From the IMG/VR virus record IMGVR_UViG_3300034072_002211, positions 124,001-188,000 of that record: a stretch of 64,000 nt of DNA; one strand, written 5' to 3'. Both the position numbers and the translations under genes were made by a program. Every line of letters starts with the position of its first letter. Within the stretch, counting starts at the first letter, position 1. This DNA is from a virus. Below are positions 1 to 64,000 of the stretch, piece by piece. A model generated the notes under the pieces. The model was not told the DNA's origin and did not search any database. It saw nothing but the letters and a program-made list of their open reading frames with translations.

Positions 1-2130
1 TTCGTGATAGATTTCAATAGCGTATCCATCACTCAATCCGTCCATGACAGCCGTCTTGTCAGTTGGGAATGAGAAATCTGGAATACCATCATGGACAATA
101 CCAAAGTCCAGATCCACTGGCAAATCATCGACCTCAGTGGTTCCCTTAACGATATAGTTGGTTCCTGGACCCAAGAGAATGGTGTCACGCTCATCAAGCC
201 ACCAGTTGGACATCTTGGTGTGAGTGATCTCAACCGTGTCGTCAGTGTTGAGGGTGGTAGGGAAGGTCAAAAGTTGACCATCCTTCCTCACAGATCCATG
301 AGTATAGTTGGGGAAATCGTAGATACCGGTCTCTTTGACAACTACCGTGCTCTTGGTTGTGAGGCTACCATAGGGCTGGAACCTCTGAGTATCAGAGAGG
401 AACGTGGTCGCCGTGTTGACAACCAGAGCATATTGTGAATCAGCAATACTCAGAACACTATAGAAGTGTGGAGCATTCGCTGGAGGCCTCAGAGTAATAT
501 CGAGGATATCTCCCTCCGAAACAACCGACTGTCCATTGTAGGGAGCACCGTTGCGCTGAATGTTGCCATGGCTCAAAGCAATGTAGGAGAAAGGAGTCTT
601 GGGAGGAACAATAACCCTGAAGGTCACGCTTGGTTCCATGAACTTGGGTAGGATCTCCACATAGGTAGCCTTGGCATCGGAAGGAATGCCCTGAACCACG
701 AAGTCAAAGGCATAATGCCCCAACTGGATTGCGGTGGATCGCTTACCCTGGCTGGAACGCATGATTGCTGTCACGAAGTCGTTGTTCTTGACCGTGGTGA
801 TTGCTGAGCTGTTGATGAGCAACTTGGCATTTGGTGCCACACTAGCAGTCGAAGATTCAGCAAGACTGGTGATCTGAATATCACCGGATCCGGCATCTAC
901 ATCAATAGGCGTATAGCGTAGATTTGGAGCAAACCCAGAAACTAGAGGATTGGCCGGAACCAGCACGTCATAGGCATCTAGGGCCACGTCGCCATAGTAG
1001 ATGTTAGGACTCTGAACACACGCCCAGGTGATGTTCCTCATGAACGTTACCTTGGTAGGTGCGGTTGCGAGATCAGTGAAGACAAAAATGTCACGAGATT
1101 CGTGGCAGGACACGGTGAAGTTGTTTCTGCCTGCAATACCTGCGAAGGGCATGTAGTCGCCCATGTCAATCTCAGAATGGAAGCTGAGATCCATATTAAG
1201 GATGCGAAGTTTGTATTCCAGAGGAACTGGAATTACAAACTTGTTTTTGAATACCGCAGGTACACCAAGCATTTCAGCACTGAATACCTCAGTGAGTGTG
1301 CCGTTGTTGAGCTTCAACAGCTTACCAGATTTGGTAGCCACAATAGCCGTAGGACCAAGTCCACAACCACCTATGATAGTTTCGGTTGTTGGATAGTTGA
1401 CTCCGATTGTATTGAGATCACTCAAGCTGTAGAGGATCTGATCACCGCCTACAAAAAGTGTTGTGCCGTCTGAAAAAATCGTTCTAGCACCTGGATAATA
1501 ACGAGAACTAGAAGCTTGTGAACGATCCCAATAAACCTTTCCAATCTGATTATTATTGAACAGAAAACACATCTCTCGACGATTCTGAGATGAATTCCAA
1601 AGCCATGTATAGCTCACAGCATTTAGACGATTAGAACCTTCAGTGAAGATACTATAATCGTACTGCCCGTTGGTGCCTAGATAGCTCACATAGTTGTTTC
1701 CTCGGGAAAGGCTAACAACTAGATCTCTGTTATAAGTTCCATTAGTCCAGGTATTAGTTCCTTCAGAATATTCTTGACTTCCTGATTTATAGAAAACCGA
1801 GCGGTTGATATTGCCGTAATCGTACCACTGGAGGTTCTTATACTGAGAACGCATCTGTGGGCGAGTGGTGCCCTGATTGCTTACAACGGCAAAGTAGCAC
1901 TCATTGCCATTGTAGAACCACTTGATATATTTGGTCTGATTGGCCGCCGGAGCAACGACACTGACTTCAATTGAGTCATTGAAGGCTAGGGCAACTGGAC
2001 GAGTGGCTTCGACCTGTCCGTTCTTACGAACAGTTAGAGTCTCACCAAAGTCAACAGTGCAGGCCTCGGAAGCTGTGAACGAGGAAGTCACAGTTGAATT
2101 GGGGATTGCGACTGAAATACTACGGAACAT
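1..2130 (-). CDS. Large virion/fibre-like protein, C-terminus beyond window
   Basis: An uninterrupted frame of 710 codons starts at ATG 2130 and runs off the left edge, so only the N-terminal part is visible. The protein is rich in Ser, Thr, Asn, Gly and beta-branched residues and has many short Trp/Tyr-containing strands, as in phage fibre or adhesin proteins. The middle (roughly residues 200-320) shows repeats of the kind TIFSDGTTLFVGG and GPTAIVATKSGKLLKL, suggestive of propeller blades. It lies directly downstream of the structural gene 2180-3283, separated by a strong hairpin. No clear Shine-Dalgarno was found. The virion role is inferred from composition and neighbours; no named family was recognised. 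Confidence 0.8.
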   Translation of the reverse strand, partial: MFRSISVAIPNSTVTSSFTASEACTVDFGETLTVRKNGQVEATRPVALAFNDSIEVSVVAPAANQTKYIKWFYNGNECYFAVVSNQGTTRPQMRSQYKNLQWYDYGNINRSVFYKSGSQEYSEGTNTWTNGTYNRDLVVSLSRGNNYVSYLGTNGQYDYSIFTEGSNRLNAVSYTWLWNSSQNRREMCFLFNNNQIGKVYWDRSQASSSRYYPGARTIFSDGTTLFVGGDQILYSLSDLNTIGVNYPTTETIIGGCGLGPTAIVATKSGKLLKLNNGTLTEVFSAEMLGVPAVFKNKFVIPVPLEYKLRILNMDLSFHSEIDMGDYMPFAGIAGRNNFTVSCHESRDIFVFTDLATAPTKVTFMRNITWACVQSPNIYYGDVALDAYDVLVPANPLVSGFAPNLRYTPIDVDAGSGDIQITSLAESSTASVAPNAKLLINSSAITTVKNNDFVTAIMRSSQGKRSTAIQLGHYAFDFVVQGIPSDAKATYVEILPKFMEPSVTFRVIVPPKTPFSYIALSHGNIQRNGAPYNGQSVVSEGDILDITLRPPANAPHFYSVLSIADSQYALVVNTATTFLSDTQRFQPYGSLTTKSTVVVKETGIYDFPNYTHGSVRKDGQLLTFPTTLNTDDTVEITHTKMSNWWLDERDTILLGPGTNYIVKGTTEVDDLPVDLDFGIVHDGIPDFSFPTDKTAVMDGLSDGYAIEIYHE

Positions 2131-2150
2131 TCACGAATCCCACAAGAGAG

Positions 2151-2173
2151 TGGGGGAGGGAAACCCTCCCCCA
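2151..2173 (-). terminator. Hairpin terminator after 2180-3283 gene
   Basis: A 10-bp perfect G/C stem (TGGGGGAGGG / CCCTCCCCCA) closes on a 3-base AAA loop, between the stop of the 2180-3283 gene and the start of the 2130 gene. No long T run follows. Confidence 0.7.
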
Positions 2174-2179
2174 TAAGGC

Positions 2180-3283
2180 TTACGAAATACCGCCGCCCTG
2201 CTGGAGGACGAGGATACGCATACCGGTGTTGTTGACACCATTTGCGTGGAGTGCCTTGTAGGAACGAGGAGTGCCCTCGCCATAAACGGTCAGAGGAACA
2301 TCCGAGTACTGGGACACAACGTCTGCCGACGTGATACCAATCATGTCCAGCTCATGTGGATAGCGGTAACGCGAGGTGTTCAAACGCGATGGGAAAGTCA
2401 CAATGTACTTGCCATCCTCAGAGAGCGACACCTGATCCTCAATGTTCAGAATTGCTTCCGAGTCCTCAGTGTTTTCGCTTGCGCTACGACGCTTACCTGG
2501 ACGTAGAATATCCGACTCACGAACGGTGAACTGCCAATACTGGCCACCAACGCCGCTAACGCAGAACACTGGAGCCTTACCCGTGGTCAGCACGGCACCG
2601 GTGGTGCGATCCACAGGACGCTGGACCAGCATCCAGTTGAACGAGGACGAGGATTCTGCCGTCAGAGCAGCTTCCCAACAACCCAGCCAGAAACCACGAT
2701 TGGTAATTGCTAGACGGTAGCTTAGTGGGTAGGAAGCACCGAAGCCAGCAACGCGGACCTTACGCATGATGAGACCCTTAGTGGTCTCGTCACCTGGAAC
2801 ACCACCCGAAGCGGTAGGAGCCTGATACAAACCGGAGGTTGGGTCGATAATACCTGGGCGAGAGCTACCAGAGGTGGAATAGATCGCACCAACCTGAGCA
2901 CCAATGGAACCCAGATAGTCGATCGACTGGAGCATGGACGTTGAGCCAGATTCGTTGTAATACTTTTCAGTTGCCACAATGCCTTCGTTGGTCAGCTGAA
3001 GAGGAGTTGCGACGTGAACAAACGCGCGCTGGGCGTCCTGCACGTCAAAGCAAACGCGCCATGGCTGCTTAGAAACCACGTTGTCTGCGTTCAGAGGGTC
3101 AACATCGCCACCTGCTTCCAGGATGACCCTGTAGACGTCACCGGCTGTTGCCTTGTTGAAAGTAGTACCACCACCGGTGGTCCAGATGAAATTGAAACCA
3201 TTTGCAATCATGTCAGTGACAACGTCGCCGACCATAGCCGCTGCCGTCGTGTAGCCATGACGTTCGATAACGTAACCAGGCAT
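2180..3283 (-). CDS. Putative virion structural protein
   Basis: 367 residues beginning MPGYVIERHGYTTAAAM, with SD AAAGGAGAAAATC before ATG 3283. The protein has no signal peptide or membrane segment and is rich in aromatic and beta-forming residues. It sits between fibre genes and has a late-type TAAATA motif 29 bp upstream of its start. A polar segment near residues 265-285 (RRSASENTEDSEA) looks like an exposed loop. The virion assignment is from context; a tail or head decoration protein is equally possible. Confidence 0.75.
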   Translation of the reverse strand: MPGYVIERHGYTTAAAMVGDVVTDMIANGFNFIWTTGGGTTFNKATAGDVYRVILEAGGDVDPLNADNVVSKQPWRVCFDVQDAQRAFVHVATPLQLTNEGIVATEKYYNESGSTSMLQSIDYLGSIGAQVGAIYSTSGSSRPGIIDPTSGLYQAPTASGGVPGDETTKGLIMRKVRVAGFGASYPLSYRLAITNRGFWLGCWEAALTAESSSSFNWMLVQRPVDRTTGAVLTTGKAPVFCVSGVGGQYWQFTVRESDILRPGKRRSASENTEDSEAILNIEDQVSLSEDGKYIVTFPSRLNTSRYRYPHELDMIGITSADVVSQYSDVPLTVYGEGTPRSYKALHANGVNNTGMRILVLQQGGGIS

Positions 3284-3311
3284 GATTTTCTCCTTTAAAG
3301 AGCGTTTGCCC

Positions 3312-3318
3312 TATTTAT
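3312..3318 (-). promoter_or_regulatory. T4-like late promoter motif
   Basis: Minus strand reads TAATAAATAGGG, 29 bp before ATG 3283. It contains the ATAAATA core of T4-type late promoters. Confidence 0.5.
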
Positions 3319-4076
3319 TAGGGGTTGGTTGGTAGAGTCTCGAGAGGAAGATAGGTGATCGTTAGAATCACTGGACCCTCAGCTTCTTCGGCATTCTCTA
3401 CCGTGAAGTAGATCTTGTCCGACGGAGTTGCTTCCATGTTGGCAAAAATAGAGAAGTTCCTGGTCCTGAAAATGGTGCCATCGCTGAGCAGCATCGAACC
3501 ATCATCAGTCAGATGATCAGGAGTTGCGAGGAACTGATAAGGATTTGGTTCATCCTTCGCCGGAGTGCTGTAGGCGGAAACCTTGACGGGACGATTCACC
3601 GAAAGCTTGAGAACCAGAGAGCTCACCGCGAGCTGCATCTCGAACTCTGTGGAGACACCAATAGGCAGAGGATCAGTGGTGTGGATAGCAACAATGCGCT
3701 TGCCAGGTTCAAATCCACCCCCTGAACCGACACTGACTTCAACCCACTCGCCATCCTTGCGGCCATAGGTCTTGCCATCCTCTGGTGCTTCCTCAATGCC
3801 ACCAGTGCCACCGCCCATAGGAAGTTCTTCCCAAGTGACCTTCTCCTCGGCATCTGGATTCTCTCGGCTTGGAACGACCAGCTCAGTGACCTGCCAGATC
3901 TTGTTTTGATCCAAGCAGAGAACTAGAGCGCCTAGCTTCAAGTTGGAGATCGCAATAGCATCGCGCTCGGCCACGGTCTTGCGAATCTGAAGACCTCCCT
4001 TGAGATAGATGTCCTCAAGGAGGTAGAATGTGCCACCGCCTGCTGGTGCTAGATCAGAAGCAATTTGTAGAGGCAT
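3318..4076 (-). CDS. Tail fibre/appendage protein with DGKxYGRxxGEW motif
   Basis: 252 residues, ATG 4076 after SD AAGGAGAGTAAGC. Residues about 94-115 read EEAPEDGKTYGRKDGEWVEV-like, a short motif common in fibre proteins of tailed phages. A glycine-rich linker (MGGGTGG, VGSGGG) flanks it on both sides, and the C-terminal half is beta-rich. The N-terminus carries a KTVAERDAI segment also seen in phage appendage proteins. It follows the collagen-like fibre gene by 12 bp, so the two are probably co-transcribed. A fibre or baseplate appendage role is inferred. Confidence 0.75.
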   Translation of the reverse strand: MPLQIASDLAPAGGGTFYLLEDIYLKGGLQIRKTVAERDAIAISNLKLGALVLCLDQNKIWQVTELVVPSRENPDAEEKVTWEELPMGGGTGGIEEAPEDGKTYGRKDGEWVEVSVGSGGGFEPGKRIVAIHTTDPLPIGVSTEFEMQLAVSSLVLKLSVNRPVKVSAYSTPAKDEPNPYQFLATPDHLTDDGSMLLSDGTIFRTRNFSIFANMEATPSDKIYFTVENAEEAEGPVILTITYLPLETLPTNP

Positions 4077-4088
4077 TGCTTACTCTCC

Positions 4089-5522
4089 TTAGTTCGAGAC
4101 AACCCAAGTTTCAGTGAACTGGGTGGTTGCTGGCATATTGTCAGTGCGGTAGAGGTAGAACTGAACATTAGCACCGTTGACCTGCACCGTGACTTCAAGA
4201 GGTCCACTGACCCCCCAGAAGCTACCGGTGCGCGTGTTAGGTGCCTGGGCAGAGTCCCAACCACCTGGGCCGGGCTGACCGTTACCCTTGATCTTTGCCT
4301 GGTCCATGAGACCAAAGCTCTTGGGATAAGCATACCAACCGTATTGACCAACACCTTGGCTGATCGTGAAAGTGTTGACCTTGCTGGCGTTAGTGGCACG
4401 ACCAGAGAGCGAAGTCACGAATGTGCCCCAATTTTGGTAGGTTGCCGGGTCAGCCGAACCACTTGCTACTGGGTGAGCAGCCGCACCATAGAATGGCATA
4501 ATCTGAGGGGCAACGATTGTTACGTTTATCGTGCCAGCTACCGTGATGCCCTTCTCCACGTAAGATGCTCGAATGGTGCCAGTGGTGTTTGCAGTGACCG
4601 CACTAGCAGTCAGAACGTTGGACGAGAGCGTACCGATGTTTCCGCTCTGGATGCTCCAAGTCAGAGCAGCATCTCCGGTAACAACCCTGCTGGTTCCGTC
4701 AGTGTAGATTACCGTTGCGCTGTAGAGACCAGTGCCGCCTGAGTTAATCGAAGATGGACCAGTGACCGTCAGGCTCTGAGGCTTGAGAGCCTTGATTAGC
4801 ACATTAGTCTGAACCGTATAGTTCTTGCCACGTTCATCTGTATAATTGGCAGTGATCGTCAGAGGAGTATCAACCGTGATATCCGCAGCGGTGAACCAGC
4901 CATCTGCTGCAATGGTGCCAAGATCGTTTCGACCAAGCTGATAGGTAGGAACAACAGTGACCCTCGTGTTGGTCAGAGGATCAACCAGTTCAGTTGGGAA
5001 ACGAGCAGTCTTGGTGCCAAAAATCTGAGTAGGAACAGGCTCAATATACTTGAGCTGCTTCATGTTCAGCATGTCGTCCAGGATCTCTTTGATGATGTCT
5101 CGGAGGAGATCATAATCCACAACACCATCGTCGCCCTTTGGTCCAGCTGGTCCGCGCGGTCCGGCCGGACCGGGATCACCCTTGTCGCCCTTGTCACCCT
5201 TTGGACCACGGGCCAGGGTTGCTGTATCAGTGAACTCTTGAATCTTTTGAATGGTGGCATCTACTATAGGAGTAGTCGCGCCGGTATAAAGGCGACCGTC
5301 TGAACCAACGGTGAAATCGTTGGAGGTAGCGGCCCCTTCAACTGGAACATTATTTTGGCTTTTGATCTGAAGATCATTCTTCTGATCGTTAGAAAGTTCA
5401 ACCTGACCTGGAATTGGCTGATAGGTTACTGCTTTGCCGTCATTCTTGGGAACGATGCCCTTAGGAGTCGCGGCAGTTGCCTCTTGGGTTTTGGAGAGGT
5501 CTGTTACGATCTTCTTGGCCAT
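4089..5522 (-). CDS. Collagen-like tail fibre with Ig-like domain
   Basis: 477 residues, ATG 5522. Residues 106-133 are about nine Gly-X-Y triplets (GPKGDKGDKGDPGPAG...), expected to form a trimeric collagen-like stalk. An Ig-like domain of the bacterial Big_2 type follows (about 250-345: SLTVTGPSSINSGGTG ... LTWSIQSGNIGTLS). The C-terminal about 130 residues form a separate beta-rich end (WGVSGPLEVTVQVNGANVQF), a possible tip. The N-terminus is a presumed attachment region. Together these suggest a host-contact fibre. A TAAATATC late motif lies 26 bp upstream. Confidence 0.85.
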   Translation of the reverse strand: MAKKIVTDLSKTQEATAATPKGIVPKNDGKAVTYQPIPGQVELSNDQKNDLQIKSQNNVPVEGAATSNDFTVGSDGRLYTGATTPIVDATIQKIQEFTDTATLARGPKGDKGDKGDPGPAGPRGPAGPKGDDGVVDYDLLRDIIKEILDDMLNMKQLKYIEPVPTQIFGTKTARFPTELVDPLTNTRVTVVPTYQLGRNDLGTIAADGWFTAADITVDTPLTITANYTDERGKNYTVQTNVLIKALKPQSLTVTGPSSINSGGTGLYSATVIYTDGTSRVVTGDAALTWSIQSGNIGTLSSNVLTASAVTANTTGTIRASYVEKGITVAGTINVTIVAPQIMPFYGAAAHPVASGSADPATYQNWGTFVTSLSGRATNASKVNTFTISQGVGQYGWYAYPKSFGLMDQAKIKGNGQPGPGGWDSAQAPNTRTGSFWGVSGPLEVTVQVNGANVQFYLYRTDNMPATTQFTETWVVSN

Positions 5523-5547
5523 CAGATACTCCCATGGAAGTTTCTGA

Positions 5548-5553
5548 TATTTA
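5548..5553 (-). promoter_or_regulatory. T4-like late promoter motif
   Basis: Minus strand reads GCTAAATATC, 26 bp before ATG 5522 of the collagen-like fibre gene. Confidence 0.45.
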
Positions 5554-5560
5554 GCGGTTC

Positions 5561-5824
5561 CTACTTCTTAGGAACTGGGCTAGTGAAAGCTGGATTAGTC
5601 ACTCTATGGAGTGCCCCACAGCTTGCACAGTAGAAGTCTACCGAACGGAAGATCATGTTTTCAGAGGTAAAAGTCGTCTTTGCCTGACACTTCTGGCAAG
5701 TAAAGTGCCAAGGCCCCAGGTGGATCTGGTTGTTGACATCTTTGACGGTTGTGACCGCAGGACGCATGGCTAGGTCGCCACGTGAAGCCTGAACAGCATT
5801 AGGAAAATGGATAATCTCGCCCAT
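5561..5824 (-). CDS. Small zinc-ribbon protein
   Basis: 87 residues. Cys43-x2-Cys46 and Cys66-x2-Cys69 (CQKC ... CASC) form a classic four-cysteine zinc ribbon with 19 residues between the pairs. The N-terminus MGEIIHFPNA is short and probably unstructured. It is the first gene of the leftward group, with a late-type motif 41 bp upstream. A nucleic-acid or protein-binding role is possible; the function is unknown. Confidence 0.75.
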   Translation of the reverse strand: MGEIIHFPNAVQASRGDLAMRPAVTTVKDVNNQIHLGPWHFTCQKCQAKTTFTSENMIFRSVDFYCASCGALHRVTNPAFTSPVPKK

Positions 5825-5864
5825 AGCCTAACTCACTTTATACTCCTGTTCGGCTGCTCAATGA

Positions 5865-5870
5865 TATTTA
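5865..5870 (-). promoter_or_regulatory. T4-like late promoter motif
   Basis: Minus strand reads AGGTAAATATCATT, 41 bp before ATG 5824. Confidence 0.4.
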
Positions 5871-6313
5871 CCTGTTGGTTTTGAATACTTTTCCGCGCAC
5901 TTTGCTCGCAGTTTCCTGTGATAACTTGACACCTTGGTAAACCTCCCATACGATAGAGAGCCCGTGCCGGTGGACTGACCTTCTGACGGTTTCGCCTAAC
6001 GAGCCTTGTGGACGTGGCTTGAGATCTTGGTTTCGCTGACCATGATCAAAAGGGTCACCTGCTTGAGGAGGATGGTGCGGTTTAAGTATGTGTCGAACGA
6101 GGTCGGAGGACATCAGACACACCCTTTGGGGAAGCAAGGTCGCATAGAGAGCTAGGACTTATTCCGCTCTTATAAGTCGACCCCATGAACCCTCTGGGCT
6201 TGGGATTGTAAGGTCACAGAAGGGCCCGAACTTTCTGACTCCGACCCGCCCGCAAGAATATTGCGGTTTAGTGAACACCTCATCTAGAGTGTTGGTAAGA
6301 GAGGATCTTACTA
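5871..6313. other. Divergent intergenic region with hairpins
   Basis: About 440 bp separate divergent genes at 5824 (minus) and 6314 (plus). No convincing gene was seen; an 89-codon minus frame at 5868-6137 lacks a ribosome site and has no recognisable features. Two hairpins are visible: 6156-6178 (GACTTAT / ATAAGTC, 9-base loop) and 6250-6266 (CCGCAA-GAATA-TTGCGG). The block may hold promoters for both directions or a structured RNA. Confidence 0.5.
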
Positions 6314-6559
6314 ATGCTCATTTTGACCAAATTGTTCTACCTGATCTTCGGCGGGCTTGCGGTCGCGGCGAGCGCCCTCTTTGCCTTGTTCGTGGTCCTT
6401 GCTTTTGCGATGTTCATTCACGCCCTCTTGGACAAGATTCTGAACTTGAAGGAAAAGGCGCTCCTCAGCGTTCTCTTCCTCGTCTGCGTTCTCTGGGGCG
6501 GCTTCCTGACCAACGTCTCGTTCCATTACGGAACGGAGTGGTTGCTCCAGCTTCGCTAA
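6314..6559 (+). CDS. Small two-helix membrane protein
   Basis: 81 residues after SD AGAGAGGA. Two hydrophobic segments (about residues 5-38 and 48-66) flank a short charged loop (DKILNLKEK), giving a predicted two-pass inner-membrane protein. It is the first gene of the rightward region. The size and topology would suit a holin-like or superinfection-exclusion protein, but nothing specific identifies either. Confidence 0.75.
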   Translation: MLILTKLFYLIFGGLAVAASALFALFVVLAFAMFIHALLDKILNLKEKALLSVLFLVCVLWGGFLTNVSFHYGTEWLLQLR

Positions 6560-6566
6560 GTCCTAG

Positions 6567-6594
6567 TTGACACGACTCCTTTCTAGTGTAAGGT
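6567..6594 (+). promoter_or_regulatory. Promoter, TTGACA-N16-TAAGGT
   Basis: -35 TTGACA 6567-6572 and -10 TAAGGT 6589-6594 with a 16-bp spacer, the spacing seen throughout this window. It would drive the 6622 gene and the array behind it. Confidence 0.6.
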
Positions 6595-6621
6595 ATGACC
6601 CTACATTAGATCGGAGCATTC

Positions 6622-7854
6622 GTGGACCTCTTGAACCTTGTTTGGCGTGATCTCCATAACCCGCGTATCTGGGCGCGGGCACCCAAGCTCGCTCAGGACA
6701 TCTACAAGGACCACTACGCACGCTACCGGCAAATCTTCCACAGGACGCGCCGCTTCAAGATCGACGACAAGGCCCTCCGCGTAGCCGTTGAGCTCAGCCT
6801 TGAGGGACCAGAGAAGATGGCGCAGCGCCTCTTCATGGCGCGCTTGCCCTTCCCCGAGGTCTGGATTGAATTCGACCTCCACGAAAAGCTTCGCATCGGC
6901 AAAGAGCTTGGCATCAGTCCAGGCGTCGACGAATCGACCCCAGAACGTATCGGCTATCTCTTGCGTGAGGACCCAGGTGATCCTCTGCGCTGGTCGTGTA
7001 TCACGTGGGTAAGCGTTGATGGCATCAAGGAGCCCGCTCACGCCCCTCACAGGGGCGAAATGCTCTCCAGTATGGCCATGAACGCATGGCTCGTTGACAC
7101 CGCTATGCGGGCCCCTCCGGAGCGAATTGGAGATGTCAACGGGGTGCCTTATGCGGATCTGAGGCAGAACCTCGCGGTAACTCTGATGAATGGCGATGAA
7201 GCCACAACCGAAGATGCTATCCGGGCGTTCGCGCATTTGGGCTGGGGTTATGGCTCAGCCCTCTCGGACAAGGATGATCCGCGCTACCAGGGCGTAGATC
7301 CCATGCGGATGCTGGGAGAAGCCAAGCCACTCAGCAACAGCATCAATGTGGGCTGGGAACCAATGAGTTTTCAGATCCGTCCCATCGCATCTGAGAATAT
7401 GGAAAAGACCCTGATCCAGAGCTGTATTGAGAGCAGGGGTGACGTCCGGCTCATTGCGTCTCTGTTGAGCTTGGTCAATGAAGTGCCCATCGTGGAAACG
7501 CCTGCTGAGCAGAAGGGTGCTTTCACTGGTGCTGGCGGTGTGATCAAGAAATACCTGACCAACAAGATCGTGACGATCAACATTCCGGCCAAGCGACCGA
7601 TTGGTCAGGTCAGGAAGATCCTCGCCCGCAAGGTCAAGAGTCATAAGGCCCGACATGAGGTTCGTGGCCACTGGCGCACTATCGTTCACAAGGAAGATCA
7701 CTGGCGCAAGACGACTATGCCCGATGGAACCATCGAGCGAGTTTTCATTGCGAAAGGACAGCTGGAGCGTGTATGGGTCAAGAACCATGAGCGCGGAGAC
7801 GCGGCCTATGGTTATGTGAAGCACGACTACCAGGTAGAGAAAAGTGGACGCTGA
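6622..7854 (+). CDS. Unknown 410-residue protein with RHEVRGHW-type C-terminus
   Basis: GTG start 6622 after CGGAG. The protein is soluble and has no membrane segment. The C-terminal 75 residues are basic and aromatic with a distinctive pattern: HKARHEVRGHWR, then ERVFIAKGQLERVWVKNHERGD, then YGYVKHDYQV. This looks like a compact nucleic-acid-binding or nuclease-like module, as found at the end of several phage and prophage proteins. The N-terminal 300 residues match nothing I recognise. It heads the FKLTWGG array and overlaps the next gene by 11 bp. Confidence 0.75.
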   Translation: MDLLNLVWRDLHNPRIWARAPKLAQDIYKDHYARYRQIFHRTRRFKIDDKALRVAVELSLEGPEKMAQRLFMARLPFPEVWIEFDLHEKLRIGKELGISPGVDESTPERIGYLLREDPGDPLRWSCITWVSVDGIKEPAHAPHRGEMLSSMAMNAWLVDTAMRAPPERIGDVNGVPYADLRQNLAVTLMNGDEATTEDAIRAFAHLGWGYGSALSDKDDPRYQGVDPMRMLGEAKPLSNSINVGWEPMSFQIRPIASENMEKTLIQSCIESRGDVRLIASLLSLVNEVPIVETPAEQKGAFTGAGGVIKKYLTNKIVTINIPAKRPIGQVRKILARKVKSHKARHEVRGHWRTIVHKEDHWRKTTMPDGTIERVFIAKGQLERVWVKNHERGDAAYGYVKHDYQVEKSGR

Positions 7855-8080
7855 CAAAGAGCCTCATATCTTCCGACTCACTATCGGTTACCTTCCTGGC
7901 GGTGGTGCGAAGATCACGGTCGTCAGCTATGACGCCAGCATTGTCTACGTCATGGACGCGGACGAATATTGGATTAATCAGTTCAAGGTGGGCGAGAATC
8001 GCATCCACGTGAATGGATACTTTGACCTCCAGGACAAGAACATCTACCTGGGAGAACGGGTGGAGGGTCTGACGTGGTAA
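7844..8080 (+). CDS. Small unknown protein
   Basis: 78 residues, GTG start 7844 inside the end of the previous gene. It ends VEGLTW, a weak echo of the family terminus, but it lacks the helix and the FKL block, so membership is doubtful. The sequence is mostly beta (HIFRLTIGYLPGGGAKITVVSY). GGAGGG near its end is well placed as the ribosome site for the next gene. Confidence 0.65.
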   Translation: MDADKEPHIFRLTIGYLPGGGAKITVVSYDASIVYVMDADEYWINQFKVGENRIHVNGYFDLQDKNIYLGERVEGLTW

Positions 8081-8283
8081 AGCTGAAGACGTTCAGCCAG
8101 GAATGGCCACACGTCGTTGAAATGCGAGGCGAAGTCCTCTTCGACGATGTCATGGAGTGGGCGTATCAGCGCGCTGAAGCTCTGAACTGCGACACCCGTG
8201 ACATCTACACAAGCTTCAGCCTTGGAACCTATGGATTCAAGGACAAAGCTTTGGCAATGGAATTCAAACTCCGGTTCGGCTAA
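8074..8283 (+). CDS. FKLTWGG-family protein (FKLRFG end)
   Basis: 69 residues, GTG start 8074 after GGAGGG, overlapping the previous stop. It has the family pattern of an N-terminal strand, a helix around VMEWAYQRAEAL, and the C-terminal block YGFKDKALAMEFKLRFG. Function unknown. Confidence 0.75.
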   Translation: MVKLKTFSQEWPHVVEMRGEVLFDDVMEWAYQRAEALNCDTRDIYTSFSLGTYGFKDKALAMEFKLRFG

Positions 8284-8305
8284 ATACCTCATAGGAGGTG
8301 TAGCC

Positions 8306-8572
8306 ACGGAACGGCACATTAGACATCTCGAACCCTATTACTGCCAGAAGCAGACCTTGCTCCTGACATATCCCCACGTTCTGACTCTAGAAGAAGTCAG
8401 AAACATCACAGAAATTTCAGATTGGATCCAAGACATCCACGTGGATTGTCGCTGGCATACCTTCCTCATCAAAAAGCCTGAACTCAAGTTTGATCTGGCT
8501 TATGACTTCTTTTTCAAGCTAGGCAGTGATGCTGTCCTATTCAAGTTGACTTGGGGTGGTTCTGTGCTATGA
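8306..8572 (+). CDS. FKLTWGG-family protein with probable ACG start
   Basis: The frame ending at 8572 encodes a typical member (helix ISDWIQDIHV, end DAVLFKLTWGGSVL), but no ATG, GTG or TTG lies at the expected place. A strong SD AGGAGGT (8293-8299) is followed six bases later by an in-frame ACG at 8306, giving 88 residues. TAAATAC lies 25 bp upstream. An internal TTG at the QTLLL segment is the alternative start. Confidence 0.6.
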   Translation, partial: TERHIRHLEPYYCQKQTLLLTYPHVLTLEEVRNITEISDWIQDIHVDCRWHTFLIKKPELKFDLAYDFFFKLGSDAVLFKLTWGGSVL

Positions 8573-8588
8573 CCTAATTGGAGGTTGT

Positions 8589-8813
8589 ATGCGCGAAGTT
8601 GAGTCCAGCTACCGGCAGTTTCCCACAGCCATTGAGCTGCCCGCGACCTTGCCTGCTCACTCCATGAAGGACTGGTTGGCCAACCAGGGTCTCCGCTTCA
8701 ACTATGATTACATCTGCATTCAGGCACTGATCGGTCGTGAAAGTGTTGGAGCCTATGCGTTCCGCAATCGCGCCCACGCACTGATGTTCAAGATGGCGTT
8801 CGCAGGCACATGA
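8589..8813 (+). CDS. FKLTWGG-family protein (FKMAFAGT end)
   Basis: 74 residues, ATG 8589 after TTGGAGGTTGT. The helix is SMKDWLANQGLRFNYDY and the C-terminus is AYAFRNRAHALMFKMAFAGT, a degenerate form in which Trp is replaced by Phe. Its stop overlaps the next ATG (ATGA). Confidence 0.8.
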   Translation: MREVESSYRQFPTAIELPATLPAHSMKDWLANQGLRFNYDYICIQALIGRESVGAYAFRNRAHALMFKMAFAGT

Positions 8814-9331
8814 ACGTCCATATGCAGATCCGCACCGTTGCGTTCTATCGCGACCAAGGCTTCAACCTCAAGCCCGAGGTATCGCGCTGGCTTACTCAGA
8901 ACGGCTGCTATGAGGGACCTGACCGCGGCTTCGTGGACACTGACGAGGATGCCCGTCCCTTTGAGACTTGGCACAACGTCAATGACGAGTGGGCGATCTT
9001 CTACTTCAACCATGAGGACATGAGCCGTCGCTTCCTCGCAGAATTCGCAGATTGGAAGCCTGAGTTCAACATCGAGGTCAAGCATCGCGTCCGCACGGAC
9101 GAGCGCATAAGCCTCGACGACATCTATGGTGCTCTGGCTGAAGAGTTCATGTGGCTGGCATTGAATGGCTACATGGACGGGGTGGACTACCGCTGGACTA
9201 TTACCCAGCTGAGTCAGGAAAACTTCGACACGGATATCAGGGATACGAGCCTGATCTTCACGTTCAAGGATCCCCAGATCGCAATGGTCTTCAAGCTGAC
9301 CTTTGGAGGCACCAAGTGTTTGATGCCCTAA
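8810..9331 (+). CDS. FKLTWGG-family protein, double-length
   Basis: 173 residues, twice the usual size, ATGA-coupled to the gene before it. The first half has a helix EVSRWLTQNG and a degenerate block FYFNHEDMSRRFLAEF. The second half has EEFMWLALNGYMDGVDYRW and a full block FTFKDPQIAMVFKLTFGG. It looks like a fusion or internal duplication of two family units. The codons for FGG (TTT GGA GGC) provide the GGAGG site for the next gene. Confidence 0.8.
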   Translation: MNVHMQIRTVAFYRDQGFNLKPEVSRWLTQNGCYEGPDRGFVDTDEDARPFETWHNVNDEWAIFYFNHEDMSRRFLAEFADWKPEFNIEVKHRVRTDERISLDDIYGALAEEFMWLALNGYMDGVDYRWTITQLSQENFDTDIRDTSLIFTFKDPQIAMVFKLTFGGTKCLMP

Positions 9332-9627
9332 AGGGAGAATCCCTCGACATTGCGCTCGACAAGGGTGCTGATGTCTACATTGGTCTTGAGACTATGTTGC
9401 GGATTTCTGAGCAGGAAAGCCTGCCTCAGCACAATGACCTACAACACCTCTTCTGGCTGGTTCGCAACCATCTTGAGGAGTGGTGTCGCGCGAACATCAA
9501 AGGTCGCTTCCGTGCTCAACGGGATCTGATCTATCCTCGAAATTCCTCAACCGAGGAAGTCATTTTGTTTAGGTTCACGATGAAAAGTGAAGCCGTTCGC
9601 TTCAAGCTTACCTGGGGTGGCAAATAG
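9316..9627 (+). CDS. FKLTWGG-family protein
   Basis: GTG start 9316, six bases after GGAGG that lies inside the Gly-Gly codons of the previous gene; the two genes overlap by 16 bp. 103 residues with helix FWLVRNHLEEWCRANIKG and end FTMKSEAVRFKLTWGGK. The longer frame starting upstream at 9151 would lie wholly inside the previous gene and is not needed. Confidence 0.75.
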   Translation: MFDALKGESLDIALDKGADVYIGLETMLRISEQESLPQHNDLQHLFWLVRNHLEEWCRANIKGRFRAQRDLIYPRNSSTEEVILFRFTMKSEAVRFKLTWGGK

Positions 9628-9878
9628 TGGAACATGATGTCAAGGTCCATCCCAGCTTGGCCTTCCGTAGCTTTGATGGAACCTATTATCCACAACGCGA
9701 CGTAGAGCTTTGGCTCAAAACCAATCTAGGCAAGCGAGGTGTCTACTCATCTAGGTGGGGGTGGAAAGGCCGTTGGACTGTGAGTCACAGGGCTACCTTC
9801 TCGCTGTTCAGTTTCGCCAATAAGCGCGACGCGGTCCTGTTCAAGTTGACGTGGGGTGGCCGTGAAATTCCCGCATGA
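9627..9878 (+). CDS. FKLTWGG-family protein
   Basis: 83 residues, GTG start 9627 sharing bases with the previous TAG (TAGTG). The helix is DVELWLKTNLGKRGVYSSRW and the end is FSFANKRDAVLFKLTWGGREIPA. A good prototype of the family. Confidence 0.8.
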   Translation: MEHDVKVHPSLAFRSFDGTYYPQRDVELWLKTNLGKRGVYSSRWGWKGRWTVSHRATFSLFSFANKRDAVLFKLTWGGREIPA

Positions 9879-10062
9879 AGTCCGGGTTCCACATGACAAA
9901 GATCCTGAGTTTGGACACCAGACTTTAGAGTGGTTGTCTGCTCGCAAGAAGCGACCTGATCGTGACTTCGAGATTGACATGCACGGTGGACAACTGGGAT
10001 ATACGAGCTTCTTCTTCAAGGACCAGAAGTTCGCCGTCTATGTCAAATTGGTTTGGGGCTAA
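9862..10062 (+). CDS. FKLTWGG-family protein (VKLVWG end)
   Basis: 66 residues from GTG 9862, placed after TGGGGTGGCC of the previous gene; a second in-frame GTG at 9856 is the alternative. The helix is QTLEWLSARKKRPDRDF and the end is FFFKDQKFAVYVKLVWG. Confidence 0.75.
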   Translation: MKFPHEVRVPHDKDPEFGHQTLEWLSARKKRPDRDFEIDMHGGQLGYTSFFFKDQKFAVYVKLVWG

Positions 10063-10069
10063 GTAGGGA

Positions 10070-10249
10070 GTGATCCCGCCGTCTACCTATCACCGTGTGA
10101 CTCGCAGAACTCCACTAAATGAGTTCGGCATGTGGACCTGGCTCCATGGTCGTGCCTACCTCTGGGAACCTGATCCCGATAGGGCTACCGCGCATTTTTG
10201 GTTCAAAGATGCCGATGATGCGGTCATGTTCAAACTCATGTGGGGTTGA
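10070..10249 (+). CDS. Short FKLTWGG-family protein (FKLMWG end)
   Basis: A 59-residue frame from GTG 10070 (or 49 residues from GTG 10097) ends FWFKDADDAVMFKLMWG, a clear family terminus, with helix-like GMWTWLHGRAYLW before it. Neither start has a clean SD; GGGG of the previous gene lies 11 bp before 10070. It fills what would otherwise be a gap in the array. Confidence 0.65.
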   Translation: MIPPSTYHRVTRRTPLNEFGMWTWLHGRAYLWEPDPDRATAHFWFKDADDAVMFKLMWG

Positions 10250-10295
10250 GTCCTAGAATATTGCGGACTGATTCTCTCCTCCGCTAGGGAGAGGA

Positions 10296-10478
10296 ATGGT
10301 CGAGGTAATCTGTAACGGGAATATCCACAACATGACCCTGCTCAAGCGCATGGGTCTGGTTGTCGGCCGTGATTTCACAAGCGAAAAAGGTGCGGTTGCC
10401 AAGGGTCGCCCCAATAGCATCCTCCTGCGGTTTGTGGATAAAGATAAAGCACTTCTCTTCAAGCTGCAGGCAAAATGA
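10296..10478 (+). CDS. FKLTWGG-family protein (LLFKLQAK end)
   Basis: 60 residues, ATG 10296 after GGGAGAGGA. A small stem (CTCTCC / GGAGAG, 10273-10292) includes this ribosome site. The C-terminus LRFVDKDKALLFKLQAK keeps FKL but has lost Trp-Gly. Its stop overlaps the next ATG. Confidence 0.75.
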   Translation: MVEVICNGNIHNMTLLKRMGLVVGRDFTSEKGAVAKGRPNSILLRFVDKDKALLFKLQAK

Positions 10479-10747
10479 AGACCGCTGAAGAATTAGGTCT
10501 TAACCCAGAATTTCCTTATATTGTCTGGGTTGAGATAGATGGCTACATGATGAGCGAAAAGGCTCAGGACCAGCGCGATGCCATGGCCGAATGGTTCCTC
10601 CGTTCTGACTTCGAGGAGGACGACATGGACAGCGTCTATACCAGCAAGGACGCCGCTCGCAATTATTGGAAGTCCACTGCTACGCACATGGTATTTGGTT
10701 TCAAGGATCCACAAAAGGCTGTTCAGTTCAAGCTCGCATGGGGCTAA
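10475..10747 (+). CDS. FKLTWGG-family protein
   Basis: 90 residues, ATGA-coupled. N-terminal strand YIVWVEIDGY, helix AMAEWFLRSDFEEDDMD, and end FGFKDPQKAVQFKLAWG. Confidence 0.8.
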   Translation: MKTAEELGLNPEFPYIVWVEIDGYMMSEKAQDQRDAMAEWFLRSDFEEDDMDSVYTSKDAARNYWKSTATHMVFGFKDPQKAVQFKLAWG

Positions 10748-10755
10748 GTAGAAAC

Positions 10756-10983
10756 ATGGAAACTATTGTTCGCACCCGCAAACTCACCATGGTCAACATC
10801 CAGAACGTCGAGAAATGGCTTGACGAACATCTCACTGGACCAGCAACAATCCGTGGTGCCAATTACAAGGTCTTCATCCAGCAGTATTGCGCGGAGAACG
10901 ACGGTAACAAGAAAATTCACACACTGAAAGTCAGTTTTTTCAGCGAGACCGACGCTCGCCGCTTTCTCATGGAATGGGCTTGA
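10756..10983 (+). CDS. FKLTWGG-family protein (degenerate end)
   Basis: 75 residues from ATG 10756, nine bases after the previous stop. The N-terminal strand METIVRTRKLTM and helix NVEKWLDEHLTG are typical, but the end is VSFFSETDARRFLMEWA, a degenerate block. Its last bases overlap the -35 box of the next promoter. Confidence 0.75.
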   Translation: METIVRTRKLTMVNIQNVEKWLDEHLTGPATIRGANYKVFIQQYCAENDGNKKIHTLKVSFFSETDARRFLMEWA

Positions 10984-11007
10984 CATTTCACCTCTTTCTG
11001 CTAATTC
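10980..11007 (+). promoter_or_regulatory. Promoter, TTGACA-N16-TAATTC
   Basis: -35 TTGACA 10980-10985 and -10 TAATTC 11002-11007, 16-bp spacer, upstream of the 11026 gene. The -35 overlaps the stop codon of the previous gene. Confidence 0.65.
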
Positions 11008-11025
11008 AGGGCAGAAGGAGGACAC

Positions 11026-11280
11026 ATGGCAGACCTACGCGATATTCCTGAGATCTACCCGCATGAGGTGACCCTCAAGCACAAGGGCGAAGTCTACAAG
11101 GTTAGCCTCGCCGTTGTGAAGTGGCTCGAGGCCCAGGAGATCATGAATATCGTGGACTTCCACCTCGACATGAACTTCGAGGAAGATCGGATCGCTGTGC
11201 TGTTCAAGCAGAAGAAGCACGCCAAGACCTTCAAGGCATCCAAGAAAGAGATCCGTGACCGCGCTCTCTCCGAAGCCTAA
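11026..11280 (+). CDS. FKLTWGG-family-like protein with basic tail
   Basis: 84 residues, ATG 11026 after AGAAGGAGGACAC, the strongest SD in the array. Family features are the N-terminal strand YPHEVTLKHKGEVYKV, the helix AVVKWLEAQEIMNIVDF, and AVLFKQKKHAKTFKASKK in place of the usual terminus. The C-terminal 20 residues are charged (KKEIRDRALSEA). Confidence 0.75.
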   Translation: MADLRDIPEIYPHEVTLKHKGEVYKVSLAVVKWLEAQEIMNIVDFHLDMNFEEDRIAVLFKQKKHAKTFKASKKEIRDRALSEA

Positions 11281-11494
11281 GCGGAAGGTCTTCCGTTACA
11301 AGGTAGCCATCCGGATCAAGAACCTGCAGGTTCGCGAGATGATGACCTGGCTTCATGACCAGGGCCATGTGCTCCACGAAACTGTCAAGTTCGGAGCCAA
11401 CAACGAAGTCGATATGCAGACCCGAGACATCATCGTGAAGTTCCGCAAAGCCAGAGCAGCGATGATGTTCAAGCTCGCGTGGGGTGGTCGATGA
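11255..11494 (+). CDS. FKLTWGG-family protein
   Basis: 79 residues, GTG start 11255 giving a 26-bp overlap with the previous gene. Basic N-terminus (PKPKRKVFRYKV), helix EMMTWLHDQGHVLHE, end AAMMFKLAWGGR. The next start is coupled as ATGA. Confidence 0.75.
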   Translation: MTALSPKPKRKVFRYKVAIRIKNLQVREMMTWLHDQGHVLHETVKFGANNEVDMQTRDIIVKFRKARAAMMFKLAWGGR

Positions 11495-11787
11495 CCACCC
11501 ATGTTTGCCTTTCAGCGCGTGATGAAATCTACGACGGCTATGGTATCCGCAAGGATATTCACCAGTGGCTTCGCAATCACGTGGGTCGCGCAGCTCATGA
11601 CCAGACGGATTTTATCTGGTCTAGGGCAGGCTATCGCCTCATGATTACCAACTCCCGGGCCAATCCCCAATATATCACCCCAAGCATGGTCACGGTGCGC
11701 GAGCCCAACGATCCCATATTCCTTCATTTCTTCTTTAAGAGCACGGCAATCGCAACCCTCTTCAAGCTGACGTGGGGTGGACAATGA
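11491..11787 (+). CDS. FKLTWGG-family protein
   Basis: 98 residues from ATG 11491, preceded by GTGGGGTGGTCG of the upstream gene. The helix is DIHQWLRNHVGRAAHDQTDF and the end is FFFKSTAIATLFKLTWGGQ. An upstream frame extension (MGWS) is only the read-through of the previous terminus. Confidence 0.8.
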   Translation: MTTHVCLSARDEIYDGYGIRKDIHQWLRNHVGRAAHDQTDFIWSRAGYRLMITNSRANPQYITPSMVTVREPNDPIFLHFFFKSTAIATLFKLTWGGQ

Positions 11788-12212
11788 TCGTGGATGATGG
11801 CTCCCGTGAGAAAAAGGTCCTGAGTCTGTTGACCCGTGCCGCGCGGGACAAGCTGACCACTGTGGACCTCGCCCTCCCACATCCAGAACTGGTCATCAAG
11901 AAAAAGCAGGTCCGGCGGGGCAATTCCAGCTCATGGGTCTACAAGGCCAATGAGCAGGACGATGACGTCATTGTGCTGCTGATGCCCGACATGGGTCTGT
12001 GGCTGGATGAGCGGGCCAAGCGCGCTCCGGTGTTCCACGACATCTATGGCAAGCCCGACCATCTCTATACCTATGGAATTGAGCTGCGCTGTAAGAATAC
12101 CCGTGCGCCGGGCGAAGTCGGCGGGTGGAGCAAAGAACCCACTCATGCGCGCTTCTACTTCGTGAGCAAGGATCTTGCGCTCCTTTTCAAGCTAACATGG
12201 GGTGGAGCATGA
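11784..12212 (+). CDS. FKLTWGG-family protein, long
   Basis: 142 residues from ATG 11784 after TGGGGTGGACA. The N-terminal half is an extra segment rich in charged residues (DDGSREKKVLSLLTRAARDK). The family helix is GLWLDERAKRAPVFHD, followed by FYFVSKDLALLFKLTWGGA. Confidence 0.8.
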   Translation: MIVDDGSREKKVLSLLTRAARDKLTTVDLALPHPELVIKKKQVRRGNSSSWVYKANEQDDDVIVLLMPDMGLWLDERAKRAPVFHDIYGKPDHLYTYGIELRCKNTRAPGEVGGWSKEPTHARFYFVSKDLALLFKLTWGGA

Positions 12213-12460
12213 TGCACCCTAATCGTCCCGTGATCGCCGAGGTCATCATTCCGGTTGGTGATTTTCCCTGGCATGTCCAAATGGAAAATGGCCGGCCCCG
12301 GCGTTATTATAGCGACCTCAGTGAGCCCATGATTGAGACCAAGGGGATGCCCAAGACCTATGGACTCAACAGGGAAGGAACGCACGTCGTATTCAAGTTT
12401 CACAATATCGAGGACATGCCTCGGATTATTGTGTTCAAGATGAAGTGGGGAAGAAAATGA
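12209..12460 (+). CDS. FKLTWGG-family protein (FKMKWG end)
   Basis: 83 residues; ATG 12209 or the adjacent ATG 12212, after TGGGGTGGAGC. The helix position is not obvious here. The end is FKFHNIEDMPRIIVFKMKWGRK. Confidence 0.75.
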   Translation: MMHPNRPVIAEVIIPVGDFPWHVQMENGRPRRYYSDLSEPMIETKGMPKTYGLNREGTHVVFKFHNIEDMPRIIVFKMKWGRK

Positions 12461-12711
12461 CGCCGCAACAGAAAGCCATGGGCCAGCTTCTTCAGGTCAG
12501 TCTGTTCAAGTGGGCGGATGCGGTTCAGTCCAATATCAACGAGCTCAAGCGGCTAGGGGTTGACTCCAGCCAGCTGGATCAGATCGCCCTCAATGTGGAA
12601 AAGGTCATCGACCAGACCATTGAAGGTACCAAGCCCGAAGATATCACTATGGCTGATCTGGAACGGATCAACGATCAGATTGTTCAGCTCAAAGGGCTGA
12701 TTCGTGACTAG
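12457..12711 (+). CDS. Small helical protein, not family
   Basis: 84 residues, ATG 12457 after GTGGGGAAGAAA. Mostly alpha-helical with heptad-like spacing (DQIALNVEKVIDQTIEG ... DLERINDQIVQLKGLI), probably a coiled coil. It lacks the family terminus but is translationally coupled to members on both sides. Confidence 0.75.
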   Translation: MTPQQKAMGQLLQVSLFKWADAVQSNINELKRLGVDSSQLDQIALNVEKVIDQTIEGTKPEDITMADLERINDQIVQLKGLIRD

Positions 12712-12985
12712 GGTGATGTATCTGGATGTTGAGTGGACTCGTGTCCGTCTTAACAAAAAGAACATGGACATCACATTGCGAACTGATGGCTTCCGTGAAT
12801 GGGAAGACATCAGAGTCCCCGATGAAGTCTGGGTTTGGCTCAATACTTATACTGGAATTGTCCAGAGCAATCTCATCACCGAAAGTAATTGGTGGTGGGA
12901 TCGCAAAGCTGATGACGAAGACCACATCTACTTCTTCTTCAGGGATCCAGACACCGCCCTCCAATTTAAGCTGACCTGGTCATGA
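12704..12985 (+). CDS. FKLTWGG-family protein
   Basis: 93 residues from GTG 12704 with AAGGG eight bases upstream; ATG 12716 is the alternative. Helix EVWVWLNTYTGIVQSN; end YFFFRDPDTALQFKLTWS. ATGA overlap with the next gene. Confidence 0.75.
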   Translation: MTRVMYLDVEWTRVRLNKKNMDITLRTDGFREWEDIRVPDEVWVWLNTYTGIVQSNLITESNWWWDRKADDEDHIYFFFRDPDTALQFKLTWS

Positions 12986-13221
12986 GCGAGATCACAGACG
13001 TCGTTGTTCCATTTCTCAACGTGGCTACGTTTGATGGTCGACGTCGTCCCAATGTTCTCATGAACCCTGAGATTGACACGTGGTGTCTCAACTGCAAGGG
13101 CGAGGTCAATCGGCAATATCTCTTTGGCCGGAGCAAAGACCCCACAACGTTCAAAGTGCTGTTCGGCTTCTCTAACCCAGCCGATGCCGTCATGTTCAAA
13201 TTGACGTTTGGAGGCGCGTGA
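12982..13221 (+). CDS. FKLTWGG-family protein
   Basis: 79 residues, ATGA-coupled. The helix region is replaced by IDTWCLNCKGEVNRQYLFG with a Cys-x2-Cys pair; the end is GFSNPADAVMFKLTFGGA. Confidence 0.75.
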   Translation: MSEITDVVVPFLNVATFDGRRRPNVLMNPEIDTWCLNCKGEVNRQYLFGRSKDPTTFKVLFGFSNPADAVMFKLTFGGA

Positions 13222-13236
13222 CACCATACTGGTGTT

Positions 13237-13674
13237 ATGAGAATTGCCCACACCTATGACGTCACCTTTCATGGCAAGCTAAAAGAGCTCGAGACTCCGG
13301 CTATGAAGTCCTTCTGGATCCAGCCGGATCAGGGTGATCGTTTCGAGGTGTCGGTTCCCAACCATCCCAAGATTCTCGAGCATTTTATCTGGCTGGACGA
13401 GAATGATTGTCTGCGCCACCTCAGACATATTAGTCCCACCTACACGACCAACGTCGATGAAGTGGAATCCATCCAGAACTACAATGCCATGTTGGAAGAA
13501 AATGCCTACGCCATGGGTAGCGTGGTCAAAAACTACAGCATGACCTCAGCCGGCTATAAGACCTACATTCCAGGTCTGAAGCCTGTCCCTGAGCTCACAT
13601 TTACCTGCACTTGGACCTTTTGGTCCCGCGAACATGCTGTTATGTTCAAGCTCGCTCGAGGAGGTGAATTGTGA
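13237..13674 (+). CDS. FKLTWGG-family protein, long
   Basis: 145 residues, ATG 13237 just after an 13-bp element CACCATACTGGTG (short inverted repeat). A long insert separates the N-terminal strand (YDVTFHGKLKEL) from the terminal block WTFWSREHAVMFKLARGGEL. GAGGAGG within the Gly-Gly codons serves the next gene, which overlaps as GTGA. Confidence 0.75.
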   Translation: MRIAHTYDVTFHGKLKELETPAMKSFWIQPDQGDRFEVSVPNHPKILEHFIWLDENDCLRHLRHISPTYTTNVDEVESIQNYNAMLEENAYAMGSVVKNYSMTSAGYKTYIPGLKPVPELTFTCTWTFWSREHAVMFKLARGGEL

Positions 13675-14033
13675 TTCTTGAGGAAAAGAACGGCGTCTTC
13701 ATGATTATCCCAGAAGAGGGAGAAAGCTTCTGGGCCTATGATCCCATTGACATTCACAAGGCTCTAACAAGCCGCCCCAAGATCCGCACGGTGCTCAAGG
13801 ATTGGCTTGACGTAACGGCGCCGGGTCAGTGGACTACCAGCTATCTGGAGAAGTTCCGCAAAGCCATCGTAGTGCGGGACAAGGCCACCTTTCTGCTGTT
13901 CAAGCTCGCATGGACAGGCAAGGATGAGATCCGAAGGGCTCAGGCCCAGCGCGGAGAGGCTGCGATGTTCTATGCGCCCTATGTGCCACAGAATCTCCCC
14001 CAAGTTACATGGGCTTCCAACGACGTCGTATAA
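13671..14033 (+). CDS. FKLTWGG-family protein with C-terminal extension
   Basis: 120 residues, GTG start 13671. The family block (FLLFKLAWTG, about residues 75-85) is followed by about 35 extra residues (IRRAQAQRGEAAMFYAPYVP), one of few members where the block is not terminal. Helix TVLKDWLDVTAPGQW. Confidence 0.75.
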   Translation: MILEEKNGVFMIIPEEGESFWAYDPIDIHKALTSRPKIRTVLKDWLDVTAPGQWTTSYLEKFRKAIVVRDKATFLLFKLAWTGKDEIRRAQAQRGEAAMFYAPYVPQNLPQVTWASNDVV

Positions 14034-14037
14034 CTGG

Positions 14038-14065
14038 TAGACAGGTGTCCTGTTTCCGCTTATAG
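14038..14065 (+). promoter_or_regulatory. Promoter, AACTGG-TAGACA-N16-TTATAG
   Basis: AACTGG directly precedes -35 TAGACA 14038-14043; -10 TTATAG 14060-14065; 16-bp spacer. It lies upstream of the 14073 gene and carries the same AACTGG box as the minus-strand promoters in the right half. Confidence 0.6.
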
Positions 14066-14072
14066 GGGGCCT

Positions 14073-14480
14073 ATGAGCGGATCAACCTATAAGAGCACTC
14101 TGCGTAAGCAAGAGGACCACAAAGACCCTCTACGGGCGTCTGTGGGCCATATGAGGGCATCTAAGTGGGGCAACAAAGAGACCTTCCAGTCCAACATTAT
14201 CTTCCGCAAGCCCGTTATTCGCAACCACGAAATCCAATTGAGCTGGCCTGAAGCCCACAAGCTCTTGGACGCCGCTGGTATCGAGCAACCCAAATATCTT
14301 TCCGACTATCGCGCAACGGTAGATCGTCTGGCCAGGCATCTAGAGTTCTGGTCCTATGGCAATCTGGTGCATGGATTGGACACGAATGTCTGGGGGACAA
14401 CCCTAGAACCCAAACTACAGATCTTCTTCCAGACCAAAGCTGATATGATAAAGTGGAAGCTCTCATGGTGGAACCTGTGA
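14073..14480 (+). CDS. FKLTWGG-family protein (WKLSWW end), long
   Basis: 135 residues, ATG 14073 after TAGGGGGCCT. A basic N-terminal region (MSGSTYKSTLRKQEDHKD) precedes the family core; the helix is DRLARHLEFWSYGN and the end is IFFQTKADMIKWKLSWWNL. Confidence 0.75.
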   Translation: MSGSTYKSTLRKQEDHKDPLRASVGHMRASKWGNKETFQSNIIFRKPVIRNHEIQLSWPEAHKLLDAAGIEQPKYLSDYRATVDRLARHLEFWSYGNLVHGLDTNVWGTTLEPKLQIFFQTKADMIKWKLSWWNL

Positions 14481-14728
14481 GCTACATGGGCAACCGTGAG
14501 GGCGCTAGTGTCTGCGTTGAGGATTTCCAGGAATATCAGAAGGTCGTCGACATGGATGCTGACGAATATGGTAGTCCCAGGATGATCCTACTCTACTCTG
14601 TGAAATTGTGGTTCGATGATCGAGATCTCGACCCAGAGTGGTGGCTGGACGATCTAGGAAACGTGTGGTTTGAATTTGAGAAGCGTGGCGAGGCCCTGCT
14701 TTTCGTTCTGGAGATTCTCCGCAGTTGA
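14465..14728 (+). CDS. FKLTWGG-family-like protein, acidic
   Basis: 87 residues from ATG 14465, overlapping the previous gene by 16 bp. Acidic. The end FEFEKRGEALLFVLEILRS keeps the shape of the block but not KLTW. Probably a diverged member. Confidence 0.65.
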   Translation: MVEPVSYMGNREGASVCVEDFQEYQKVVDMDADEYGSPRMILLYSVKLWFDDRDLDPEWWLDDLGNVWFEFEKRGEALLFVLEILRS

Positions 14729-14752
14729 CAGAATAGGAGACTCCAGTAGACA
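14725..14752 (+). promoter_or_regulatory. Promoter, TTGACA-N16-TAGACA
   Basis: -35 TTGACA 14725-14730, -10 TAGACA 14747-14752, 16-bp spacer, seven bases before ATG 14759. Confidence 0.6.
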
Positions 14753-14758
14753 AGGCAC

Positions 14759-15079
14759 ATGGGAGCCGTCGGAGTCTTATTTGAGCATCACTTGCTCCGT
14801 CCCTCTGGGGTGTGGGAGAGCTGCATTAATGCCAGCCTCCGTGAAGACTTTCGTGACTGGCTATATGAATATGTGGGGCATGGTCCCGACTTTCCCGTAA
14901 GAGGATGGGACGCTAACGCGGCTCATAACCAGTTGGCTGTTCAGTGGTTCTGGTATGACGATCGCTTGAGCAGCATCGACGCGCGCAAGTGGAAGAAGCA
15001 CGGATTCAAGGTCCTGTTCTTCGACCCCAGGAAAGCCGTGCTCGCAAAGCTAACCTGGGGCGGAAGAGAAGTTACTTGA
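14759..15079 (+). CDS. FKLTWGG-family protein
   Basis: 106 residues, ATG 14759 very close to the promoter, so the leader would be short and no SD is visible. Helix DFRDWLYEYVGHGPDF; end VLFFDPRKAVLAKLTWGGREVT. Its 3' end overlaps the 3' end of the convergent peptidase gene by 8 bp. Confidence 0.75.
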   Translation: MGAVGVLFEHHLLRPSGVWESCINASLREDFRDWLYEYVGHGPDFPVRGWDANAAHNQLAVQWFWYDDRLSSIDARKWKKHGFKVLFFDPRKAVLAKLTWGGREVT

Positions 15080-15515
15080 TCAGACCAGCCTGATAACGAC
15101 CGCCCTGAGGTGGCAGAGTCAGGACCTGATTGCGGTTGCTGATGCCGCTCTTGAGACCAAAGCCAATGTGAACCCAACGACGCTTTTCGTGGATTAGCTG
15201 GTCGAACTTGATGCCTGCCTTGATCAGAGCAGCGCAGACCTCGTAAGGGGTGCCAAACTGTGGGCACACGAAGTCAACTGCGAAACCAAAGCTGTGAGCA
15301 GAAGTCGTGACGCCACCAACTGCGCGATTAACCGCATCGCTGCGATATGCGGAGTTGACCTGGATTGGCAGACCACCCAGAGCGGCACGGACCTTTTCCA
15401 TCTGCTGAGCCGTATAGGTCAGGTTAGCGAGTAACTGACCGGTTGGGGTATTTGGCAGGCCAGTCGAGGTCACGGTCATCTCGGCTAGGCTGAAGTGTGG
15501 GGAAAGCTGAGTCAT
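15072..15515 (-). CDS. Peptidase M15-type endolysin (D-Ala-D-Ala/L-Ala-D-Glu family)
   Basis: 147 residues, ATG 15515 after TTAGGAGGTGTCTC. The zinc site of M15_3-type peptidases is intact: SAHSFGFAVDF gives His74 and Asp81, and RRWVHIGFG gives His116 preceded by Trp114. The segment SAYRSDAVNRAVGG (55-68) is also typical. It should cleave peptidoglycan cross-links during lysis. There is no signal peptide, so it would need a holin or other release route. It is the only minus-strand gene inside the rightward array and has its own late-type motif 22 bp upstream, fitting late expression. Confidence 0.88.
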   Translation of the reverse strand: MTQLSPHFSLAEMTVTSTGLPNTPTGQLLANLTYTAQQMEKVRAALGGLPIQVNSAYRSDAVNRAVGGVTTSAHSFGFAVDFVCPQFGTPYEVCAALIKAGIKFDQLIHEKRRWVHIGFGLKSGISNRNQVLTLPPQGGRYQAGLIK

Positions 15516-15536
15516 GAGACACCTCCTAATGTGAGA

Positions 15537-15543
15537 TATTTAT
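15537..15543 (-). promoter_or_regulatory. T4-like late promoter motif
   Basis: Minus strand reads GTCAATAAATATCTC, 22 bp before ATG 15515 of the endolysin gene. Confidence 0.55.
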
Positions 15544-15559
15544 TGACACTAAGTAGGAA

Positions 15560-15796
15560 GTGGACCAGGCACTTTTCCCCGCTGCCAACAACCCTCGCCC
15601 CTATAAGGTGCGATTGCCCAATGTTGTTCTCCCCATCCACCACTACAATGTCCGTCTCTTCCTCATTGAATTGGGCTGGGAAGAATTCACGGATTGGATG
15701 ATCTGCCCCTATACCTATACCGAAGCAGGAGAATATGAAGTGTGGTTTGCGGATATTGGCAAAGCCACATACTTCAAGCTATCGTTCACCCTATGA
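15560..15796 (+). CDS. FKLTWGG-family protein (FKLSFTL end)
   Basis: 78 residues, GTG 15560 after AGTAGGAA. N-terminal strand YNVRLFLIE, helix EEFTDWMICPYTY, end VWFADIGKATYFKLSFTL. ATGA-coupled to the next gene. Confidence 0.75.
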   Translation: MDQALFPAANNPRPYKVRLPNVVLPIHHYNVRLFLIELGWEEFTDWMICPYTYTEAGEYEVWFADIGKATYFKLSFTL

Positions 15797-16062
15797 GCGA
15801 TCTGCCCGAACCAGAAGAGCTAGAAACCCGTCAGGTCCCAGTGTGGCGTTTTAACGCAGACTGGTATCATCACGGTGTTCCTATGCCTCCTGGCGATTGG
15901 AAAGAATCGAGGGACAAGGATCTCCAAGAAGCCAGGGACATGCTGGCACATTTGGAAGAAGGCGAGGACTGGTTCTTTGTGCAGGTCTATGGTAGCGATG
16001 TTGATGTGTTCTTCATTGATCCCAGAGAAGCCATGCTGTTCAAACTAAGGCATGTCATGTGA
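15793..16062 (+). CDS. FKLTWGG-family protein (FKLRHVM end)
   Basis: 89 residues, ATG 15793. Acidic N-terminus (SDLPEPEELE); helix ARDMLAHLEEGEDWFFV; end VFFIDPREAMLFKLRHVM. Confidence 0.75.
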   Translation: MSDLPEPEELETRQVPVWRFNADWYHHGVPMPPGDWKESRDKDLQEARDMLAHLEEGEDWFFVQVYGSDVDVFFIDPREAMLFKLRHVM

Positions 16063-16463
16063 ACCAACCTCTGGAAAAGCTGAAGCAGCTAATGAGTGGG
16101 CAATACCGACCTTATGTGGGTCACCGCGATCCCAAGGATGTTACGTGGACTCCTGACGATGGCTGCTGGGTGGAACACTATTATTTCTACCGTGTGAACT
16201 TTGAAAAGGTGTTCACACCTTTTCGGAGTGCTGACGTATTTGACTTCATCAAACATGACATGCAGCAGGATGAAGCCAAGTGGGGCACCTATCGGCAGGA
16301 TTGGGGTTGCTGGGTCAATAGCTACGATGACAGAACCTCGACCCACAGCTATTATTTCAATGAGCTCGAGAAAGCTCAGGAATTTTTGAGGACCTACCCT
16401 GACAGCTATCCGGTGTTTGAGACGATGAAGTGCTCACCCTGGGTAAGGGGTCCCCAACGATGA
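16059..16463 (+). CDS. Unknown protein, probably diverged family member
   Basis: 134 residues, GTG 16059 (GTGA overlap). Aromatic and His-rich, with a possible degenerate block YYFNELEKAQEFLRTYPDS at residues 103-121 followed by a further 13 residues. Membership of the FKLTWGG family is tentative. Confidence 0.65.
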   Translation: MNQPLEKLKQLMSGQYRPYVGHRDPKDVTWTPDDGCWVEHYYFYRVNFEKVFTPFRSADVFDFIKHDMQQDEAKWGTYRQDWGCWVNSYDDRTSTHSYYFNELEKAQEFLRTYPDSYPVFETMKCSPWVRGPQR

Positions 16464-16491
16464 GATCCTAGACATCAACACTTTTGAAGAG

Positions 16492-16698
16492 ATGACCATG
16501 GAATATCCCTATTGCGTTGAGATTTCTCTGGACCATGATGGCGCAGACATCGAGGACTGGCTTCTCGAGAATGGCATGGGTCATGTGACCGACTGGAAGG
16601 CTATCCGTATGCGGCACAAGCAGGTCTGGGCCATTTACTTCAAGAATGCCAACCAGGCAGTTATGACCAAACTCCGCTGGGGCGGTCGTGAAGCCTGA
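16492..16698 (+). CDS. FKLTWGG-family protein, last of plus array
   Basis: 68 residues, ATG 16492 (or ATG 16498). N-terminal strand YCVEISLDHDG, helix DIEDWLLENGMGHVTDW, end IYFKNANQAVMTKLRWGGREA. It ends 14 bp from the convergent gene. Confidence 0.8.
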   Translation: MTMEYPYCVEISLDHDGADIEDWLLENGMGHVTDWKAIRMRHKQVWAIYFKNANQAVMTKLRWGGREA

Positions 16699-16707
16699 TT
16701 TCACGAC
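16685..16707. terminator. Bidirectional hairpin between convergent arrays
   Basis: GTCGTGAA (16685-16692) pairs perfectly with TTCACGAC (16700-16707) around a 7-base loop, between the stops at 16698 (plus) and 16713 (minus). Confidence 0.55.
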
Positions 16708-16712
16708 AGAGT

Positions 16713-17048
16713 TTATTCTTCAGGGGTGATCCGCCTAGGAAGAACCAAGAGCTCTCCACCAAAGCGTAGGTGGAACAATGCTGCGGTATGATTGTCACGA
16801 AAGAAGAATTGAAAGAACTGGCTAGTGCGCCACCACGCGACCCCGCCATTCTCTTCGTCATGCATGTCAGGCACCGTAGCCTCTAGCCAATCCCAAATGG
16901 CCCAGCAGGGCATGGGACCTCGATACTCGGGATCGATCGCAACTTCCTCTTCGTTGCGGTTCTCCATATAGGGGAGAGTGATCTCAACCCATCCCGGAGT
17001 GTGAAGGCCATTCCTCGGCCCCATGGCCTGTGAGCCAATATGTCTCAC
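16713..17048 (-). CDS. FKLTWGG-family protein with C-terminal extension
   Basis: 111 residues from GTG 17048 (GTGA overlap with the upstream stop). Helix AIWDWLEATVPDMHDEENGG; block FFFRDNHTAALFHLRFGG, then about 14 extra residues (LVLPRRITPEE). Last gene of the leftward array. Confidence 0.75.
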   Translation of the reverse strand: MRHIGSQAMGPRNGLHTPGWVEITLPYMENRNEEEVAIDPEYRGPMPCWAIWDWLEATVPDMHDEENGGVAWWRTSQFFQFFFRDNHTAALFHLRFGGELLVLPRRITPEE

Positions 17049-17347
17049 TGACCGCCCCACAACGTCTTGAAATATACCGCGTGCTTGGCTTCCTTGAAGA
17101 AGAGGCCGATCCATCGCTTACCAGGAATCACACCAGCATCCGGGCCACCCCACTCCACATACCAACCCCAAGTCTCGTTCTTGGGATCCAGCTGATCGCC
17201 TTCGGTCAAAAACCTCTCATCCATGGCCGGGCCCGCAACTTGCTCTAGAAGGGCCAGCGCGGGGCCTGTAAGCTTGATCTGCATGCCCCAGTCAACGACA
17301 TGCTCAGCATCAATGACAATGCGAGTGAAGCCCTCAGGGACTTTCAT
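17045..17347 (-). CDS. FKLTWGG-family protein
   Basis: 100 residues, ATG 17347 (ATGA). End FFKEAKHAVYFKTLWGGQ; the preceding region GWYVEWGGPDAG resembles the strand pair before the block. Confidence 0.78.
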   Translation of the reverse strand: MKVPEGFTRIVIDAEHVVDWGMQIKLTGPALALLEQVAGPAMDERFLTEGDQLDPKNETWGWYVEWGGPDAGVIPGKRWIGLFFKEAKHAVYFKTLWGGQ

Positions 17348-17562
17348 AGGGCACCCCAGGCAAGCTTGAACAATGTGGCCTTCTGAGGGTCCTTGAACCG
17401 ATAGATCATGAAGCCCATCTGGAAGTCCACAGCATAATCCCAAGTGTCGCTGCCAATTCTAGCAGGCTGTATATTCGCCCAGGTCTTCTTGATCCATTCT
17501 TCACAGAAGTGAACTCTGGTGATCCAGTCTTTGCCGTCAGGCACCCGCACGTCATAGGTCAT
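17344..17562 (-). CDS. FKLTWGG-family protein
   Basis: 72 residues, ATG 17562. Helix HFCEEWIKKTWANIQPAR; end YRFKDPQKATLFKLAWGAL. The GGTGCC codons replace GGTGG before the next ATG. Confidence 0.8.
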   Translation of the reverse strand: MTYDVRVPDGKDWITRVHFCEEWIKKTWANIQPARIGSDTWDYAVDFQMGFMIYRFKDPQKATLFKLAWGAL

Positions 17563-17936
17563 AGGGCACCCCAAGCAAGCTTGAAGAGCATTGCTTGATC
17601 TTTGTCCAAAAAGCCCACGTGCCATCCCGGCTCCATGGAGTTGTTGGCATAGCGAAACTCAAACTGGTAAGCGCGCTCTAGACCAGCATTCACAAGCCAC
17701 TCATGAACTTCGTCCTTGAGACGAAAGAAGCCGTCATGGCCCTCGCTGTGACAGGGACGACTCACAATGTCTTGAGGTTGGCCCGGACCGCCCGGACGAG
17801 GACAAACTACGATCCTACACCGATCGGACTCGTAGAACTCCCTGACAGTGTTTGCCCGTTTGTCGTTGATTAGAACCCAATGGAGACTGCGACCCGAACG
17901 GTCGAGAAGTCTAAAGGGGATAACGGGTTCTTCCAT
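17559..17936 (-). CDS. FKLTWGG-family protein, long
   Basis: 125 residues, ATG 17936. The N-terminal 55 residues are additional (RLLDRSGRSLHWVLIND). Helix EVHEWLVNAGLERAYQFEF; end VGFLDKDQAMLFKLAWGAL. It begins about 20 bp after the previous stop rather than overlapping it. Confidence 0.78.
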   Translation of the reverse strand: MEEPVIPFRLLDRSGRSLHWVLINDKRANTVREFYESDRCRIVVCPRPGGPGQPQDIVSRPCHSEGHDGFFRLKDEVHEWLVNAGLERAYQFEFRYANNSMEPGWHVGFLDKDQAMLFKLAWGAL

Positions 17937-17956
17937 GCCACCCGCTTTAGCACCTG

Positions 17957-18220
17957 TTAGCCAAAGGTCAACTTGAACCGCGTGGCCTCATCCGAATCCT
18001 GGAATGTTATGAGAACAGTCTGTCCAAAGCGCGGTCCCATATCAAAGGGTTCATCAACCCAATTGGGGAATACTTCAAAGGCGTCTGTGACGTGGCAAAC
18101 GCTATGACCCTTGAGGACATGGTTGGCAAGCCAATCAAGTCGATCCTTCCACCAGAATGCGAGCTCATCAGCATCGCCTTTTGGGATGGTCTGACTTACC
18201 AAGTAGGGATAGAACTTCAT
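17957..18220 (-). CDS. FKLTWGG-family protein
   Basis: 87 residues, ATG 18220 (ATGA). Helix DRLDWLANHVLKGHSVCHV; end ITFQDSDEATRFKLTFG. Confidence 0.8.
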   Translation of the reverse strand: MKFYPYLVSQTIPKGDADELAFWWKDRLDWLANHVLKGHSVCHVTDAFEVFPNWVDEPFDMGPRFGQTVLITFQDSDEATRFKLTFG

Positions 18221-18447
18221 GTCCACCTCAGTGCGAACAGGATAGCATCCAGTCGCTTCTCAAAATACCAGAGAGTCATATTGTTATGGCCGAGGTAGAG
18301 GTTGCTGAAATGTCCGCGCAGACATTCATCTACCCAGCGCATCTGTTCTTCCTGATCCTCATACCCTTTGGCTTTGACTGTTCGCCAGCCATCGCCCGGA
18401 TCATGATGAAATCTGGTATAATACTTCTCTCTACCTAGCAACCACAT
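18217..18447 (-). CDS. FKLTWGG-family protein (FALRWT end)
   Basis: 76 residues, ATG 18447, overlapping the upstream gene by 13 bp. Helix QMRWVDECLRGHFSNLY; end WYFEKRLDAILFALRWT. Confidence 0.75.
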   Translation of the reverse strand: MWLLGREKYYTRFHHDPGDGWRTVKAKGYEDQEEQMRWVDECLRGHFSNLYLGHNNMTLWYFEKRLDAILFALRWT

Positions 18448-18725
18448 CCATGCACCAGACGGAACATCCTAGCCATCTTCTTGTCAGAAAAGTAGAAGCT
18501 CACTAGGGAATTATCTCGATCTGCCTGCAGGTCATCATTGTGCGTTAGGACGCAATAATCACTGTGCCAGAGCCAATCTACCAGATCCACGATGTCATCG
18601 AAGACGTCTGGGCGCTTGGTGCTCACACGGGCTTGGACTACGTGGGGATGGCCGGAGAGCCAGATATCACGGAGATAGTGACCCTCACTCGCACCCACGT
18701 GATAGCAATACCACTTCAAGCCCAT
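18435..18725 (-). CDS. FKLTWGG-family protein (degenerate end)
   Basis: 96 residues, ATG 18725. Helix DIVDLVDWLWHSDYCVLTH; block FYFSDKKMARMFRLVHGCGC, with Trp lost and two cysteines at the terminus. Confidence 0.72.
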   Translation of the reverse strand: MGLKWYCYHVGASEGHYLRDIWLSGHPHVVQARVSTKRPDVFDDIVDLVDWLWHSDYCVLTHNDDLQADRDNSLVSFYFSDKKMARMFRLVHGCGC

Positions 18726-18964
18726 GTTAGCTTGAATAGCACCGCCTGATCAGGATTCCTAAAATAGAATGTCATTGTGGAAGCAGATAGTGGCAGATCA
18801 TGATGCCAATCACCCGTGGGGCCATTGGTAAAGAAACGAGCCTTCTCACCAATGTTGTCCTCAAGCCACTTACGGATCTCTGCCCTGGGACCTAAGCGGT
18901 TGACCAAGACGTTCATGGCCTTGCCCACAGGTAACTCCACAGGAGTCCAACATTCCCAGCTCAC
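18716..18964 (-). CDS. FKLTWGG-family protein
   Basis: 82 residues from GTG 18964 (GTGA). Helix EIRKWLEDNIGEKARFFTN, among the most typical; end FYFRNPDQAVLFKLTWA. Confidence 0.8.
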   Translation of the reverse strand: MSWECWTPVELPVGKAMNVLVNRLGPRAEIRKWLEDNIGEKARFFTNGPTGDWHHDLPLSASTMTFYFRNPDQAVLFKLTWA

Positions 18965-19248
18965 AGAAACGTCAGCTTGAACATTGCTGCCTCTGCGTTG
19001 TCCTTGATCCTCAACTCCCACATCTGATTCAACTGAGGCACAAGATCATAACCGCTTGGTAGCATCTGGTGAGCCATGTCGGTCAAGAAGTAATGCGGAG
19101 CCATCCTGATACCAGGGCTCTTGGGATCCTGCCATCCAGAGACAACCTGCCGGTCCGTGGGAGGCTGTGACCCATGGGAATACCAGAGCCAGTTATGGCG
19201 AGCTGGACTCATATCCAGCTTGTGAGGAATCTTGAAAACTACACCCAT
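18961..19248 (-). CDS. FKLTWGG-family protein
   Basis: 95 residues, ATG 19248 within the last codons of the upstream gene. The middle is diverged (HYFLTDMAHQMLPSGYDL); end LRIKDNAEAAMFKLTFL. Confidence 0.75.
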   Translation of the reverse strand: MGVVFKIPHKLDMSPARHNWLWYSHGSQPPTDRQVVSGWQDPKSPGIRMAPHYFLTDMAHQMLPSGYDLVPQLNQMWELRIKDNAEAAMFKLTFL

Positions 19249-19532
19249 CTAAGCTTGAATAGCATGGCTTCCTTGGGGTCCGCAAATACGAACTTGAGCC
19301 CAGTAAAGCCAGACACTACCGCGCCGCCTTGCTCGATAGCACTGAAGCTGATGTCGATGACATGAACATCATGACTCACATTGGCCATAAGCCACTGATC
19401 AGCCTCGTCGGTGGTCGTCCAAGGATAGTAATGAGGGAACTGCTCATGACGAGGACGCAAGGCGCCATTGCCCGGCCCCTCGATCTCCACGATCGTTGCT
19501 GGCTTCCCAGATATGGTTGTGATGATTCTCAT
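19239..19532 (-). CDS. FKLTWGG-family protein
   Basis: 97 residues, ATG 19532 (ATGA). N-terminal strand MRIITTISGKP, helix EADQWLMANVSHDVHVIDI, end FVFADPKEAMLFKLRWV. Confidence 0.8.
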   Translation of the reverse strand: MRIITTISGKPATIVEIEGPGNGALRPRHEQFPHYYPWTTTDEADQWLMANVSHDVHVIDISFSAIEQGGAVVSGFTGLKFVFADPKEAMLFKLRWV

Positions 19533-19798
19533 GAGAAGGTCATCTTGAACAAGAGTGCGTCGCCGTGGTTGGTCTCTGGGAAATGGAAGAACGCTTCGTT
19601 ATCCTCAGAGTAGCCAAAGTTAGTTGCGAGGAATCTCTGCCCTAGCCACTCCTTGATCTCCGGTATGGGTTCCCAGACACCTCGACCACTATTAACATTG
19701 TCCGTGTAGGCCATAGAGGTCCAAAAGTTCAGGCAGATGACCGTTCCTGGGCCAAAGCGAATCTTCATCCAATCACTGGCCCGCTCATTGGCTTCCAT
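19529..19798 (-). CDS. FKLTWGG-family protein
   Basis: 89 residues, ATG 19798. Helix EIKEWLGQRFLATNFGY; end FHFPETNHGDALLFKMTFS. Confidence 0.78.
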   Translation of the reverse strand: MEANERASDWMKIRFGPGTVICLNFWTSMAYTDNVNSGRGVWEPIPEIKEWLGQRFLATNFGYSEDNEAFFHFPETNHGDALLFKMTFS

Positions 19799-20033
19799 TG
19801 GACGCCTCTAGCTTGAAACGAATGGCATCTATGCGACGCCTGAACTTGAAGAGAACATAGGAGAATGTCTCACTGATCACCACGACATAATCCTCACGAT
19901 CCATGCCATCGGCATGGAACCAAAAACGGATGAAGTCCTTGATGCGATACTTGGGGAACAGAGGAATGGTCTCTTCCTCCGCGGCATCCCAAAGGGACAT
20001 ATAGACCGAAAAGCGGCAGTCTCCGTAGCTCAA
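19785..20033 (-). CDS. FKLTWGG-family protein, TTG start
   Basis: 82 residues from TTG 20033, which overlaps the upstream stop as TTGA and follows TGGGGTGGTCG. No ATG or GTG occurs at the junction. Helix IKDFIRFWFHADGMDRED; end FKFRRRIDAIRFKLEASNG with the Trp-Gly lost. Confidence 0.7.
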   Translation of the reverse strand: MSYGDCRFSVYMSLWDAAEEETIPLFPKYRIKDFIRFWFHADGMDREDYVVVISETFSYVLFKFRRRIDAIRFKLEASNGSQ

Positions 20034-20326
20034 CGACCACCCCAAGTGAGCTTGAACAGTAGGGCATCGCAGGGCTTTTTGAAACCATAGCAAACCCTGA
20101 GAACCGGGCTGATATAGCTCTTCATATGATCACGCGACTCCAACCACTCACCAACCTCAGAACGAGAATGGCTGGGCTTCCAATCATCCCAGATCATGTG
20201 GTGATAGCCATTGGCATTCATGTCAGCTGTGATCTCATGATAACGGCGCTCCACCATGCGAGCTAGATCGTCCTCATCTTCCTTGATCGTCGCCTGATTA
20301 GGAATCCAAAAGACTTGCTGCTTCAT
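20030..20326 (-). CDS. FKLTWGG-family protein
   Basis: 98 residues, ATG 20326 after TGGGGTGGTCA. Helix EVGEWLESRDHMKSYIS; end YGFKKPCDALLFKLTWGGR. Confidence 0.8.
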   Translation of the reverse strand: MKQQVFWIPNQATIKEDEDDLARMVERRYHEITADMNANGYHHMIWDDWKPSHSRSEVGEWLESRDHMKSYISPVLRVCYGFKKPCDALLFKLTWGGR

Positions 20327-20598
20327 TGACCACCCCAAGTGAGCTTGAAGATCAGAGCATAGACCCTATCGTCTTCATGAAAGCAAACATAACGACCAGG
20401 AAACATGCGCTCCGCCCTACGGCTATAGGACTGAATACACCACTGGCGGCGCTCCAGGGACGACCTCTCAGAACCACCTGGCATGTGAGTTAGCCCAAGT
20501 GCTTCTCCCCAATCCTTCCATGCTGCTAGGGCTGTGACAAAGGCATTGACGGCAGGCCATTCAGGTGGACTTGGTTCTTTGACGTAGACGCGGATCAT
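20323..20598 (-). CDS. FKLTWGG-family protein
   Basis: 91 residues, ATG 20598 after TGGGGTGGGAA. The helix is VTALAAWKDWGEALGL; the end is VCFHEDDRVYALIFKLTWGGQ. Confidence 0.8.
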   Translation of the reverse strand: MIRVYVKEPSPPEWPAVNAFVTALAAWKDWGEALGLTHMPGGSERSSLERRQWCIQSYSRRAERMFPGRYVCFHEDDRVYALIFKLTWGGQ

Positions 20599-20780
20599 TT
20601 CCCACCCCAAGTGAGTTTGAACAGGAGAGCGATCTTGGGATCATGGAAGTAGAAGTTCCTACCCTCCCGCCCATTCACATTGGCGGCCCATGACGTCCAC
20701 TCCTCGCCTATAGCATAACAATCCAACCAGTCATAGACTTCGTTGGGAACATCCAAGTGAGTGGTCCTTACTCTGATCAT
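20595..20780 (-). CDS. FKLTWGG-family protein, minimal
   Basis: 61 residues, one of the shortest: ATG 20780, strand MIRVRTTHLDV, helix EVYDWLDCYAIGEEWTSW, block FYFHDPKIALLFKLTWGGK. It shows the minimal domain clearly. Confidence 0.82.
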   Translation of the reverse strand: MIRVRTTHLDVPNEVYDWLDCYAIGEEWTSWAANVNGREGRNFYFHDPKIALLFKLTWGGK

Positions 20781-21010
20781 CCCCACACCAACTTGAACAA
20801 CACAGCTTCGCCTGGATCCATGAAGATGAACTTCAGGGCAATCTCATCATCTATGCGAATCCGCTCCACCCTATAATACCAAGAGCAGTTCTCATAACAC
20901 CAATACTCTAGGTGGTCATAGAGGTGAGGACCAAGCCACACATTGTTACCAACCTGTTCCTTCTCCCCAATCTCCATGAGACGGCGACGATTGAGGACAA
21001 CCTCTTTCAT
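20777..21010 (-). CDS. FKLTWGG-family protein
   Basis: 77 residues, ATG 21010 after TGGGGTGGGGA. The region LYDHLEYWCYENCSWYYRV takes the helix position; end FIFMDPGEAVLFKLVWG. Confidence 0.8.
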   Translation of the reverse strand: MKEVVLNRRRLMEIGEKEQVGNNVWLGPHLYDHLEYWCYENCSWYYRVERIRIDDEIALKFIFMDPGEAVLFKLVWG

Positions 21011-21234
21011 TCCCCACCCCACGTCAGTTTGAACAGTAGAGCGGTGTCACGATCCTTGTCCTCAAACACGAACGCAATCCCATCGTCCTTGACATCATAG
21101 TCCCAAGCGTCATCACAGCGTTCCTGAATCCACTCAATGACTTCGTAGATAACAACCTCACTGGTCCCCCAGGGAGATTCGTGGTCCTCGACTTCCATGA
21201 AGATCTTGTGGAGGGGAACGGTGACGCAGATCAT
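21007..21234 (-). CDS. FKLTWGG-family protein
   Basis: 75 residues, ATG 21234. N-terminal strand MICVTVPLHKIFM, helix VIEWIQERCDDAWDYDV, end FVFEDKDRDTALLFKLTWGGE. Confidence 0.8.
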   Translation of the reverse strand: MICVTVPLHKIFMEVEDHESPWGTSEVVIYEVIEWIQERCDDAWDYDVKDDGIAFVFEDKDRDTALLFKLTWGGE

Positions 21235-21539
21235 TCCCCACCCCACCTGAGCTTGCAGAGCACCGCACACTTGGCTTCCTTGAACTGGAACACCATTCCC
21301 TCACGAGTTGGAGGGAAACCAAAACGAGCCTGGTTCCTTTGTTCCCAGCAGGAGTTCCAAGAAGGACAGAACTCAAGCAGCCAAGTCGAGAACTTGTCCG
21401 TGGGCACTAGACCATGAACGAATTTACCATCAGCCGTCTTACCCTGAAACGTCTCGATGAGACCATTGGCACTCACAGTCCGGCGAGCACCAAATCGCTC
21501 CGCTGGATCACGGTCAAAGGGAATGAAGACATAGAACAT
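21231..21539 (-). CDS. FKLTWGG-family protein
   Basis: 102 residues, ATG 21539. Helix FSTWLLEFCPSWNSCWEQRN; end FQFKEAKCAVLCKLRWGGE. A 43-bp gap with two CTATAG copies separates it from the upstream gene, so transcription or regulation may restart here. Confidence 0.78.
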   Translation of the reverse strand: MFYVFIPFDRDPAERFGARRTVSANGLIETFQGKTADGKFVHGLVPTDKFSTWLLEFCPSWNSCWEQRNQARFGFPPTREGMVFQFKEAKCAVLCKLRWGGE

Positions 21540-21582
21540 ATGAACTCTATAGAGAGCACCAGTTCAAGATGTCACTATAGAG

Positions 21583-21870
21583 TTAGGTCCAGGTCAGCGC
21601 AAACCGCCGAGCACCCTTGAGACCCCGTAGATGAACTTCAACAGGCGTGATCACACCATCGCTGGAATTCTGCTCAACATAGAAATCACCGGAGAGATTC
21701 TCCTTGAGCCAGTGGAAAGTCTCCGCGAACTCACTCTCAAGCCAGATGTCCTTCTTCACAGGAAAGGGATGACCAGGATCCCAATCTCCCGGAACCAAGA
21801 ACACCCAAGAGTAGTTGAACCCCGGCAAGATCCATGGATAGTCACCTGGGTTGAAACGAGCACTCTTCAT
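21583..21870 (-). CDS. FKLTWGG-family protein (FALTWT end)
   Basis: 95 residues, ATG 21870 (ATGA). Helix TFHWLKENLSGDFYVEQ; end VHLRGLKGARRFALTWT. Confidence 0.78.
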   Translation of the reverse strand: MKSARFNPGDYPWILPGFNYSWVFLVPGDWDPGHPFPVKKDIWLESEFAETFHWLKENLSGDFYVEQNSSDGVITPVEVHLRGLKGARRFALTWT

Positions 21871-22298
21871 CCCCATGTGAGCTTGACAAGCACCAACTGA
21901 TCACCCGGAACCCAAACTGTCATGGGCTCCTTGTTGTCCCGGATGAACTTGATCTCATCCACTATAGGGAAGTCACGAGCCTGACACCAATCCAGAAACT
22001 CCCCAACACGATCTGAGGGAATATCCAACTTGATCTCCTCATATCCCCGCTCAACAAGATCCTCTATAGTGACGATGGTCTCATTGTCAGACTCATCCCA
22101 CTTCAATAGAGTGGCGTTGAAACGAAGCTTGAACTGAAGAGCATACCGCTTATCCCTGAACTCCACATTGTAGATCATGTGACCAGCTTCATCCCGCCGG
22201 TTACAATCCCGGTAGTCCCCATACCCTTCATAGAGCACAAAGGACTCCACCTCCCAAAGATCATTGTGCTCACTCGAGACATCAAAGACGTAAGTCAC
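21867..22298 (-). CDS. FKLTWGG-family protein, two-domain
   Basis: 143 residues from GTG 22298 (GTGA). A first family block YNVEFRDKRYALQFKLRFN lies near residue 55, and a second unit follows with helix VGEFLDWCQARDFPIVDEI and end VPGDQLVLVKLTWG. It is a clear tandem fusion of two units in one protein. Confidence 0.8.
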   Translation of the reverse strand: MTYVFDVSSEHNDLWEVESFVLYEGYGDYRDCNRRDEAGHMIYNVEFRDKRYALQFKLRFNATLLKWDESDNETIVTIEDLVERGYEEIKLDIPSDRVGEFLDWCQARDFPIVDEIKFIRDNKEPMTVWVPGDQLVLVKLTWG

Positions 22299-22546
22299 AA
22301 TCCACCCCACGTGAGCTTGAACAATGTAGCCTTCCGAACATCATCAAACTTGAACGTCACATTGCTGGGTCCCCTGGTAGCACGCAATCCCCAAGCATCC
22401 CATCCATTACCAACTATGTTCAGATTGCTGTCGGTGGCATCCACTATCCCACCCACATGGCTATAGAGCCAAGACACCATGTCCCTGGGCAAGAACCCAT
22501 TCTCCAACTCTACGGAGATCATAACATAAGGCGTGGGCGAACTCAT
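22295..22546 (-). CDS. FKLTWGG-family protein
   Basis: 83 residues, ATG 22546. Strand YVMISVELENG, helix DMVSWLYSHVGGIVD, end FKFDDVRKATLFKLTWGGL. Confidence 0.8.
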   Translation of the reverse strand: MSSPTPYVMISVELENGFLPRDMVSWLYSHVGGIVDATDSNLNIVGNGWDAWGLRATRGPSNVTFKFDDVRKATLFKLTWGGL

Positions 22547-22568
22547 TAGACCCTCTATAGAGAGAAAC

Positions 22569-22967
22569 CTATCCCCACGTCAACTTGAACAGGAGAGCTA
22601 TATCCCGCTCCGATACGTTGAACCAATAATGACCCATGAGCGGTCCATAGGTGTAATCAGGCTCTCTATAGAGATGAGAATCAGGACCCTCACGAACATC
22701 CCCATAACGGTAAGAAATCGCATACGTCCCAGAGATGATCTTGAACGGATCCTTCCCACCATGCCGGTATCCATCATACCCAACAGCATCCTGGATAGCC
22801 ATACCCTGCTCAGATAACCTATAGTGAAGACCCTGAGCTTCTAACCAATCCATAGGCTCCCGGCGATGAGGATACGCACCGTCACGGCGGCGAACCCATA
22901 CCCGCTCATTGGTCAATGCTAGATTGACCCTGAGCATATCCCCTATAGTGGTGAGATCACTAGACAT
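22569..22967 (-). CDS. FKLTWGG-family protein, first of minus array
   Basis: 132 residues from ATG 22967; ATG 22991 is the longer choice. Helix PMDWLEAQGLHYRLSEQ, long insert, end WFNVSERDIALLFKLTWG. It is the promoter-proximal gene of the leftward array. No SD was recognised, and CTATAG copies sit just upstream (22978, 23004; 26 bp apart). Confidence 0.75.
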   Translation of the reverse strand: MSSDLTTIGDMLRVNLALTNERVWVRRRDGAYPHRREPMDWLEAQGLHYRLSEQGMAIQDAVGYDGYRHGGKDPFKIISGTYAISYRYGDVREGPDSHLYREPDYTYGPLMGHYWFNVSERDIALLFKLTWG

Positions 22968-23009
22968 ACAGAACTCACTATAGAGCCACACTCTGACTTG
23001 TCACTATAG

Positions 23010-23770
23010 AGCAGATCTTTCCCCTAACCCAACACTCTAAAGCAAACCCTCTTAACCCTATCTCTTTACCCTCACCAGAACTACGCAAGAACGCATTTTA
23101 CCATAATTCAGGGCATTAACACACCATTTTCTACCATTTTCTGCGTGCTAAGGGCTCCAAAAGTCCAGCTTTTCCAACGGTTTCCGCTAAGTGGCTGGAA
23201 AAGAATGGAGAAAATAATTCTTCCACCACAAGGACAGATTTAGACGGTTCTGGGCCCATTCTGGCTCCTACTTAGTCCTACCCTGTATAGTGGATCTGGG
23301 TGGTTAATCATTCTCTATAGAGGCTATAGTGGTCACTCGAGAGTCTGCTATAGGGGAGACTCTGAGTAACTGGGGAGTAGAGACTATAGGGCTCAGAGTA
23401 GCCACTACTATAGAGTTCACTATACAGAGTCACACTGATATAGATGCTATAGACATTCAGACGAGTCTTTTCAATCTCCCCATGAGTGCTGTTCTCTATA
23501 GAACCTCTATAGTGGTTATCACATGGGTTCATGCTATAGAGACAATTGCCTATTGTGCTCTGAGCATTAGTATCTGAGTGAGGGCGGCCTGGGGACTTCT
23601 CTGTCAGAGTCGTGCTATTGGGATGCTCAGTCCTCGCGAAGCGCGCAAGCGCGCTATCATTTGTGGAGGAGGCGATTGCGTTCCTCGTGGTGTTTTCTAT
23701 GCTTTTGTGGAATGTTGGCGCAGCGGGCGCTTTCAGCGCAACCATGTTGTGGAGGACGGTTGCGGAGGTT
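23010..23770. other. Gene-free block with CTATAG copies
   Basis: No convincing gene. The left part (23010-23300) is pyrimidine/AT-rich with C/T tracts and lacks CTATAG. The middle (23310-23580) holds ten CTATAG copies. The right part has short GCGC-rich inverted sequences (GCGAAGCGCGCAAGCGCGCT at about 23636-23657). Long frames on either strand here consist of repeated Tyr-Ser or Ile-Glu caused by the repeats. The block could hold an origin or a regulatory region for the leftward array. Confidence 0.5.
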
Positions 23771-23772
23771 TC

Positions 23773-23800
23773 TCTATAGAGTTGAAGGCTTGTTGGTCAA
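23773..23800 (-). promoter_or_regulatory. Promoter, TTGACC-N16-TATAGA
   Basis: Minus strand: -35 TTGACC (23800-23795), 16-bp spacer, -10 TATAGA (23778-23773), the -10 being inside CTCTATAGAG. It points toward the leftward FKLTWGG array but lies about 800 bp from its first gene. Confidence 0.45.
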
Positions 23801-23890
23801 TTCTCTATAGAGGCTTCTACTGTAGAGCGCAATGGGAGAGCGCGTGAGCGGAAGTTTTCCTATGCTTTATTTATCACGTTATCTGGGTAG

Positions 23891-24016
23891 TTTTTGGCAC
23901 GTTGGTGAAAAGATTTGCGGCGCGTTTGGAGGCGCGTTGGCTCAACTTTGCGGAGGTTTTTGGCGCGTCTTGGTAACTTTCGCTCAGCTTTAGGCGCGCG
24001 GCGCTTTTGGTGAAAT
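23891..24016. repeat. Iteron-like TTTTTGGCGCGT repeats
   Basis: Five irregularly spaced copies of a T-rich plus GGCRCG element: TTTTTGGCACGTTGG (23891), GGCGCGTTTGG, GGCGCGTTGG, TTTTTGGCGCGTCTTGG (about 23956) and TTTAGGCGCGCGGCGCTTTTGG (about 23990). A TTTATTTATCACG AT-rich stretch lies next to them at 23871. The arrangement recalls iterons beside an AT-rich unwinding element. Confidence 0.4.
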
Positions 24017-24081
24017 CGCGGTTCCGAGAGCTTTAGGCATGACCGAGCCAAGTCCTGGGCAGATTTTCGAGAGTTCTGGGC

Positions 24082-24360
24082 TCAATGGCTGCGGCGCTTG
24101 AGCTCAGCCTCTATAGTGGAAATTGCCTGGTTTCCATATTGCTCAGGGTTAGCGAGCAGCCAGGTCAAAGTGGATTGGAAGGCTTCTGTGCTTGGAGGAC
24201 AAGTATCGTAGAACTTGCGGTGACCGTTCTCCACACCCCAACACCAGCACAATACTGATTGGCGGATCAGCTTTTCCTTCACTATAGCGTCCAGCTCTGC
24301 TGTGGTAAGTTCTGGAGTGCTTTGGTCAAAGTTGAATTCAAGCTGACGTGGGTCCCTCAT
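24082..24360 (-). CDS. Unknown 92-residue protein
   Basis: ATG 24360 after AGGAGATAGCCC. The N-terminus MRDPRQLEFNFDQ contains a QLEFNF segment resembling sliding-clamp-binding peptides (consensus QLxLF-like); this is only a similarity. The remainder is helical (TTAELDAIVKEKLIRQ; STIEAELKRR) with a Cys-Trp-Cys-Trp motif. It lies alone between two terminator-like hairpins and the repeat block. Confidence 0.65.
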   Translation of the reverse strand: MRDPRQLEFNFDQSTPELTTAELDAIVKEKLIRQSVLCWCWGVENGHRKFYDTCPPSTEAFQSTLTWLLANPEQYGNQAISTIEAELKRRSH

Positions 24361-24370
24361 GGGCTATCTC

Positions 24371-24410
24371 CTAAGTAGAGTGGGGAAGGCCCTGAGGCCA
24401 CTCTACTTAG
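24371..24410. terminator. Large perfect hairpin CTAAGTAGAGTGG
   Basis: CTAAGTAGAGTGG (24371-24383) pairs over 13 bp with CCACTCTACTTAG (24398-24410), with an inner GGCC/GGCC. It lies between the fibre gene end and the 24360 start, immediately upstream of that gene's SD, so it may end the fibre transcript or control the small gene. Confidence 0.55.
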
Positions 24411-24420
24411 TCATGGAGAA

Positions 24421-24446
24421 CCCCCAAAGTCCTGAGACCTTGGGGG
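24421..24446 (-). terminator. Terminator after fibre gene
   Basis: CCCCCAAAGTC (24421-24431) pairs with GACCTTGGGGG (24436-24446) with one mismatch, nine bases beyond the stop of the 24455-26038 gene. Confidence 0.65.
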
Positions 24447-24454
24447 CAATCCCT

Positions 24455-26038
24455 TTAGTTGTGGAACACAATACCCACTGGAGCAACCGTGTTCTGCGCC
24501 GTGCTTTCAGCGTTGAAGCTAATGGTCAGAACGTCGCCCATTACCAGATCCAAGTCGCTTGCCTCAGTGATCTGAATCACACCAGTACCAAGACCTGAAG
24601 CGAAAGTAATGGTGCCGATGCCCAGACCGTTCTTGCTGATATCCAGGACCATTTCATCAGTGTTCGCGATGCTGGAACGCGCAACGCTCTTCGAAATGTC
24701 AATCGTGAAAGCATCAGAGGCCACATCCATTACTGGAGTATTACCCGAGACAACAAACTTGACACTGTGTGGAATTACCACCGCATCAATGTTTTCCTGT
24801 AGTGAATCAAGAGCCGTCTGGAGACCAGCCACATCAGAGATCACATGAGTGTGAACGTCGTCTGCTTTGGCATCCAGAGCATCCTGGAGACCAGTTACAT
24901 CCGTGATAGCAATTGGCCCAGAGGAACCACCATTTGGTGCTGCGACCCAAGTAACCACACCACCCACAACACTGAGGAACTGGCCATCGTTTCCTGGTTC
25001 TAGCCTATCAATAGTCAGGTTACCAGTAGTTGAACTGAGAAGAGCACCAGTATTCAGCTTGCCGTCAAGCGAATCCTGAAGTCCAGTAATATCCTCGATG
25101 TCGTGGGTGTGAGTCTTTGCAGCCACAACATCCAAAAGGTCAGTAATGTCAGCAGCCACATGGGTGTGAGTAGCTTCCGCCTTGGTATCAAGTGCCAGTG
25201 CTAGGTCGCTGCTATTGACCTTCTCATTTAGTTCGTCCTGAAGACCAATAACATCTGAGACGCTAATAGCCGCACCCGAGTTCAACTTACCGTCTAGAGC
25301 TTCCTGAAGACCAGTAACATCCGAGATCACGTGAGTGTGAACTTTGGCCGCCTTGTTATCCAGTGCTGCCTGAGTTGCAGTGCTAATTGGCTTATTGGCG
25401 TCACTTGTGTTGTCCACAAGACCAAGACCAATAATAGCCTTGACAACCAGACCAGTCAATTCTTCGGCACCACCGTTTCCGGCGGTATTACGACCCAGAA
25501 TGCGCTGAGTGGACATCTGGATATCAACAGGCACATGGGTATGAGCAGTATTAGCCTTGAGGTCCAGTGCTGCCTGAGTAGCCGTGCTGATTGGTTTGTC
25601 AGCATCTGCGGTGTCGTCTACATTCGAGAGACCAACTGCGTTCTTGTTCAGCGTTGCCCAGGTCTTGTCGCCGCGCCAGAACTTGCCGGTTGGTGAAGTT
25701 TCGGCGGCTTCAATAGTTGGCTCCTTGCCAGCTAGTGCGGTCTGGACTGCGGTGCTGATTGGCTTGTCAGCATCAGCCGTGTTGTTAACCTGATCCAAGA
25801 GCAGTAGAGCCTTGGCCTGGCTGGCGCTCAGTTGAGCAACCGCACCTTCACCTGCGGCGCTACGACCCACAAGACCTGGGGCAGTCATTCGGAGACCACT
25901 GTTCGCTACTGGACCAGCATCTGCCTTTTCCAAGTAGAGCTCGTCGAAGTTGCTCTTGGTTTTGAGGAACGCGCCCCTCAGGTCGTCGCCATCATTTGCG
26001 TTAGGCGCGCTACCAACATTGATATCTTGCTTTGCCAT
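24455..26038 (-). CDS. Tail fibre protein with THV-repeat shaft
   Basis: 527 residues, ATG 26038 after AAGGAGTAACAAC. The N-terminus (DINVGSAPNANDGDDLRGAF, then NFDELYLEK) is the attachment module found on many T4-like phage fibres. Residues about 90-410 are repeats of about 30 residues with the core HTHVxxDVTGLQDALDGK, alternating with DADKPISTATQAALDxK units, typical of a trimeric fibre shaft. The C-terminal 110 residues are a different beta-rich end, a possible receptor tip. It follows two other large fibre genes on the same strand. Confidence 0.88.
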   Translation of the reverse strand: MAKQDINVGSAPNANDGDDLRGAFLKTKSNFDELYLEKADAGPVANSGLRMTAPGLVGRSAAGEGAVAQLSASQAKALLLLDQVNNTADADKPISTAVQTALAGKEPTIEAAETSPTGKFWRGDKTWATLNKNAVGLSNVDDTADADKPISTATQAALDLKANTAHTHVPVDIQMSTQRILGRNTAGNGGAEELTGLVVKAIIGLGLVDNTSDANKPISTATQAALDNKAAKVHTHVISDVTGLQEALDGKLNSGAAISVSDVIGLQDELNEKVNSSDLALALDTKAEATHTHVAADITDLLDVVAAKTHTHDIEDITGLQDSLDGKLNTGALLSSTTGNLTIDRLEPGNDGQFLSVVGGVVTWVAAPNGGSSGPIAITDVTGLQDALDAKADDVHTHVISDVAGLQTALDSLQENIDAVVIPHSVKFVVSGNTPVMDVASDAFTIDISKSVARSSIANTDEMVLDISKNGLGIGTITFASGLGTGVIQITEASDLDLVMGDVLTISFNAESTAQNTVAPVGIVFHN

Positions 26039-26065
26039 GTTGTTACTCCTTGCCTATAATGGCGA

Positions 26066-29000
26066 TTAAATTAGCGTCTTACCAGTGACCAGGACGTTGG
26101 TGCTGCTGATATTGATGTTGCTGTTGTCAATAGTAATGGTCTCTTCCACAACATCATCAACGTCGAGATCGCCGGATAGATCCCAAGCATTGCTTGCAAT
26201 CTTAGTTAGCAGGGCTCGACCAAACTTGCGGCTGATCTTGCGTCCGAATGGTGTATTGATGACCACACCGCCTGCTGGAACAATTTCCGTCTTACCATTA
26301 CCAGTTTGAACAATCTGGATCTGCGTGCCCACAGCAAACTGAACGTTGGTGTTGCTTGGAACGACAACCTGATTGTCCGTCGCAAAGTTCCTACGAATAT
26401 AGGAGCCAGCATCGGCTGCGGCTAGATTGTAGGACGAGCTAGTAATGGGCGTGATCTTGAGGCTGTTTGCGTCAACCTGCTTTTGACCAACCCACGTCCT
26501 GGTGCGCGAGAAGTAGCGGAACAAGTAGAACGTCAGGCCATTTGGCGAGATGTTACCTGCCGTGCTAGAGATCCAAGTAATTGGCTTGTTCTCACTCGTA
26601 GCAAACACCACGTTCCTGCCGCCGATGTTGTCCTGCTTTACTGCCACGAGGACTTCACTGTAGAGTTCACCAGAAGTATTCAGAGGACCAGGTGCGTAGG
26701 CCGTTGCTTCTGGAGTCTTGAGAGTCAGCGTTGCGCCAGCAGTCAAGGTGACATGGAAAGTGTTACCTGACTTGGGATCAATCATACCGTCAGGAACAAC
26801 CGCATTGGTGTCCTCGTAACGGAGGTTGGAACCACTGGCCACATAGTGGGCCATGAAGTTGCCTTCGTCTGGCTGAACGTCATATGCCAGTCGTGGACCA
26901 GTGATGAAGTCCTGGTCGCTGCGACGCTTTACTCGGGTAAAGGACCAAACACAGTCGCCGGACTTGTAGAGCTTGCTGAATGAGCCATTGTTGTAGAAGT
27001 TGACATTGGTCAGTTCCAGCTTGTTCTCAATTCCATTAGAGCTCGCATCAGCCACGCTGTAGAGTCCCACCGTGTAGGTGGTCTCCACATCAGGCTGCTC
27101 AATTTCTGCCTGAATGAAAGTGGTAGTCAGGTTGTCTCCCGGATGCTCGGGATCAGGAATTGGGTTACCTTCCTCGTCCAAGAGCTCAACAGTGATATAG
27201 TTGCCGTCAGCGTCTTGAACCCTGGCTAGCGGATTTTCCGGCGTATCCTCGGTTGCTTCATTACCGTCTTCAGTGATGAATACTGGAACACCATTTTCCC
27301 ACTTTGGCAAGCTGGGCATGGAAACAGAAATCGTGTAGCTCTCTGGCATGATGGAGCCCACATTTTCCATGACCAGGACACCACCATTGTGGCGAATACC
27401 CTTCATCAGTGGGGCACCACTTACCAGCGTGCTAGAACCTGCTTCAACGCGGAGACCAGTCCAACCATTATTTGGCAGACCCAAGTTCTGGAGAACAAGT
27501 CGACCACCTTCATCACCAATAGTGCTGTTTTCAATCATGCCCTGAACTGTGGTGTTGATGAAAGTAACATCACCCACAATTTGCTGGCTGACCACAATAG
27601 CTGGCAAGTCGCTCTTTCCATTTGGACCACGCAGGATCTGACAGTCACGAACTTCGGCAGAACCCACGCCGTTGACCATCATCAGTGTTGCGGTCGGATC
27701 GTTGATGTCCTGATCACTGTTATCCAGTGTGATCTTGCTCATCAGGAAGCGATCAACATTGTATTCCACCTGCAAGCGGCCCTTGATCACCGAGTTGGTA
27801 GCACCAAAGAAGCCTTCCAGCGCAATGTTCTTGATGTTGGTCTTAACAAAAACGTCCTCATTATACTCGCCACCAAGCAGCATAATGGTGTAGGTCACAC
27901 CATCATCATTGAGGGGGACCATGTCCATTGCTTTCGCAATAGTCTTATAAGGGTTGTTGAGCGAGCCATTACCCGTTGTATCATTGCCCTGATTACCAAC
28001 AAAGAAAGTATTCGCAATGGTCTGGTAGAAGGTTTGAAGATTGGTCCAGGCAAGTTGACCACTTGCCGTCAGGGTTAGATACTGACCTGCTACGCCAGTG
28101 GTTGCCGGCCAATTTGTCCCGTTGAGGGTCAATACGGGGCTTTGGATAATAACAGAGCCACCGGGCTGTGCCTGGATAGCCACACCCGCATTATTGACGC
28201 GAACACCCGCAGTAGGAGTGGAAGAGTTAAAGAGGGTCACACCGGTGGTTGTGGAGCCTACGATTGAAAAACCGGCCACATCTAGATTACCACCAAGTAC
28301 AGGAACAGTGTCAGCTGAAACCTTAACAATCTTGGTCCTCAGCTGGCTCATTGTTAGGCGCTTGGCCTTGTTGTCAACTGCCGAGAGGTAAATGAGCTCG
28401 TCAGTATCCACAATACCAGGAGCGGCAGTCAGCTTGTCAAGTGCCAGATCAACGACCGGAGCCTCATCCTCTCCACTTACCTTGATACCCTCGCCGCCAG
28501 TGACGCTAGTAACCGTGCCAGCACCCGCGAGCTGCCAGGACAGAACACCGCCCTCACTCGACAGTACCCACTGGCCCGCAGTAGTTGGCTGAACAAGTTC
28601 ACGGCTAACATTACCGGTGCCACCGATCAGTAGAGAACCATCGGTAAGCTTCTGGTTCATCAGACCATAGTTGATTGTCTTGGTGCCAGTAGCAGTCAGA
28701 CGACCCTGAGCATTGAACGTGAACTGTGGCAAAACAATAGAGCCGGTGCCGCTGCCCATCGAGACATCACCAGTTGCTCCGATTACCTGACCATCGCCAT
28801 GACCAGTAGCCCAAGCGATGGTGTAAGGAACACTAGCATAGGCAGTCAAACGACCCTTGGCGTCAAAGGACAGGGTGTAATCACCAGTGCTGGTGTTGAT
28901 GTTTGCTGGCGAACCAATAGTGTTGCTCAGCGTGAAATTGATCTCAAGAGTTGGATCGGCTGCGCCAACGACTACCGCGTTAGCAAAACGATCACTCTGA

Positions 29001-29182
29001 CCAGTTGCGTCACCAGTAAAGCGCAGACGAGTCTTCTGGAGGAAGTCTAGTTCGTCAGAGGTCTGGAAGAAAGTCTGCTGGACCAGAGCGGTATTGTCCC
29101 TAAACCCCTGCGAGGAATTGTTGACGCCAGGGATTGGGAAGCTGAGATTCAGACTATTTGCTTTTGTGCGAACGTCGCTCAT
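26066..29182 (-). CDS. Large fibre/adhesin with beta-helix domain
   Basis: 1038 residues, ATG 29182 after GAGGGAGATCGC. The N-terminal part (NLSFPIPGVNNSSQGFRDN) is a module shared by virion proteins of T4-like marine phages. Around residues 385-460 the sequence FVGNQGNDTTGNGSLNNPYKT marks the start of a right-handed beta-helix of the DUF1565 type. An acidic insert follows (EDGNEATEDTPENPLA, near 630-700), and the end is beta-rich. A receptor-binding or polysaccharide-binding appendage is likely; no catalytic motif was recognised. Confidence 0.85.
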   Translation of the reverse strand: MSDVRTKANSLNLSFPIPGVNNSSQGFRDNTALVQQTFFQTSDELDFLQKTRLRFTGDATGQSDRFANAVVVGAADPTLEINFTLSNTIGSPANINTSTGDYTLSFDAKGRLTAYASVPYTIAWATGHGDGQVIGATGDVSMGSGTGSIVLPQFTFNAQGRLTATGTKTINYGLMNQKLTDGSLLIGGTGNVSRELVQPTTAGQWVLSSEGGVLSWQLAGAGTVTSVTGGEGIKVSGEDEAPVVDLALDKLTAAPGIVDTDELIYLSAVDNKAKRLTMSQLRTKIVKVSADTVPVLGGNLDVAGFSIVGSTTTGVTLFNSSTPTAGVRVNNAGVAIQAQPGGSVIIQSPVLTLNGTNWPATTGVAGQYLTLTASGQLAWTNLQTFYQTIANTFFVGNQGNDTTGNGSLNNPYKTIAKAMDMVPLNDDGVTYTIMLLGGEYNEDVFVKTNIKNIALEGFFGATNSVIKGRLQVEYNVDRFLMSKITLDNSDQDINDPTATLMMVNGVGSAEVRDCQILRGPNGKSDLPAIVVSQQIVGDVTFINTTVQGMIENSTIGDEGGRLVLQNLGLPNNGWTGLRVEAGSSTLVSGAPLMKGIRHNGGVLVMENVGSIMPESYTISVSMPSLPKWENGVPVFITEDGNEATEDTPENPLARVQDADGNYITVELLDEEGNPIPDPEHPGDNLTTTFIQAEIEQPDVETTYTVGLYSVADASSNGIENKLELTNVNFYNNGSFSKLYKSGDCVWSFTRVKRRSDQDFITGPRLAYDVQPDEGNFMAHYVASGSNLRYEDTNAVVPDGMIDPKSGNTFHVTLTAGATLTLKTPEATAYAPGPLNTSGELYSEVLVAVKQDNIGGRNVVFATSENKPITWISSTAGNISPNGLTFYLFRYFSRTRTWVGQKQVDANSLKITPITSSSYNLAAADAGSYIRRNFATDNQVVVPSNTNVQFAVGTQIQIVQTGNGKTEIVPAGGVVINTPFGRKISRKFGRALLTKIASNAWDLSGDLDVDDVVEETITIDNSNINISSTNVLVTGKTLI

Positions 29183-29194
29183 GCGATCTCCCTC

Positions 29195-31204
29195 TTATTT
29201 GTCACCTGGTGGGAACTTATAGTATTTACTCTCAGACTGGAGGCTAGTGTCAAAAGTCGTGAAAGCGGTTGTTGGTGTTTCTACGTTGTCGGGGCCGTCA
29301 AATGTGGTGATCTCACCAAAGCCAAACTCAGGGCCGTCGAACGTAGTGGACGCGGTACCGTCACTCAAAAGCAAGTAACGATCCACAGTAATGCTGGTGC
29401 CTTGAAGGTCCTCGTTCATACCAGCCTGGATTAGAGACTTGACAATCGCCGGACCACTGCCTGCCTTTACGCAAGCGAGTTCAATCGCACACTGGTAGCC
29501 CAGAACAGTGCTTGGTTTACCAAGTTCCTGTTCACACATCATCCAAAGTGGCAAGCCCTCTTTACCTGAAACACCATAACCACTCTGTCCTGGGAGACGC
29601 TGGGTTCTGTTAATCAGGTCAAGTCGAAGGTTCTTCACACTATTGGGATAGTAGGAACCATTTTCCTTAGTGAGGTTCCACTGTGGAATAGCGGTCTGCC
29701 TCTGGCCAGGACGGTAGCGAGATAGCGCTTCCTCTTGACCCAAAGTATTGAAGCCACCGGCGCCTTCCATTGGATCAATGATACCAAGGTAAATGACGTC
29801 GTAGAGGTGAACACCCTCTGGGCTCCTTGCGCGGGCGCTCATCAGTCCACCAATCCTCAGTTCAGTGGGATGGTGATAGTCCTTGAGGCGATCCATGAAG
29901 TTGCCAGTTGTGTAGTTGAGACCGTTGATCAGGAGGATCTTGTATTCACGCGCCTTACCAAAGTATTGGTCGGCTGCGCGATAGATCTGAGCACGTCCCA
30001 GCACCTGCAGTTCATTGAAGGTCTTGCTTGCTGCGATGTTCTGAGCTTCGTAGGGCCTGTTCTGTTCCCTCAGTTCAGCCAAGTTACCCCAGACCCACTT
30101 GGCAATCTTTTGACGCGCAGGACCAGGGACATTGATGTTTAGGCTTGTAACTGAGTCAGAGGCAAAGATTGACTTGACAGTGATGCTAAAGGTGCGCTCG
30201 CTCGCAATAGTGGACTGACGAATCTCACCAGTGTCATTGTTTACAAAGACCACACGCGCTTCAACGGTGAAGTCATAGGTCTTGCTGACAGTAACATACG
30301 GGCAGCGTCCGGTGATGAGGCCACTAAACGAATCCAGAAGCAAGCCGTTTGGAAGTGGCTTGCTCTGTGGCGTCAAAGTATAGCGGATCATCTGGGTTTC
30401 AGTTGAGTTGCCCTGCGACACTTGATATTGTGGCGATGCCTTGACCGCAAAGTAACTTGGATAGGTCTCATACTGGCTACCAAGTGAACCCGCTGGAGTT
30501 TCCCAACGGACCACGTCAGACAACCTAGCATCCAGAACAATCTCTGGAGCAATGGTGAGACGGTAGATCTTCTCGGAAGTCCTAGGGATACCTTCACCGC
30601 GTGGATTGCGTGCCAAGTCGTCAGGATCTCGAGCATAGACGCGGAAATAGTAGTCACCAGGACTGTTGTTGGTAATGGTGGCTGCGCCAATGATTCGGCC
30701 CTGAGGGTCGATCTCCAGACCAACTGGCAAGCCCTCGAATGCTCCAGCGATACCTGAAGCAAAGCCAACTGCCTTGAACACAATTGGATCATTGTCAGGA
30801 TTGTCGAGGTCCAGTGAAATCGTGACACCAGAGCCACGATTGATAACACCTAGATAACGAGGTTCTTGACCAAACTTCCAAAGCTGTTCTTCATCGCTTG
30901 TGTCCACAATCCAGCGAAAGCTGCGGTCATAGAATCGCGAGCTGCTCTTGAGGTGAACACGGAAAACAGTTGGATAGATTGGTGTATCCTTGGGAAGAGG
31001 AGCAATGGTTCCCTGGATCCTATTGGTGCCACCATTGTAAATGAGGCCAGGAGGAAGCTGACCACCAATCAGTTCAATGTAGTCTAGGTCCGTGATTCCT
31101 TCACCTGCTAGAGTAAAAGCCACAGATACTTGGTCGCCACGTTTCCACGCGCGTCCAGCATTCAGCAAATCTCCAGGGGGTGGTGAGACCCAAACAGAAG
31201 CCAT
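29195..31204 (-). CDS. Virion protein with N-terminal Ig-like repeats
   Basis: 669 residues, ATG 31204 after TTAGGAGGACTTCC. Residues about 25-120 and 130-215 form Ig-like domains of the He_PIG/cadherin-like type (GGQLPPGLIYNGGTNRIQGT; FEGLPVGLEIDPQGRIIGA), and a third lies near 225-350 (LPNGLLLDSFSGLITG). The C-terminal half is different (INGLNYTTGNFMDRLKDYHH ... VHLYDVIYLGIIDPMEGAGG) and resembles baseplate/tail proteins of T4-like phages. It starts opposite the plus-strand cassette that uses the same Ig-like fold. Confidence 0.82.
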   Translation of the reverse strand: MASVWVSPPPGDLLNAGRAWKRGDQVSVAFTLAGEGITDLDYIELIGGQLPPGLIYNGGTNRIQGTIAPLPKDTPIYPTVFRVHLKSSSRFYDRSFRWIVDTSDEEQLWKFGQEPRYLGVINRGSGVTISLDLDNPDNDPIVFKAVGFASGIAGAFEGLPVGLEIDPQGRIIGAATITNNSPGDYYFRVYARDPDDLARNPRGEGIPRTSEKIYRLTIAPEIVLDARLSDVVRWETPAGSLGSQYETYPSYFAVKASPQYQVSQGNSTETQMIRYTLTPQSKPLPNGLLLDSFSGLITGRCPYVTVSKTYDFTVEARVVFVNNDTGEIRQSTIASERTFSITVKSIFASDSVTSLNINVPGPARQKIAKWVWGNLAELREQNRPYEAQNIAASKTFNELQVLGRAQIYRAADQYFGKAREYKILLINGLNYTTGNFMDRLKDYHHPTELRIGGLMSARARSPEGVHLYDVIYLGIIDPMEGAGGFNTLGQEEALSRYRPGQRQTAIPQWNLTKENGSYYPNSVKNLRLDLINRTQRLPGQSGYGVSGKEGLPLWMMCEQELGKPSTVLGYQCAIELACVKAGSGPAIVKSLIQAGMNEDLQGTSITVDRYLLLSDGTASTTFDGPEFGFGEITTFDGPDNVETPTTAFTTFDTSLQSESKYYKFPPGDK

Positions 31205-31225
31205 GGAAGTCCTCCTAACTTCCCA

Positions 31226-31231
31226 TATTTA
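31226..31231 (-). promoter_or_regulatory. T4-like late promoter motif (leftward)
   Basis: Minus strand reads GGTAAATATGGG, 22 bp before ATG 31204. Confidence 0.45.
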
Positions 31232-31246
31232 CCAGTCCTTTAGACC

Positions 31247-31254
31247 TATAAATA
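31247..31254 (+). promoter_or_regulatory. T4-like late promoter TATAAATA (rightward)
   Basis: TATAAATA, the exact T4 late consensus, lies 22 bp before ATG 31277. With the leftward motif at 31226 it makes a divergent late promoter pair. Confidence 0.65.
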
Positions 31255-31276
31255 CGGGCTAGAACAGGAGATCCAC

Positions 31277-31738
31277 ATGGGTATTAGATTTATTGGACGT
31301 TACATCCCCAATGGCCGTCTCCGTTTCCGCAATCCCTACAAACCACCTGCTGATCCCAAGGCTCCACAGTGGGTCATAAATACTGGTCACATTGGTGCCT
31401 ATGGTGAAGGCGACGCGGTAGACTTGGAACTGACTTGTACAGATCCAGACGGTGACGTTCAGACCTATGAAGTCATCTCTGGAGAACTTCCACCAGGCAT
31501 CTCCCTCAACTTGTTCTCTGGTCGTCTGATTGGAACGGTTGGTTCAGTGGAAGAGGATACCAACTATACTTTTACAGTTCTTGTGACTGATAAGACTGGT
31601 TTGACTCTCCAAGGAACTTTCAGTCTTAGTATTCTGAATGTTGCTTCTCAGGTAACATGGATAACACCAGAGGGAAACATTGGTGAACCGGCAGTCGGTG
31701 ACAGTTATCGCAATATGGTGGAGGCAACGAGCAAGTAA
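31277..31738 (+). CDS. Cassette 1 protein A: Ig-like, ends inside a domain
   Basis: 153 residues, ATG 31277 after ACAGGAGATCCAC. After a short N-terminal motif (IRFIGRYIPNGRLRF) there is one full He_PIG-type domain (YEVISGELPPGISLNLFSGR). Then comes only the first half of a second domain (VTWITPEGNIGEPAVGDSYR). The stop overlaps the next start as TAATG. The missing half of the domain is the beginning of the next gene. Its paralogue is 34083-34559. Confidence 0.85.
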   Translation: MGIRFIGRYIPNGRLRFRNPYKPPADPKAPQWVINTGHIGAYGEGDAVDLELTCTDPDGDVQTYEVISGELPPGISLNLFSGRLIGTVGSVEEDTNYTFTVLVTDKTGLTLQGTFSLSILNVASQVTWITPEGNIGEPAVGDSYRNMVEATSK

Positions 31739-32877
31739 TGACTAACCAACTCAAATATAAAATCGTTGGTGGTGCCTTGCCTGTTGGTGTTACAATTGAT
31801 GAGAATACCGGCAAGCTAGAGGGTCCAATCGACTTCAGCAATCTAGGACTAGGCCCTGTGTGGCAAAGTCCTGCTGCTGGCTCTCTGGGCACTTTTGACG
31901 AACTAGATACCATTGAGCTGCCTCCCCTGACTGCTACCTTGAGTAATGGTGATAGGGCAAACATGGGTCTGATGAGCGATGGTTCTTATCTACCTTGGGG
32001 ACTAGTCTTCGATCCTGACACTGGTGTGATCAGCGGGACTATCTCGGAACTATTGGCCGGACAGGAAAACGACGCGGCAACTCGTGATGGTCCAATCTGG
32101 CAAACAGAATTTGGTAAGCTGGCTGACTTTGATGAAGGACAGACCGCAGATATTACCTTGGTAGCCCAGGCACGCAACGAAAAGACTGTAACGGTCTATG
32201 ACGTGGTAAGTGGTGCTTTGCCTTGGGGTCTAGTCCTTGACAGTTCTACTGGTAAGATCTCTGGATCTACTGCGGATCTATTGGCTCCTGGTCTCACGAT
32301 TGAAGTGCCAAAGCTTCCTGCTCCTGTGTGGAATACTCCTCAGGGAACGATCAAGATTGTCAATGAGTTTGAAACCGTGACCGGCCTAATGGTTGCCGCA
32401 ACACCAGCAAGTGGTCGCACGATGATCAAGTATGTGATCAGTAATGGTGCTTTGCCATTTGGACTCAACATGAATTTCACCACTGGTGAGATCACTGGCA
32501 CTGTTGCGGAACTGGTCGGGCAGACTGATCCAGCATTCTACGAGGGTGACAAGGATCCAACAATTTCTGACACGGTTTCCGTTCAAGGATCAGCCCAGGC
32601 AATAACAAATAGTGGTTCACTTGGATCTTATGCCAAAGGTGCGATCATAACAGTCCAATTCTCTGCCACTCCATATCCTGGTCGAACAATTAGGAACTGG
32701 TCTATTGAGAATGGATCATTGCCATTTGGACTGACACTAAATCAGGATACTGGTGTAATCAGTGGCACTATTGAGAACACCTTGAGGACTCAGTCCAGAT
32801 CCTATTCTTTCACCATGCGCTTTGTTGATAATACTCATGCTTATGCGCTTCGTTCTTACACAATTACAGTTCAGTAA
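31738..32877 (+). CDS. Cassette 1 protein B: tandem He_PIG Ig-like domains
   Basis: 379 residues, ATG 31738, with GGAGG inside gene A 13 bp upstream as its likely ribosome site. It begins mid-domain (YKIVGGALPVGVTIDENTGK) and continues with four more Ig-like domains, each with the WGLxxDxxTGxISGT signature. It is in the -1 frame relative to gene A. A rigid multi-domain stalk is the likely role. Paralogue: 34556-35698. Confidence 0.85.
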   Translation: MTNQLKYKIVGGALPVGVTIDENTGKLEGPIDFSNLGLGPVWQSPAAGSLGTFDELDTIELPPLTATLSNGDRANMGLMSDGSYLPWGLVFDPDTGVISGTISELLAGQENDAATRDGPIWQTEFGKLADFDEGQTADITLVAQARNEKTVTVYDVVSGALPWGLVLDSSTGKISGSTADLLAPGLTIEVPKLPAPVWNTPQGTIKIVNEFETVTGLMVAATPASGRTMIKYVISNGALPFGLNMNFTTGEITGTVAELVGQTDPAFYEGDKDPTISDTVSVQGSAQAITNSGSLGSYAKGAIITVQFSATPYPGRTIRNWSIENGSLPFGLTLNQDTGVISGTIENTLRTQSRSYSFTMRFVDNTHAYALRSYTITVQ

Positions 32878-32889
32878 AGGAAGTCAAAC

Positions 32890-34029
32890 ATGGCAGTCTT
32901 TCCATTCACCGTGCGAGCAACTGACAGTGAAGGTTCTTTCGCTGATCGTCAGTTCAGTATCACGGTTCGTAACTCCAAGGTAGAACGCTACCTTGCTATC
33001 AATACATCAAACGCTTACACCAGTTCTGATGGCAATTCCTGGACTCTTCGCCCAGGAATGGGTGGTGTTACCTGTGCCTATGGTAATGGTATTTGGCTAA
33101 TCCTAGGTCTTGATTATATCAGGAAGTCAAATGATGGTGTGAATTGGTCCTATATTGCCAAGGCATCTCTGTCTATTGTGGACAATGATGGGGTTGTGGT
33201 CACAACTGGTGAGTGGCCTCCTATTACGTCTGTTCATCGTCTGGTCTTTTTGAATGGTAAGTTTCGCTTTGTTGGTAATACCAACTCTATCTACTGCTGG
33301 AGCTCTGAAGACGGGGTGACTTGGGTAAGATCAAAGATTCCTCAAATCGCTGGCAGTTTTTCAAATGCTCTTGGAGGCGTGCCTTTTCAGATCTACTCAG
33401 ACGGAAATACTCTTATCGTCAACAATCTGTATTCCGGTGGCACCGGCTCCCTACAGATGGGTTGGTATTCTACTGATGATGGAAAAACTTGGACCCAAGT
33501 AAGGAATATTGCTCTGGCCTCTTCTGCTATACAGTATAGTGGTAACCTGATTCGTATCAATGGTCTTTGGTTGTCTTTCCAGAATCAATCATCAAGTGTC
33601 TTTTATACCTATTCGTATTCTACGGATGGTAACAATTGGACCAATGGTACTATGAATGGCTCTTGGATAAATTCTTCCTACTATGTCAACACCCGTCGAA
33701 TTTTCTATGCCAATGGTACGATCTATGTTCCAGTTACCAAAGGTAGTTCACTCAATGGGCCAATGGAATATCTAACATCCACCAACGGTATCAACTGGAC
33801 ACCTAAGCAGTTTCGTGCCTGGAGCACAAGTTATGGTGACAGTGGTATGACTTACCGCAATGGTGTATTCTTGGCGTATTCGTCATACGGCGGTGGTACA
33901 GCTCTTTCGAATGATCCACTCAATGTCCCAAGTGGTGGTCTGAGGCTTTCGACCAATGGCAACACTTGGACTGAGGTGAACGTCTACAACACCACCGCAA
34001 CTCAGTTCACTGACGTAGCCGCCATGTAA
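32890..34029 (+). CDS. Cassette 1 protein C: Asp-box beta-propeller
   Basis: 379 residues, ATG 32890 after AAAGGAAGTCAAAC, 12 bp from gene B. The first 30 residues (FPFTVRATDSEGSFADRQFS) are the closing strands of a He_PIG domain without its beginning. The rest holds repeated Asp-box-like motifs (SSDGNSWTL, SNDGVNWSY, STDDGKTWTQ, STDGNNWTN, TSTNGINWTP, STNGNTWTE), indicating a six- or seven-bladed propeller of the sialidase/BNR shape. No sialidase catalytic set was identified. A carbohydrate-binding tip is a reasonable inference. Paralogue: 35709-36872. Confidence 0.85.
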   Translation: MAVFPFTVRATDSEGSFADRQFSITVRNSKVERYLAINTSNAYTSSDGNSWTLRPGMGGVTCAYGNGIWLILGLDYIRKSNDGVNWSYIAKASLSIVDNDGVVVTTGEWPPITSVHRLVFLNGKFRFVGNTNSIYCWSSEDGVTWVRSKIPQIAGSFSNALGGVPFQIYSDGNTLIVNNLYSGGTGSLQMGWYSTDDGKTWTQVRNIALASSAIQYSGNLIRINGLWLSFQNQSSSVFYTYSYSTDGNNWTNGTMNGSWINSSYYVNTRRIFYANGTIYVPVTKGSSLNGPMEYLTSTNGINWTPKQFRAWSTSYGDSGMTYRNGVFLAYSSYGGGTALSNDPLNVPSGGLRLSTNGNTWTEVNVYNTTATQFTDVAAM

Positions 34030-34033
34030 AGAC

Positions 34034-34063
34034 AATGGGGTGGATTCTAGAATCCACCCCATT
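34034..34063 (+). terminator. Perfect 15-bp inverted repeat terminator
   Basis: AATGGGGTGGATTCT is followed with no spacer by its exact complement AGAATCCACCCCATT, five bases after the stop of cassette 1 and 20 bp before cassette 2. Confidence 0.7.
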
Positions 34064-34082
34064 TCCATGGAATAAGTAAAGC

Positions 34083-34559
34083 ATGATTAGGTTTACTGGT
34101 AGATATCGTCCTGAGGGAAGAATAATTGTCTCGCGGATCACAGTGATTCCGCAGGAACCAGAACCTGAACCAGTAAACCTTGCTCCTGAGTGGGTAGATA
34201 TTCCAGGATCACTTGGTGTCTATGAAGAAGGCACCACTATTGACATTGTCCTAGAGGCTACTGACCCTGAAGCAGACATTCTTCAGTGGACAATCTACGA
34301 GGGAACTCTTCCAACTGGGTTGGTTCTTAATCCCAATGATGGCAGACTGTCGGGCACATTAGCTCAGCAGAATAATACCAAAGACTTCAACTTCCGCGTT
34401 CGAGTCACTGATACCAAGGGCAATAAGCTAGAGGGTCTCTTCTACATGACTGTCGTGGACACCACAACCACTGTGAGCTGGACAACTGACTCTGGGTCTC
34501 TTGGTTCACCCACTGCTGGTGAACCATTCGAAAAGCAGCTGGAGGCTAAGAGTGTATGA
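34083..34559 (+). CDS. Cassette 2 protein A: Ig-like, ends inside a domain
   Basis: 158 residues, ATG 34083. Same plan as 31277-31738: N-terminal IRFTGRYRPEGRI motif, a Pro/Glu linker (PQEPEPEPV), one complete He_PIG domain (IYEGTLPTGLVLNPNDGRLS), and half of the next (VSWTTDSGSLGSPTAGEPF). ATGA overlap with gene B. No late TATAAATA motif is seen here, so it may be read through from cassette 1. Confidence 0.85.
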   Translation: MIRFTGRYRPEGRIIVSRITVIPQEPEPEPVNLAPEWVDIPGSLGVYEEGTTIDIVLEATDPEADILQWTIYEGTLPTGLVLNPNDGRLSGTLAQQNNTKDFNFRVRVTDTKGNKLEGLFYMTVVDTTTTVSWTTDSGSLGSPTAGEPFEKQLEAKSV

Positions 34560-35698
34560 CCAGGAAAGTCATGTATCAAGTTACCGCAGGTAACTTGCCA
34601 CCTACACTCGAAATGGGCGAAGATGGACGCATACGCGGCACCACCGCGCATAGTGATGGTCCAGTATGGGATTCAGCTCTCCCGGAAAGTCTTGGTGAGT
34701 TTGATGAGTTCGAGAATGTTGGCATAATCCAACTGACTGCGACACCTGACTCTGCAAATCAGAGGACCATAGATTCCTACACCATTACGACTGATTCCTA
34801 TGGTATGCCTTGGGGCCTAAGGATCTCCGATGATGGTAAAATCACCGGTACCGTCGCTGAGCTCAAGTATCCTCAGAAGTTCTACTTTGGTGAAGATGAA
34901 CGCCCCACTTGGACCACTCCCTTTGGTTCTCTGGGGACCTATGATGAAGGTGTGAGTGCCTCGGACATTGACTTCACAGCCGTCCCTATTGCTGGTCGTT
35001 CTATTGCCCACTATACTGTGATTGATGGTGCTTTGCCTTGGGGCATTCGCATGGAGAGCAATGGTAACTTAAGGGGCAACATTTCTGACCTCAAGTGGAC
35101 TGATGGTCCTTGGACTCCGCCATTTCCCCTTCCGGTTTGGACTACTCCAGCGGGTAAGCTTATCACGCTAAATGAGGAAGAGAACATTGCTCTGACTATT
35201 ACGGCAACTTCACCAGCAGGCAGAACCATTTCCCACTATAGGGTGGTGGATGGCAACTTGCCTTGGGGTGTTCGTCTTGATTCCGATGGTGTATTCAGAG
35301 GTTCAGCAGCTGAACTCAAGAAGTATAGCCCACCAGAGCCACAGGATGCCATCACTGCACCTGTATTCAGTGACACCGTTCTGATCAATACTGTACCTAC
35401 CACTGTATTGAATGGTGGTAGTTTGGGATCATTCCAGATTGGTATCAACCAAGTCTTTGTATTCGACTTCACAGTTGCGGAGGGTAGATCACCAATTCAG
35501 ATCATTATTGAACATGAACCAGATTACATGCCACCATTTGGTTTCAGGCCACGCAATACTAATGGTTTGGAACCAAATACTCTCTTGGGCCGTTTCAACG
35601 CTGAAACTACAAAACCAGGTACCTATCCAGTCAAGGTCAGCATTTTGGATTCTGCTTATCAGAAAACCTCAAGGACCTACAGCATTACATTAACTTAA
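34556..35698 (+). CDS. Cassette 2 protein B: tandem He_PIG Ig-like domains
   Basis: 380 residues, ATG 34556, with GGAGG ten bases upstream inside gene A. It begins mid-domain (YQVTAGNLPPTLEMGEDGR) and carries four further Ig-like domains with WGxRxxxxGxxxG signatures. It is one residue longer than its counterpart and divides at the same point. Confidence 0.85.
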   Translation: MTRKVMYQVTAGNLPPTLEMGEDGRIRGTTAHSDGPVWDSALPESLGEFDEFENVGIIQLTATPDSANQRTIDSYTITTDSYGMPWGLRISDDGKITGTVAELKYPQKFYFGEDERPTWTTPFGSLGTYDEGVSASDIDFTAVPIAGRSIAHYTVIDGALPWGIRMESNGNLRGNISDLKWTDGPWTPPFPLPVWTTPAGKLITLNEEENIALTITATSPAGRTISHYRVVDGNLPWGVRLDSDGVFRGSAAELKKYSPPEPQDAITAPVFSDTVLINTVPTTVLNGGSLGSFQIGINQVFVFDFTVAEGRSPIQIIIEHEPDYMPPFGFRPRNTNGLEPNTLLGRFNAETTKPGTYPVKVSILDSAYQKTSRTYSITLT

Positions 35699-35708
35699 GG
35701 AAGACACC

Positions 35709-36872
35709 ATGACAACTTTTCCATTCACAGTCAGGGCAACTGATGACCAGGGTGCCTTCGCGGATCGTAACTTTTCAATTACTGTTAGGAACTCTAAGGT
35801 TGAGCGCGTTGCTGTCCTAGGTAACTCAGCTATTTGGTCTAGCCCAACCGGAACTGGTACGTGGACTAGGCGCGATGCGCTAGGCGGTTCCACGTTTGCC
35901 TATGGTAACAATACTTGGGTAATCATTGGTGCATCTACCAATCAGGTAAAGATTTCCTATGATCTAATCAACGTTCAGATCATTGAACCAAAAGATGCTC
36001 AGGGTAACTCCTACTCGTTCAACAACGTGGACATTAGCAATGTCATCTTTGTAAATGGTAAGTTCTACTTCGTTGCTCTAAACCAGGTCGATGGCAAGTA
36101 TATGATGCTTTCTAGCATTGACGGAATCTCTTGGGACATGGATGAGATCCCAGCCAGCCTCTTGCCTACAAATATCAAGCCCCGCACCTTCCCCACGTGG
36201 AACACTACAAGCCAGCTAGTCAATTTGGCTTGTAGCGGTGGTGTGATGACAATGGCTTTCTGGGCCAGCGGTGGTAACACTGGCGCAGCACCATTTGATG
36301 CGTTTGGTATCCGCTCGCTCGACTATGGTAAGACGTGGACCAAGATGACTGATATCAGCCGCTCATCTGTTCGTAGCTCTGGACTTTTCTACTTCAACGG
36401 CGTCTATATTGCTCTGTGCCCTTATTCTTCTAATAGCAACAATGCTTATCAGCACCTAACTTCAACTGATGGTTTGGTGTGGACCAATGTCATCCACAAT
36501 ACTGCGACTACTGGCGTTCATGCCTTCTATAGGGATAGTGTTGCTTACTTCTATCCTGTCAAGGTCATGTATAACAATGGTACTCTGAACATGCTTTATG
36601 GCAGGACGAACCAGTCTACCACTGGTTTGGAATGGATCAGGAACTATTCCTACGATGCTATTTCGTGGAGCCAGTCCGCGCTAACTTTCGTTACTAATGC
36701 TTATCAGGCCACAACAACTCACTCCAGGCATGTAGGCACGTTTGGTAATGGTAGGACGTTCTTCTTGAACTCTACTATTCCATCGGTAACTTACCAGTCT
36801 GGTGGTTCTTACTTGAGCCAGAGTTTGCCAAATCCCGTTGGTAGCTATTACGAAATCCTCACTATGGGCTAA
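35709..36872 (+). CDS. Cassette 2 protein C: Asp-box beta-propeller
   Basis: 387 residues, ATG 35709 after AAGGAAGACACC. The first 35 residues are nearly identical to those of its paralogue (FPFTVRATDDQGAFADRNFS ... NSKVER). The propeller part is strongly diverged with fewer clear Asp boxes (SSIDGISWDM, SLDYGKTWTK, TSTDGLVWTN). A conserved anchor with a variable binding part is what duplication for altered host range would give. Confidence 0.85.
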   Translation: MTTFPFTVRATDDQGAFADRNFSITVRNSKVERVAVLGNSAIWSSPTGTGTWTRRDALGGSTFAYGNNTWVIIGASTNQVKISYDLINVQIIEPKDAQGNSYSFNNVDISNVIFVNGKFYFVALNQVDGKYMMLSSIDGISWDMDEIPASLLPTNIKPRTFPTWNTTSQLVNLACSGGVMTMAFWASGGNTGAAPFDAFGIRSLDYGKTWTKMTDISRSSVRSSGLFYFNGVYIALCPYSSNSNNAYQHLTSTDGLVWTNVIHNTATTGVHAFYRDSVAYFYPVKVMYNNGTLNMLYGRTNQSTTGLEWIRNYSYDAISWSQSALTFVTNAYQATTTHSRHVGTFGNGRTFFLNSTIPSVTYQSGGSYLSQSLPNPVGSYYEILTMG

Positions 36873-36878
36873 GGTAGG

Positions 36879-36904
36879 TGAGCCGGGCGCCAAGGCCCGG
36901 CTCA
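36879..36904. terminator. Terminator between convergent cassette 2 and minus genes
   Basis: TGAGCCGGGC (36879-36888) pairs with GCCCGGCTCA (36895-36904) around a 6-base loop, followed by TTTG on the plus strand. Confidence 0.7.
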
Positions 36905-36929
36905 TTTGCCCTCAGATGCCCTCTCAGGG

Positions 36930-37082
36930 TCAGATAATCATCGCGGCTCCCAGCACCAAGCCTAGGCAAACGGGCGCTACGAGCAGCGTCTGCCAATCCC
37001 TTAATGCTTCCTTCATGGCTTCTTCCATAGCCTTGCGCTCTTCAGCGGACGCAAAGGCATACCAGACCAACCAGGGGTTCAT
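36930..37082 (-). CDS. Small one-helix membrane protein
   Basis: 50 residues, ATG 37082 after GGAAGAGGC, ATGA-coupled to the upstream gene. The first 30 residues are amphipathic and charged (AEERKAMEEAMKEAL); the last 18 (LLVAPVCLGLVLGAAMII) form a single transmembrane helix at the C-terminus, a tail-anchored layout. Confidence 0.7.
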   Translation of the reverse strand: MNPWLVWYAFASAEERKAMEEAMKEALRDWQTLLVAPVCLGLVLGAAMII

Positions 37083-37735
37083 GCCTCTTCCTTTCGTGCT
37101 TCTTCCATTTCGCTGATCAGGACCACTCGCTCAGTGGCACCAATGTATTCGCCCCACACTAGCTTGAATAGCATGGCATCCTTGGGGTTGGTGAAGTAGA
37201 ACGTGCCATTGGTCCAGCGGTTGACCATGTAGATGTCCTGACTTTCCCAGCGTTTACCCAAGTTGTCAGTTAGCCACTCTTCCATTTCGTCCAAGTGCTT
37301 GGTTGTCGTGCCAGGATAGGTCGTGCTCTTGCGCGCAGGAACTCGGATGGCGATGCGGTATTTGTTGTGGAAGAGGATCTTTCTGGTGATCACCTTTTCC
37401 CGCTCAAGCATCTCAGTATGCTTGTCATCCATGGGTCGTTCGTATTCGTCGAAGCTATCCTGACCCACGATGCCCGCGAGGTAAGTGAAGACCTCGGGAT
37501 CCTTGAAGAACACGGTGTAGAGGTTCTTAGCAGGACGACGCTGCCAAGTATAGGGACCCTCATACGAGGAACTCGTAATACCGCGCCAGTTGTTCTTGCC
37601 GAATTTGATGTTCAGGAGCCACTCCAAGATCTCAGGCGTTGGCTTCTGGGGCTCGCGATTGTTCTTGCGACAGATGATGGCGAGGCGGTGATTGAACTTC
37701 TTGTAATAGATCTTCTTGGTAAACGTCTCTTTCAT
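37079..37735 (-). CDS. FKLTWGG-family protein, two-domain
   Basis: 218 residues, the longest member, ATG 37735 after AGGAGGCGTA. Unit 1: EILEWLLNIKFGKNNWRG then TVFFKDPEVFTYLAGIVG, a degenerate block. Unit 2: KYRIAIRVPARKS, EMEEWLTDNLGKRWESQDI, then FYFTNPKDAMLFKLVWG and a 22-residue acidic/basic tail. A tandem fusion of two units. Confidence 0.82.
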   Translation of the reverse strand: MKETFTKKIYYKKFNHRLAIICRKNNREPQKPTPEILEWLLNIKFGKNNWRGITSSSYEGPYTWQRRPAKNLYTVFFKDPEVFTYLAGIVGQDSFDEYERPMDDKHTEMLEREKVITRKILFHNKYRIAIRVPARKSTTYPGTTTKHLDEMEEWLTDNLGKRWESQDIYMVNRWTNGTFYFTNPKDAMLFKLVWGEYIGATERVVLISEMEEARKEEA

Positions 37736-37743
37736 TACGCCTC

Positions 37744-38004
37744 CTACCAACGCAACAGAAACAAGGCTGCGTCTCGATCTTTCTGCAGGATGACGTGGAA
37801 CTGAGTGGCGGAAGTGGTCGGACTGGTTGCTACAGTCTCAGGCCAGAACTGATAATCATAGGGCTTGAAGGTTTTCATAACCCAAGCAGCAACTTCCTGG
37901 TGATCATCATAGTCTGAGAACCGCAGCCAGAAGTGATGCTCAGGACGCGGTACACCATTGATACACTCGGTGTTGGGTCGAACGTAACGGACAATGTCGC
38001 TCAT
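37744..38004 (-). CDS. FKLTWGG-family protein (LFLLRW end)
   Basis: 86 residues, ATG 38004 (ATGA). Helix EVAAWVMKTFKPYDYQF; end VILQKDRDAALFLLRW. Confidence 0.78.
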   Translation of the reverse strand: MSDIVRYVRPNTECINGVPRPEHHFWLRFSDYDDHQEVAAWVMKTFKPYDYQFWPETVATSPTTSATQFHVILQKDRDAALFLLRW

Positions 38005-38306
38005 ACGTCCCATGCCAATCGCACCAACATCGTGTCGCGCTTCTCTTTGAGAAAGTAGACAATCTTCATGTCGTAGCGGCGTTCAATGGCGAGCGCCGCC
38101 CACGAGACTGCTAGGAGCTCATCATCTGGATAGTGGCGACGGGCACGATCACCTAATGTCTCGTCGAACCATTGGTCCAGAGCTTCCAAGTCATTGGTGA
38201 CCATGGTGACGTAGACGCCAGCTTCACGAGCCAAAGGATCGCCGGGATAAGCCGGAAGCCATTCTTCCAGCTCATCCGCACCAACTAGCTTTGCTTGAAA
38301 CTCCAT
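38001..38306 (-). CDS. FKLTWGG-family protein (VRLAWDV end)
   Basis: 101 residues from ATG 38306; an earlier non-ATG start near the upstream stop (38347) cannot be excluded because ATG 38306 lacks a good SD. Helix LDQWFDETLGDRARRHY; end YFLKEKRDTMLVRLAWDV. Confidence 0.72.
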   Translation of the reverse strand: MEFQAKLVGADELEEWLPAYPGDPLAREAGVYVTMVTNDLEALDQWFDETLGDRARRHYPDDELLAVSWAALAIERRYDMKIVYFLKEKRDTMLVRLAWDV

Positions 38307-38346
38307 AGCACCAGCTAAACGGTGGCACTTTGGTTTGTCATTATTC

Positions 38347-38562
38347 TCAATGCAGAAGCAAGAAGCGCACCGCATCTATCATTCTGGTGAACTTGTAGAT
38401 CATCACTTTGCCGTAGGGTGGTTCATAACCGTCCTGCAGGTCCCAACCACCGTCGCCCATTTCAGTGAAGATCCAATCGGTGAGACTGTAATGATCCTCG
38501 CCCACGATCCAATAGGGATAATCTGGTGAGCCAAATGATGATACGTGATAGAGCCTAGACAC
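38347..38562 (-). CDS. FKLTWGG-family protein (RFLLLH end)
   Basis: 71 residues, GTG 38562. N-terminus with YPYWIVG, helix SLTDWIFTEMGDGGWDL, end IYKFTRMIDAVRFLLLH. Confidence 0.72.
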   Translation of the reverse strand: MSRLYHVSSFGSPDYPYWIVGEDHYSLTDWIFTEMGDGGWDLQDGYEPPYGKVMIYKFTRMIDAVRFLLLH

Positions 38563-38574
38563 CCAGTCAGTTTA

Positions 38575-38832
38575 TTATCTGAGTCTCTTGTCTGTCATTA
38601 AAGGATGGCTGAGGATAAAGCGGATCGAGTCGATCTTGCTGATGAACTTGAACAGCATGTGATTTCCGTTGAAGCTGTCGTGGATGTGGCAGAAGTCATA
38701 TCCACGCTGTGCAAAGTGTTCACACCACTTTTCTTCTGGAGAGCTTGACCTAACAGACGAAGTTCCACCAACGCCTACCCAATAGGGATAGAACTCATCG
38801 TCTACGACCATGCTATAGAATAGTTCAGACAT
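38575..38832 (-). CDS. FKLTWGG-family protein (RFILSH region)
   Basis: 85 residues, ATG 38832 overlapping the upstream stop. YPYWVGVGG near the N-terminus and FKFISKIDSIRFILSH near the end pair it with its neighbour 38347-38562; the two are probably sister copies. Confidence 0.74.
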   Translation of the reverse strand: MSELFYSMVVDDEFYPYWVGVGGTSSVRSSSPEEKWCEHFAQRGYDFCHIHDSFNGNHMLFKFISKIDSIRFILSHPLMTDKRLR

Positions 38833-39064
38833 CGTGCTTCAGCTTACAGAACATCGCGTCTGACTTCTTGGCAAAGTGAAAGCTCTGTGTCCAGTTGCGT
38901 TGGTCCACTTGCTGCATCAGCCCGGCAGTCCACTCATTGTGGCAGAACATCTTACAGTGGAGACTCACATCCATGAGCTCACTCTCCCGCCCTCTGTAGA
39001 CGAGAACATAGGGCAAAGGATAGTCCTCATTGCCCTCGAAGTCATGGAAGTATTTGAGGTTCAT
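38825..39064 (-). CDS. FKLTWGG-family protein (FCKLKHDV end)
   Basis: 79 residues, ATG 39064 (ATGA). YPLPYVLVYRGRE forms the N-terminal strand; end FHFAKKSDAMFCKLKHDV. Confidence 0.76.
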   Translation of the reverse strand: MNLKYFHDFEGNEDYPLPYVLVYRGRESELMDVSLHCKMFCHNEWTAGLMQQVDQRNWTQSFHFAKKSDAMFCKLKHDV

Positions 39065-39318
39065 GCGAACGCCAACTTGACCATTGCGGCCGTGCCTTTG
39101 TCGGAGAAGCTGAACTTCACCTTGCTCCAATGGGTCACAGGATGGACATCAACGGGTTGGCGGAAGGCGTCACCCTTGTTCAGGTTACAGACGAAGTCCC
39201 AGATCGACTGCATGTCCTCAGGCGTGCCCTCGAACTCCAGACAATAGTGGGTGAAGCCGATGATCTTACCGGCCTTCTGAACGCTTCCCGTGCGGGTAAA
39301 GGTGCCGAGTAGGTTCAT
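39061..39318 (-). CDS. FKLTWGG-family protein (VKLAFA end)
   Basis: 85 residues, ATG 39318 (ATGA). Helix DMQSIWDFVCNLNKGDAF; end FSFSDKGTAAMVKLAFA. Confidence 0.78.
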   Translation of the reverse strand: MNLLGTFTRTGSVQKAGKIIGFTHYCLEFEGTPEDMQSIWDFVCNLNKGDAFRQPVDVHPVTHWSKVKFSFSDKGTAAMVKLAFA

Positions 39319-39596
39319 GCCAGGGTCAGCTTACACCTGAGAGCGTCGCTCGCAGCCTTAAAGCCAAAGCGTTGCTCACGTAGCGCATCAGGCTGCTTGG
39401 CCCTCAAACGGGCTATGATGTTGGCCGCTGCGCCCTGGCCGAAGGTGATCTCAGGAATCACCTCTTTGCGCTTTCCAGCGATGACATATTGGGTGCGATG
39501 CTTGCTCGTCCAAGCGATCAGCTTGTCGAGCTCAGCGTCTGTGCCCTGGACGACCAACCAAGTGATGTCGGTCTTGATGGTGTCAATGAACTTCAT
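39315..39596 (-). CDS. FKLTWGG-family protein, first of third array
   Basis: 93 residues, ATG 39596. Helix LDKLIAWTSKHRTQYVI; end FGFKAASDALRCKLTLA. The upstream 70 bp contain a large hairpin and a possible TTGATT-N16-TTAATG promoter. Confidence 0.78.
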   Translation of the reverse strand: MKFIDTIKTDITWLVVQGTDAELDKLIAWTSKHRTQYVIAGKRKEVIPEITFGQGAAANIIARLRAKQPDALREQRFGFKAASDALRCKLTLA

Positions 39597-39610
39597 CTGA
39601 TACCCACGGA

Positions 39611-39640
39611 AATGGTGAGGGAATTTCTCCCCTCACCATT
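39611..39640 (-). terminator. Terminator after TPM-domain gene
   Basis: AATGGTGAGGG (39611-39621) pairs with CCCTCACCATT (39630-39640), 25 bp beyond the stop of the TPM gene. Confidence 0.65.
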
Positions 39641-39664
39641 AACGGAGTCAGGCTGGTAAATCAA

Positions 39665-40792
39665 TTACCAATCAGAGCCACCGCCGCCTCCACCCGACGA
39701 GCCGCCGGAATCATACGAGCTCGAGGACGAGCCGCTGTCGTAGCTGCTGGACGAAGAACCCCAGGACGAGCTGCTGGACGAGGAACCATAAGAGGAACTG
39801 GACGACCAGCTGTCCCGCGAACGGCGGTCTTCTTCCTCACGGTCGCGTCGACGACGCGCTTCACGCTCCTCTTCGTCCCTGCGAGCCCTGCGACGGGCCT
39901 CTTCAGCAGCCACCGCAGCCGCAGCGTTGCTGGTCGAGGAAGTGGTCGTGCGGGCGCTCGTTGGGGTCCGACCCACGGGCGCTGCCGGTTTGGGACGGGA
40001 AGGAACGTAGGTGGAAGCCGGTGGGGTCGGACGAACCGGAGCAGGCTTGGGCTGAGTGGCTGCGCGGATTCGCGCTTCCTCGGCTTCGCGCAAGCGGGCG
40101 GCTTCACGTTCGCGAGCCTGTTCTGCGTAGCGAGCCTGACGGGCTTCTTCCTCACGCTTGGCCTTGCGGAAGTTCAGGAGCAGGATGATACCGCCGACGA
40201 GCAGAATGCCGCCGATGATGAACAGGACCAGCATTCCAGCATCCTTGCTCTGTGCCTTCTCGACCGCGGTGGGCTGAGTGCTGGCCGCAAGTTGCTGGGG
40301 CGTCACCACTTCCTGGCTGATCTCGTTGCCGATGCTCGTAACACCGAGGACGATCGCGTCAGCAGGCTTGCCGGCCTTCATGAGCGGGACCATGCTGTCG
40401 GTGATGACGGTCGAGCGCAGATCGGTCAGGACACCTTCGAGGCCGTAGCCGACCTCGATCTGGAGGCGCCGAGGATTGCTCATCGAGACCAGCAGGAGGA
40501 CGCCGTCATTGCGGGTCTTGTTGCCAATCTTGTAGAAGCGGAAGGCGTTGTTGATGTAGTCCTGGACCGGCGCGCCGTCGAGTGTCGGCATGGTGAGGAC
40601 CACGATGTGGTGATGGGTGCGATTGTAGATCTCGCGGATTTGACCTTCCAGCGCAGCTTCCTGGGCTTCGGTGAGAAGATCGGCTCGGTCAACAATGGAT
40701 TCATTGCTGGCGAGTGGCGGCGGGTTGGGAATTGCGGCGAGGGCAGGAGACCCAAGGGTCAGCGCGGCCAACGCCAAGAGGATCTTCTTCAT
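39665..40792 (-). CDS. Secreted/membrane TPM-domain protein (YgcG-like)
   Basis: 375 residues from ATG 40792, chosen because AGGAGAT precedes it and a signal peptide (MKKILLALAA..., cleavage after ALA about residue 19) starts there. Residues about 32-158 form a TPM domain (SIVDRADLLTEAQEAALEGQ; GVLLLVSMSNPRRLQIEVG), as in the YgcG/Psb32 family. A transmembrane helix follows (186-206), then a highly charged helical region (210-260), a Pro/Thr-rich linker, an Arg/Glu segment and a Ser/Gly tail ending GGGGGGSDW. Such proteins sit in the envelope with unknown function. It is unusual in a phage and may alter the host envelope. Confidence 0.88.
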   Translation of the reverse strand: MKKILLALAALTLGSPALAAIPNPPPLASNESIVDRADLLTEAQEAALEGQIREIYNRTHHHIVVLTMPTLDGAPVQDYINNAFRFYKIGNKTRNDGVLLLVSMSNPRRLQIEVGYGLEGVLTDLRSTVITDSMVPLMKAGKPADAIVLGVTSIGNEISQEVVTPQQLAASTQPTAVEKAQSKDAGMLVLFIIGGILLVGGIILLLNFRKAKREEEARQARYAEQAREREAARLREAEEARIRAATQPKPAPVRPTPPASTYVPSRPKPAAPVGRTPTSARTTTSSTSNAAAAVAAEEARRRARRDEEEREARRRRDREEEDRRSRDSWSSSSSYGSSSSSSSWGSSSSSYDSGSSSSSYDSGGSSGGGGGGSDW

Positions 40793-40818
40793 AGGATCTC
40801 CTGGTTTTAGGTGTCTCA

Positions 40819-40846
40819 CCTATACAATCAGTTAACCAAGTGTCAA
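40819..40846 (-). promoter_or_regulatory. Promoter, TTGACA-N16-TATAGG
   Basis: Minus strand -35 TTGACA (40846-40841), -10 TATAGG (40824-40819). Drives the TPM gene. Confidence 0.7.
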
Positions 40847-41145
40847 CCTTTTTGGTTGTCCTGGCTGAACAGAGCAACAGTGCGCTTCATCACCTCTTCT
40901 TTGTAGGCCTTGCCCATGACGTCACCAAGTGCCGCTTCCATTCGGGCCTGGATAGTCCTGGGGTTGTGACCATCTTTGATGGCGGTCTGGATGTAATCGA
41001 GCCAGTCAACCACGTAGCCCTTGGTTTTGAACTCGTGGAGGACCAGTTCAAGTGGAACGCCCCGCGTAAAGCAAAGCGTTCCAACTCCTGCGAATACTGG
41101 CTTCCCGTCGTCAGTTTTGCCCGACTGACTTAGGATGCGGCTCAC
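40843..41145 (-). CDS. Unknown 100-residue protein
   Basis: GTG 41145 after GGAGGCAAA, overlapping the upstream stop as GTGA. Sequence VSRILSQSGKTDDGKPVFAG then helical (LELVLHEFKTKGYVVDWLDY; RMEAALGDVMGKAYKEEV). Its last bases overlap the -35 of the TPM promoter. No family recognised. Confidence 0.75.
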   Translation of the reverse strand: MSRILSQSGKTDDGKPVFAGVGTLCFTRGVPLELVLHEFKTKGYVVDWLDYIQTAIKDGHNPRTIQARMEAALGDVMGKAYKEEVMKRTVALFSQDNQKG

Positions 41146-42908
41146 TTTGCCTCCTTCCATCCCTGGCTGTCCAGGAACGGCTTGATGTCATCTTCCCACA
41201 TAGTCTGGCTGGAGTAGCTGAAGCCAGTCTCAGGGTTTTCACCCTTGCGCTTGTTGATGAACTGTGTGACGTCATCGACGTTCCAGTCACCGCCCCATTC
41301 CTTGAGGAGGTCCTCGAACACCGCTGCGGGAATATCGATGTTCTCGATGAGCTCACCGTCGCGTCCCAGGTAGCCCATCAGCACCCGGATGCCAGTGAAC
41401 TCCACGCGGTCGAACCTGTAGCCCAGCCCGGTGATCTGTGCGTCACGCGGACGGTAGCGGTCATACCAGTCGATGTCGAGGGGCAGGTTGGCCTTGTTGA
41501 GCTCGTAGGTGTCCCAGACCTCGCGGCAGAAGTCTGCCCACTTGTCGCCACTGTCCGCCCGAATGTGCGCCGCAGCGTTGCCCGGAGGGGGCGGAGGAGG
41601 GGCCACAGCCGCCGGCGCTGCTGGGAGCGGGGCAAAGCTGCCCGCCCGTGCGTTGACGCTCGCTGGGCCCATCATCGGGGCAGGGCGACCCTGCTGTCCA
41701 GGGAAACCCGGCATGGGCGGCGCAGGCTGTGGCTGCGGGACCGGCAGATCATAGGGAGCAGGATATGCCTGGTAATCAGGCACGATCTGGACGTCGTGCT
41801 CGTCATCCATCTGATCCAGGAGACCCCAGGAATCCAGCTCGTCGTAGAGTTCCTCGTCGTCGAGCGCGAAATAATCGTCAAGCACCCGCGAGCCATCGTC
41901 GGCTTCCTCGTAGAGCATCCAGATCGCATTGCTGCGCTCGATGTCGAGGTCGAAGCTCATGTTGCGATGACGGAGCAGAAGCTTCTCGACTTCAGCCTTG
42001 TCCATCCACTGTGGATTGACCTGATCGAGACCCTTGAGACCCTGTGCCCGCTGGCTGATGAACGCCGCCTGGACTGCGGGCTGGAGGTTGACCAACTCCG
42101 GCCACTGCCCGGCCATCAGAGGCATCGCTGCCTGCATTCCGGGAGAGTTGAACATGCCGCTGGGCGGAAGCGGCGGAACAGCGATTGCGCCACCCGGCCC
42201 GTGGAGCGGAGTCATCGTGCCACCCGGACCCACGCCGATCACGTTGGTGTTTGGTCCCAGGGCCGCCCCCAGCGCCGCCATGAGATTGAAGGGATTGCTG
42301 CTGGCTGCTGCCGCGGCTGCGAGTGCGCCAGGGGCAGGCGCCGCGACCTGAGGCGGGTTCCACTGCGGATCCAGCGCCGGCGGAAGGGGAGGATTGACCG
42401 GCGGGGTAGGCGTTCCACCTCCCGGCGAGGGATGGTCGTCGTCGCTCAGGAAGTCCGTGTAGGACTGATCGTGCTTGAAGCCATACTTGGCGAGCAGGAT
42501 ATGGAGTTTGAGCGGGTTGGTGTCGTCGAAGATGAAGGTGTTCTCCATAACCTCGTCGAACTTGTCGCTCGGCAGGCAGTGGAAGAACTCCAGGATCCAC
42601 TGCTGATGCTGATCGAACGAATAGCCAGTGCGGTGCCAGCGATCCTGAGGTTCGAACGCGACTGCGAGGCCGCCCTCCTCATCCTCCCTGTAGCCGTAGA
42701 TCCACTGGTCGCGCTCGTAGACGCCACAGTCTTCATCGTCGCCGATGGTGAAGACGTTGCGGTTCAGCTTGGCGTTGTGGAACTCGCGGACAGTTTCACC
42801 GTTGAGGGTGAACTTCTGAACCCGCTTCCAGTCCTTTTCCGAAGTCGGAACATTGGAACAGGAATAGAAATGAACAATCCGTTCCTTGATATCGTCGCTC
42901 GCGCTCAC
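41142..42908 (-). CDS. Large proline-rich modular protein
   Basis: 588 residues, GTG 42908 after GGAGATCGAGC. An acidic N-terminal domain (1-165, aromatic and Asp/Glu-rich) is followed by a Pro/Ala/Gly linker (about 170-265: PPVNPPLPPALDP; PGALAAAAAASSNP). A helical domain with a very acidic stretch comes next (330-380: EEADDGSRVLDDYFALDDEE). A second Pro-rich linker (385-450) leads to a C-terminal acidic domain (450-588). There is no signal peptide or catalytic motif. It resembles a scaffold or adaptor more than an enzyme. Confidence 0.78.
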   Translation of the reverse strand: MSASDDIKERIVHFYSCSNVPTSEKDWKRVQKFTLNGETVREFHNAKLNRNVFTIGDDEDCGVYERDQWIYGYREDEEGGLAVAFEPQDRWHRTGYSFDQHQQWILEFFHCLPSDKFDEVMENTFIFDDTNPLKLHILLAKYGFKHDQSYTDFLSDDDHPSPGGGTPTPPVNPPLPPALDPQWNPPQVAAPAPGALAAAAAASSNPFNLMAALGAALGPNTNVIGVGPGGTMTPLHGPGGAIAVPPLPPSGMFNSPGMQAAMPLMAGQWPELVNLQPAVQAAFISQRAQGLKGLDQVNPQWMDKAEVEKLLLRHRNMSFDLDIERSNAIWMLYEEADDGSRVLDDYFALDDEELYDELDSWGLLDQMDDEHDVQIVPDYQAYPAPYDLPVPQPQPAPPMPGFPGQQGRPAPMMGPASVNARAGSFAPLPAAPAAVAPPPPPPGNAAAHIRADSGDKWADFCREVWDTYELNKANLPLDIDWYDRYRPRDAQITGLGYRFDRVEFTGIRVLMGYLGRDGELIENIDIPAAVFEDLLKEWGGDWNVDDVTQFINKRKGENPETGFSYSSQTMWEDDIKPFLDSQGWKEAK

Positions 42909-42936
42909 GCTCGATCTCCGTTAGAGTTACGAGCCC

Positions 42937-42964
42937 GCTCTAGCACCTAATCCAAATAGGACAA
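42937..42964 (-). promoter_or_regulatory. Promoter, TTGTCC-N16-TAGAGC
   Basis: Minus strand -35 TTGTCC (42964-42959), -10 TAGAGC (42942-42937), upstream of the 42908 start. It lacks the AACTGGT box. Confidence 0.5.
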
Positions 42965-42969
42965 GTGCT

Positions 42970-43275
42970 TTATGGTAACACGGTGCGCGGAATACCAGTC
43001 TTAGGATTCATGACGATCAGGATCTTTTTCCTGTCCGTGAAGGCGTCCACCTCCACGACCCACGACTCGTCATTTTCTTTGGTCACAATGCGGGCTGTGC
43101 TCGTGGGCCCGTCTAGTTTGATCGCAAGATTTGCCAAGGATGTCAGCACGTCAAGGACGCCGTAATCGGCATCAGGCATGTGTCGTTCGCGCAGCCGTTC
43201 ATAGGCATGGCGATAGGGTTCTCGCTTCTTGGCAAGTTCTTTGCGTTGACGCGGAGAGAGGCGATCTTCTCTCAC
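42970..43275 (-). CDS. Unknown basic protein
   Basis: 101 residues, GTG 43275 (GTGA with the upstream stop). Very basic N-terminus (RLSPRQRKELAKKREPYRHA) followed by an alpha/beta part (WVVEVDAFTDRKKILIVMNP). Third gene of the gltX operon. A nucleic-acid-binding role is possible. Confidence 0.72.
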   Translation of the reverse strand: MREDRLSPRQRKELAKKREPYRHAYERLRERHMPDADYGVLDVLTSLANLAIKLDGPTSTARIVTKENDESWVVEVDAFTDRKKILIVMNPKTGIPRTVLP

Positions 43276-43802
43276 AATCCCTCAATGAGTTCCGAGTATT
43301 TCTCTTCACTGATATCAAGGGCACGAAGCCAGAGATTGAAGTAGAAGTCAAGCTCATCCGAGCGATCGTGGGTGCCTTTGTGATAGCGCAGAAAGTCCTT
43401 GCGGTTCTGAACTTTGTCAGCGACCAGCATCACGTTGACAGGCTGGAGCGGGCTCAACTTGAGAGGCTTCTTGGGATAGCAGCCAACCCGCCCCCAGGAG
43501 TCGGGTCCCTTCTCAATCTGGTTGCTCAGGAAACCATTGGCGATATTGCGATATTCCATCGCATAGAGGACGATCAGCGGGTGGAGATCATCACACTGAA
43601 AGAAGTTGTCTCGCAGGTCAGGGTCGGCCTGGAAGATAGGATGAACCGCGTAGGCTTCCATCACCACTTCGTCGGCGCCATAGCGGTTCAGGATCTCGAT
43701 GCCCTCGTTGATGTGATTGATCAAGAGGACACCGGACCTTTCAGTCCGCTTATCGCCATAGAACTGAACGATTTTCTTGTAGCCTGGAGCCTCTTGGATC
43801 AT
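43272..43802 (-). CDS. HD-domain-like protein of phage type
   Basis: 176 residues, ATGA-coupled to gltX. Residues 50-80 (AYAVHPIFQADPDLRDNF; HPLIVLYAMEYRNIAN) and the later VMLVADKVQNRKDF plus FYFNLWLRALDI resemble RelA/SpoT-like HD folds seen in phage proteins, with a possible His/Asp set but no tight HD doublet. It may be an inactive or diverged hydrolase. Coupling to a tRNA synthetase gene suggests a shared translation or stringent-response theme, which is inference. Confidence 0.65.
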   Translation of the reverse strand: MIQEAPGYKKIVQFYGDKRTERSGVLLINHINEGIEILNRYGADEVVMEAYAVHPIFQADPDLRDNFFQCDDLHPLIVLYAMEYRNIANGFLSNQIEKGPDSWGRVGCYPKKPLKLSPLQPVNVMLVADKVQNRKDFLRYHKGTHDRSDELDFYFNLWLRALDISEEKYSELIEGL

Positions 43803-45049
43803 AGAACGTCTCTGATTCGCTTGAGTGTCTCGTCCTTGCCCAGCAGGAGCATGACGTCATAGATGGGCGGACTCACCGTGCTACCAGTGAGCGCGGCGCG
43901 CAAGGGTGCGACCACGTTGCCCAGCTTGAGCTCCATGTTCTCCGCATAGGCGTGGATGACGTTCTCGAGATTGGCATGGTTCCACTCCCAGAACTCCAAC
44001 CGTCCAAGCAAGTCGGCAAGGATCTGCTTGTCCAGCTTTGCCTGGGCCTTCTCCTCGATCACAAGGGGTCGCTGAGCCCAGAGGAACATCGTCCCCTCAG
44101 CCATTGCGTTGAGGTCCGTGCTGCGCTCTTTGAGGGCCGGAATGGCCCGCTCGAGGAGCGCATCGTCATACTTGACCCCGCGAGCGTCGAGGATACGAAC
44201 CACTTCCGAGGAAAGCTTTCCATCCGCGGTATTGCGGATGTGCTGTCCGTTGAGGTTCATGAGCTTCTTTTTGTCAAGGCGCGCAGGGTTGCGTCCCACG
44301 TCCTTGATGTCGAACCACTCGATTGCCTGAGCCATCGAGAAGAACTCATCGTTGCCGTGGCCCCAACCCAGCTTGGCGAGATAGTTGAGCATTGCCTCGG
44401 GGAGGATGCCCATATCCTGATAGTCGGTGACAGCCGCCGCACCTGTGCGCTTGCTGAGCTTCTTGCCATTCTCGTCCAGGATGAGGGGAATGTGGGCATA
44501 GACAGGAGGCTCCCAGCCCATTGCCCTGTAGATGCTCAGCTGTCGGAAGGCATTGTTGAGGTGATCGTCGCCCCGGATCACGTGGGTGATGCCCATGTCA
44601 TAATCGTCCACGACCACGGCCAACATATAGGTCGGCGTGCCATCCTTGCGGAGGATCACAAAGTCGTCGATATCCTGGGGCCACTTGACCGTACCCTGGA
44701 CGAGGTCCTCGATGACCTGCTCACCCTTGATTCCTCGGATGCGGACCGCGCCGTCATCCAGGTAAGCCATATCGCGCGCCAGAAGCTCTTCGGCGACGGC
44801 GACGTGCCGATCAACCCGCTCACTCTGGAACAAGGGATGCTCGTCAGCCTTGAGGCCAAGCCAATTGAGGCCATCAAAGATAGCCTGGACTGCTTCGGGT
44901 GTGTTGCGCTCCTTATCAGTGTCTTCCACACGAATCAGGAACTCACCGCCCATATGCCTTGCATAGAGCCAGTTGAAGAGGGCCGTGCGGGCTCCACCGA
45001 TATGGAGGTAGCCTGTGGGCGATGGCGCGAAGCGGGTCACAACAGTCAT
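43799..45049 (-). CDS. gltX: Glutamyl-tRNA synthetase, compact phage form
   Basis: 416 residues; bacterial GluRS is usually about 465-490. It should activate glutamate and load tRNA(Glu). The class I signatures are present: PSPTGYLHIGGARTALFNW with HIGG at 16-19, and KLSKR at 197-201. The GluRS-specific segments RVEDTD (40-45) and VVVDDYDMGITHVIRGDDHL are intact. The Cys-containing insertion that normally follows the LLARDMAY region is missing (LDDGAVRIRG joins directly), which accounts for much of the shortening. The anticodon-binding domain is present but short. First gene of a three-gene operon. No clear SD precedes ATG 45049. Confidence 0.93.
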   Translation of the reverse strand: MTVVTRFAPSPTGYLHIGGARTALFNWLYARHMGGEFLIRVEDTDKERNTPEAVQAIFDGLNWLGLKADEHPLFQSERVDRHVAVAEELLARDMAYLDDGAVRIRGIKGEQVIEDLVQGTVKWPQDIDDFVILRKDGTPTYMLAVVVDDYDMGITHVIRGDDHLNNAFRQLSIYRAMGWEPPVYAHIPLILDENGKKLSKRTGAAAVTDYQDMGILPEAMLNYLAKLGWGHGNDEFFSMAQAIEWFDIKDVGRNPARLDKKKLMNLNGQHIRNTADGKLSSEVVRILDARGVKYDDALLERAIPALKERSTDLNAMAEGTMFLWAQRPLVIEEKAQAKLDKQILADLLGRLEFWEWNHANLENVIHAYAENMELKLGNVVAPLRAALTGSTVSPPIYDVMLLLGKDETLKRIRDVL

Positions 45050-45103
45050 GTGACCCGCTCTGCTACCAAAGTGTGCCCGTGTCTAGTGCTTTTAGGCTTT
45101 CGT

Positions 45104-45118
45104 GATCAGTTTCTGATC
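45104..45118. terminator. Short inverted repeat GATCAG/CTGATC
   Basis: GATCAG-TTT-CTGATC lies three bases beyond the stop of the 45121-45462 gene. It may be a weak terminator or part of the gltX control region. Confidence 0.35.
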
Positions 45119-45120
45119 CG

Positions 45121-45462
45121 TCAGAAGAGGGCTAGTGCTTTGTCCACGAAAATCTGAATTTCGTCGTCGCCGAACGTTCCTTCGACCATGTTATCGTTCT
45201 CGTCGAAAAGATCGACCTGGCCGATTGACGTAGTACCGAAGAGGCTTTCCAGCTCTTCTTCTTCTTCAGCAGCAGTTTCGACCACTTCTGCCACATCGTA
45301 GGCGCCGTCGAACTTAAAGGCCAGGATGACGTCCTCTCCAGTATCCATAGCTTCATCGCCCTGTGGAATGCGTAGGAATCCGATAGCTTTGCCCTCGTCA
45401 TTGAGGACCAGTGCCTCAATGCTCCAGCTGTTAAATTCCGTCACCAGATCCAGCTTTGCCAC
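45121..45462 (-). CDS. Small acidic protein
   Basis: 113 residues from GTG 45462, correctly spaced from GAGGAGATTGAAC; an in-frame TTG at 45468 lies too close to the SD. Strongly acidic with a run of Glu (ETAAEEEEELESL, about 64-76) and DLFDENDN. Beta-rich ends. Such acidic phage proteins sometimes mimic DNA; nothing here proves it. Confidence 0.78.
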   Translation of the reverse strand: MAKLDLVTEFNSWSIEALVLNDEGKAIGFLRIPQGDEAMDTGEDVILAFKFDGAYDVAEVVETAAEEEEELESLFGTTSIGQVDLFDENDNMVEGTFGDDEIQIFVDKALALF

Positions 45463-45495
45463 GTTCAATCTCCTCGTTGCGTTTCCGATACACCT

Positions 45496-45523
45496 GTTCT
45501 AACAGAAACTGGTGAGGGGTCAA
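45496..45523 (-). promoter_or_regulatory. Promoter with operator-like repeat
   Basis: Minus strand AACTGG-TTGACC (45523-45518), spacer with CACCAGTT, -10 TAGAAC (45501-45496). AACTGGT and ACCAGTT form an inverted repeat around the -35. Confidence 0.75.
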
Positions 45524-45551
45524 CCAGTTTCTAGTCAACCCCTCGCTTTTC

Positions 45552-45869
45552 TTAGCCCCGGCAGACCCGAATCGCTGCCGCGTCACGCACGTCCGCGTCC
45601 AGGACCATCCAGCCGTGCTTCGCGGGAGCAACGCCCATCGAAGTGCCGAAGGCCAGCACCTCGGCGTAGTCGCCGCGCAGACCGAACTTGACCGTGCTGG
45701 AGTTCTTGCGGCTCAGCTTGACCAGCTTCTCGCCCTTGGGCAGCGCCTTGCCGCAGACCCGATCGGTGGGCTTGATCATCAGGAGGCCGTCTTCGACCTT
45801 CACGCGGACCTTCTGGGCACCCTGCATCATGAGGGTCGCCGATGCGTTGAGGTTCAGGGTTGCGCGCAT
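45552..45869 (-). CDS. Unknown protein, paralogue of 57564-57914
   Basis: 105 residues, ATG 45869. The segment KVRVKVEDGLLMIKPTDRVC followed by GKALPKGEKLVKL is shared almost residue for residue with the protein at 57564-57914, as is the later KHGWM. The sequence is beta-rich and basic at the N-terminus (RATLNLNASATLMM). Small nucleic-acid- or RNA-polymerase-binding folds come to mind but no family is recognised. Confidence 0.78.
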   Translation of the reverse strand: MRATLNLNASATLMMQGAQKVRVKVEDGLLMIKPTDRVCGKALPKGEKLVKLSRKNSSTVKFGLRGDYAEVLAFGTSMGVAPAKHGWMVLDADVRDAAAIRVCRG

Positions 45870-45919
45870 GTTTCGATCTCCTCGTTGCCTGCAGCGCCGA
45901 TCGCTGCGTCCATGTTCTG

Positions 45920-45947
45920 GTTTTAGCAGAACAGGACACAGCGTCAA
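45920..45947 (-). promoter_or_regulatory. Promoter, AACTGG-TTGACG-N16-TAAAAC
   Basis: -35 TTGACG (45947-45942), -10 TAAAAC (45925-45920); AACTGG directly upstream of the -35. Confidence 0.72.
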
Positions 45948-45985
45948 CCAGTTTCTCACCAGAAAATCAAAATAGGTGACAGGGC

Positions 45986-46372
45986 TTATTCTGCGGGGAT
46001 CGCCTTGGGCTTGCCGTCTTCGTCGATGTGGACGAAAATGTAGAGCGCCTCGCAGACCTTGGTCTCGTCGCCCGTGCAGTTGCGGCGAGCATAGGTGCAC
46101 ACCTTTGTCTGCATCGACGATGTACCGGTCTTGATGATATCAGCGTAGATGATGACCTCGTCGCCCACCTTCACGGGAGCGAGGAACTTGAATCCCTCCA
46201 CTGCCACAGTGACAGTTCGACCACCTGCTCGACGGCGAGTGACCGCACCGGCGGCCAAGTCCATCTGGCTCATCAGCCAACCACCAAAGATGTCTCCATC
46301 CGGATTGGTATCGTGAGGCATAGCGGTCAGGATGCGAACAGGCATCCGCGGGCAGTTGTTCTGGTCCATCAT
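45986..46372 (-). CDS. yciA: YciA-type acyl-CoA thioesterase
   Basis: 128 residues, the length of bacterial YciA (about 130). These hot-dog enzymes hydrolyse acyl-CoA to free acid and CoA. The signature NPDGDIFGGWLMSQMD (23-38) matches YciA closely, with the family Asp at 38; VAVEGFKFLAPVKVGDEV (57-74) and the ending GKPKAIPAE are also conserved. ATG 46372 and ATG 46369 are adjacent and no good SD is visible. Found here between small unknown phage genes. A role in host lipid or CoA metabolism during infection is inferred. Confidence 0.92.
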   Translation of the reverse strand: MMDQNNCPRMPVRILTAMPHDTNPDGDIFGGWLMSQMDLAAGAVTRRRAGGRTVTVAVEGFKFLAPVKVGDEVIIYADIIKTGTSSMQTKVCTYARRNCTGDETKVCEALYIFVHIDEDGKPKAIPAE

Positions 46373-46409
46373 AGATCCATGTTAGCAGCGACTAGGTGTT
46401 GACGTCACC

Positions 46410-47228
46410 TTAATCTTCATCGTCGAAGCGATCGGCTCGGCGCTGCTCCTGCGTCTCGAGGACGATGTTGGCGAACTGGACGCTGGCGATGTGCCCGCAA
46501 TGCTGTGGGCCGATACCCTCGCTGGGATAGATCTTCTTGCGAAGTTCACTAGCGGCATAGCTCAGAACGCTGACGCGACGCTTTGCGGTCAGAACTCCCG
46601 CGAAGTCCTGGCCAGCTTTGATGCGTTCCTGGCATATCGTTGAATAGCCGGCCATCATGCGACTGCTAGACCTGTTCAGTCGGGCATCAGCGAGAAGCAA
46701 AGCTAGTTCCATCGTCCGGTCATTGTCACCGTCTGGGTCCGCTTTGATCCTCGCAATGTCCTCTACCAGCTTATTGAGATTGTCGACCTCCTCTTTACCA
46801 ATGAGGTCGAGCGCCTCACTGATCGAGGTGACCTTAACGCTGTCACCGTCTATGAAGACGTAGGGAAACTCTGGCTTCAGTTCACCCAGACGATCAAAGA
46901 TCGAGCCGTGGATCCAGAAGCGGGAGTAATTGTCGCCCAGCTTGCGCGTCTCCAGCTGCTCCAGCATGTCGAGGCTGAAGTCATCACCCTGCTCCAGCGA
47001 GAGACCAGTCTGCTCATTGAAGACCGCGAGAACCTCGGGATCGTCCTCAACGCTCAGATAGCCGTAGTCGTTGTAGGTGCCCTTGAGGAGGGTTGTGTGG
47101 GGCATGAACAGGTCGAACGGCCCGTGGCTATTCTCATAGGTCGGACCCCTGAGCAGCATCACATAGGCGGGTTCCTGCTCTCCGATCTCAAGACCAGAAA
47201 ACCCACAGCTTTCACTCCAGCTACCCAT
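46410..47228 (-). CDS. Unknown phage protein beginning MGSWSESCGFSGL
   Basis: 272 residues, ATG 47228 sharing one base with the upstream stop (TGATG). The N-terminus WSESCGFSGLEIGEQEPAYV is a pattern I associate with conserved phage proteins of unknown function; a mixed alpha/beta domain and a helical C-terminus (SYAASELRKKI) follow. No signal peptide, no catalytic motif recognised. Confidence 0.75.
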   Translation of the reverse strand: MGSWSESCGFSGLEIGEQEPAYVMLLRGPTYENSHGPFDLFMPHTTLLKGTYNDYGYLSVEDDPEVLAVFNEQTGLSLEQGDDFSLDMLEQLETRKLGDNYSRFWIHGSIFDRLGELKPEFPYVFIDGDSVKVTSISEALDLIGKEEVDNLNKLVEDIARIKADPDGDNDRTMELALLLADARLNRSSSRMMAGYSTICQERIKAGQDFAGVLTAKRRVSVLSYAASELRKKIYPSEGIGPQHCGHIASVQFANIVLETQEQRRADRFDDED

Positions 47229-47410
47229 CAGCGTTCCTTCAAAAGATTTCGGATTTCAATCAAGTAGGCAAGGATCAGCATCAGCAGACCCATGATGATT
47301 CGCCCAACCACATGATTAGGAGTCACGTTGGTCGTGGCTACCCAGATGAGCATTACCGCCACGATGACGAAGCCCATGCCCTTGAGGACGGAAACAAACA
47401 TCTGTGACAC
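47228..47410 (-). CDS. Small membrane protein
   Basis: 60 residues from GTG 47410, overlapping the upstream TAG (TAGTG); ATG 47401 is an alternative. Two hydrophobic helices (about 8-25 and 36-52) separated by TTNVTPNHVVGR. Confidence 0.68.
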   Translation of the reverse strand: MSQMFVSVLKGMGFVIVAVMLIWVATTNVTPNHVVGRIIMGLLMLILAYLIEIRNLLKER

Positions 47411-47526
47411 TAGAGTGCTCCAGCTTGAGCAGCCATGATGCGGCTGATAACAATCATGGCCGCACCAATCAGCATGACGATAGGGCCAATGCGTTGACCC
47501 TTACGCCAAAACTTCACAGACATCAT
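47410..47526 (-). CDS. Very small membrane protein
   Basis: 38 residues, ATG 47526 (second Met at 47523). A basic N-terminus (SVKFWRKGQR) precedes one transmembrane helix (IGPIVMLIGAAMIVI). It overlaps the start of the next membrane protein gene. No clear SD. Confidence 0.5.
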   Translation of the reverse strand: MMSVKFWRKGQRIGPIVMLIGAAMIVISRIMAAQAGAL

Positions 47527-47574
47527 TATTATAAAGGCGGCCCAAGCCAGAAAAAGCAAGCTGAACCAGGACAA

Positions 47575-47778
47575 TTAGTGTTTGTCCCTGACTTCTTCGT
47601 CCGTCATGCGAGCCTCTGCCAGGCATTCGAGAGCCCGCTTGAGGTCATTCTCGAGCGTCATGTCTCGCGGGAAGCCACCAAAGCCCGGAGCATTCTGCAT
47701 CCTGCGGATAACCGCGTTGATGTAGCCCTCGGCGCTCTGGAGGCTCACTGCGCTGACGCTGATACGTTCGTCGGCCAT
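47575..47778 (-). CDS. Small helical unknown protein
   Basis: 67 residues, ATG 47778 overlapping the upstream stop by one base. Helical (LQSAEGYINAVIRRMQ; ENDLKRALECLAEARM), mixed charge, no known motif. Confidence 0.75.
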   Translation of the reverse strand: MADERISVSAVSLQSAEGYINAVIRRMQNAPGFGGFPRDMTLENDLKRALECLAEARMTDEEVRDKH

Positions 47779-48170
47779 CAGGCGTCGGCGCCGGCGGCGA
47801 GCCGCCCCATGTTCTTGATGTTGTCGCCCAGTTTCGCCATCATCAGCTGATTCTTGAAGCTCTTGACGAAGTTGGGATAAACCGCCTCGATGGTCGGATA
47901 GCTGCCGTCCGCGAGCCGATTGCAGGGAATGTTCTGATAGCCCTTGGCCTGCTTCTTCTGCGTCAGCGACTGCAGGTCATGCGCGCCCCAGCGGCCGGGG
48001 TTATACTTGAAGGTGAGGTGCTTGCGGGTCTCCGCAGCATCCGACCGGCGACCCCAGAAGTTGTAGAGCTTGCCCTCAACCTCGACCCAGCCCCAGATCT
48101 TGTCGGAGCCCTTTTTACCGGCGTTCGGGTCGTTGAACCAGAGGAACGCCTTGATCGTGAAATCAACCAT
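47778..48170 (-). CDS. WGR-domain-like small protein
   Basis: 130 residues, ATG 48170 after AAAGGAGATCGGT. The order LYNFWGRR, then a basic stretch (HLTFKYNPGRWG), then LTQKKQAKGYQNIP resembles a WGR domain, a nucleic-acid-binding fold marked by Trp-Gly-Arg and a terminal K-GY. The C-terminal helix ends in AAGADA. Confidence 0.68.
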   Translation of the reverse strand: MVDFTIKAFLWFNDPNAGKKGSDKIWGWVEVEGKLYNFWGRRSDAAETRKHLTFKYNPGRWGAHDLQSLTQKKQAKGYQNIPCNRLADGSYPTIEAVYPNFVKSFKNQLMMAKLGDNIKNMGRLAAGADA

Positions 48171-48192
48171 ACCGATCTCCTTTCGTGCCTGT

Positions 48193-48220
48193 GTTCTAGC
48201 ACAAAAGAGGATCCTGTCTA
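48193..48220 (-). promoter_or_regulatory. Promoter, TAGACA-N16-TAGAAC
   Basis: Minus strand -35 TAGACA (48220-48215), -10 TAGAAC (48198-48193); no AACTGGT box. It drives the 48170 gene. Confidence 0.55.
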
Positions 48221-48223
48221 CTC

Positions 48224-48526
48224 CTATTTGGCTCTCAGGATTTCTCGAGCCTTGCGGATCGCGGCGCGGAGATCCAGCCCCTCTTCTTCCCGCAGTTTGC
48301 GAATGAGGGCCGTTTCGGCGCGGACAGCATCGAGGTCCACACGCTGGAAGGGACGGTAGGCAGCGCCCTGCTCGTCAGCCCAACGCTGGGCTACGCGCTC
48401 GGCTACCTGGATGCTGGAGAAGGACTCTCCATAGGACTCTCGGTCCAAGTCGATGCCCACTCCCCAATACAAAGTGGGGAGGAACTCGCCGCTTGCGGTT
48501 TCCTGAACAGTGACCGTCTTCTGCAT
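48224..48526 (-). CDS. Small unknown protein
   Basis: 100 residues, ATG 48526 after AAGGAGGCCAGC. N-terminal beta part (TVTVQETASGEFLPTLYWGV) and a charged helical C-terminus (IRKLREEEGLDLRAAIRKAR). The longer in-frame extension upstream has no SD. Confidence 0.78.
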   Translation of the reverse strand: MQKTVTVQETASGEFLPTLYWGVGIDLDRESYGESFSSIQVAERVAQRWADEQGAAYRPFQRVDLDAVRAETALIRKLREEEGLDLRAAIRKAREILRAK

Positions 48527-48536
48527 GCTGGCCTCC

Positions 48537-48782
48537 TTACTTGCGGAGCGCGATGGCGCGCTGTTCCGCAGGGGTGAACTGAGCAACGATACGCTCGACG
48601 AGGTCGTTGAGTGCGCGGTCGCGAGGGCCGGCTTCCGCCTCGAGCATTGCGTGGAACTGTTGCTCGGTGATCCCCATTTTGCGGGCGCAGAGGCCGGGGA
48701 TGCGGGCTTTGACTTGCTTGAAGGACATGCCGTTCTTGAACCCCTGGACCAGCATGGGCTCGAGATTTTCGATCACCGACAT
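48537..48782 (-). CDS. Small helical protein
   Basis: 81 residues, ATG 48782 after GGAGGACAAA. The segment SFKQVKARIPGLCARKMGIT resembles a helix-turn-helix-like pattern; the remainder is helical. Possibly regulatory. Confidence 0.75.
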   Translation of the reverse strand: MSVIENLEPMLVQGFKNGMSFKQVKARIPGLCARKMGITEQQFHAMLEAEAGPRDRALNDLVERIVAQFTPAEQRAIALRK

Positions 48783-48800
48783 TTTGTCCTCCGTTGCTGC

Positions 48801-49214
48801 CTACCCTTCCTGTTTAGCAGAACTGGTGAGCATGTCAACCAGTTTTGAGACTGGCATCATCACCGCACTGAAATCCAGCTCGTTGTTCTGCCGGTCGCGG
48901 TAGTCCGGAATGCCGCCGACGTATTGGACGCCATCGTGCTCGCTGTAGTTCACGGGCAGCACCTTGACGATGGCGCGCACCTTCTCCACGTATTCGTTCT
49001 TTAGCCGTTCGAAGGCTCCCTCGACGCGCTCCTCGCGCTCAAGGTTGCGGAAGGCATCCATGGGCTCGGGGATCTTCCAGATTTCCTTGAGCTCGGCCTC
49101 GATCTGCTCGATAGCCTTCTCGCCTTCCTCCAGCGTCTCGAACGCGAGGATGACGTCATTGCTGTAGGAGTCGTAGGACCCTGAGGCCATGTAGACGAGG
49201 CAAACTTCCTTCAT
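48801..49214 (-). CDS. Unknown 137-residue protein
   Basis: ATG 49214 after GGAGGCTTGAAC. Strand VCLVYMASGSYD then a long Glu-rich helix (EEGEKAIEQIEAELKEIW), mixed alpha/beta. The 3' end covers the promoter 48811-48838 of the next gene. Confidence 0.75.
   Translation of the reverse strand: MKEVCLVYMASGSYDSYSNDVILAFETLEEGEKAIEQIEAELKEIWKIPEPMDAFRNLEREERVEGAFERLKNEYVEKVRAIVKVLPVNYSEHDGVQYVGGIPDYRDRQNNELDFSAVMMPVSKLVDMLTSSAKQEG
48811..48838 (-). promoter_or_regulatory. Promoter with operator-like repeat
   Basis: AACTGG-TTGACA (48838-48833), spacer with CACCAGTT, -10 TAAACA (48816-48811). It lies inside the 3' end of the upstream gene. Confidence 0.78.
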
Positions 49215-49216
49215 GT

Positions 49217-49513
49217 TCAAGCCTCCTTCTGGGCCAGGTAATCCTCGAGGGAGCACCAGACCATAACGGAACAGTAACGCTCGACCTTGCGGGCGCGCGC
49301 GGCATAGTAGGCCTCGACGAACTTGAAACCCACCTGACGGCAGTCATATTCGTCGAGCCGGCTGACGTTACGCCAGCCCATATCGCGCATTGTGGACTTG
49401 ACATCCTCGAGGCGGTTGGCAAGCCAGGTGTTGCCCTGCCGGTCGGTGTAGCGACATGCGCTCTTCTCGAGAGCGGCTTGAATGCCTGCCTTCAGCTTTG
49501 CGTCAATGTCCAC
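49217..49513 (-). CDS. Small unknown protein
   Basis: 98 residues, GTG 49513 after GAGGAGATCGACA. Contains CRYTDRQGNTWLANR and a basic, aromatic C-terminus (YYAARARKVERY). No family recognised. Confidence 0.75.
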   Translation of the reverse strand: MDIDAKLKAGIQAALEKSACRYTDRQGNTWLANRLEDVKSTMRDMGWRNVSRLDEYDCRQVGFKFVEAYYAARARKVERYCSVMVWCSLEDYLAQKEA

Positions 49514-49539
49514 TGTCGATCTCCTCATCTGTTGTCCTG

Positions 49540-49567
49540 TTTCTAACAGAACAGGTGAGGTTGTCAA
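49540..49567 (-). promoter_or_regulatory. Promoter, CTGG-TTGACA-N16-TAGAAA
   Basis: -35 TTGACA (49567-49562), -10 TAGAAA (49545-49540); spacer contains CTCACCTGTT. Confidence 0.75.
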
Positions 49568-49812
49568 CCAGCTTCTGGATCTTTGCCCCACTTTAGCTGA
49601 ATCAGTGCTGCGAAACCTCGGTCGTCCGCAGGGACGTTGATGGCGAAGTTGCCCAAACAAGCCGAGCAAACAAGCTCAGTCAGCTCGTTGTTGGCATCGT
49701 CTTCCAAGCCGACGACATAGGTGATATCACCATGCGAGATCACAAATTCAACGAACTCGATTATCTCATCAGTTGTGATTCGACGAATGGGTATGGTGAC
49801 GAACTCACTCAC
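49564..49812 (-). CDS. FKLTWGG-family protein (IQLKWG end)
   Basis: 82 residues from GTG 49812, overlapping the upstream stop as GTGA. Helix EIIEFVEFVISHGDITY; end GFAALIQLKWGKDPEAG. An isolated member pair far from the main arrays. Confidence 0.74.
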   Translation of the reverse strand: MSEFVTIPIRRITTDEIIEFVEFVISHGDITYVVGLEDDANNELTELVCSACLGNFAINVPADDRGFAALIQLKWGKDPEAG

Positions 49813-50087
49813 CCCCACTTGACCTTACAATATAGGATTTCTCGGGTCATACGCGCAGGCAAAGTCACCAGGGCCCTGCGGGACTCGAGGAAGTGATCCA
49901 GGGCTCTCTGGGCGTCCTCTGGGGTCCACAGAATGCCAGGCAGAGCCGTGAGCCAAGTGTGGAGAGCGTGACACTCATCTAGCTCAAGGAGCCTGGTCTT
50001 GACCTCGATAGACTCCTCGGGCTCAACGCTGTTTTCGGCGTCGGCCATCATCTCGCGCATCTCCTCCAAGGTGATGGCGCGGCTCAC
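49809..50087 (-). CDS. FKLTWGG-family protein (CKVKWG end)
   Basis: 92 residues, ATG 50087 (ATGA). Helix CHALHTWLTALPGILWTPE; end ARMTREILYCKVKWG. The N-terminal 30 residues are an extra acidic segment. Confidence 0.75.
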   Translation of the reverse strand: MSRAITLEEMREMMADAENSVEPEESIEVKTRLLELDECHALHTWLTALPGILWTPEDAQRALDHFLESRRALVTLPARMTREILYCKVKWG

Positions 50088-50383
50088 TTGTTGAGATCAC
50101 TCTTGCTGAGCTTCTTGCCGACCGCGGGACCGCCGCGCAGGTAGGTGAACTCACCCTTGCCCTTGACATGCTCAGTCTTGGCTTGGTTGTCCCAGGTGAT
50201 GATCAGAGTGCCATTGCTGGTCTCCTTCTCGTCAACTTGGAAGCGGATGTTGGTCCACTGGATACGCTCCAAATGGGCGCGGGCTTCCTCTTCGGTTTGC
50301 CACTTGTAGGAAGCACCGTCGCGGACGCCGCCGACCACAATGTGTTCAGAACCGCTGAGACTCACTGCCAAGGCGCGAATCAC
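50084..50383 (-). CDS. Small unknown protein
   Basis: 99 residues, ATGA-coupled. Beta-rich with a Gly/Lys-rich end (YLRGGPAVGKKLSKSDLNK). Part of a seven-gene operon that runs from 51584 down to 49564. Confidence 0.75.
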   Translation of the reverse strand: MIRALAVSLSGSEHIVVGGVRDGASYKWQTEEEARAHLERIQWTNIRFQVDEKETSNGTLIITWDNQAKTEHVKGKGEFTYLRGGPAVGKKLSKSDLNK

Positions 50384-50721
50384 TTCTGGCCACTCCTGAC
50401 AAGATGATACTCCATCGCCTTTTCAGGCGTGGAAAGACCGCGCATATCGCCCTCACCAACACGATGCTGGTAGCTGGGGAACTGTTCCTGATCATGTGTC
50501 CATGTCTGAACGCGGTAATGGCCAGGGCCGGCACCGATCACTGTCCCGTGACCCATTTCGCCCATACCATAGTGGAACTCAACGAAATCATTGCGCTCAT
50601 AGACGGTTGCTGACTTGTCCTTGATCTCATGGAAGAGACCAATCAACACCTCGTCAGGAATGTCGTCGTATCCGCGAGCCTTGAGGAATGCCTTGGCCGC
50701 GTCCAGTTTTCCAGAGCGCAT
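50380..50721 (-). CDS. Small unknown protein
   Basis: 113 residues, ATG 50721. A helical N-terminus (AKAFLKARGYDDIPDEVL) followed by a beta domain (FVEFHYGMGEMGHGTVIG). No motif recognised. Confidence 0.75.
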   Translation of the reverse strand: MRSGKLDAAKAFLKARGYDDIPDEVLIGLFHEIKDKSATVYERNDFVEFHYGMGEMGHGTVIGAGPGHYRVQTWTHDQEQFPSYQHRVGEGDMRGLSTPEKAMEYHLVRSGQK

Positions 50722-50978
50722 TACTTCACCCGATATTTGTTCTTTGCCAGCTTAGTGGCGAGATCCTCGGCTGTCACCCCCTTTTCATAGTCGAGACCAA
50801 GATCCCTAAGACCATAGGAGTGAATGCGCGACACCGCGTCGTCCTGGCCAGCCTCGGTCTTCTCGGCCAGGCGTTCCATGATAAGGACGCGCCAGCGGGT
50901 GAAGCCCACGTCCTTTTTGCCCTTGTCGTAGCCCGGCGTTTCGTCCCGATGCCAAATGCTCGCTGCGTCAGATGCCAC
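50721..50978 (-). CDS. Small unknown protein
   Basis: 85 residues from GTG 50978, which overlaps the upstream stop; a longer frame upstream would lie wholly inside the neighbouring gene. Contains FTRWRVLIMERLAEKTEAGQ and a basic end (KLAKNKYRVK). Confidence 0.68.
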   Translation of the reverse strand: MASDAASIWHRDETPGYDKGKKDVGFTRWRVLIMERLAEKTEAGQDDAVSRIHSYGLRDLGLDYEKGVTAEDLATKLAKNKYRVK

Positions 50979-51258
50979 GACCGCGTCCCTTTCCGAAAAA
51001 CTTGCCGAAGGCTCCATTGTCGCCGAAGATCTTGTCCATACCTTCGTCCAGATCCTTCCAGGCGCGAGGGTCATTGGACCGCTCTGCGAGGTCATTAGCA
51101 GCTTGGACGCGGGCCTTGAGTTCTGCCAGCTCGCGTTTTGCTTGCTCGCCCTCGGCAAGCAGGCGATAGACTTCTTTAAGCCAGGACCGCTTGACAGTCA
51201 GCTTGCTCTCCGGATCACCGAAGGTCGTGCTTTTGAGAGTTGCCATATCAATGGCCAT
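50968..51258 (-). CDS. Coiled-coil protein with Gly/Arg tail
   Basis: 96 residues, ATG 51258, TAATG-coupled to the MazG-like gene. A long helix (LLAEGEQAKRELAELKARVQ) and the ending FGKFFGKGRGRGI, a basic Gly-Arg tail suited to nucleic-acid contact. Confidence 0.75.
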   Translation of the reverse strand: MAIDMATLKSTTFGDPESKLTVKRSWLKEVYRLLAEGEQAKRELAELKARVQAANDLAERSNDPRAWKDLDEGMDKIFGDNGAFGKFFGKGRGRGI

Positions 51259-51584
51259 TAGTCGATGCTCCGATCACCGTGGACGTTGTGCTGATAACGC
51301 CGCGCCCACTTCTCGCACTTGGCGAGAAGAATTGCGTTGATTTCAGCGTCAGTTATATTTGGACGACTTGTGAAGATCAAGTCCAACATACACGCGATGA
51401 CGTCAATGGCTTCCCCCACGACGCCGTCAGCGCCAGGGTCTTTGCCCTGATCGAGAAGCGTGAGCTCCTCCTCGATCTCAACAATTTCCTTCTTGGCGTG
51501 CTCCACGATGTCCCAGTCGCGGCGACCGTTTTGGATCAAACCAGCGAAGTGGCGCACGATGTCAAGAGGGTTCTGAATATCCAT
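51258..51584 (-). CDS. MazG-like nucleotide pyrophosphohydrolase
   Basis: 108 residues. The two metal-binding helices of the MazG/all-alpha NTP-PPase fold are visible: KKEIVEIEEEL (31-41, acidic residues 33, 36, 39, 40) and GEAIDVIACMLDLI (57-70, Glu58 and Asp61 as ExxD). It would hydrolyse a (d)NTP or alarmone-type nucleotide to the monophosphate; phage MazG proteins are thought to affect host (p)ppGpp or dNTP pools. First gene of the operon, ATG 51584 directly after a perfect inverted repeat. Confidence 0.8.
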   Translation of the reverse strand: MDIQNPLDIVRHFAGLIQNGRRDWDIVEHAKKEIVEIEEELTLLDQGKDPGADGVVGEAIDVIACMLDLIFTSRPNITDAEINAILLAKCEKWARRYQHNVHGDRSID

Positions 51585-51619
51585 AGCCTGTTCCGTAGCA
51601 GGAACAGGCTAGGAGTCAA
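51585..51619 (-). promoter_or_regulatory. Promoter with perfect 10-bp inverted repeat
   Basis: -35 TTGACT (51619-51614), -10 TACGGA (51597-51592), 16-bp spacer. AGCCTGTTCC (51585-51594) and GGAACAGGCT (51601-51610) form a perfect inverted repeat covering the -10 and part of the spacer, ending at the base before ATG 51584. Confidence 0.65.
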
Positions 51620-51928
51620 TCAGAACATGCTGTCGGCTTCCTCCCGGAAAGCGTTCGAGATTGCCCGATAGAGTCCGCGTTCCAGCTCGACCTTGAAGTC
51701 GATGGTGCAGAGGCTGTTCCAGGACGTGGAACGATCACGCTCCTTGAGCTTGCCCTGCCGGTTGTGGGCCTTGCCGCGCCAGCTGAACATCTTGTGCTGA
51801 TCAGAATCCTGGGCCAGCGTGGCGAGGACCTTGCCCTTGCGACGCACTTCGCCGAAGGTCAGCTCACCGTCCTGAAAAACGCGGGTGTCGAACTCGTCCA
51901 CTAGTCCTTTTGCGAACTTCATGCTCAT
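51620..51928 (-). CDS. Unknown 102-residue protein
   Basis: ATGA overlap with the upstream gene at 51925. Basic and polar with MFSWRGKAHNRQGKLKERDR in the middle. No family recognised. Confidence 0.74.
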   Translation of the reverse strand: MSMKFAKGLVDEFDTRVFQDGELTFGEVRRKGKVLATLAQDSDQHKMFSWRGKAHNRQGKLKERDRSTSWNSLCTIDFKVELERGLYRAISNAFREEADSMF

Positions 51929-52116
51929 GCGAGAGCCTCCTTCTTCTTAGCTTCCAGGGCATCAGCATCTGCGTCAGCCTTTGCCGCAACCCGGAGGTCA
52001 GCGGCCTTGCGCCAGTTACCTTCGGGCCAGAGAGCCGCAGTAGCGCGGAACTCTGCTGCGGTGCGACGATAGTTTGCGATCGCCGTATCCCACTGTTCTG
52101 CAGTTGCCTTTGCCAT
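51925..52116 (-). CDS. Small Ala-rich helical protein
   Basis: 63 residues, ATG 52116 after AAGGAGGCGCAC. Ala/Arg/Lys-rich, nearly all helix (AANYRRTAAEFRATAALW pattern; AADLRVAAKADADADALEAK). Possibly DNA-binding by charge, otherwise unknown. Confidence 0.74.
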   Translation of the reverse strand: MAKATAEQWDTAIANYRRTAAEFRATAALWPEGNWRKAADLRVAAKADADADALEAKKKEALA

Positions 52117-52143
52117 GTGCGCCTCCTTGCTGTCCATGTTCTG

Positions 52144-52171
52144 GTGATACACTCTCACCAGGGTTCGTCAA
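52144..52171 (-). promoter_or_regulatory. Promoter, TTGACG-N16-TATCAC
   Basis: -35 TTGACG (52171-52166) preceded by CTGG, -10 TATCAC (52149-52144); the spacer contains CTGGTGA, the inverse of the usual TCACCAG box. Confidence 0.75.
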
Positions 52172-52214
52172 CCAGAATATTGGATAACTGGAGCCAATAC
52201 TGTAAACTAGAGGC

Positions 52215-52547
52215 ATGACGGAAATCTCATCCAACGATCGTGCCTTTATCAAGGTGTCCAAGGAACTCCAGTGTCTACGCAATGACGCGGCTGCGCTTGA
52301 GAAGCTCAGTCACGGGTTTGCTTACATGAATCAGTCAGCTCGTGACACGTTCAAAGCCTTCAGAGGTGACATGGTTCACAGCCCAGAGTGGGCCGGCCTA
52401 TCAAAGGCTATTGAATTGCTAGGCGCTGCGGGAAAGATGCAGGAAGAGATCAAGAAGATGCGCGAAAGGATCACGCATCTTGAGCGTTTAGTCGAAGCCT
52501 ACATCAAGGGTCAGGATATCGTGGCTACCCGGCTTGCTCAGGACTGA
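52215..52547 (+). CDS. Coiled-coil protein on plus strand
   Basis: 110 residues, ATG 52215 after TAGAGGC. The C-terminal half is a long coiled coil (MQEEIKKMRERITHLERLVE). One of two plus-strand genes in this otherwise leftward region; a possible TTGGAT-N17-TAAACT promoter lies upstream (52180-52208). Its end overlaps the convergent gene by 10 bp. Confidence 0.75.
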   Translation: MTEISSNDRAFIKVSKELQCLRNDAAALEKLSHGFAYMNQSARDTFKAFRGDMVHSPEWAGLSKAIELLGAAGKMQEEIKKMRERITHLERLVEAYIKGQDIVATRLAQD

Positions 52548-52837
52548 GAGACTGCTCTGAGAATCCATTTGGGATAGCCCTCAGGGGTCATCACGATGTC
52601 AGGATAGAGCACGGGATCATTGCCTGTCTCGATCCAACCCGCACCGCCACAGTGGTCGCAGATTGCCCGCTTGCTGCGGAGGCTGACCAGATCCAGTTCA
52701 CGATTCCACTGACCGTGACCCTTACAGGTCGGACACTTCTCGTCCAGGTTTCCCTTGCGGACGGCCTCGGGGATAACATCGAACGCATGAGGAGCGTCTG
52801 GTCCCTCGCAGGTAACAATAATGCTGGCGTGTTTCAT
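52538..52837 (-). CDS. DnaJ-like zinc-finger protein
   Basis: 99 residues, ATG 52837 (ATGA). Two CxxCxGxG motifs, CPTCKGHG (Cys35, Cys38) and CDHCGGAG (Cys60, Cys63), make one zinc centre like the DnaJ cysteine-rich domain. No J domain, so it is a stand-alone finger, possibly a protein- or RNA-binding adaptor. Confidence 0.82.
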   Translation of the reverse strand: MKHASIIVTCEGPDAPHAFDVIPEAVRKGNLDEKCPTCKGHGQWNRELDLVSLRSKRAICDHCGGAGWIETGNDPVLYPDIVMTPEGYPKWILRAVSQS

Positions 52838-53103
52838 TGAGGAGCAATTCCCAATTGTGTGAGGAGGTCGCGGAGGTCAATGGGCGTGCCGCGGAAGAAG
52901 CCGCTCTTGCCCGAGCCGTGCTCCCCCCAGACGTTCAGCTTTTCAGTCACGATCTGAACGCTGTAGCCACCGTCCGCGATCATCGCCTTGACGCCACAGA
53001 ACTCCCAGCCACCTTCGGGTCCCTGCTGGATTGCGCGACCGTCTTGTTGGACGCGACGCTTGATTGCGTCCAACAGTTCCGGAATGCTCTCGTTCAGGAT
53101 CAC
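52834..53103 (-). CDS. Small unknown protein
   Basis: 89 residues from GTG 53103 after GAGGAGGCGCAT. Mixed alpha/beta with GEHGSGKSGFFRGT, which resembles a P-loop only by chance: the flanking strand is missing and it sits near the end. Confidence 0.74.
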   Translation of the reverse strand: MILNESIPELLDAIKRRVQQDGRAIQQGPEGGWEFCGVKAMIADGGYSVQIVTEKLNVWGEHGSGKSGFFRGTPIDLRDLLTQLGIAPQ

Positions 53104-53129
53104 ATGCGCCTCCTCGTTGTTACCAGTAA

Positions 53130-53157
53130 TATCTAGTAGAACTGGTGAGGGTGTCAA
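53130..53157 (-). promoter_or_regulatory. Promoter with operator-like repeat
   Basis: AACTGG-TTGACA (53157-53152), spacer with CACCAGTT, -10 TAGATA (53135-53130). The clearest example of the AACTGGT / ACCAGTT inverted repeat. Confidence 0.8.
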
Positions 53158-53162
53158 CCAGT

Positions 53163-53330
53163 TTAGTAGCCGATCTGGCTCTTGTCACCCTTGTGGTCGC
53201 TGAACAGCTTGATACCCAGGGCACCCAATTGGTCGCGCTTCGCGCGAGCTTCAGCCATGTCGTTGGCCGTAGCCAGAGCTACGTTGGCCGAATTGACGAT
53301 CACGTAAAGCGGGGTCTTGTTCCGGTTCAT
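53163..53330 (-). CDS. Small unknown protein
   Basis: 55 residues, ATG 53330 after GAGGAGCAGAGC. Beta strand (PLYVIVNSANVALATA) followed by a basic helix (MAEARAKRDQLGALGIK). Confidence 0.7.
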   Translation of the reverse strand: MNRNKTPLYVIVNSANVALATANDMAEARAKRDQLGALGIKLFSDHKGDKSQIGY

Positions 53331-53359
53331 GCTCTGCTCCTCTTTGCTCCGATAAACCA

Positions 53360-53387
53360 GGTTTAGCAGAAGAGCAGAGCACGTCAA
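53360..53387 (-). promoter_or_regulatory. Promoter, CTGG-TTGACG-N16-TAAACC
   Basis: -35 TTGACG (53387-53382), -10 TAAACC (53365-53360). Confidence 0.72.
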
Positions 53388-53392
53388 CCAGA

Positions 53393-53920
53393 TTATGCGC
53401 GCTCACGCGCCTTGTCGGCGAAGTCCGGGTCCAGCGTGAGCAGGTCGTGCCCGAGGTCGCGAACGAAAGTGTCCCGACGGTTGGTGCTGTTGATGAGGTC
53501 CGCGCAGGTGCCGCAGTAATAAGCCTGGGTGGAATGGTTATACCAGTAGGCACCCGGAGCCTGGCAAGCCGTGCGGTTGCAGTTCTCGCCCTTGACGCCT
53601 TTGCCGGTGCCCACGGGCTTGTCGGTCTGGAGGTTGTCGATATAGGCCTTGCTCATGTGAGCACCTTCGGGCGTCGTATAGCCGCCCTTGCTGTCATAGC
53701 CCGAGCCGGCGGTGCGAACGCGCGTCATCGCCTCGCTGATCTTCTGTGCGGCCTCAGCCGAACGGTCACGATAGCTCAGGTTGGGCTTGTGCTTGCTGCC
53801 GGCCATTGCGGCCCGAAGGTCATCGCGACCACTGAACGAACTGGTGAGGCCGGTGCTGTGGGGCTGATCGGCCTTACGGCGTGCGGCGTTTCGTGCGATC
53901 TTACGGGCTAGGCTCGACAT
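53393..53920 (-). CDS. Basic protein with four-cysteine zinc site
   Basis: 175 residues, ATG 53920 after CAGGAGACCCT. The N-terminus is strongly basic (SSLARKIARNAARRKADQ). Cys114, Cys119, Cys136 and Cys139 (CNRTAC ... CGTC) form a probable zinc site. A nucleic-acid-binding role is likely but not proven. Confidence 0.76.
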   Translation of the reverse strand: MSSLARKIARNAARRKADQPHSTGLTSSFSGRDDLRAAMAGSKHKPNLSYRDRSAEAAQKISEAMTRVRTAGSGYDSKGGYTTPEGAHMSKAYIDNLQTDKPVGTGKGVKGENCNRTACQAPGAYWYNHSTQAYYCGTCADLINSTNRRDTFVRDLGHDLLTLDPDFADKARERA

Positions 53921-53947
53921 AGGGTCTCCTGTTTGCTGTTGTCACCA

Positions 53948-53975
53948 GCTTTAGCGTGAGACAGGTACGCGTCAA
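53948..53975 (-). promoter_or_regulatory. Promoter, TTGACG-N16-TAAAGC
   Basis: -35 TTGACG (53975-53970) preceded by GTGG, -10 TAAAGC (53953-53948). Confidence 0.7.
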
Positions 53976-54008
53976 CCACTTATTGCTGTCGAGGCAAGAG
54001 CCTTGTAT

Positions 54009-54027
54009 GTGCCTCGATAGGAGGCAC
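54009..54027 (+). promoter_or_regulatory. Hairpin hiding the ribosome site of 54031 gene
   Basis: GTGCCTC (54009-54015), loop GATAG, GAGGCAC (54021-54027): a perfect 7-bp stem that contains the SD AGGAGG (54019-54024) of ATG 54031. GAGGCA also occurs upstream (about 53991) and could pair alternatively with the GTGCCTC arm. Confidence 0.6.
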
Positions 54028-54030
54028 ATT

Positions 54031-54243
54031 ATGAACTGGATCTACAAGCTCAACTGGTGGTATGATGATCAGAACGAACCCAAGCGGTTCATCCTTTTCT
54101 TCCTACCGCTCCTCGTTTTCCTAGGGCTGATCTACCAGCCATGGAGCCCTTCGGTGTCAGGCCTCGGGCTCGCCGGCCTGTGCGGATTCGCGCTTCTGCG
54201 CCTTATTCCGTTTGCTGCTCCTCGGAAGAGGCCTCGTCCTTGA
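54031..54243 (+). CDS. Small membrane protein, plus strand
   Basis: 70 residues, ATG 54031 after GATAGGAGGCACATT. Two transmembrane helices (about 21-36 and 43-60) and a basic C-terminus (APRKRPRP). It overlaps the 3' end of the convergent gene by 41 bp. Confidence 0.75.
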   Translation: MNWIYKLNWWYDDQNEPKRFILFFLPLLVFLGLIYQPWSPSVSGLGLAGLCGFALLRLIPFAAPRKRPRP

Positions 54244-54847
54244 CCCCAAGGACGAGGCCTTCGATCTCGAGGATCGTGCGGCCCTGATATTCCAGGGGCC
54301 ACACGGCCTTGATGATCTCACCGCGCGTCATTCCTTTGAGGGTTTCATAGACTTCCTCACTGGTCATCTCGGCGGTGATGCTGGTGATGAAGCAGGTCTT
54401 GTCGGGCAGGACGCCGATGCCCTGGTCGATCAGGTTGCGGTTGATGACCAGGTTACAGGCGGTCTCCCAGCGCCAATGGTCGACATTTTCGATGGCCTTG
54501 CCGCGGGCAATGGAGCCGAAGATCAGTGACAGCGACATGAATCCTGCGGTGTGGCGCAGCTCAGCCTCGGGCTTGCTGGTCCACCACGCGGGGTTGATCC
54601 AGATCGTCGTACCGTCGGTGCAAATCGCCGCCGTACGCTCGCTGATTTCAACGCGCGTCATAGCCAGCGGACGCACCAGCGACGTATGGCCCGACTTGTC
54701 GAGACCCTCGAGCGTCTTCAGCCAGTTGGTGCGCGCGGCGGTCTTGATCTCAGAAGGAAGATTCTGGTCCAGATCCTCCCAGGAAATCTTTTCCTCGAGG
54801 TAGGTCCGCATCTCCTGGCGGATGTTGTCGCGATCTTGTTCGTCCAT
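54203..54847 (-). CDS. VWA-like metallopeptidase relative (DUF2201-like), active site lost
   Basis: 214 residues, ATG 54847 after GGGAGATCGAC. Residues 55-150 follow the N-terminal metallopeptidase domain of DUF2201 proteins: LAMTRVEISERTAAICTDGT, then TIWINPAWW, then the helix that normally carries HExxH, then WRWETACNLVINRNLIDQG. The helix here reads RHTAGFMSLSLIFGS, so the zinc-binding HExxH is absent. It is probably a non-catalytic relative that keeps the fold. No von Willebrand domain follows; the C-terminus is acidic (EASSEEQQTE). Confidence 0.7.
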   Translation of the reverse strand: MDEQDRDNIRQEMRTYLEEKISWEDLDQNLPSEIKTAARTNWLKTLEGLDKSGHTSLVRPLAMTRVEISERTAAICTDGTTIWINPAWWTSKPEAELRHTAGFMSLSLIFGSIARGKAIENVDHWRWETACNLVINRNLIDQGIGVLPDKTCFITSITAEMTSEEVYETLKGMTRGEIIKAVWPLEYQGRTILEIEGLVLGVKDEASSEEQQTE

Positions 54848-54892
54848 GTCGATCTCCCTAGCGTCAGTCAGCCTTTTGAGCAAACTGGATGA

Positions 54893-55255
54893 TTAGTCCT
54901 GTCCCAGCGCCTCGCTGGAGAAGGGGTGGAGCGTCGCCTCGTATTCGTGGCGCTCGCAATACCACTCGATACCGTCTGCGGTGTGGACACCGTTGATTGC
55001 CGCGTTGCCGCAGGTATCACAGACCTTGTGCTTCATGGGCGAGCGTCCGTCGTGGCGGGGATACTTGGCCCGCTGGTTGCCCTTGCCCCAGCCAATACCC
55101 TGTCCGGGACCGGCGGGGCCACCCTTCTGAACCTGTCGGATAGCCTTACAGGACTTGGAGCAGAACCGTGCCCAACCCCTGTTGCGGTCGGCCACGCGAG
55201 CCGTGAAGGGCTGCTGACACCGCTGACAGTTGTAGGTTGCGGTAGCGCCGGCCAT
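54893..55255 (-). CDS. Double zinc-finger protein
   Basis: 120 residues, ATG 55255 (TAATG). Finger 1: Cys10, Cys13, Cys32, Cys36 (CQRC ... CSKSC). A Gly-rich linker (GGPAGPGQGIGWGKGN) follows. Finger 2: Cys79, Cys82, Cys100, His103. Likely nucleic-acid-binding. Confidence 0.78.
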   Translation of the reverse strand: MAGATATYNCQRCQQPFTARVADRNRGWARFCSKSCKAIRQVQKGGPAGPGQGIGWGKGNQRAKYPRHDGRSPMKHKVCDTCGNAAINGVHTADGIEWYCERHEYEATLHPFSSEALGQD

Positions 55256-55647
55256 TACTTGACCTCCAGCATGATCTGTTGGACGCGCGACATGAACTTC
55301 TGGTTCATGATCGTGCCCATCTTGTCCCAGAACGGGATAGTGAACTCATCCTCGGGATGACGCCAGGTCAGCGTGGGAAAGATCAGGATGTTGCGGAAGC
55401 GCAGCTCGTCCATCTGGCCTACGAAGCACACGAATTCGGTGTGGCTCATATTCTCGCAGCCAGTGACGATGGTCGCGCACCGATCGCGCAGCGCCTCGGG
55501 GTCCTGGCCGTTGACGATCCGCCAGTTGATTCCGTTGAGGGCTTCGGCGATCTGGTCCACAGTTGCGTTGGGGATGAAGATCTTCATCGCGTGGCCCGAA
55601 CAGGTCGCTGAGATCTTGCGGAGGATCTCGGGAGTAATGCTGGTCAT
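55255..55647 (-). CDS. Unknown 130-residue protein
   Basis: ATG 55647 after AAGGAGATCGACCGC. Alpha/beta; contains IFIPNATVDQIAEALNGINW and the terminal FMSRVQQIMLEVK. No family recognised. Confidence 0.74.
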   Translation of the reverse strand: MTSITPEILRKISATCSGHAMKIFIPNATVDQIAEALNGINWRIVNGQDPEALRDRCATIVTGCENMSHTEFVCFVGQMDELRFRNILIFPTLTWRHPEDEFTIPFWDKMGTIMNQKFMSRVQQIMLEVK

Positions 55648-55675
55648 GCGGTCGATCTCCTTTGTTGTTATATCC

Positions 55676-55703
55676 TGAATAACACCAGAGTCCTGGGTGT
55701 CAA
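55676..55703 (-). promoter_or_regulatory. Promoter, AACTGG-TTGACA-N16-TATTCA
   Basis: -35 TTGACA (55703-55698), -10 TATTCA (55681-55676); spacer holds CTGGTGT. Confidence 0.74.
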
Positions 55704-55709
55704 CCAGTT

Positions 55710-56060
55710 TTAGGAGAACTCTCCCGAATAGAAGTAGAAGCCCTCGTCGATCCACTCGTTGCCGCTTTTGGGCCGCTGGGTCTTGGGCTCGATCTTGTTG
55801 GGACCCCAGGGCTTGGTCGTGGCGTCCACGGCCGCCCAGAACTCCTCTGGAGTGTAGGGTGTGTCGTATTCATCAACGATTTGCATGTTGGGCGACATCA
55901 TCGAAATGACGTTGCGCCAGATCTGAACCGTCTTGAAATTCTCGCCCTGGAACATGAAAGTCCAGCCGCCTGCCCGCTTGCCGATGTGGGCATCGTCGAA
56001 CACGCGCTCACCCGTCTGGGTGTTCACGGAAGCCTCACGGATATAGAAGTTGGTGCTCAT
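55710..56060 (-). CDS. Conserved phage-type protein (MSTNFYIREAS)
   Basis: 116 residues, ATG 56060 after AGGATCTC. The pattern MSTNFYIREA ... DDAHIGKRAGGWTFMFQGEN recurs in phages and prophages as a protein of unknown function; there the N-terminus often carries Cys/His zinc ligands, which are missing here. Aromatic-rich C-terminus. Confidence 0.78.
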   Translation of the reverse strand: MSTNFYIREASVNTQTGERVFDDAHIGKRAGGWTFMFQGENFKTVQIWRNVISMMSPNMQIVDEYDTPYTPEEFWAAVDATTKPWGPNKIEPKTQRPKSGNEWIDEGFYFYSGEFS

Positions 56061-56090
56061 GAGATCCTCCGTCTGGTTGCCTATGTTCTG

Positions 56091-56118
56091 GTGATAACAC
56101 TAGAATCCTGCTAGTCAA
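56091..56118 (-). promoter_or_regulatory. Promoter, TTGACT-N16-TATCAC
   Basis: -35 TTGACT (56118-56113) preceded by CTGA, -10 TATCAC (56096-56091); the spacer holds CTAGTGT. Confidence 0.7.
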
Positions 56119-56332
56119 TCAGTCCTTGAAACTTCAGGAGTCTTTTCTGCTCGTCGATGCGTTCCTGTAGAGTCCGGGTATCGGGCTCATAATCGTTGAG
56201 GAAGGTGTCAAGCTCATGTAGCTCGAGGAAGCCCGGAGCCACAGGCTCTTGCCATGTTAGCTGATAGACAATCCCAAGCACAATGGCAACGAGCACGAAT
56301 ATGCCAAGAACGAAACCAATTGCTTCAATCAT
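56111..56332 (-). CDS. Small membrane-anchored protein
   Basis: 73 residues, ATG 56332, overlapping the upstream gene by 8 bp. One N-terminal transmembrane helix (IGFVLGIFVLVAIVLGIVY) and an acidic helical tail (DEQKRLLKFQGLID). Co-translated with the 2H phosphoesterase. Confidence 0.75.
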   Translation of the reverse strand: MIEAIGFVLGIFVLVAIVLGIVYQLTWQEPVAPGFLELHELDTFLNDYEPDTRTLQERIDEQKRLLKFQGLID

Positions 56333-56807
56333 CGAGACCCTCCAGATATTCCTTGACTTTGACGTGCTTGATCTCACGGATCTCGGTCTCGTTGAACTCT
56401 TGCGCGACCTCTGGACCAAAGACCAGCTTACCTAGGTAGGGTTCCTTGGGCATCTTACCGCCCCTCATGAGCGTCACGTGAGGGCGCATAATGTCAGGGT
56501 GATCCATAGTGGGGAAGAGCTTTGCGAGCTCTGCGTGACGCTCTTTGACTGCTGGATGACCGAACGCAATGGCTTTGGCTACGAAGCCAAAGATCTGAAC
56601 GACCTTGTGTCCAGCTTCAACCTCAATGGTGTCAGTCATCAGCGTGAGATTGCTCCAGTCCACTGGTTCTCGGCATGTTGCGAGGGTCAGGTGGAGTTCT
56701 TCCGGTGGCATCAGCTTCTTGATACCAGTCTCCTTGGCCCAATCATATACCTCTCTCCAGTTGAGCAGTGGTCTATGGAGCCAGAGTGTCTTCATCGTGT
56801 CGTTCAT
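56325..56807 (-). CDS. 2H phosphoesterase resembling anti-CBASS Acb1
   Basis: 160 residues, ATG 56807 (or 156 from ATG 56795). The two catalytic motifs of the 2H superfamily are intact: LHLTLA with His39/Thr41 and RPHVTLM with His110/Thr112. Their spacing (71 residues) and the protein length are close to T4 Acb1 (gp57B; His44/Thr46 and His113/Thr115, about 150 residues), which cleaves cyclic nucleotide signals of CBASS defence. The alternative is a 2'-5' RNA ligase/cyclic phosphodiesterase acting on RNA. A TATAAT lies directly upstream, partly overlapping the first ATG, and no SD is visible. Confidence 0.8.
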   Translation of the reverse strand: MNDTMKTLWLHRPLLNWREVYDWAKETGIKKLMPPEELHLTLATCREPVDWSNLTLMTDTIEVEAGHKVVQIFGFVAKAIAFGHPAVKERHAELAKLFPTMDHPDIMRPHVTLMRGGKMPKEPYLGKLVFGPEVAQEFNETEIREIKHVKVKEYLEGLDD

Positions 56808-56981
56808 TATAAAAGCTACTTTGGATCGGAACTAAATGGGGAACGCTGATAAGCAGGTCACCAGAACGCTACCCGCCAGCGGGTAGAGCCCTGATAACAT
56901 GATTTTCAGAGATCCTCAATTAAGAACCGACACAAAGGCGCACGATCCCTCCTCAGAGCGGAAGAATCGTACCCTGGAGAG
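56808..56981. other. Intergenic region with hairpin
   Basis: 174 bp between the 2H phosphoesterase and M23-like genes. CTACCCGC-CA-GCGGGTAG (56869-56886) is a perfect inverted repeat that could terminate the upstream transcript. TATAAT (minus strand, 56810-56815) may be the -10 of a promoter for the phosphoesterase. Confidence 0.5.
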
Positions 56982-57524
56982 TTAGACGTGGGCCACACCT
57001 AGCAGATGCTCCGTTGGATCTAGCAGCGATTCCGGCTTCTCATCCAGCCACTCATAGGCGTCCGTGGTCCCGCGAGTGTGAAGCTCAAGGTGAAGCATGG
57101 ACATGGGTCGACCCTTATCCTTGGTTAGCACCTGAACCACATGGCCGATGACCTCACCAGCATGGATGAAATCACCTGGCCAGTAGTCAAGATCAAGCTT
57201 GATCTCACCATAGACCACAACCCCGCTATCACCCTCGACCAGTAGCGCCCAGGTATCATTCCACCAGGGACTAGGAGGAACCGCGTGGGCACCTGTGAAG
57301 AGGATGACTGCCACGACCAATCCGTCTTCAACGGCGGCTACTGGCGTGCCCTCAGGGCAGTAGAGGTCCACTCCCTCATGGGTGTGATTGGCTCTCTTGA
57401 AACCAAAGGAGCCCGGATGATCGGGCCCCACAGGAATGCCGGTGTGACCCGGCGCAAAGTCTTTGAAGTCCTCGCTATCCTGGCTGGGGTGGAGGCTCAT
57501 GGTAGGAAGAGGGTTGTGCCACAT
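56982..57524 (-). CDS. M23-like peptidase-fold protein
   Basis: 180 residues, ATG 57524 (or ATG 57500). M23 zinc residues are present as His49 and Asp53 (HTHEGVDLYCPEGTPV) and His145 (MSMLHLELH); the first His of the usual HxH pair is replaced by Met143. The central glycine/beta pattern (GDFIHAGEVIGHV) is typical of the lasso-like M23 fold. It may cut peptidoglycan peptides or be a reduced-activity form. No signal peptide. It pairs with the M15 endolysin as a second possible cell-wall enzyme. Confidence 0.78.
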   Translation of the reverse strand: MWHNPLPTMSLHPSQDSEDFKDFAPGHTGIPVGPDHPGSFGFKRANHTHEGVDLYCPEGTPVAAVEDGLVVAVILFTGAHAVPPSPWWNDTWALLVEGDSGVVVYGEIKLDLDYWPGDFIHAGEVIGHVVQVLTKDKGRPMSMLHLELHTRGTTDAYEWLDEKPESLLDPTEHLLGVAHV

Positions 57525-57563
57525 CGTTTCCGAGTAGCATCAACCCTCTTATTGTCCTAGCCC

Positions 57564-57914
57564 TTACTTGTCGGTGATGGAACCACCAGCCGGGGCGGGC
57601 TTGCCGGGAACCAGCGGGGCCTTCTCGCAGCCGACCAGCGAGACCCAGCCGTGCTTTCCGAGCGAGAACTCGAAGGAACCGGTCGCCATCGCGGCCATCG
57701 CCAGCTCGCCCGGCAGGGTGAAGCGCAGCGCCGGAACAGCCTGCTTCTTGGAGCGCAGGTCGATCAGGATCTCGCCCTTGGGCAGAGCCTTGCCGCACAC
57801 GCGGTTGGTGGGGAGGATCTGGAGAACACCGTCCTGGACGCGGACGCGGACCTTCTTGTTCTCGCCCATGAGAGCCGAAGCGTTCTTGTTCAGGTTCACC
57901 GTCTTGTTTGCCAT
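57564..57914 (-). CDS. Unknown protein, paralogue of 45552-45869
   Basis: 116 residues, ATG 57914 after AAGGAGATCGGAAC. Shares KVRVRVQDGVLQILPTNRVC, then GKALPKGEILIDL, and KHGW with the protein at 45552-45869. The C-terminal tail (PLVPGKPAPAGGSITDK) is extra. Confidence 0.78.
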   Translation of the reverse strand: MANKTVNLNKNASALMGENKKVRVRVQDGVLQILPTNRVCGKALPKGEILIDLRSKKQAVPALRFTLPGELAMAAMATGSFEFSLGKHGWVSLVGCEKAPLVPGKPAPAGGSITDK

Positions 57915-57949
57915 GTTCCGATCTCCTTGTTTGTGTTTCCGATGTTCTC

Positions 57950-57977
57950 GATCTACACTCTGGTGAGGAACCGTCAA
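57950..57977 (-). promoter_or_regulatory. Promoter, AACTGG-TTGACG-N16-TAGATC
   Basis: -35 TTGACG (57977-57972), -10 TAGATC (57955-57950); spacer with TCACCAGAG. A further AACTGGTGAGAA lies just upstream. Confidence 0.75.
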
Positions 57978-58009
57978 CCAGTTTCTCACCAGTTCTTCAC
58001 CTTTTTTGG

Positions 58010-58324
58010 TTAGGCGGCCAGCTTGTCCATGAGCAGCTTGTTCCGCAGCCGCTTGATGTCAGCGTTGGTCTTGGCATTCTCCGCAAAGCCAGCGTACCAA
58101 CCCTGCATCCACAGGGTGTGGTGACGACGCAACGTCCGGCAGTATTCGATCCAATCGGGGTGGTCACCCTTTTCGATTTTACAGACGTGTGGACCACCAG
58201 GAACGTGGTTCCACTTTGCCGGCCAATCCAGGCCGCTCTGGAAGCCATCCGCATACACCTCTTCGTCGGTCTTCTTATACTGACGGAAGGGAGCGTCCGG
58301 GCGCCAAATCGTTTCCTGGGTCAT
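58010..58324 (-). CDS. Small aromatic-rich unknown protein
   Basis: 104 residues, ATG 58324 after GGAGGCAGCA. Trp/His-rich (LDWPAKWNHVPGGPHVC; LRRHHTLWMQGWYAGF) with a basic helical C-terminus (DIKRLRNKLLMDKLAA). Confidence 0.76.
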   Translation of the reverse strand: MTQETIWRPDAPFRQYKKTDEEVYADGFQSGLDWPAKWNHVPGGPHVCKIEKGDHPDWIEYCRTLRRHHTLWMQGWYAGFAENAKTNADIKRLRNKLLMDKLAA

Positions 58325-58357
58325 TGCTGCCTCCGCTTGTTCGTTTCCGATAAACAG

Positions 58358-58385
58358 GTGATAGCATCTCACCAGATTGAGTCAA
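58358..58385 (-). promoter_or_regulatory. Promoter, AACTGG-TTGACT-N16-TATCAC
   Basis: -35 TTGACT (58385-58380), -10 TATCAC (58363-58358); spacer with CTGGTGA. Confidence 0.75.
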
Positions 58386-58391
58386 CCAGTT

Positions 58392-59525
58392 TCAAACAAA
58401 TCGGTTCAGACTTTCCAGATTGTTCTTGGTCTTGGTCGCATACTCGGTCAGGTGATCACCCATGTAGTCTGTGATCGGACGGCTACAACCACCCTTGATC
58501 CAATCATGCGCCTTGTCGATTGCCCTCGTGGGCATATGGTGTGCGGTCGCTATGAACTGCGTCAGGGAAGTCACTCCGCAGCGACCCGAAGTGAGGAGCG
58601 CCGCATCACGTTCGTTGAGCTTCCGCATCAGTCGGCCCATGTTGTAGGTCACAAAGTAGAAGGCCGCCCGATGGTGATCGTCACCTTTGAGATCCGAAAC
58701 GCTCCCAGGAATTTTAGCTTCCTGGTGAGTAACGAACCGGTTAACAACGCTGGCTCCTTCGGTATTTTCACCGTCCTGAACCGCATAGCTGGTGAACTGG
58801 TAAAACCCGAGGCTCATCAGCTTGTCACCCAATGCCGGGATGCTCTGGATATAGTTCTCGCCGGCATTGCGGAGCAGGGTGTCGAGCATCAGGTAGTTGA
58901 CCTCTCCATCCCACGTGGGCATGACTTCCGTCATACCATAAGCAACCAACTGCTTACCGCGGATGTTGCCAGTCACCTTCCGCAAAGTAGAGCACTGAAC
59001 TGGCTTGAGCCGCATCTTGCCACAGAAGCCCGCGAAGTCGATGCTCTTGTGGGCCAGTTCGGCCTGCGCGTCCACCTCCCGGACAAAGGTCTTGATGCCC
59101 TTATACTCAGGGTCGCTGTTCTCATAACGATCGACTACCATCTGAGCCGACTTGCGAGCAGCCCCGCTGACGCCCTTGATATTGAGCTTCTTGTCCCAGA
59201 GGTTCTCGAGATTGTCGGTGAAGTCGATCTTCATCTTATCGGGAAGGGGGAGGACGTTTCCGGCTTCATCTCGCCGCACCTCGCCAAAATATGCGCCGGC
59301 GAGTCCACCCAGCTTGACATTGTTCATGTAGGAAAGATCAACGACCTTTGCGGTGGGTCGGATCTCAATTACCTTTTCAACGGGAGCATTGCTCAAACCA
59401 TTGAAGTTGGTGGCGGTTGCCGGTGTGTTGGAGAAGCCAATAGTGCAGCCACCGAGCAAAGCCAGCGCGCCAGTCGAAACCATGAACGGGTTACGGATGG
59501 CGTACGCCTTGAACTTGCTGAACAA
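58392..59525 (-). CDS. Predicted lipoprotein, unknown function
   Basis: 377 residues, TTG 59525 after CAGGAGATCGAAA. A basic N-terminus and a hydrophobic stretch end in LALLGGC, a lipobox with Cys27 as the lipidation site. The exported part has Cys-containing segments (FAGFCGKMRLKPVQCSTL) and a helical region (YLMLDTLLRNAGENYIQSI, then LGDKLMSLGFYQF) that loosely recalls lysozyme-like folds, but no catalytic Glu motif was confirmed. A phage lipoprotein could act in superinfection exclusion or envelope remodelling. Confidence 0.78.
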   Translation of the reverse strand: MFSKFKAYAIRNPFMVSTGALALLGGCTIGFSNTPATATNFNGLSNAPVEKVIEIRPTAKVVDLSYMNNVKLGGLAGAYFGEVRRDEAGNVLPLPDKMKIDFTDNLENLWDKKLNIKGVSGAARKSAQMVVDRYENSDPEYKGIKTFVREVDAQAELAHKSIDFAGFCGKMRLKPVQCSTLRKVTGNIRGKQLVAYGMTEVMPTWDGEVNYLMLDTLLRNAGENYIQSIPALGDKLMSLGFYQFTSYAVQDGENTEGASVVNRFVTHQEAKIPGSVSDLKGDDHHRAAFYFVTYNMGRLMRKLNERDAALLTSGRCGVTSLTQFIATAHHMPTRAIDKAHDWIKGGCSRPITDYMGDHLTEYATKTKNNLESLNRFV

Positions 59526-59552
59526 TTTCGATCTCCTGGTTGTTACTCTACC

Positions 59553-59580
59553 TGTCTAGCAGAACAGGTTAAGTCGTCAA
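59553..59580 (-). promoter_or_regulatory. Promoter, AACTGG-TTGACG-N16-TAGACA
   Basis: -35 TTGACG (59580-59575), -10 TAGACA (59558-59553). Confidence 0.75.
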
Positions 59581-59596
59581 CCAGTTTCTCTCCAGA

Positions 59597-59890
59597 TTAG
59601 TCGTATTCACATTCCGGGAGGTCAGCCGGGTCCATGCCTTCTTCGACATCGACCTGGCGGCACCAGCGTTCCCAGCCGGTGAGATTGAACTTGATCGTGT
59701 AGCCGCCGTAGAAGCCTGTCTTGATCGAGACCCAGCCCATGTCTTCGGCGTCATACCAGCCCTTGCCCACGTTGCCAGATTCCACCTTGATCTCATGATC
59801 GGGGGTGTTGCCCAACTTGCGGATGAGGGCTTTGGTGCTCGGCTTCAACAGAGCGAACTCCGGAGCCTCAGGTGCCTTGGCCTTAGTCAT
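59597..59890 (-). CDS. Small unknown protein
   Basis: 97 residues, ATG 59890 overlapping the upstream gene by 8 bp. Lys/Ala/Pro-rich N-terminus, then an aromatic beta region (GKGWYDAEDMGWVSIKTGFY) and an acidic end (DPADLPECEYD). Confidence 0.74.
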   Translation of the reverse strand: MTKAKAPEAPEFALLKPSTKALIRKLGNTPDHEIKVESGNVGKGWYDAEDMGWVSIKTGFYGGYTIKFNLTGWERWCRQVDVEEGMDPADLPECEYD

Positions 59891-60053
59891 CGAGGTCAAC
59901 CCGCTTATTGGCGGCACGACGCTTGCGCTCGCTGTTGCCGCGGTAGCTCTTGTCCTTGCGGTGATCACCACCGTCCATGCCGCCCTTCTTGTTCGAGCGG
60001 TGAAGCTTGGCCAAGATCTCAATGAACCAGCCGGTGCGAATCTGTCCTGCCAT
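59883..60053 (-). CDS. Small very basic protein
   Basis: 56 residues, ATG 60053 after GGGAGGAAACA. After a hydrophobic-helical start (GQIRTGWFIEILAKLH) it is dense in Lys, Arg, Gly and Asp (HRKDKSYRGNSERKRRAANK). Probably nucleic-acid-binding. It is overlapped by the next gene. Confidence 0.68.
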   Translation of the reverse strand: MAGQIRTGWFIEILAKLHRSNKKGGMDGGDHRKDKSYRGNSERKRRAANKRVDLDD

Positions 60054-60064
60054 TGTTTCCTCCC

Positions 60065-60262
60065 TTAGCCCCGAGGCATCCGACGCTCACCCTTGAGGCA
60101 AGCAATGGAATGCTCGTAGCTGCCGATCATGATGAGATCGCCCTTGGCGTAAGCCTCTTCGACCTTCTTGCGAAGTTCGTCGATGCGAGCCTGGATGCGG
60201 ATCCGATCAGCCTCGGGAGCCGGCTTCTGCGTGTAATAGCACTTGAGCTGGATAGCGCGCAT
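60065..60262 (-). CDS. Small helical protein
   Basis: 65 residues, ATG 60262 after GAGGAGATCGGCAA. Begins with a strand (AIQLKCYYTQ) followed by a charged helix (DRIRIQARIDELRKKVEEAY). First gene of a three-gene operon. Confidence 0.74.
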   Translation of the reverse strand: MRAIQLKCYYTQKPAPEADRIRIQARIDELRKKVEEAYAKGDLIMIGSYEHSIACLKGERRMPRG

Positions 60263-60295
60263 TTGCCGATCTCCTCGTTGCCGTCTACATCACCA

Positions 60296-60323
60296 GTTCT
60301 ATACTCTGGTGTGTAGACGTCAA
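60296..60323 (-). promoter_or_regulatory. Promoter, AACTGG-TTGACG-N16-TAGAAC
   Basis: -35 TTGACG (60323-60318), -10 TAGAAC (60301-60296); a second AACTGGTGATG follows the -10. Confidence 0.75.
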
Positions 60324-60340
60324 CCAGTTTTTTTTGGCGC

Positions 60341-61162
60341 TCACTTGCTCAGCTTGAAAAGCATCAGCTTGTCGCCCAAATCCTTGCTGAACTTCAGCAG
60401 CGCAGGGACGGGCTTGCCCTCGCTCACGCACTTGCGGACGGTCTCGGTGATGATGCGCGTGGGACGGTTGCCTACGAAGCTCGCGTAGCTCAGGGCGCCG
60501 GTCTTGCCCACCTTGAGAAGCTTGCCGATGTTGAGCGCGTTGGCCTCACCATAGAAGAAGAGGTCACCGATGGCGATCTCCTCGCCGATCTGGTCGAAGA
60601 CCTTGTGTTGTGCTGGATCCTTTAGCGCGGCGCGCTCCTCGGGAGTCCGCTGGGTCTTCGTGAACACATAGACGGTCGGACCCGAGTAGTCAGGCAGGAA
60701 CTCCATGCTGTATTGTTCATCATGCGTCAGACCAACGGTCTTGCGCCCGTCGAACTCGGCCTTGATCCGATCCTGATAGCTGATGTCGGGCAGGACGACT
60801 TTTGGAATGTGGAAGCTCAGAAGAAACTTGCCAGGTGAATAGTCCTTTGTCAGGCGCGCCACGACTTTGTCCTTGAACAGGATGCTGTTGAGCTCCTGAC
60901 CAAAGTAGATCTTGCCGGGTTCGGCGACCTTATATTGTGAGGAGTCGATTCGCACGATCGAACCCTTGCGACAGCCCTCGTTGATGCGCGCATAGAAGGG
61001 CTCGCCTCCCATGACCAGCGCCATCAGCTTTCGGACGTTGGCTTCCATTTCCTTGAAAGCCGGGAAGTGCTGGTTTGCCAGCTTCTTGGTGAGACGCGAC
61101 TCCGCGGTTTCCACGCGCCCCAGCATACCGCTGTAGAGGTCCGAAATCTTCAGTGCTTGCAA
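60341..61162 (-). CDS. Unknown 273-residue protein
   Basis: TTG 61162 after AGGAGATCGACG. Soluble alpha/beta protein with an N-terminal helical part (ESRLTKKLANQHFPAFKEME) and repeated Lys-rich strands. Segments such as CRKGSIVRIDSSQYKVAEPG resemble small beta-barrels. No catalytic motif recognised. Confidence 0.74.
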   Translation of the reverse strand: MQALKISDLYSGMLGRVETAESRLTKKLANQHFPAFKEMEANVRKLMALVMGGEPFYARINEGCRKGSIVRIDSSQYKVAEPGKIYFGQELNSILFKDKVVARLTKDYSPGKFLLSFHIPKVVLPDISYQDRIKAEFDGRKTVGLTHDEQYSMEFLPDYSGPTVYVFTKTQRTPEERAALKDPAQHKVFDQIGEEIAIGDLFFYGEANALNIGKLLKVGKTGALSYASFVGNRPTRIITETVRKCVSEGKPVPALLKFSKDLGDKLMLFKLSK

Positions 61163-61189
61163 CGTCGATCTCCTGTTTTCTTGTCACCA

Positions 61190-61217
61190 GTTCTAAGCAA
61201 AATTGGTGACAAGTCAA
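61190..61217 (-). promoter_or_regulatory. Promoter, TTGACT-N16-TAGAAC
   Basis: -35 TTGACT (61217-61212) preceded by GTGG, -10 TAGAAC (61195-61190); spacer with TCACCAATT. Confidence 0.74.
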
Positions 61218-61222
61218 CCACT

Positions 61223-61720
61223 TTAATCGAAGAAGCGGCTCCGATCGTAGAAACGCAAGGGGTCCTGGACCCGGATGCTCTCGCGCGTTTCGCCCTCTCC
61301 CAGTCTCTCATAGCATTCACAGGTGAACTGCGCTTTGTCCATGGTACTGGGGCTGATGGGCGTGAGAACCTTTCTCATGCCCGTGTCGAAATAACGAGCA
61401 CTGTGGGTCTGATTGTAACGGTCGCGCCATGTGCCGTCGGGCATCTCAAACATGAGAGCCGCACAAAGAGGCTTGCCACCTTTCTTGCCCACACAGTTGA
61501 AGCAGGAGTCGCAGAGGTTTTGACGCGCTGGTCCTCTGTAAACTTTCTGGAAACTCCTACAGGGCTCGCACCACCGCATTTCGTTACTGGAGGCAGTGGC
61601 CGGTGCAAACTCCGTGTCACACTCCAGGCAACGCGGACGATTCCGCAAGGCTCCCAGAATATCAGATGCGCTGATCTTATCCACTTTCTTCCTCGGAGGC
61701 GGGAGGTTGCTGGTGACCAT
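61223..61720 (-). CDS. Cysteine-rich zinc protein
   Basis: 165 residues, ATG 61720 (TAATG). Cys31-x2-Cys34 and Cys51-x2-Cys54 make one zinc site; Cys70, Cys73 and Cys76 plus later cysteines (CEC near 150) may make a second. The order CLEC ... WCEPC ... LCDSCFNC resembles small zinc-ribbon adaptors. Confidence 0.76.
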   Translation of the reverse strand: MVTSNLPPPRKKVDKISASDILGALRNRPRCLECDTEFAPATASSNEMRWCEPCRSFQKVYRGPARQNLCDSCFNCVGKKGGKPLCAALMFEMPDGTWRDRYNQTHSARYFDTGMRKVLTPISPSTMDKAQFTCECYERLGEGETRESIRVQDPLRFYDRSRFFD

Positions 61721-62028
61721 TAGTTGTCCCAGTTCTTCGAACCCCAGGGCCAACCCAGATAGCAGGCGAACCCTGCGACGCGACGATTGCCGCGCGTTGC
61801 GGTATAGGTTGCAAGGACTGTTGAATCACCCGAGCATTGGATGGGTGCCTTGTTGATCCACGCGGACCTCACATACACCTCGGTGTAGCCCTGACTCTCC
61901 AGATGTTCCTGGATCTTTTGGTAGGGATAGGTGGCATGCCACCATATGAAGCCGAGGACCAGGAACCCCACCAACCCTGCGAACAGGATTGCGAAGAGCA
62001 TTTGTGCGGCGATTTTGATCTTGGTCAT
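61720..62028 (-). CDS. Membrane-anchored small protein
   Basis: 102 residues, ATG 62028 after GAGGACCT. One N-terminal transmembrane helix (MLFAILFAGLVGFLVLGFIW), then about 70 soluble residues with two cysteines (Cys65, Cys88), probably periplasmic. Confidence 0.76.
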   Translation of the reverse strand: MTKIKIAAQMLFAILFAGLVGFLVLGFIWWHATYPYQKIQEHLESQGYTEVYVRSAWINKAPIQCSGDSTVLATYTATRGNRRVAGFACYLGWPWGSKNWDN

Positions 62029-62034
62029 AGGTCC

Positions 62035-62316
62035 TCAGTCGTTGAAGATGATGAGGCGAGGACCATCCGCCGCTCGGCCGAACCCATCGACAGGGCGGAA
62101 CAACCACGCCTGGATGTCGCCGATCTCGTAGCGGGCTTTCTCCCGCTGGACATCATAGAAGCAATACCGCTTGGTCTCGCGATCGCCCACGATTTCGAAG
62201 GTTTCATAGCGCAGGGCTCGATCCATATCGAACACACCACGCAGGTCACTTTCACAGGCGGAAAGATTCTGCGTTTCCTTATTGTAAGTGAAGGTGCGAA
62301 CTGGGACCTGCTGCAT
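62035..62316 (-). CDS. Small unknown protein
   Basis: 93 residues, ATG 62316 after AAGGAGGCATTC. Beta-rich with acidic/aromatic alternation (ETFEIVGDRETKRYCFYDV). No family recognised. Confidence 0.74.
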   Translation of the reverse strand: MQQVPVRTFTYNKETQNLSACESDLRGVFDMDRALRYETFEIVGDRETKRYCFYDVQREKARYEIGDIQAWLFRPVDGFGRAADGPRLIIFND

Positions 62317-62343
62317 GAATGCCTCCTTGCTGCCTATGTCCCA

Positions 62344-62371
62344 GTTCTAACAGAAACTGGTTAGCAGTCAA
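62344..62371 (-). promoter_or_regulatory. Promoter, CTGG-TTGACT-N16-TAGAAC
   Basis: -35 TTGACT (62371-62366), -10 TAGAAC (62349-62344); spacer with AACCAGTT. Confidence 0.76.
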
Positions 62372-62727
62372 CCAGAATTCTTCAACCTGTCGAGGAAGCT
62401 GGCGCCTTTGATGACCTGGATCGGTCGAGCCACCGGTGGCGTCACCTGCAGTCCCTCGATCCAGGCGTCGGTGCCATCGCATTCCAGCGTATCACCATGG
62501 GTCTGCTTGACATTTGCGATGATCTGTTGGTGCCAGTCGTCCAGTTGCTTCTTGTTGAACTTCTTCATATAGCCGTCATCCATCTTGCGATGGCCGAGGC
62601 ATACGACGTCGTCATTCTCGATGCGGATGCGGAACATCACGCCTTCGAGCAACCGCTCCGCAACCCCATATCCGTCATAGAGGGCTTCTTCCACGGGCCC
62701 GTTGTCAGTCATGATCTGTAGGGTCAT
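62368..62727 (-). CDS. Small unknown protein
   Basis: 119 residues, ATG 62727 (ATGA). Alpha/beta with a basic helix (KKFNKKQLDDWHQQIIANV) and a hydrophobic end (QVIKGASFLDRLK). Confidence 0.74.
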   Translation of the reverse strand: MTLQIMTDNGPVEEALYDGYGVAERLLEGVMFRIRIENDDVVCLGHRKMDDGYMKKFNKKQLDDWHQQIIANVKQTHGDTLECDGTDAWIEGLQVTPPVARPIQVIKGASFLDRLKNSG

Positions 62728-62927
62728 CCCACTACTCCAAAGACAAGTTTTCGCTTGCCATCCAGAGCACTGAAACCCTCCACAGTCAAGTGAAAGGATT
62801 CAGCATGTTGGGCCATCCAGCCGCGCTCTACGAGACGACCAACAATCTCGCGCTCAAACGGCGTTTCTGGAGTAAAAGAATTCTTAGAGACTTTGGCAGC
62901 TAGGTCCAAGCCTAGGGTGCGCTCCAA
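62724..62927 (-). CDS. Small winged-helix-like protein
   Basis: 67 residues if translation begins at TTG 62927; no ATG or GTG with an SD is available near the upstream stop. The segment EREIVGRLVERGWMAQHAES, then FHLTVEGFSAL, has the helix-strand-strand order of a winged helix and resembles the neighbour 63216-63452. Confidence 0.58.
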   Translation of the reverse strand: MERTLGLDLAAKVSKNSFTPETPFEREIVGRLVERGWMAQHAESFHLTVEGFSALDGKRKLVFGVVG

Positions 62928-62943
62928 GATGAATTGTTCAGGC

Positions 62944-63219
62944 TTATTGGGCTCCGCTGTCGAGGGTGAAGCCGATTTCCTCGGCTTCGAGAAGCCACAC
63001 GAGCGTGAGCTCTGCGTCTCCACCATGGGCATTGAGATGCTCATACAGCACGTCCTCGATCGGGTAGAAGCTGTCCCGCTCATTGATGAAGCTTCTTACT
63101 TCGCGCGGTAGCTGATCGAACGCTGCCATGTCAATCCGTCGCCCTTCCTCCCAGTGGATTGTGGGCTCGGACTGAGTAGGCTGAGCATCCAGGCTCATAA
63201 AGCGGAGAGGCTGAATCAT
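62944..63219 (-). CDS. Small unknown protein
   Basis: 91 residues, ATG 63219 (ATGA). Acidic, helical, with YPIEDVLYEHLNAHGGDAEL; no motif recognised. Confidence 0.74.
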   Translation of the reverse strand: MIQPLRFMSLDAQPTQSEPTIHWEEGRRIDMAAFDQLPREVRSFINERDSFYPIEDVLYEHLNAHGGDAELTLVWLLEAEEIGFTLDSGAQ

Positions 63220-63452
63220 CGAAACGAAAACTCCCCGATCTGTTGCTTGAGCTGTTGGATGCCCTGGCTGGTCATCTTCCAGCCGTCACCCTGCGTCTCC
63301 ACGTGGCCCTTGTCCTGAAGGCTCAGGATGAGGGGACGGTCCTTGGCCATGCGGCGCTCCCAATAGTTCTTGGTCGCCTTCATCGACGTGCCGCGCAGGC
63401 CGATGATCCGCATGGCGAGTTTGACCTCGTCGTAGGACATGCCAAAGTCCAT
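63216..63452 (-). CDS. Small winged-helix-like protein
   Basis: 78 residues, ATG 63452, four bases after the upstream stop. DEVKLAMRIIGLRGTSMKAT and ILSLQDKGHVETQGDGWKMT fit helix-turn-helix plus wing. A DNA-binding regulator is possible. Confidence 0.68.
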   Translation of the reverse strand: MDFGMSYDEVKLAMRIIGLRGTSMKATKNYWERRMAKDRPLILSLQDKGHVETQGDGWKMTSQGIQQLKQQIGEFSFR

Positions 63453-63455
63453 GGC

Positions 63456-63824
63456 TCAGGCCACCGTCTTCAGCGTGAAGTGCCGGGTGTGCTGGCGGGT
63501 GCCCTTGACATCGACCATATCGCGCGGGAGGTCATAGTAGTGCGCGACCCAGCCGCTCTCGCGAACAACCTCGCGGGTCACCTCGACCTGGCCCTTGTTC
63601 TTGCCGCGCGTGATGATGCGCTTGGTCACCTTGACCTTGCGGTTGTGCTTCTCCAGGCTGTAGAAGCGCACCTTACCCGCGTTGGGGCCACCCGGACGAC
63701 CGATCAGACCGAAACCGTAGTGGGTGGAAAAGCCGGTGCGAAAATCACCCTCGAGCTTGCGGAGGATTTCGCCCTTGGTCTTCGCCGTCATCTTGCTCGG
63801 GCGAATCTTGACCACAATTGCCAT
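63456..63824 (-). CDS. Basic beta-rich protein
   Basis: 122 residues, ATG 63824 after CAGGAGATCGGAA. Strongly basic and beta-rich (KVRFYSLEKHNRKVKVTKRI; TRHFTLKTVA). First gene of a five-gene operon. RNA- or DNA-binding is likely from charge; no family recognised. Confidence 0.74.
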   Translation of the reverse strand: MAIVVKIRPSKMTAKTKGEILRKLEGDFRTGFSTHYGFGLIGRPGGPNAGKVRFYSLEKHNRKVKVTKRIITRGKNKGQVEVTREVVRESGWVAHYYDLPRDMVDVKGTRQHTRHFTLKTVA

Positions 63825-63857
63825 TTCCGATCTCCTGTTTTCGTTTCCGATAAACCA

Positions 63858-63885
63858 GGAATAGCAGAAATAGGTGAGTCGTCAA
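63858..63885 (-). promoter_or_regulatory. Promoter, CTGG-TTGACG-N16-TATTCC
   Basis: -35 TTGACG (63885-63880), -10 TATTCC (63863-63858); spacer with CTCACCTATT. Confidence 0.72.
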
Positions 63886-63903
63886 CCAGAATTTCAGTCA
63901 CAG

Positions 63904-63931
63904 AAATGGGGAGGATTTCTCCTCCCCATTT
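63904..63931 (-). terminator. Terminator of right-edge gene
   Basis: AAATGGGGAGGA (63904-63915) pairs over 12 bp with TCCTCCCCATTT (63920-63931) around a TTTC loop, immediately after the stop of the gene at the window edge. Confidence 0.75.
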
Positions 63932-63935
63932 GGCT

Positions 63936-64000
63936 TTACGAGCTCTTGGTCTCGTCGGTGCCGGTGGAATCCTCTCCGCCGGTATCGGTCTCTGTAGCCG
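63936..64000 (-). CDS. C-terminal end of a gene, acidic Thr/Ser tail
   Basis: The last 20 or so codons of a leftward gene are visible, ending TDTGGEDSTGTDETKSS before TAA 63938-63936. The tail is acidic and Thr/Ser/Gly-rich. Nothing more can be said without the upstream sequence. Confidence 0.6.
   Translation of the reverse strand, partial: ATETDTGGEDSTGTDETKSS

Follow-up and report, generated by a model that had tools for sequence, protein, structure and literature searches.

Results

GluRS gene and its surroundings

The window, as we call the whole 64-kb stretch analysed, is taken from a virus record of 277,444 bases (positions 124001-188000). A gene for a bacterial-type glutamyl-tRNA synthetase (GluRS) lies in it, with a gene of the family phrog_21276 immediately downstream (Table 1).

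Table 1 Features of the GluRS locus, in window coordinates
Feature	Position	Strand	Basis or remark
Glutamyl-tRNA synthetase gene, 416 aa, bacterial GltX type	43799..45049	-	ATG start; Pfam, NCBIfam and PDB matches; purifying selection
HIGG motif (class I 'HIGH' signature), residues 16-19	44993..45004	-	Translation; E. coli GltX alignment
pZBD deletion junction, between residues 98 and 99	44753..44758	-	E. coli residues 99-136 absent; same deletion in L019
KLSKR motif, residues 197-201; S199 = E. coli Ser239	44447..44461	-	Alignment
C-terminal anticodon-binding domain, residues 294-415	43805..44170	-	Pfam Anticodon_2, E 4.6e-30
Codon of R309 (= E. coli R350)	44123..44125	-	Alignment of phage and bacterial enzymes
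Downstream gene, 176 aa, phrog_21276, HD-like at best	43272..43802	-	Overlaps GluRS stop by ATGA

The protein scores 270 bits with Pfam tRNA-synt_1c and 105 bits with Anticodon_2, and matches the full NCBIfam model TIGR00464 (gltX_bact) at 443.7 bits (cut-off 289.95), while the NCBIfam GluQRS models score under their cut-offs. Thus, it is a two-domain bacterial GluRS rather than GluQRS, and the anticodon domain sets it apart from GluQRS/YadB. The HIGG and KLSKR signatures are intact, as the initial annotation stated, and align to those of E. coli GltX. K226 sits where proteobacterial enzymes have Arg (E. coli R266), a conservative change at a residue reported to be essential in E. coli (PMC3927822). 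The same annotation made the protein 50-70 residues shorter than bacterial enzymes, which holds for total length, but about 40 of these residues belong to the deletion described below and the remainder to slightly shorter ends and loops. The family phrog_35649 matches the protein at 369 bits and is nonetheless listed as of unknown function, an annotation gap. A promoter and terminator scan around the gene gave nothing above chance.

Coupling to the downstream gene was confirmed as an ATGA overlap at 43799-43802. Gene order is conserved, as a phrog_21276 gene adjoins GluRS in all six relatives, but the overlap recurs in only one of them (L005). phrog_21276 is a jumbo-phage family with a marginal HD_4 match in 5 of its 24 members (best E 0.0044), its profile found no match among solved structures in the PDB, and the 'HD' dyad of the downstream protein reads HP. 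The suggested HD-type, stringent-response module therefore retains its overlap but has a marginal HD assignment and no conserved tight coupling, and the idea is weak.

Among other genes of the window, a YciA-like acyl-CoA thioesterase (45986-46372, minus strand) lies near the GluRS gene. A TPM-domain protein is encoded at 39665-40819 (minus strand), and four relatives have a homologue on this side of GluRS as well. Similarly sized ORFs (379, 379, 158, 380 and 387 aa) stand in a row at 31738-36872 (plus strand); these are probably a tandem paralogous family, and several match the same genes in relatives.

Clean loss of the pZBD

The Cys-containing segment that was expected to be cleanly deleted is indeed missing. 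E. coli GltX (471 aa, MG1655) pairs C98 with residue 98 and P137 with residue 99, so that 38 residues are absent and the flanks align directly. The best PDB match is interrupted only once, at query 97/102 versus 105/148 of a 475-residue enzyme. The lost sub-domain, the pZBD, spans 38-40 residues, as the segment measures 14 residues here versus about 54 in alphaproteobacterial enzymes, and the 14-residue remnant, by our own boundaries, contains no Cys. Bacterial GluRS with the pZBD cut to 10-17 residues and the zinc motif missing have been defined as group V (PMC4381286), and the window enzyme agrees with this in remnant length and lack of Cys.

pZBD is deleted in 7 of 212 bacterial GluRS, and contact with GatCAB has been proposed as its core role (Chongdar et al. 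2015, PMC4381286). It has been proposed to be dispensable where GlnRS or GluRS2 handles tRNA-Gln, and all published group V members but one occur in genomes with GlnRS or GluRS2 (PMC4381286). The phage has no GlnRS and a single GluRS; GluRS2 is present in its likely host group. Loss of pZBD is not automatically neutral, because the activity of E. coli GluRS falls 100-fold or more in most of its pZBD chimeras (PMC4381286).

Stepwise shrinkage in a phage clade

Scans of IMG/VR yielded nine further phage GluRS. L019, from a 436-kb phage, is 69% identical to the window enzyme and shares its complete deletion. In L001 and L002 (465 and 417 kb; 68-69% identity), the pZBD segment is 22-23 residues long, and in L003, L004 and L005 (57-58% identity) 56-57 residues. 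In the more distant L024, L026 and L027, it is 49-62 residues. Because the independent contig L019 shows the same deletion, an assembly error is unlikely. Near-identical phages were absent from the phage collection, in which matches named Listeria, Staphylococcus, Enterococcus or Salmonella 'phage' were left out as unannotated and possibly host contamination.

In a maximum-likelihood tree, the window enzyme, L001-L005 and L019 form one seven-member clade (100/100). The window enzyme pairs with L019 (99/95), L001 and L002 pair as their sister (99/94), and the four group jointly (97/95). The tree positions taken with the pZBD lengths indicate that pZBD shrank within a phage-only lineage, with long versions in the outer branches and short or deleted ones in the inner pair.

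The signature motifs are invariant across the phage clade. Because pairwise dN between phage GluRS copies is about 0.25 against near-saturated dS (about 2), the gene is judged to be under purifying selection and kept functional. These values make it very improbable that the gene is a decaying or non-charging paralogue, comparable to GluQRS or to moonlighting copies, in which the deletion would be an early mark of decay. Such a reading would agree with the importance of the missing sub-domain for E. coli GluRS (PMC4381286), but besides dN and dS, the anticodon domain is present, the motifs do not vary and an independent phage at 69% identity has the same deletion.

Synthetase and tRNA genes of the phage

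Large genes of the record include phage DNA polymerase, tail sheath, baseplate wedge and clamp loader families, from which the source is recognized as a jumbo phage with a contractile tail, and the phage origin proposed for the GluRS is upheld. The record also encodes CysRS, SerRS, ValRS and LysRS. The LysRS is of the PRK00750 family, which we take to be class I. Outside the 64-kb window, in which tRNA and Rfam families were absent, the record has 25 tRNA genes. Two of them are tRNA-Glu(UUC) and tRNA-Glu(CUC), as would be required if the enzyme charges a phage tRNA, a role that had been suggested and that these genes support. Genes with a Gln anticodon, looked for alongside, were not found in the record, but it breaks off within a tRNA array and is perhaps incomplete. 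Relatives with longer, nearly complete genomes have 49-67 tRNAs each, with both Glu and Gln isoacceptors. Both tRNA-Glu have U11-A24, U13-G22, C4-G69 and a 4-nt variable loop, which presumably match the E. coli Glu identity set. A SerRS gene (L017:12497-13945, minus strand) is directly upstream of a tRNA-Glu(UUC) gene.

Synthetases had been called rare in phages. This is true of phages generally but not of huge phages, which can carry as many as 67 tRNAs and 15 synthetases, GluRS included (PMC7162821).

CUA-anticodon tRNAs and a mini synthetase

Another unusual synthetase was observed in this phage. A mini class II synthetase (L008:6978-7796, minus strand) accompanies a CUA-anticodon tRNA (L008:8717-8792, minus strand), i.e. 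G000 26978-28792. The synthetase has 272 aa, a GlyRS-like core and no anticodon domain, and is 72-81% identical in five relatives. In G000 and all seven close IMG/VR homologues (L208-L214), the mini synthetase (about 271-278 residues) is downstream of a same-strand CUA-anticodon tRNA. The cultivated Sinorhizobium phage Phosso (L233:3594-4753) has the same pair in the same CysRS-tRNA-synthetase order, in keeping with alphaproteobacterial hosts. No CUA tRNA is present near the more distant homologues examined, among them those of Caulobacter, Brevundimonas and Xanthomonas jumbo phages. On this gene arrangement, the two are possibly a dedicated UAG-reading pair, which is more surprising than the pZBD-deleted GluRS and may deserve its own study.

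A second CUA-anticodon tRNA is in the same phage (L017:5834-5912, minus strand), and no mini-type synthetase was found beside it. Class II synthetase core fragments of about 180-200 aa lie near tRNA genes in G001, G002, G004, G005 and G006.

Two other readings of these tRNAs were set aside. Charging by GluRS was rejected because the CUA-anticodon tRNAs lack the U11-A24 pair of tRNA-Glu. In-frame UAG recoding was considered for two very long ORFs in L007 that read through several TAGs (1440 and 1167 codons). They match no NCBIfam or PHROG family, and were judged to be antisense frames over a 3,699-codon plus-strand ORF (L007:2475-13571). Genome-wide recoding is not supported either, because TAG ends about 11% of ORFs of at least 150 aa.

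Origin and tRNA specificity

The best 80 bacterial matches of the window enzyme come from alphaproteobacterial or poorly placed Pseudomonadota genomes (45-53% identity), and the pZBD segment is 47-59 residues in all 38 bacterial enzymes measured. The phage host is thus probably an alphaproteobacterium.

Among 16 matching bacterial genomes, GlnRS is absent in 15 and GatB is present in all. Two GluRS were found in 13 of 14 genomes, and the phage-like copy is the higher-scoring one. In the sole genome with GlnRS, the phage-like type occurs alone and adjoins glnS. Here 'GluRS1' refers to the enzyme for tRNA-Glu and 'GluRS2' to that for tRNA-Gln (PMC3927822). If the phage-like type is GluRS1 and the other GluRS2, a lone phage-like type is what is expected in a genome with GlnRS. 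Neither GlnRS nor full GatB was found in the phages. A short match to the C-terminal part of GatB, possibly YqeY-like (28 bits, 209-codon frame), is at G000:43646-43843 (minus strand), with comparable matches in G005 and G006.

The position of E. coli R350 splits the two types. It is Arg in all seven enzymes of the phage clade and in 16 of 16 GluRS1-type alphaproteobacterial enzymes, and Asn in 12 of 12 GluRS2-type enzymes (a thirteenth, L197, was left out as it had been read in the wrong orientation). We assume that E. coli R350, R309 of the window enzyme, is the Thermus Arg358 position. The effect of Arg358 does not extend to all GluRS, as the Thermus rule failed in H. pylori (PMC3927822).

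By its closest relatives and by this Arg, the window enzyme falls with the GluRS1 type and not the GluRS2 type. It is probably specific for tRNA-Glu, that is, discriminating, because its closest bacterial counterparts represent the type that is retained in the presence of GlnRS. Specificity matters because close relatives of the phage also carry tRNA-Gln genes. As these relatives lack GlnRS, a non-discriminating enzyme could be conceived that also makes Glu-tRNA-Gln for host GatCAB and does not need pZBD for this. The pZBD-deleted GluRS of M. infernorum, which occurs without GlnRS or GluRS2 (PMC4381286), would be a precedent. We regard this as improbable, however, since the enzyme is closest to the GluRS1 type, has the Arg of GluRS1 and resembles the only type retained beside GlnRS.

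Discussion

We conceive that this jumbo phage encodes a functional, discriminating GluRS that derives from alphaproteobacterial GluRS1, charges phage and host tRNA-Glu and can dispense with pZBD. We hold this to be highly likely from the comparisons of sequences and gene contents. The gene would have been acquired long ago. As a member of a wider charging set encoded by the phage, its product would keep phage and host tRNA-Glu charged when the capacity of the host becomes limiting or has been shut off. With a GluRS1 that would not serve GatCAB as its ancestor, the enzyme would not pass Glu-tRNA-Gln to GatCAB, for which the likely hosts would use a separate GluRS2, and this could be why pZBD was lost. 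The other parts of the catalytic domain would then hold the acceptor arm, as they must in the known pZBD-deleted bacterial enzymes.

Counter-defence had been suggested as another purpose. Resistance to HipA by a change near KLSKR is not supported, as S199, which corresponds to the HipA target serine of E. coli, is kept in all seven phage enzymes. An extra GluRS could instead act by dose, outcompeting or titrating a HipA-type kinase or another GluRS block rather than serving routine charging. GltX of Caulobacter is phosphorylated by HipA1 and HipA2, and cells that overproduce it show lower persistence (PMC7029023), which suits alphaproteobacteria as likely hosts. On the other hand, the target serine is retained, and the preliminary site in Caulobacter is the N-terminal Ser2, in a peptide not common to E. 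coli GltX (PMC7029023). Moreover, a general charging set is indicated by the 25 tRNAs of the phage and by its synthetases, which serve four or more amino acids besides Glu. Defence by dose is therefore quite improbable, and charging of tRNA-Glu is preferred.

Loss of pZBD might even be adaptive if it detaches the enzyme of the phage from the GluRS-GatCAB transamidosome of a host with indirect synthesis of Gln-tRNA, and so diverts glutamate and tRNA-Glu to phage translation. We consider this unlikely, though worth stating. If it were true, the seven-member clade, with full, half and deleted pZBD, would be a ready series for separating the two proposed roles of pZBD.

Whether pZBD holds the tRNA acceptor arm or docks GatCAB is a question that the phage series could address in any case. 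Its members, 57-70% identical to the window enzyme, belong to a single clade and offer cleaner comparisons than the scattered bacterial cases, and dependence of the likely hosts on GatCAB adds to their value. The charging set is further evidence that huge phages bring much of their own tRNA-charging machinery.

Comparison with known enzymes

The type of enzyme is not new, because pZBD-deleted bacterial GluRS, huge-phage GluRS and a 448-residue PDB entry exist. Stepwise loss of pZBD inside one phage clade looks new, as an earlier description was not found in the open-access literature, while phage GluRS and pZBD-deleted bacterial GluRS are already published.

The GluRS of huge phages (Al-Shayeb et al. 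2020, PMC7162821, Extended Data Fig. 7a) are likewise encoded with tRNA sets and several synthetases. However, the subtree shown there groups with Bacteroidetes hosts, whereas the window clade adjoins Alphaproteobacteria, and the metagenomic huge-phage enzymes of the phage collection, LR756501-4 and LR745206, are full length (about 480-497 codons) as compared with 416 aa. PDB 8jpv, the 448-residue GluRS, aligns with the window enzyme across the deletion point without a long gap, but is about 32 residues longer and matches in the deletion region at only about 27-32 bits. Alphaproteobacterial GluRS1 (e.g. Sphingomonadaceae, Parvibaculum) are the nearest cellular kin, yet retain the long pZBD segment.

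The group V enzymes of Acholeplasma, phytoplasmas, Akkermansia, Methylacidiphilum, Phycisphaera and Neorickettsia (GluRS1) have lost pZBD to the same extent (PMC4381286). They are products of cellular genes, whereas the loss in the window enzyme took place within the phage clade. Published classes comprise short (31-36 residues) and deleted pZBD, and the two sister phages, at 22-23 residues, are intermediate between them.
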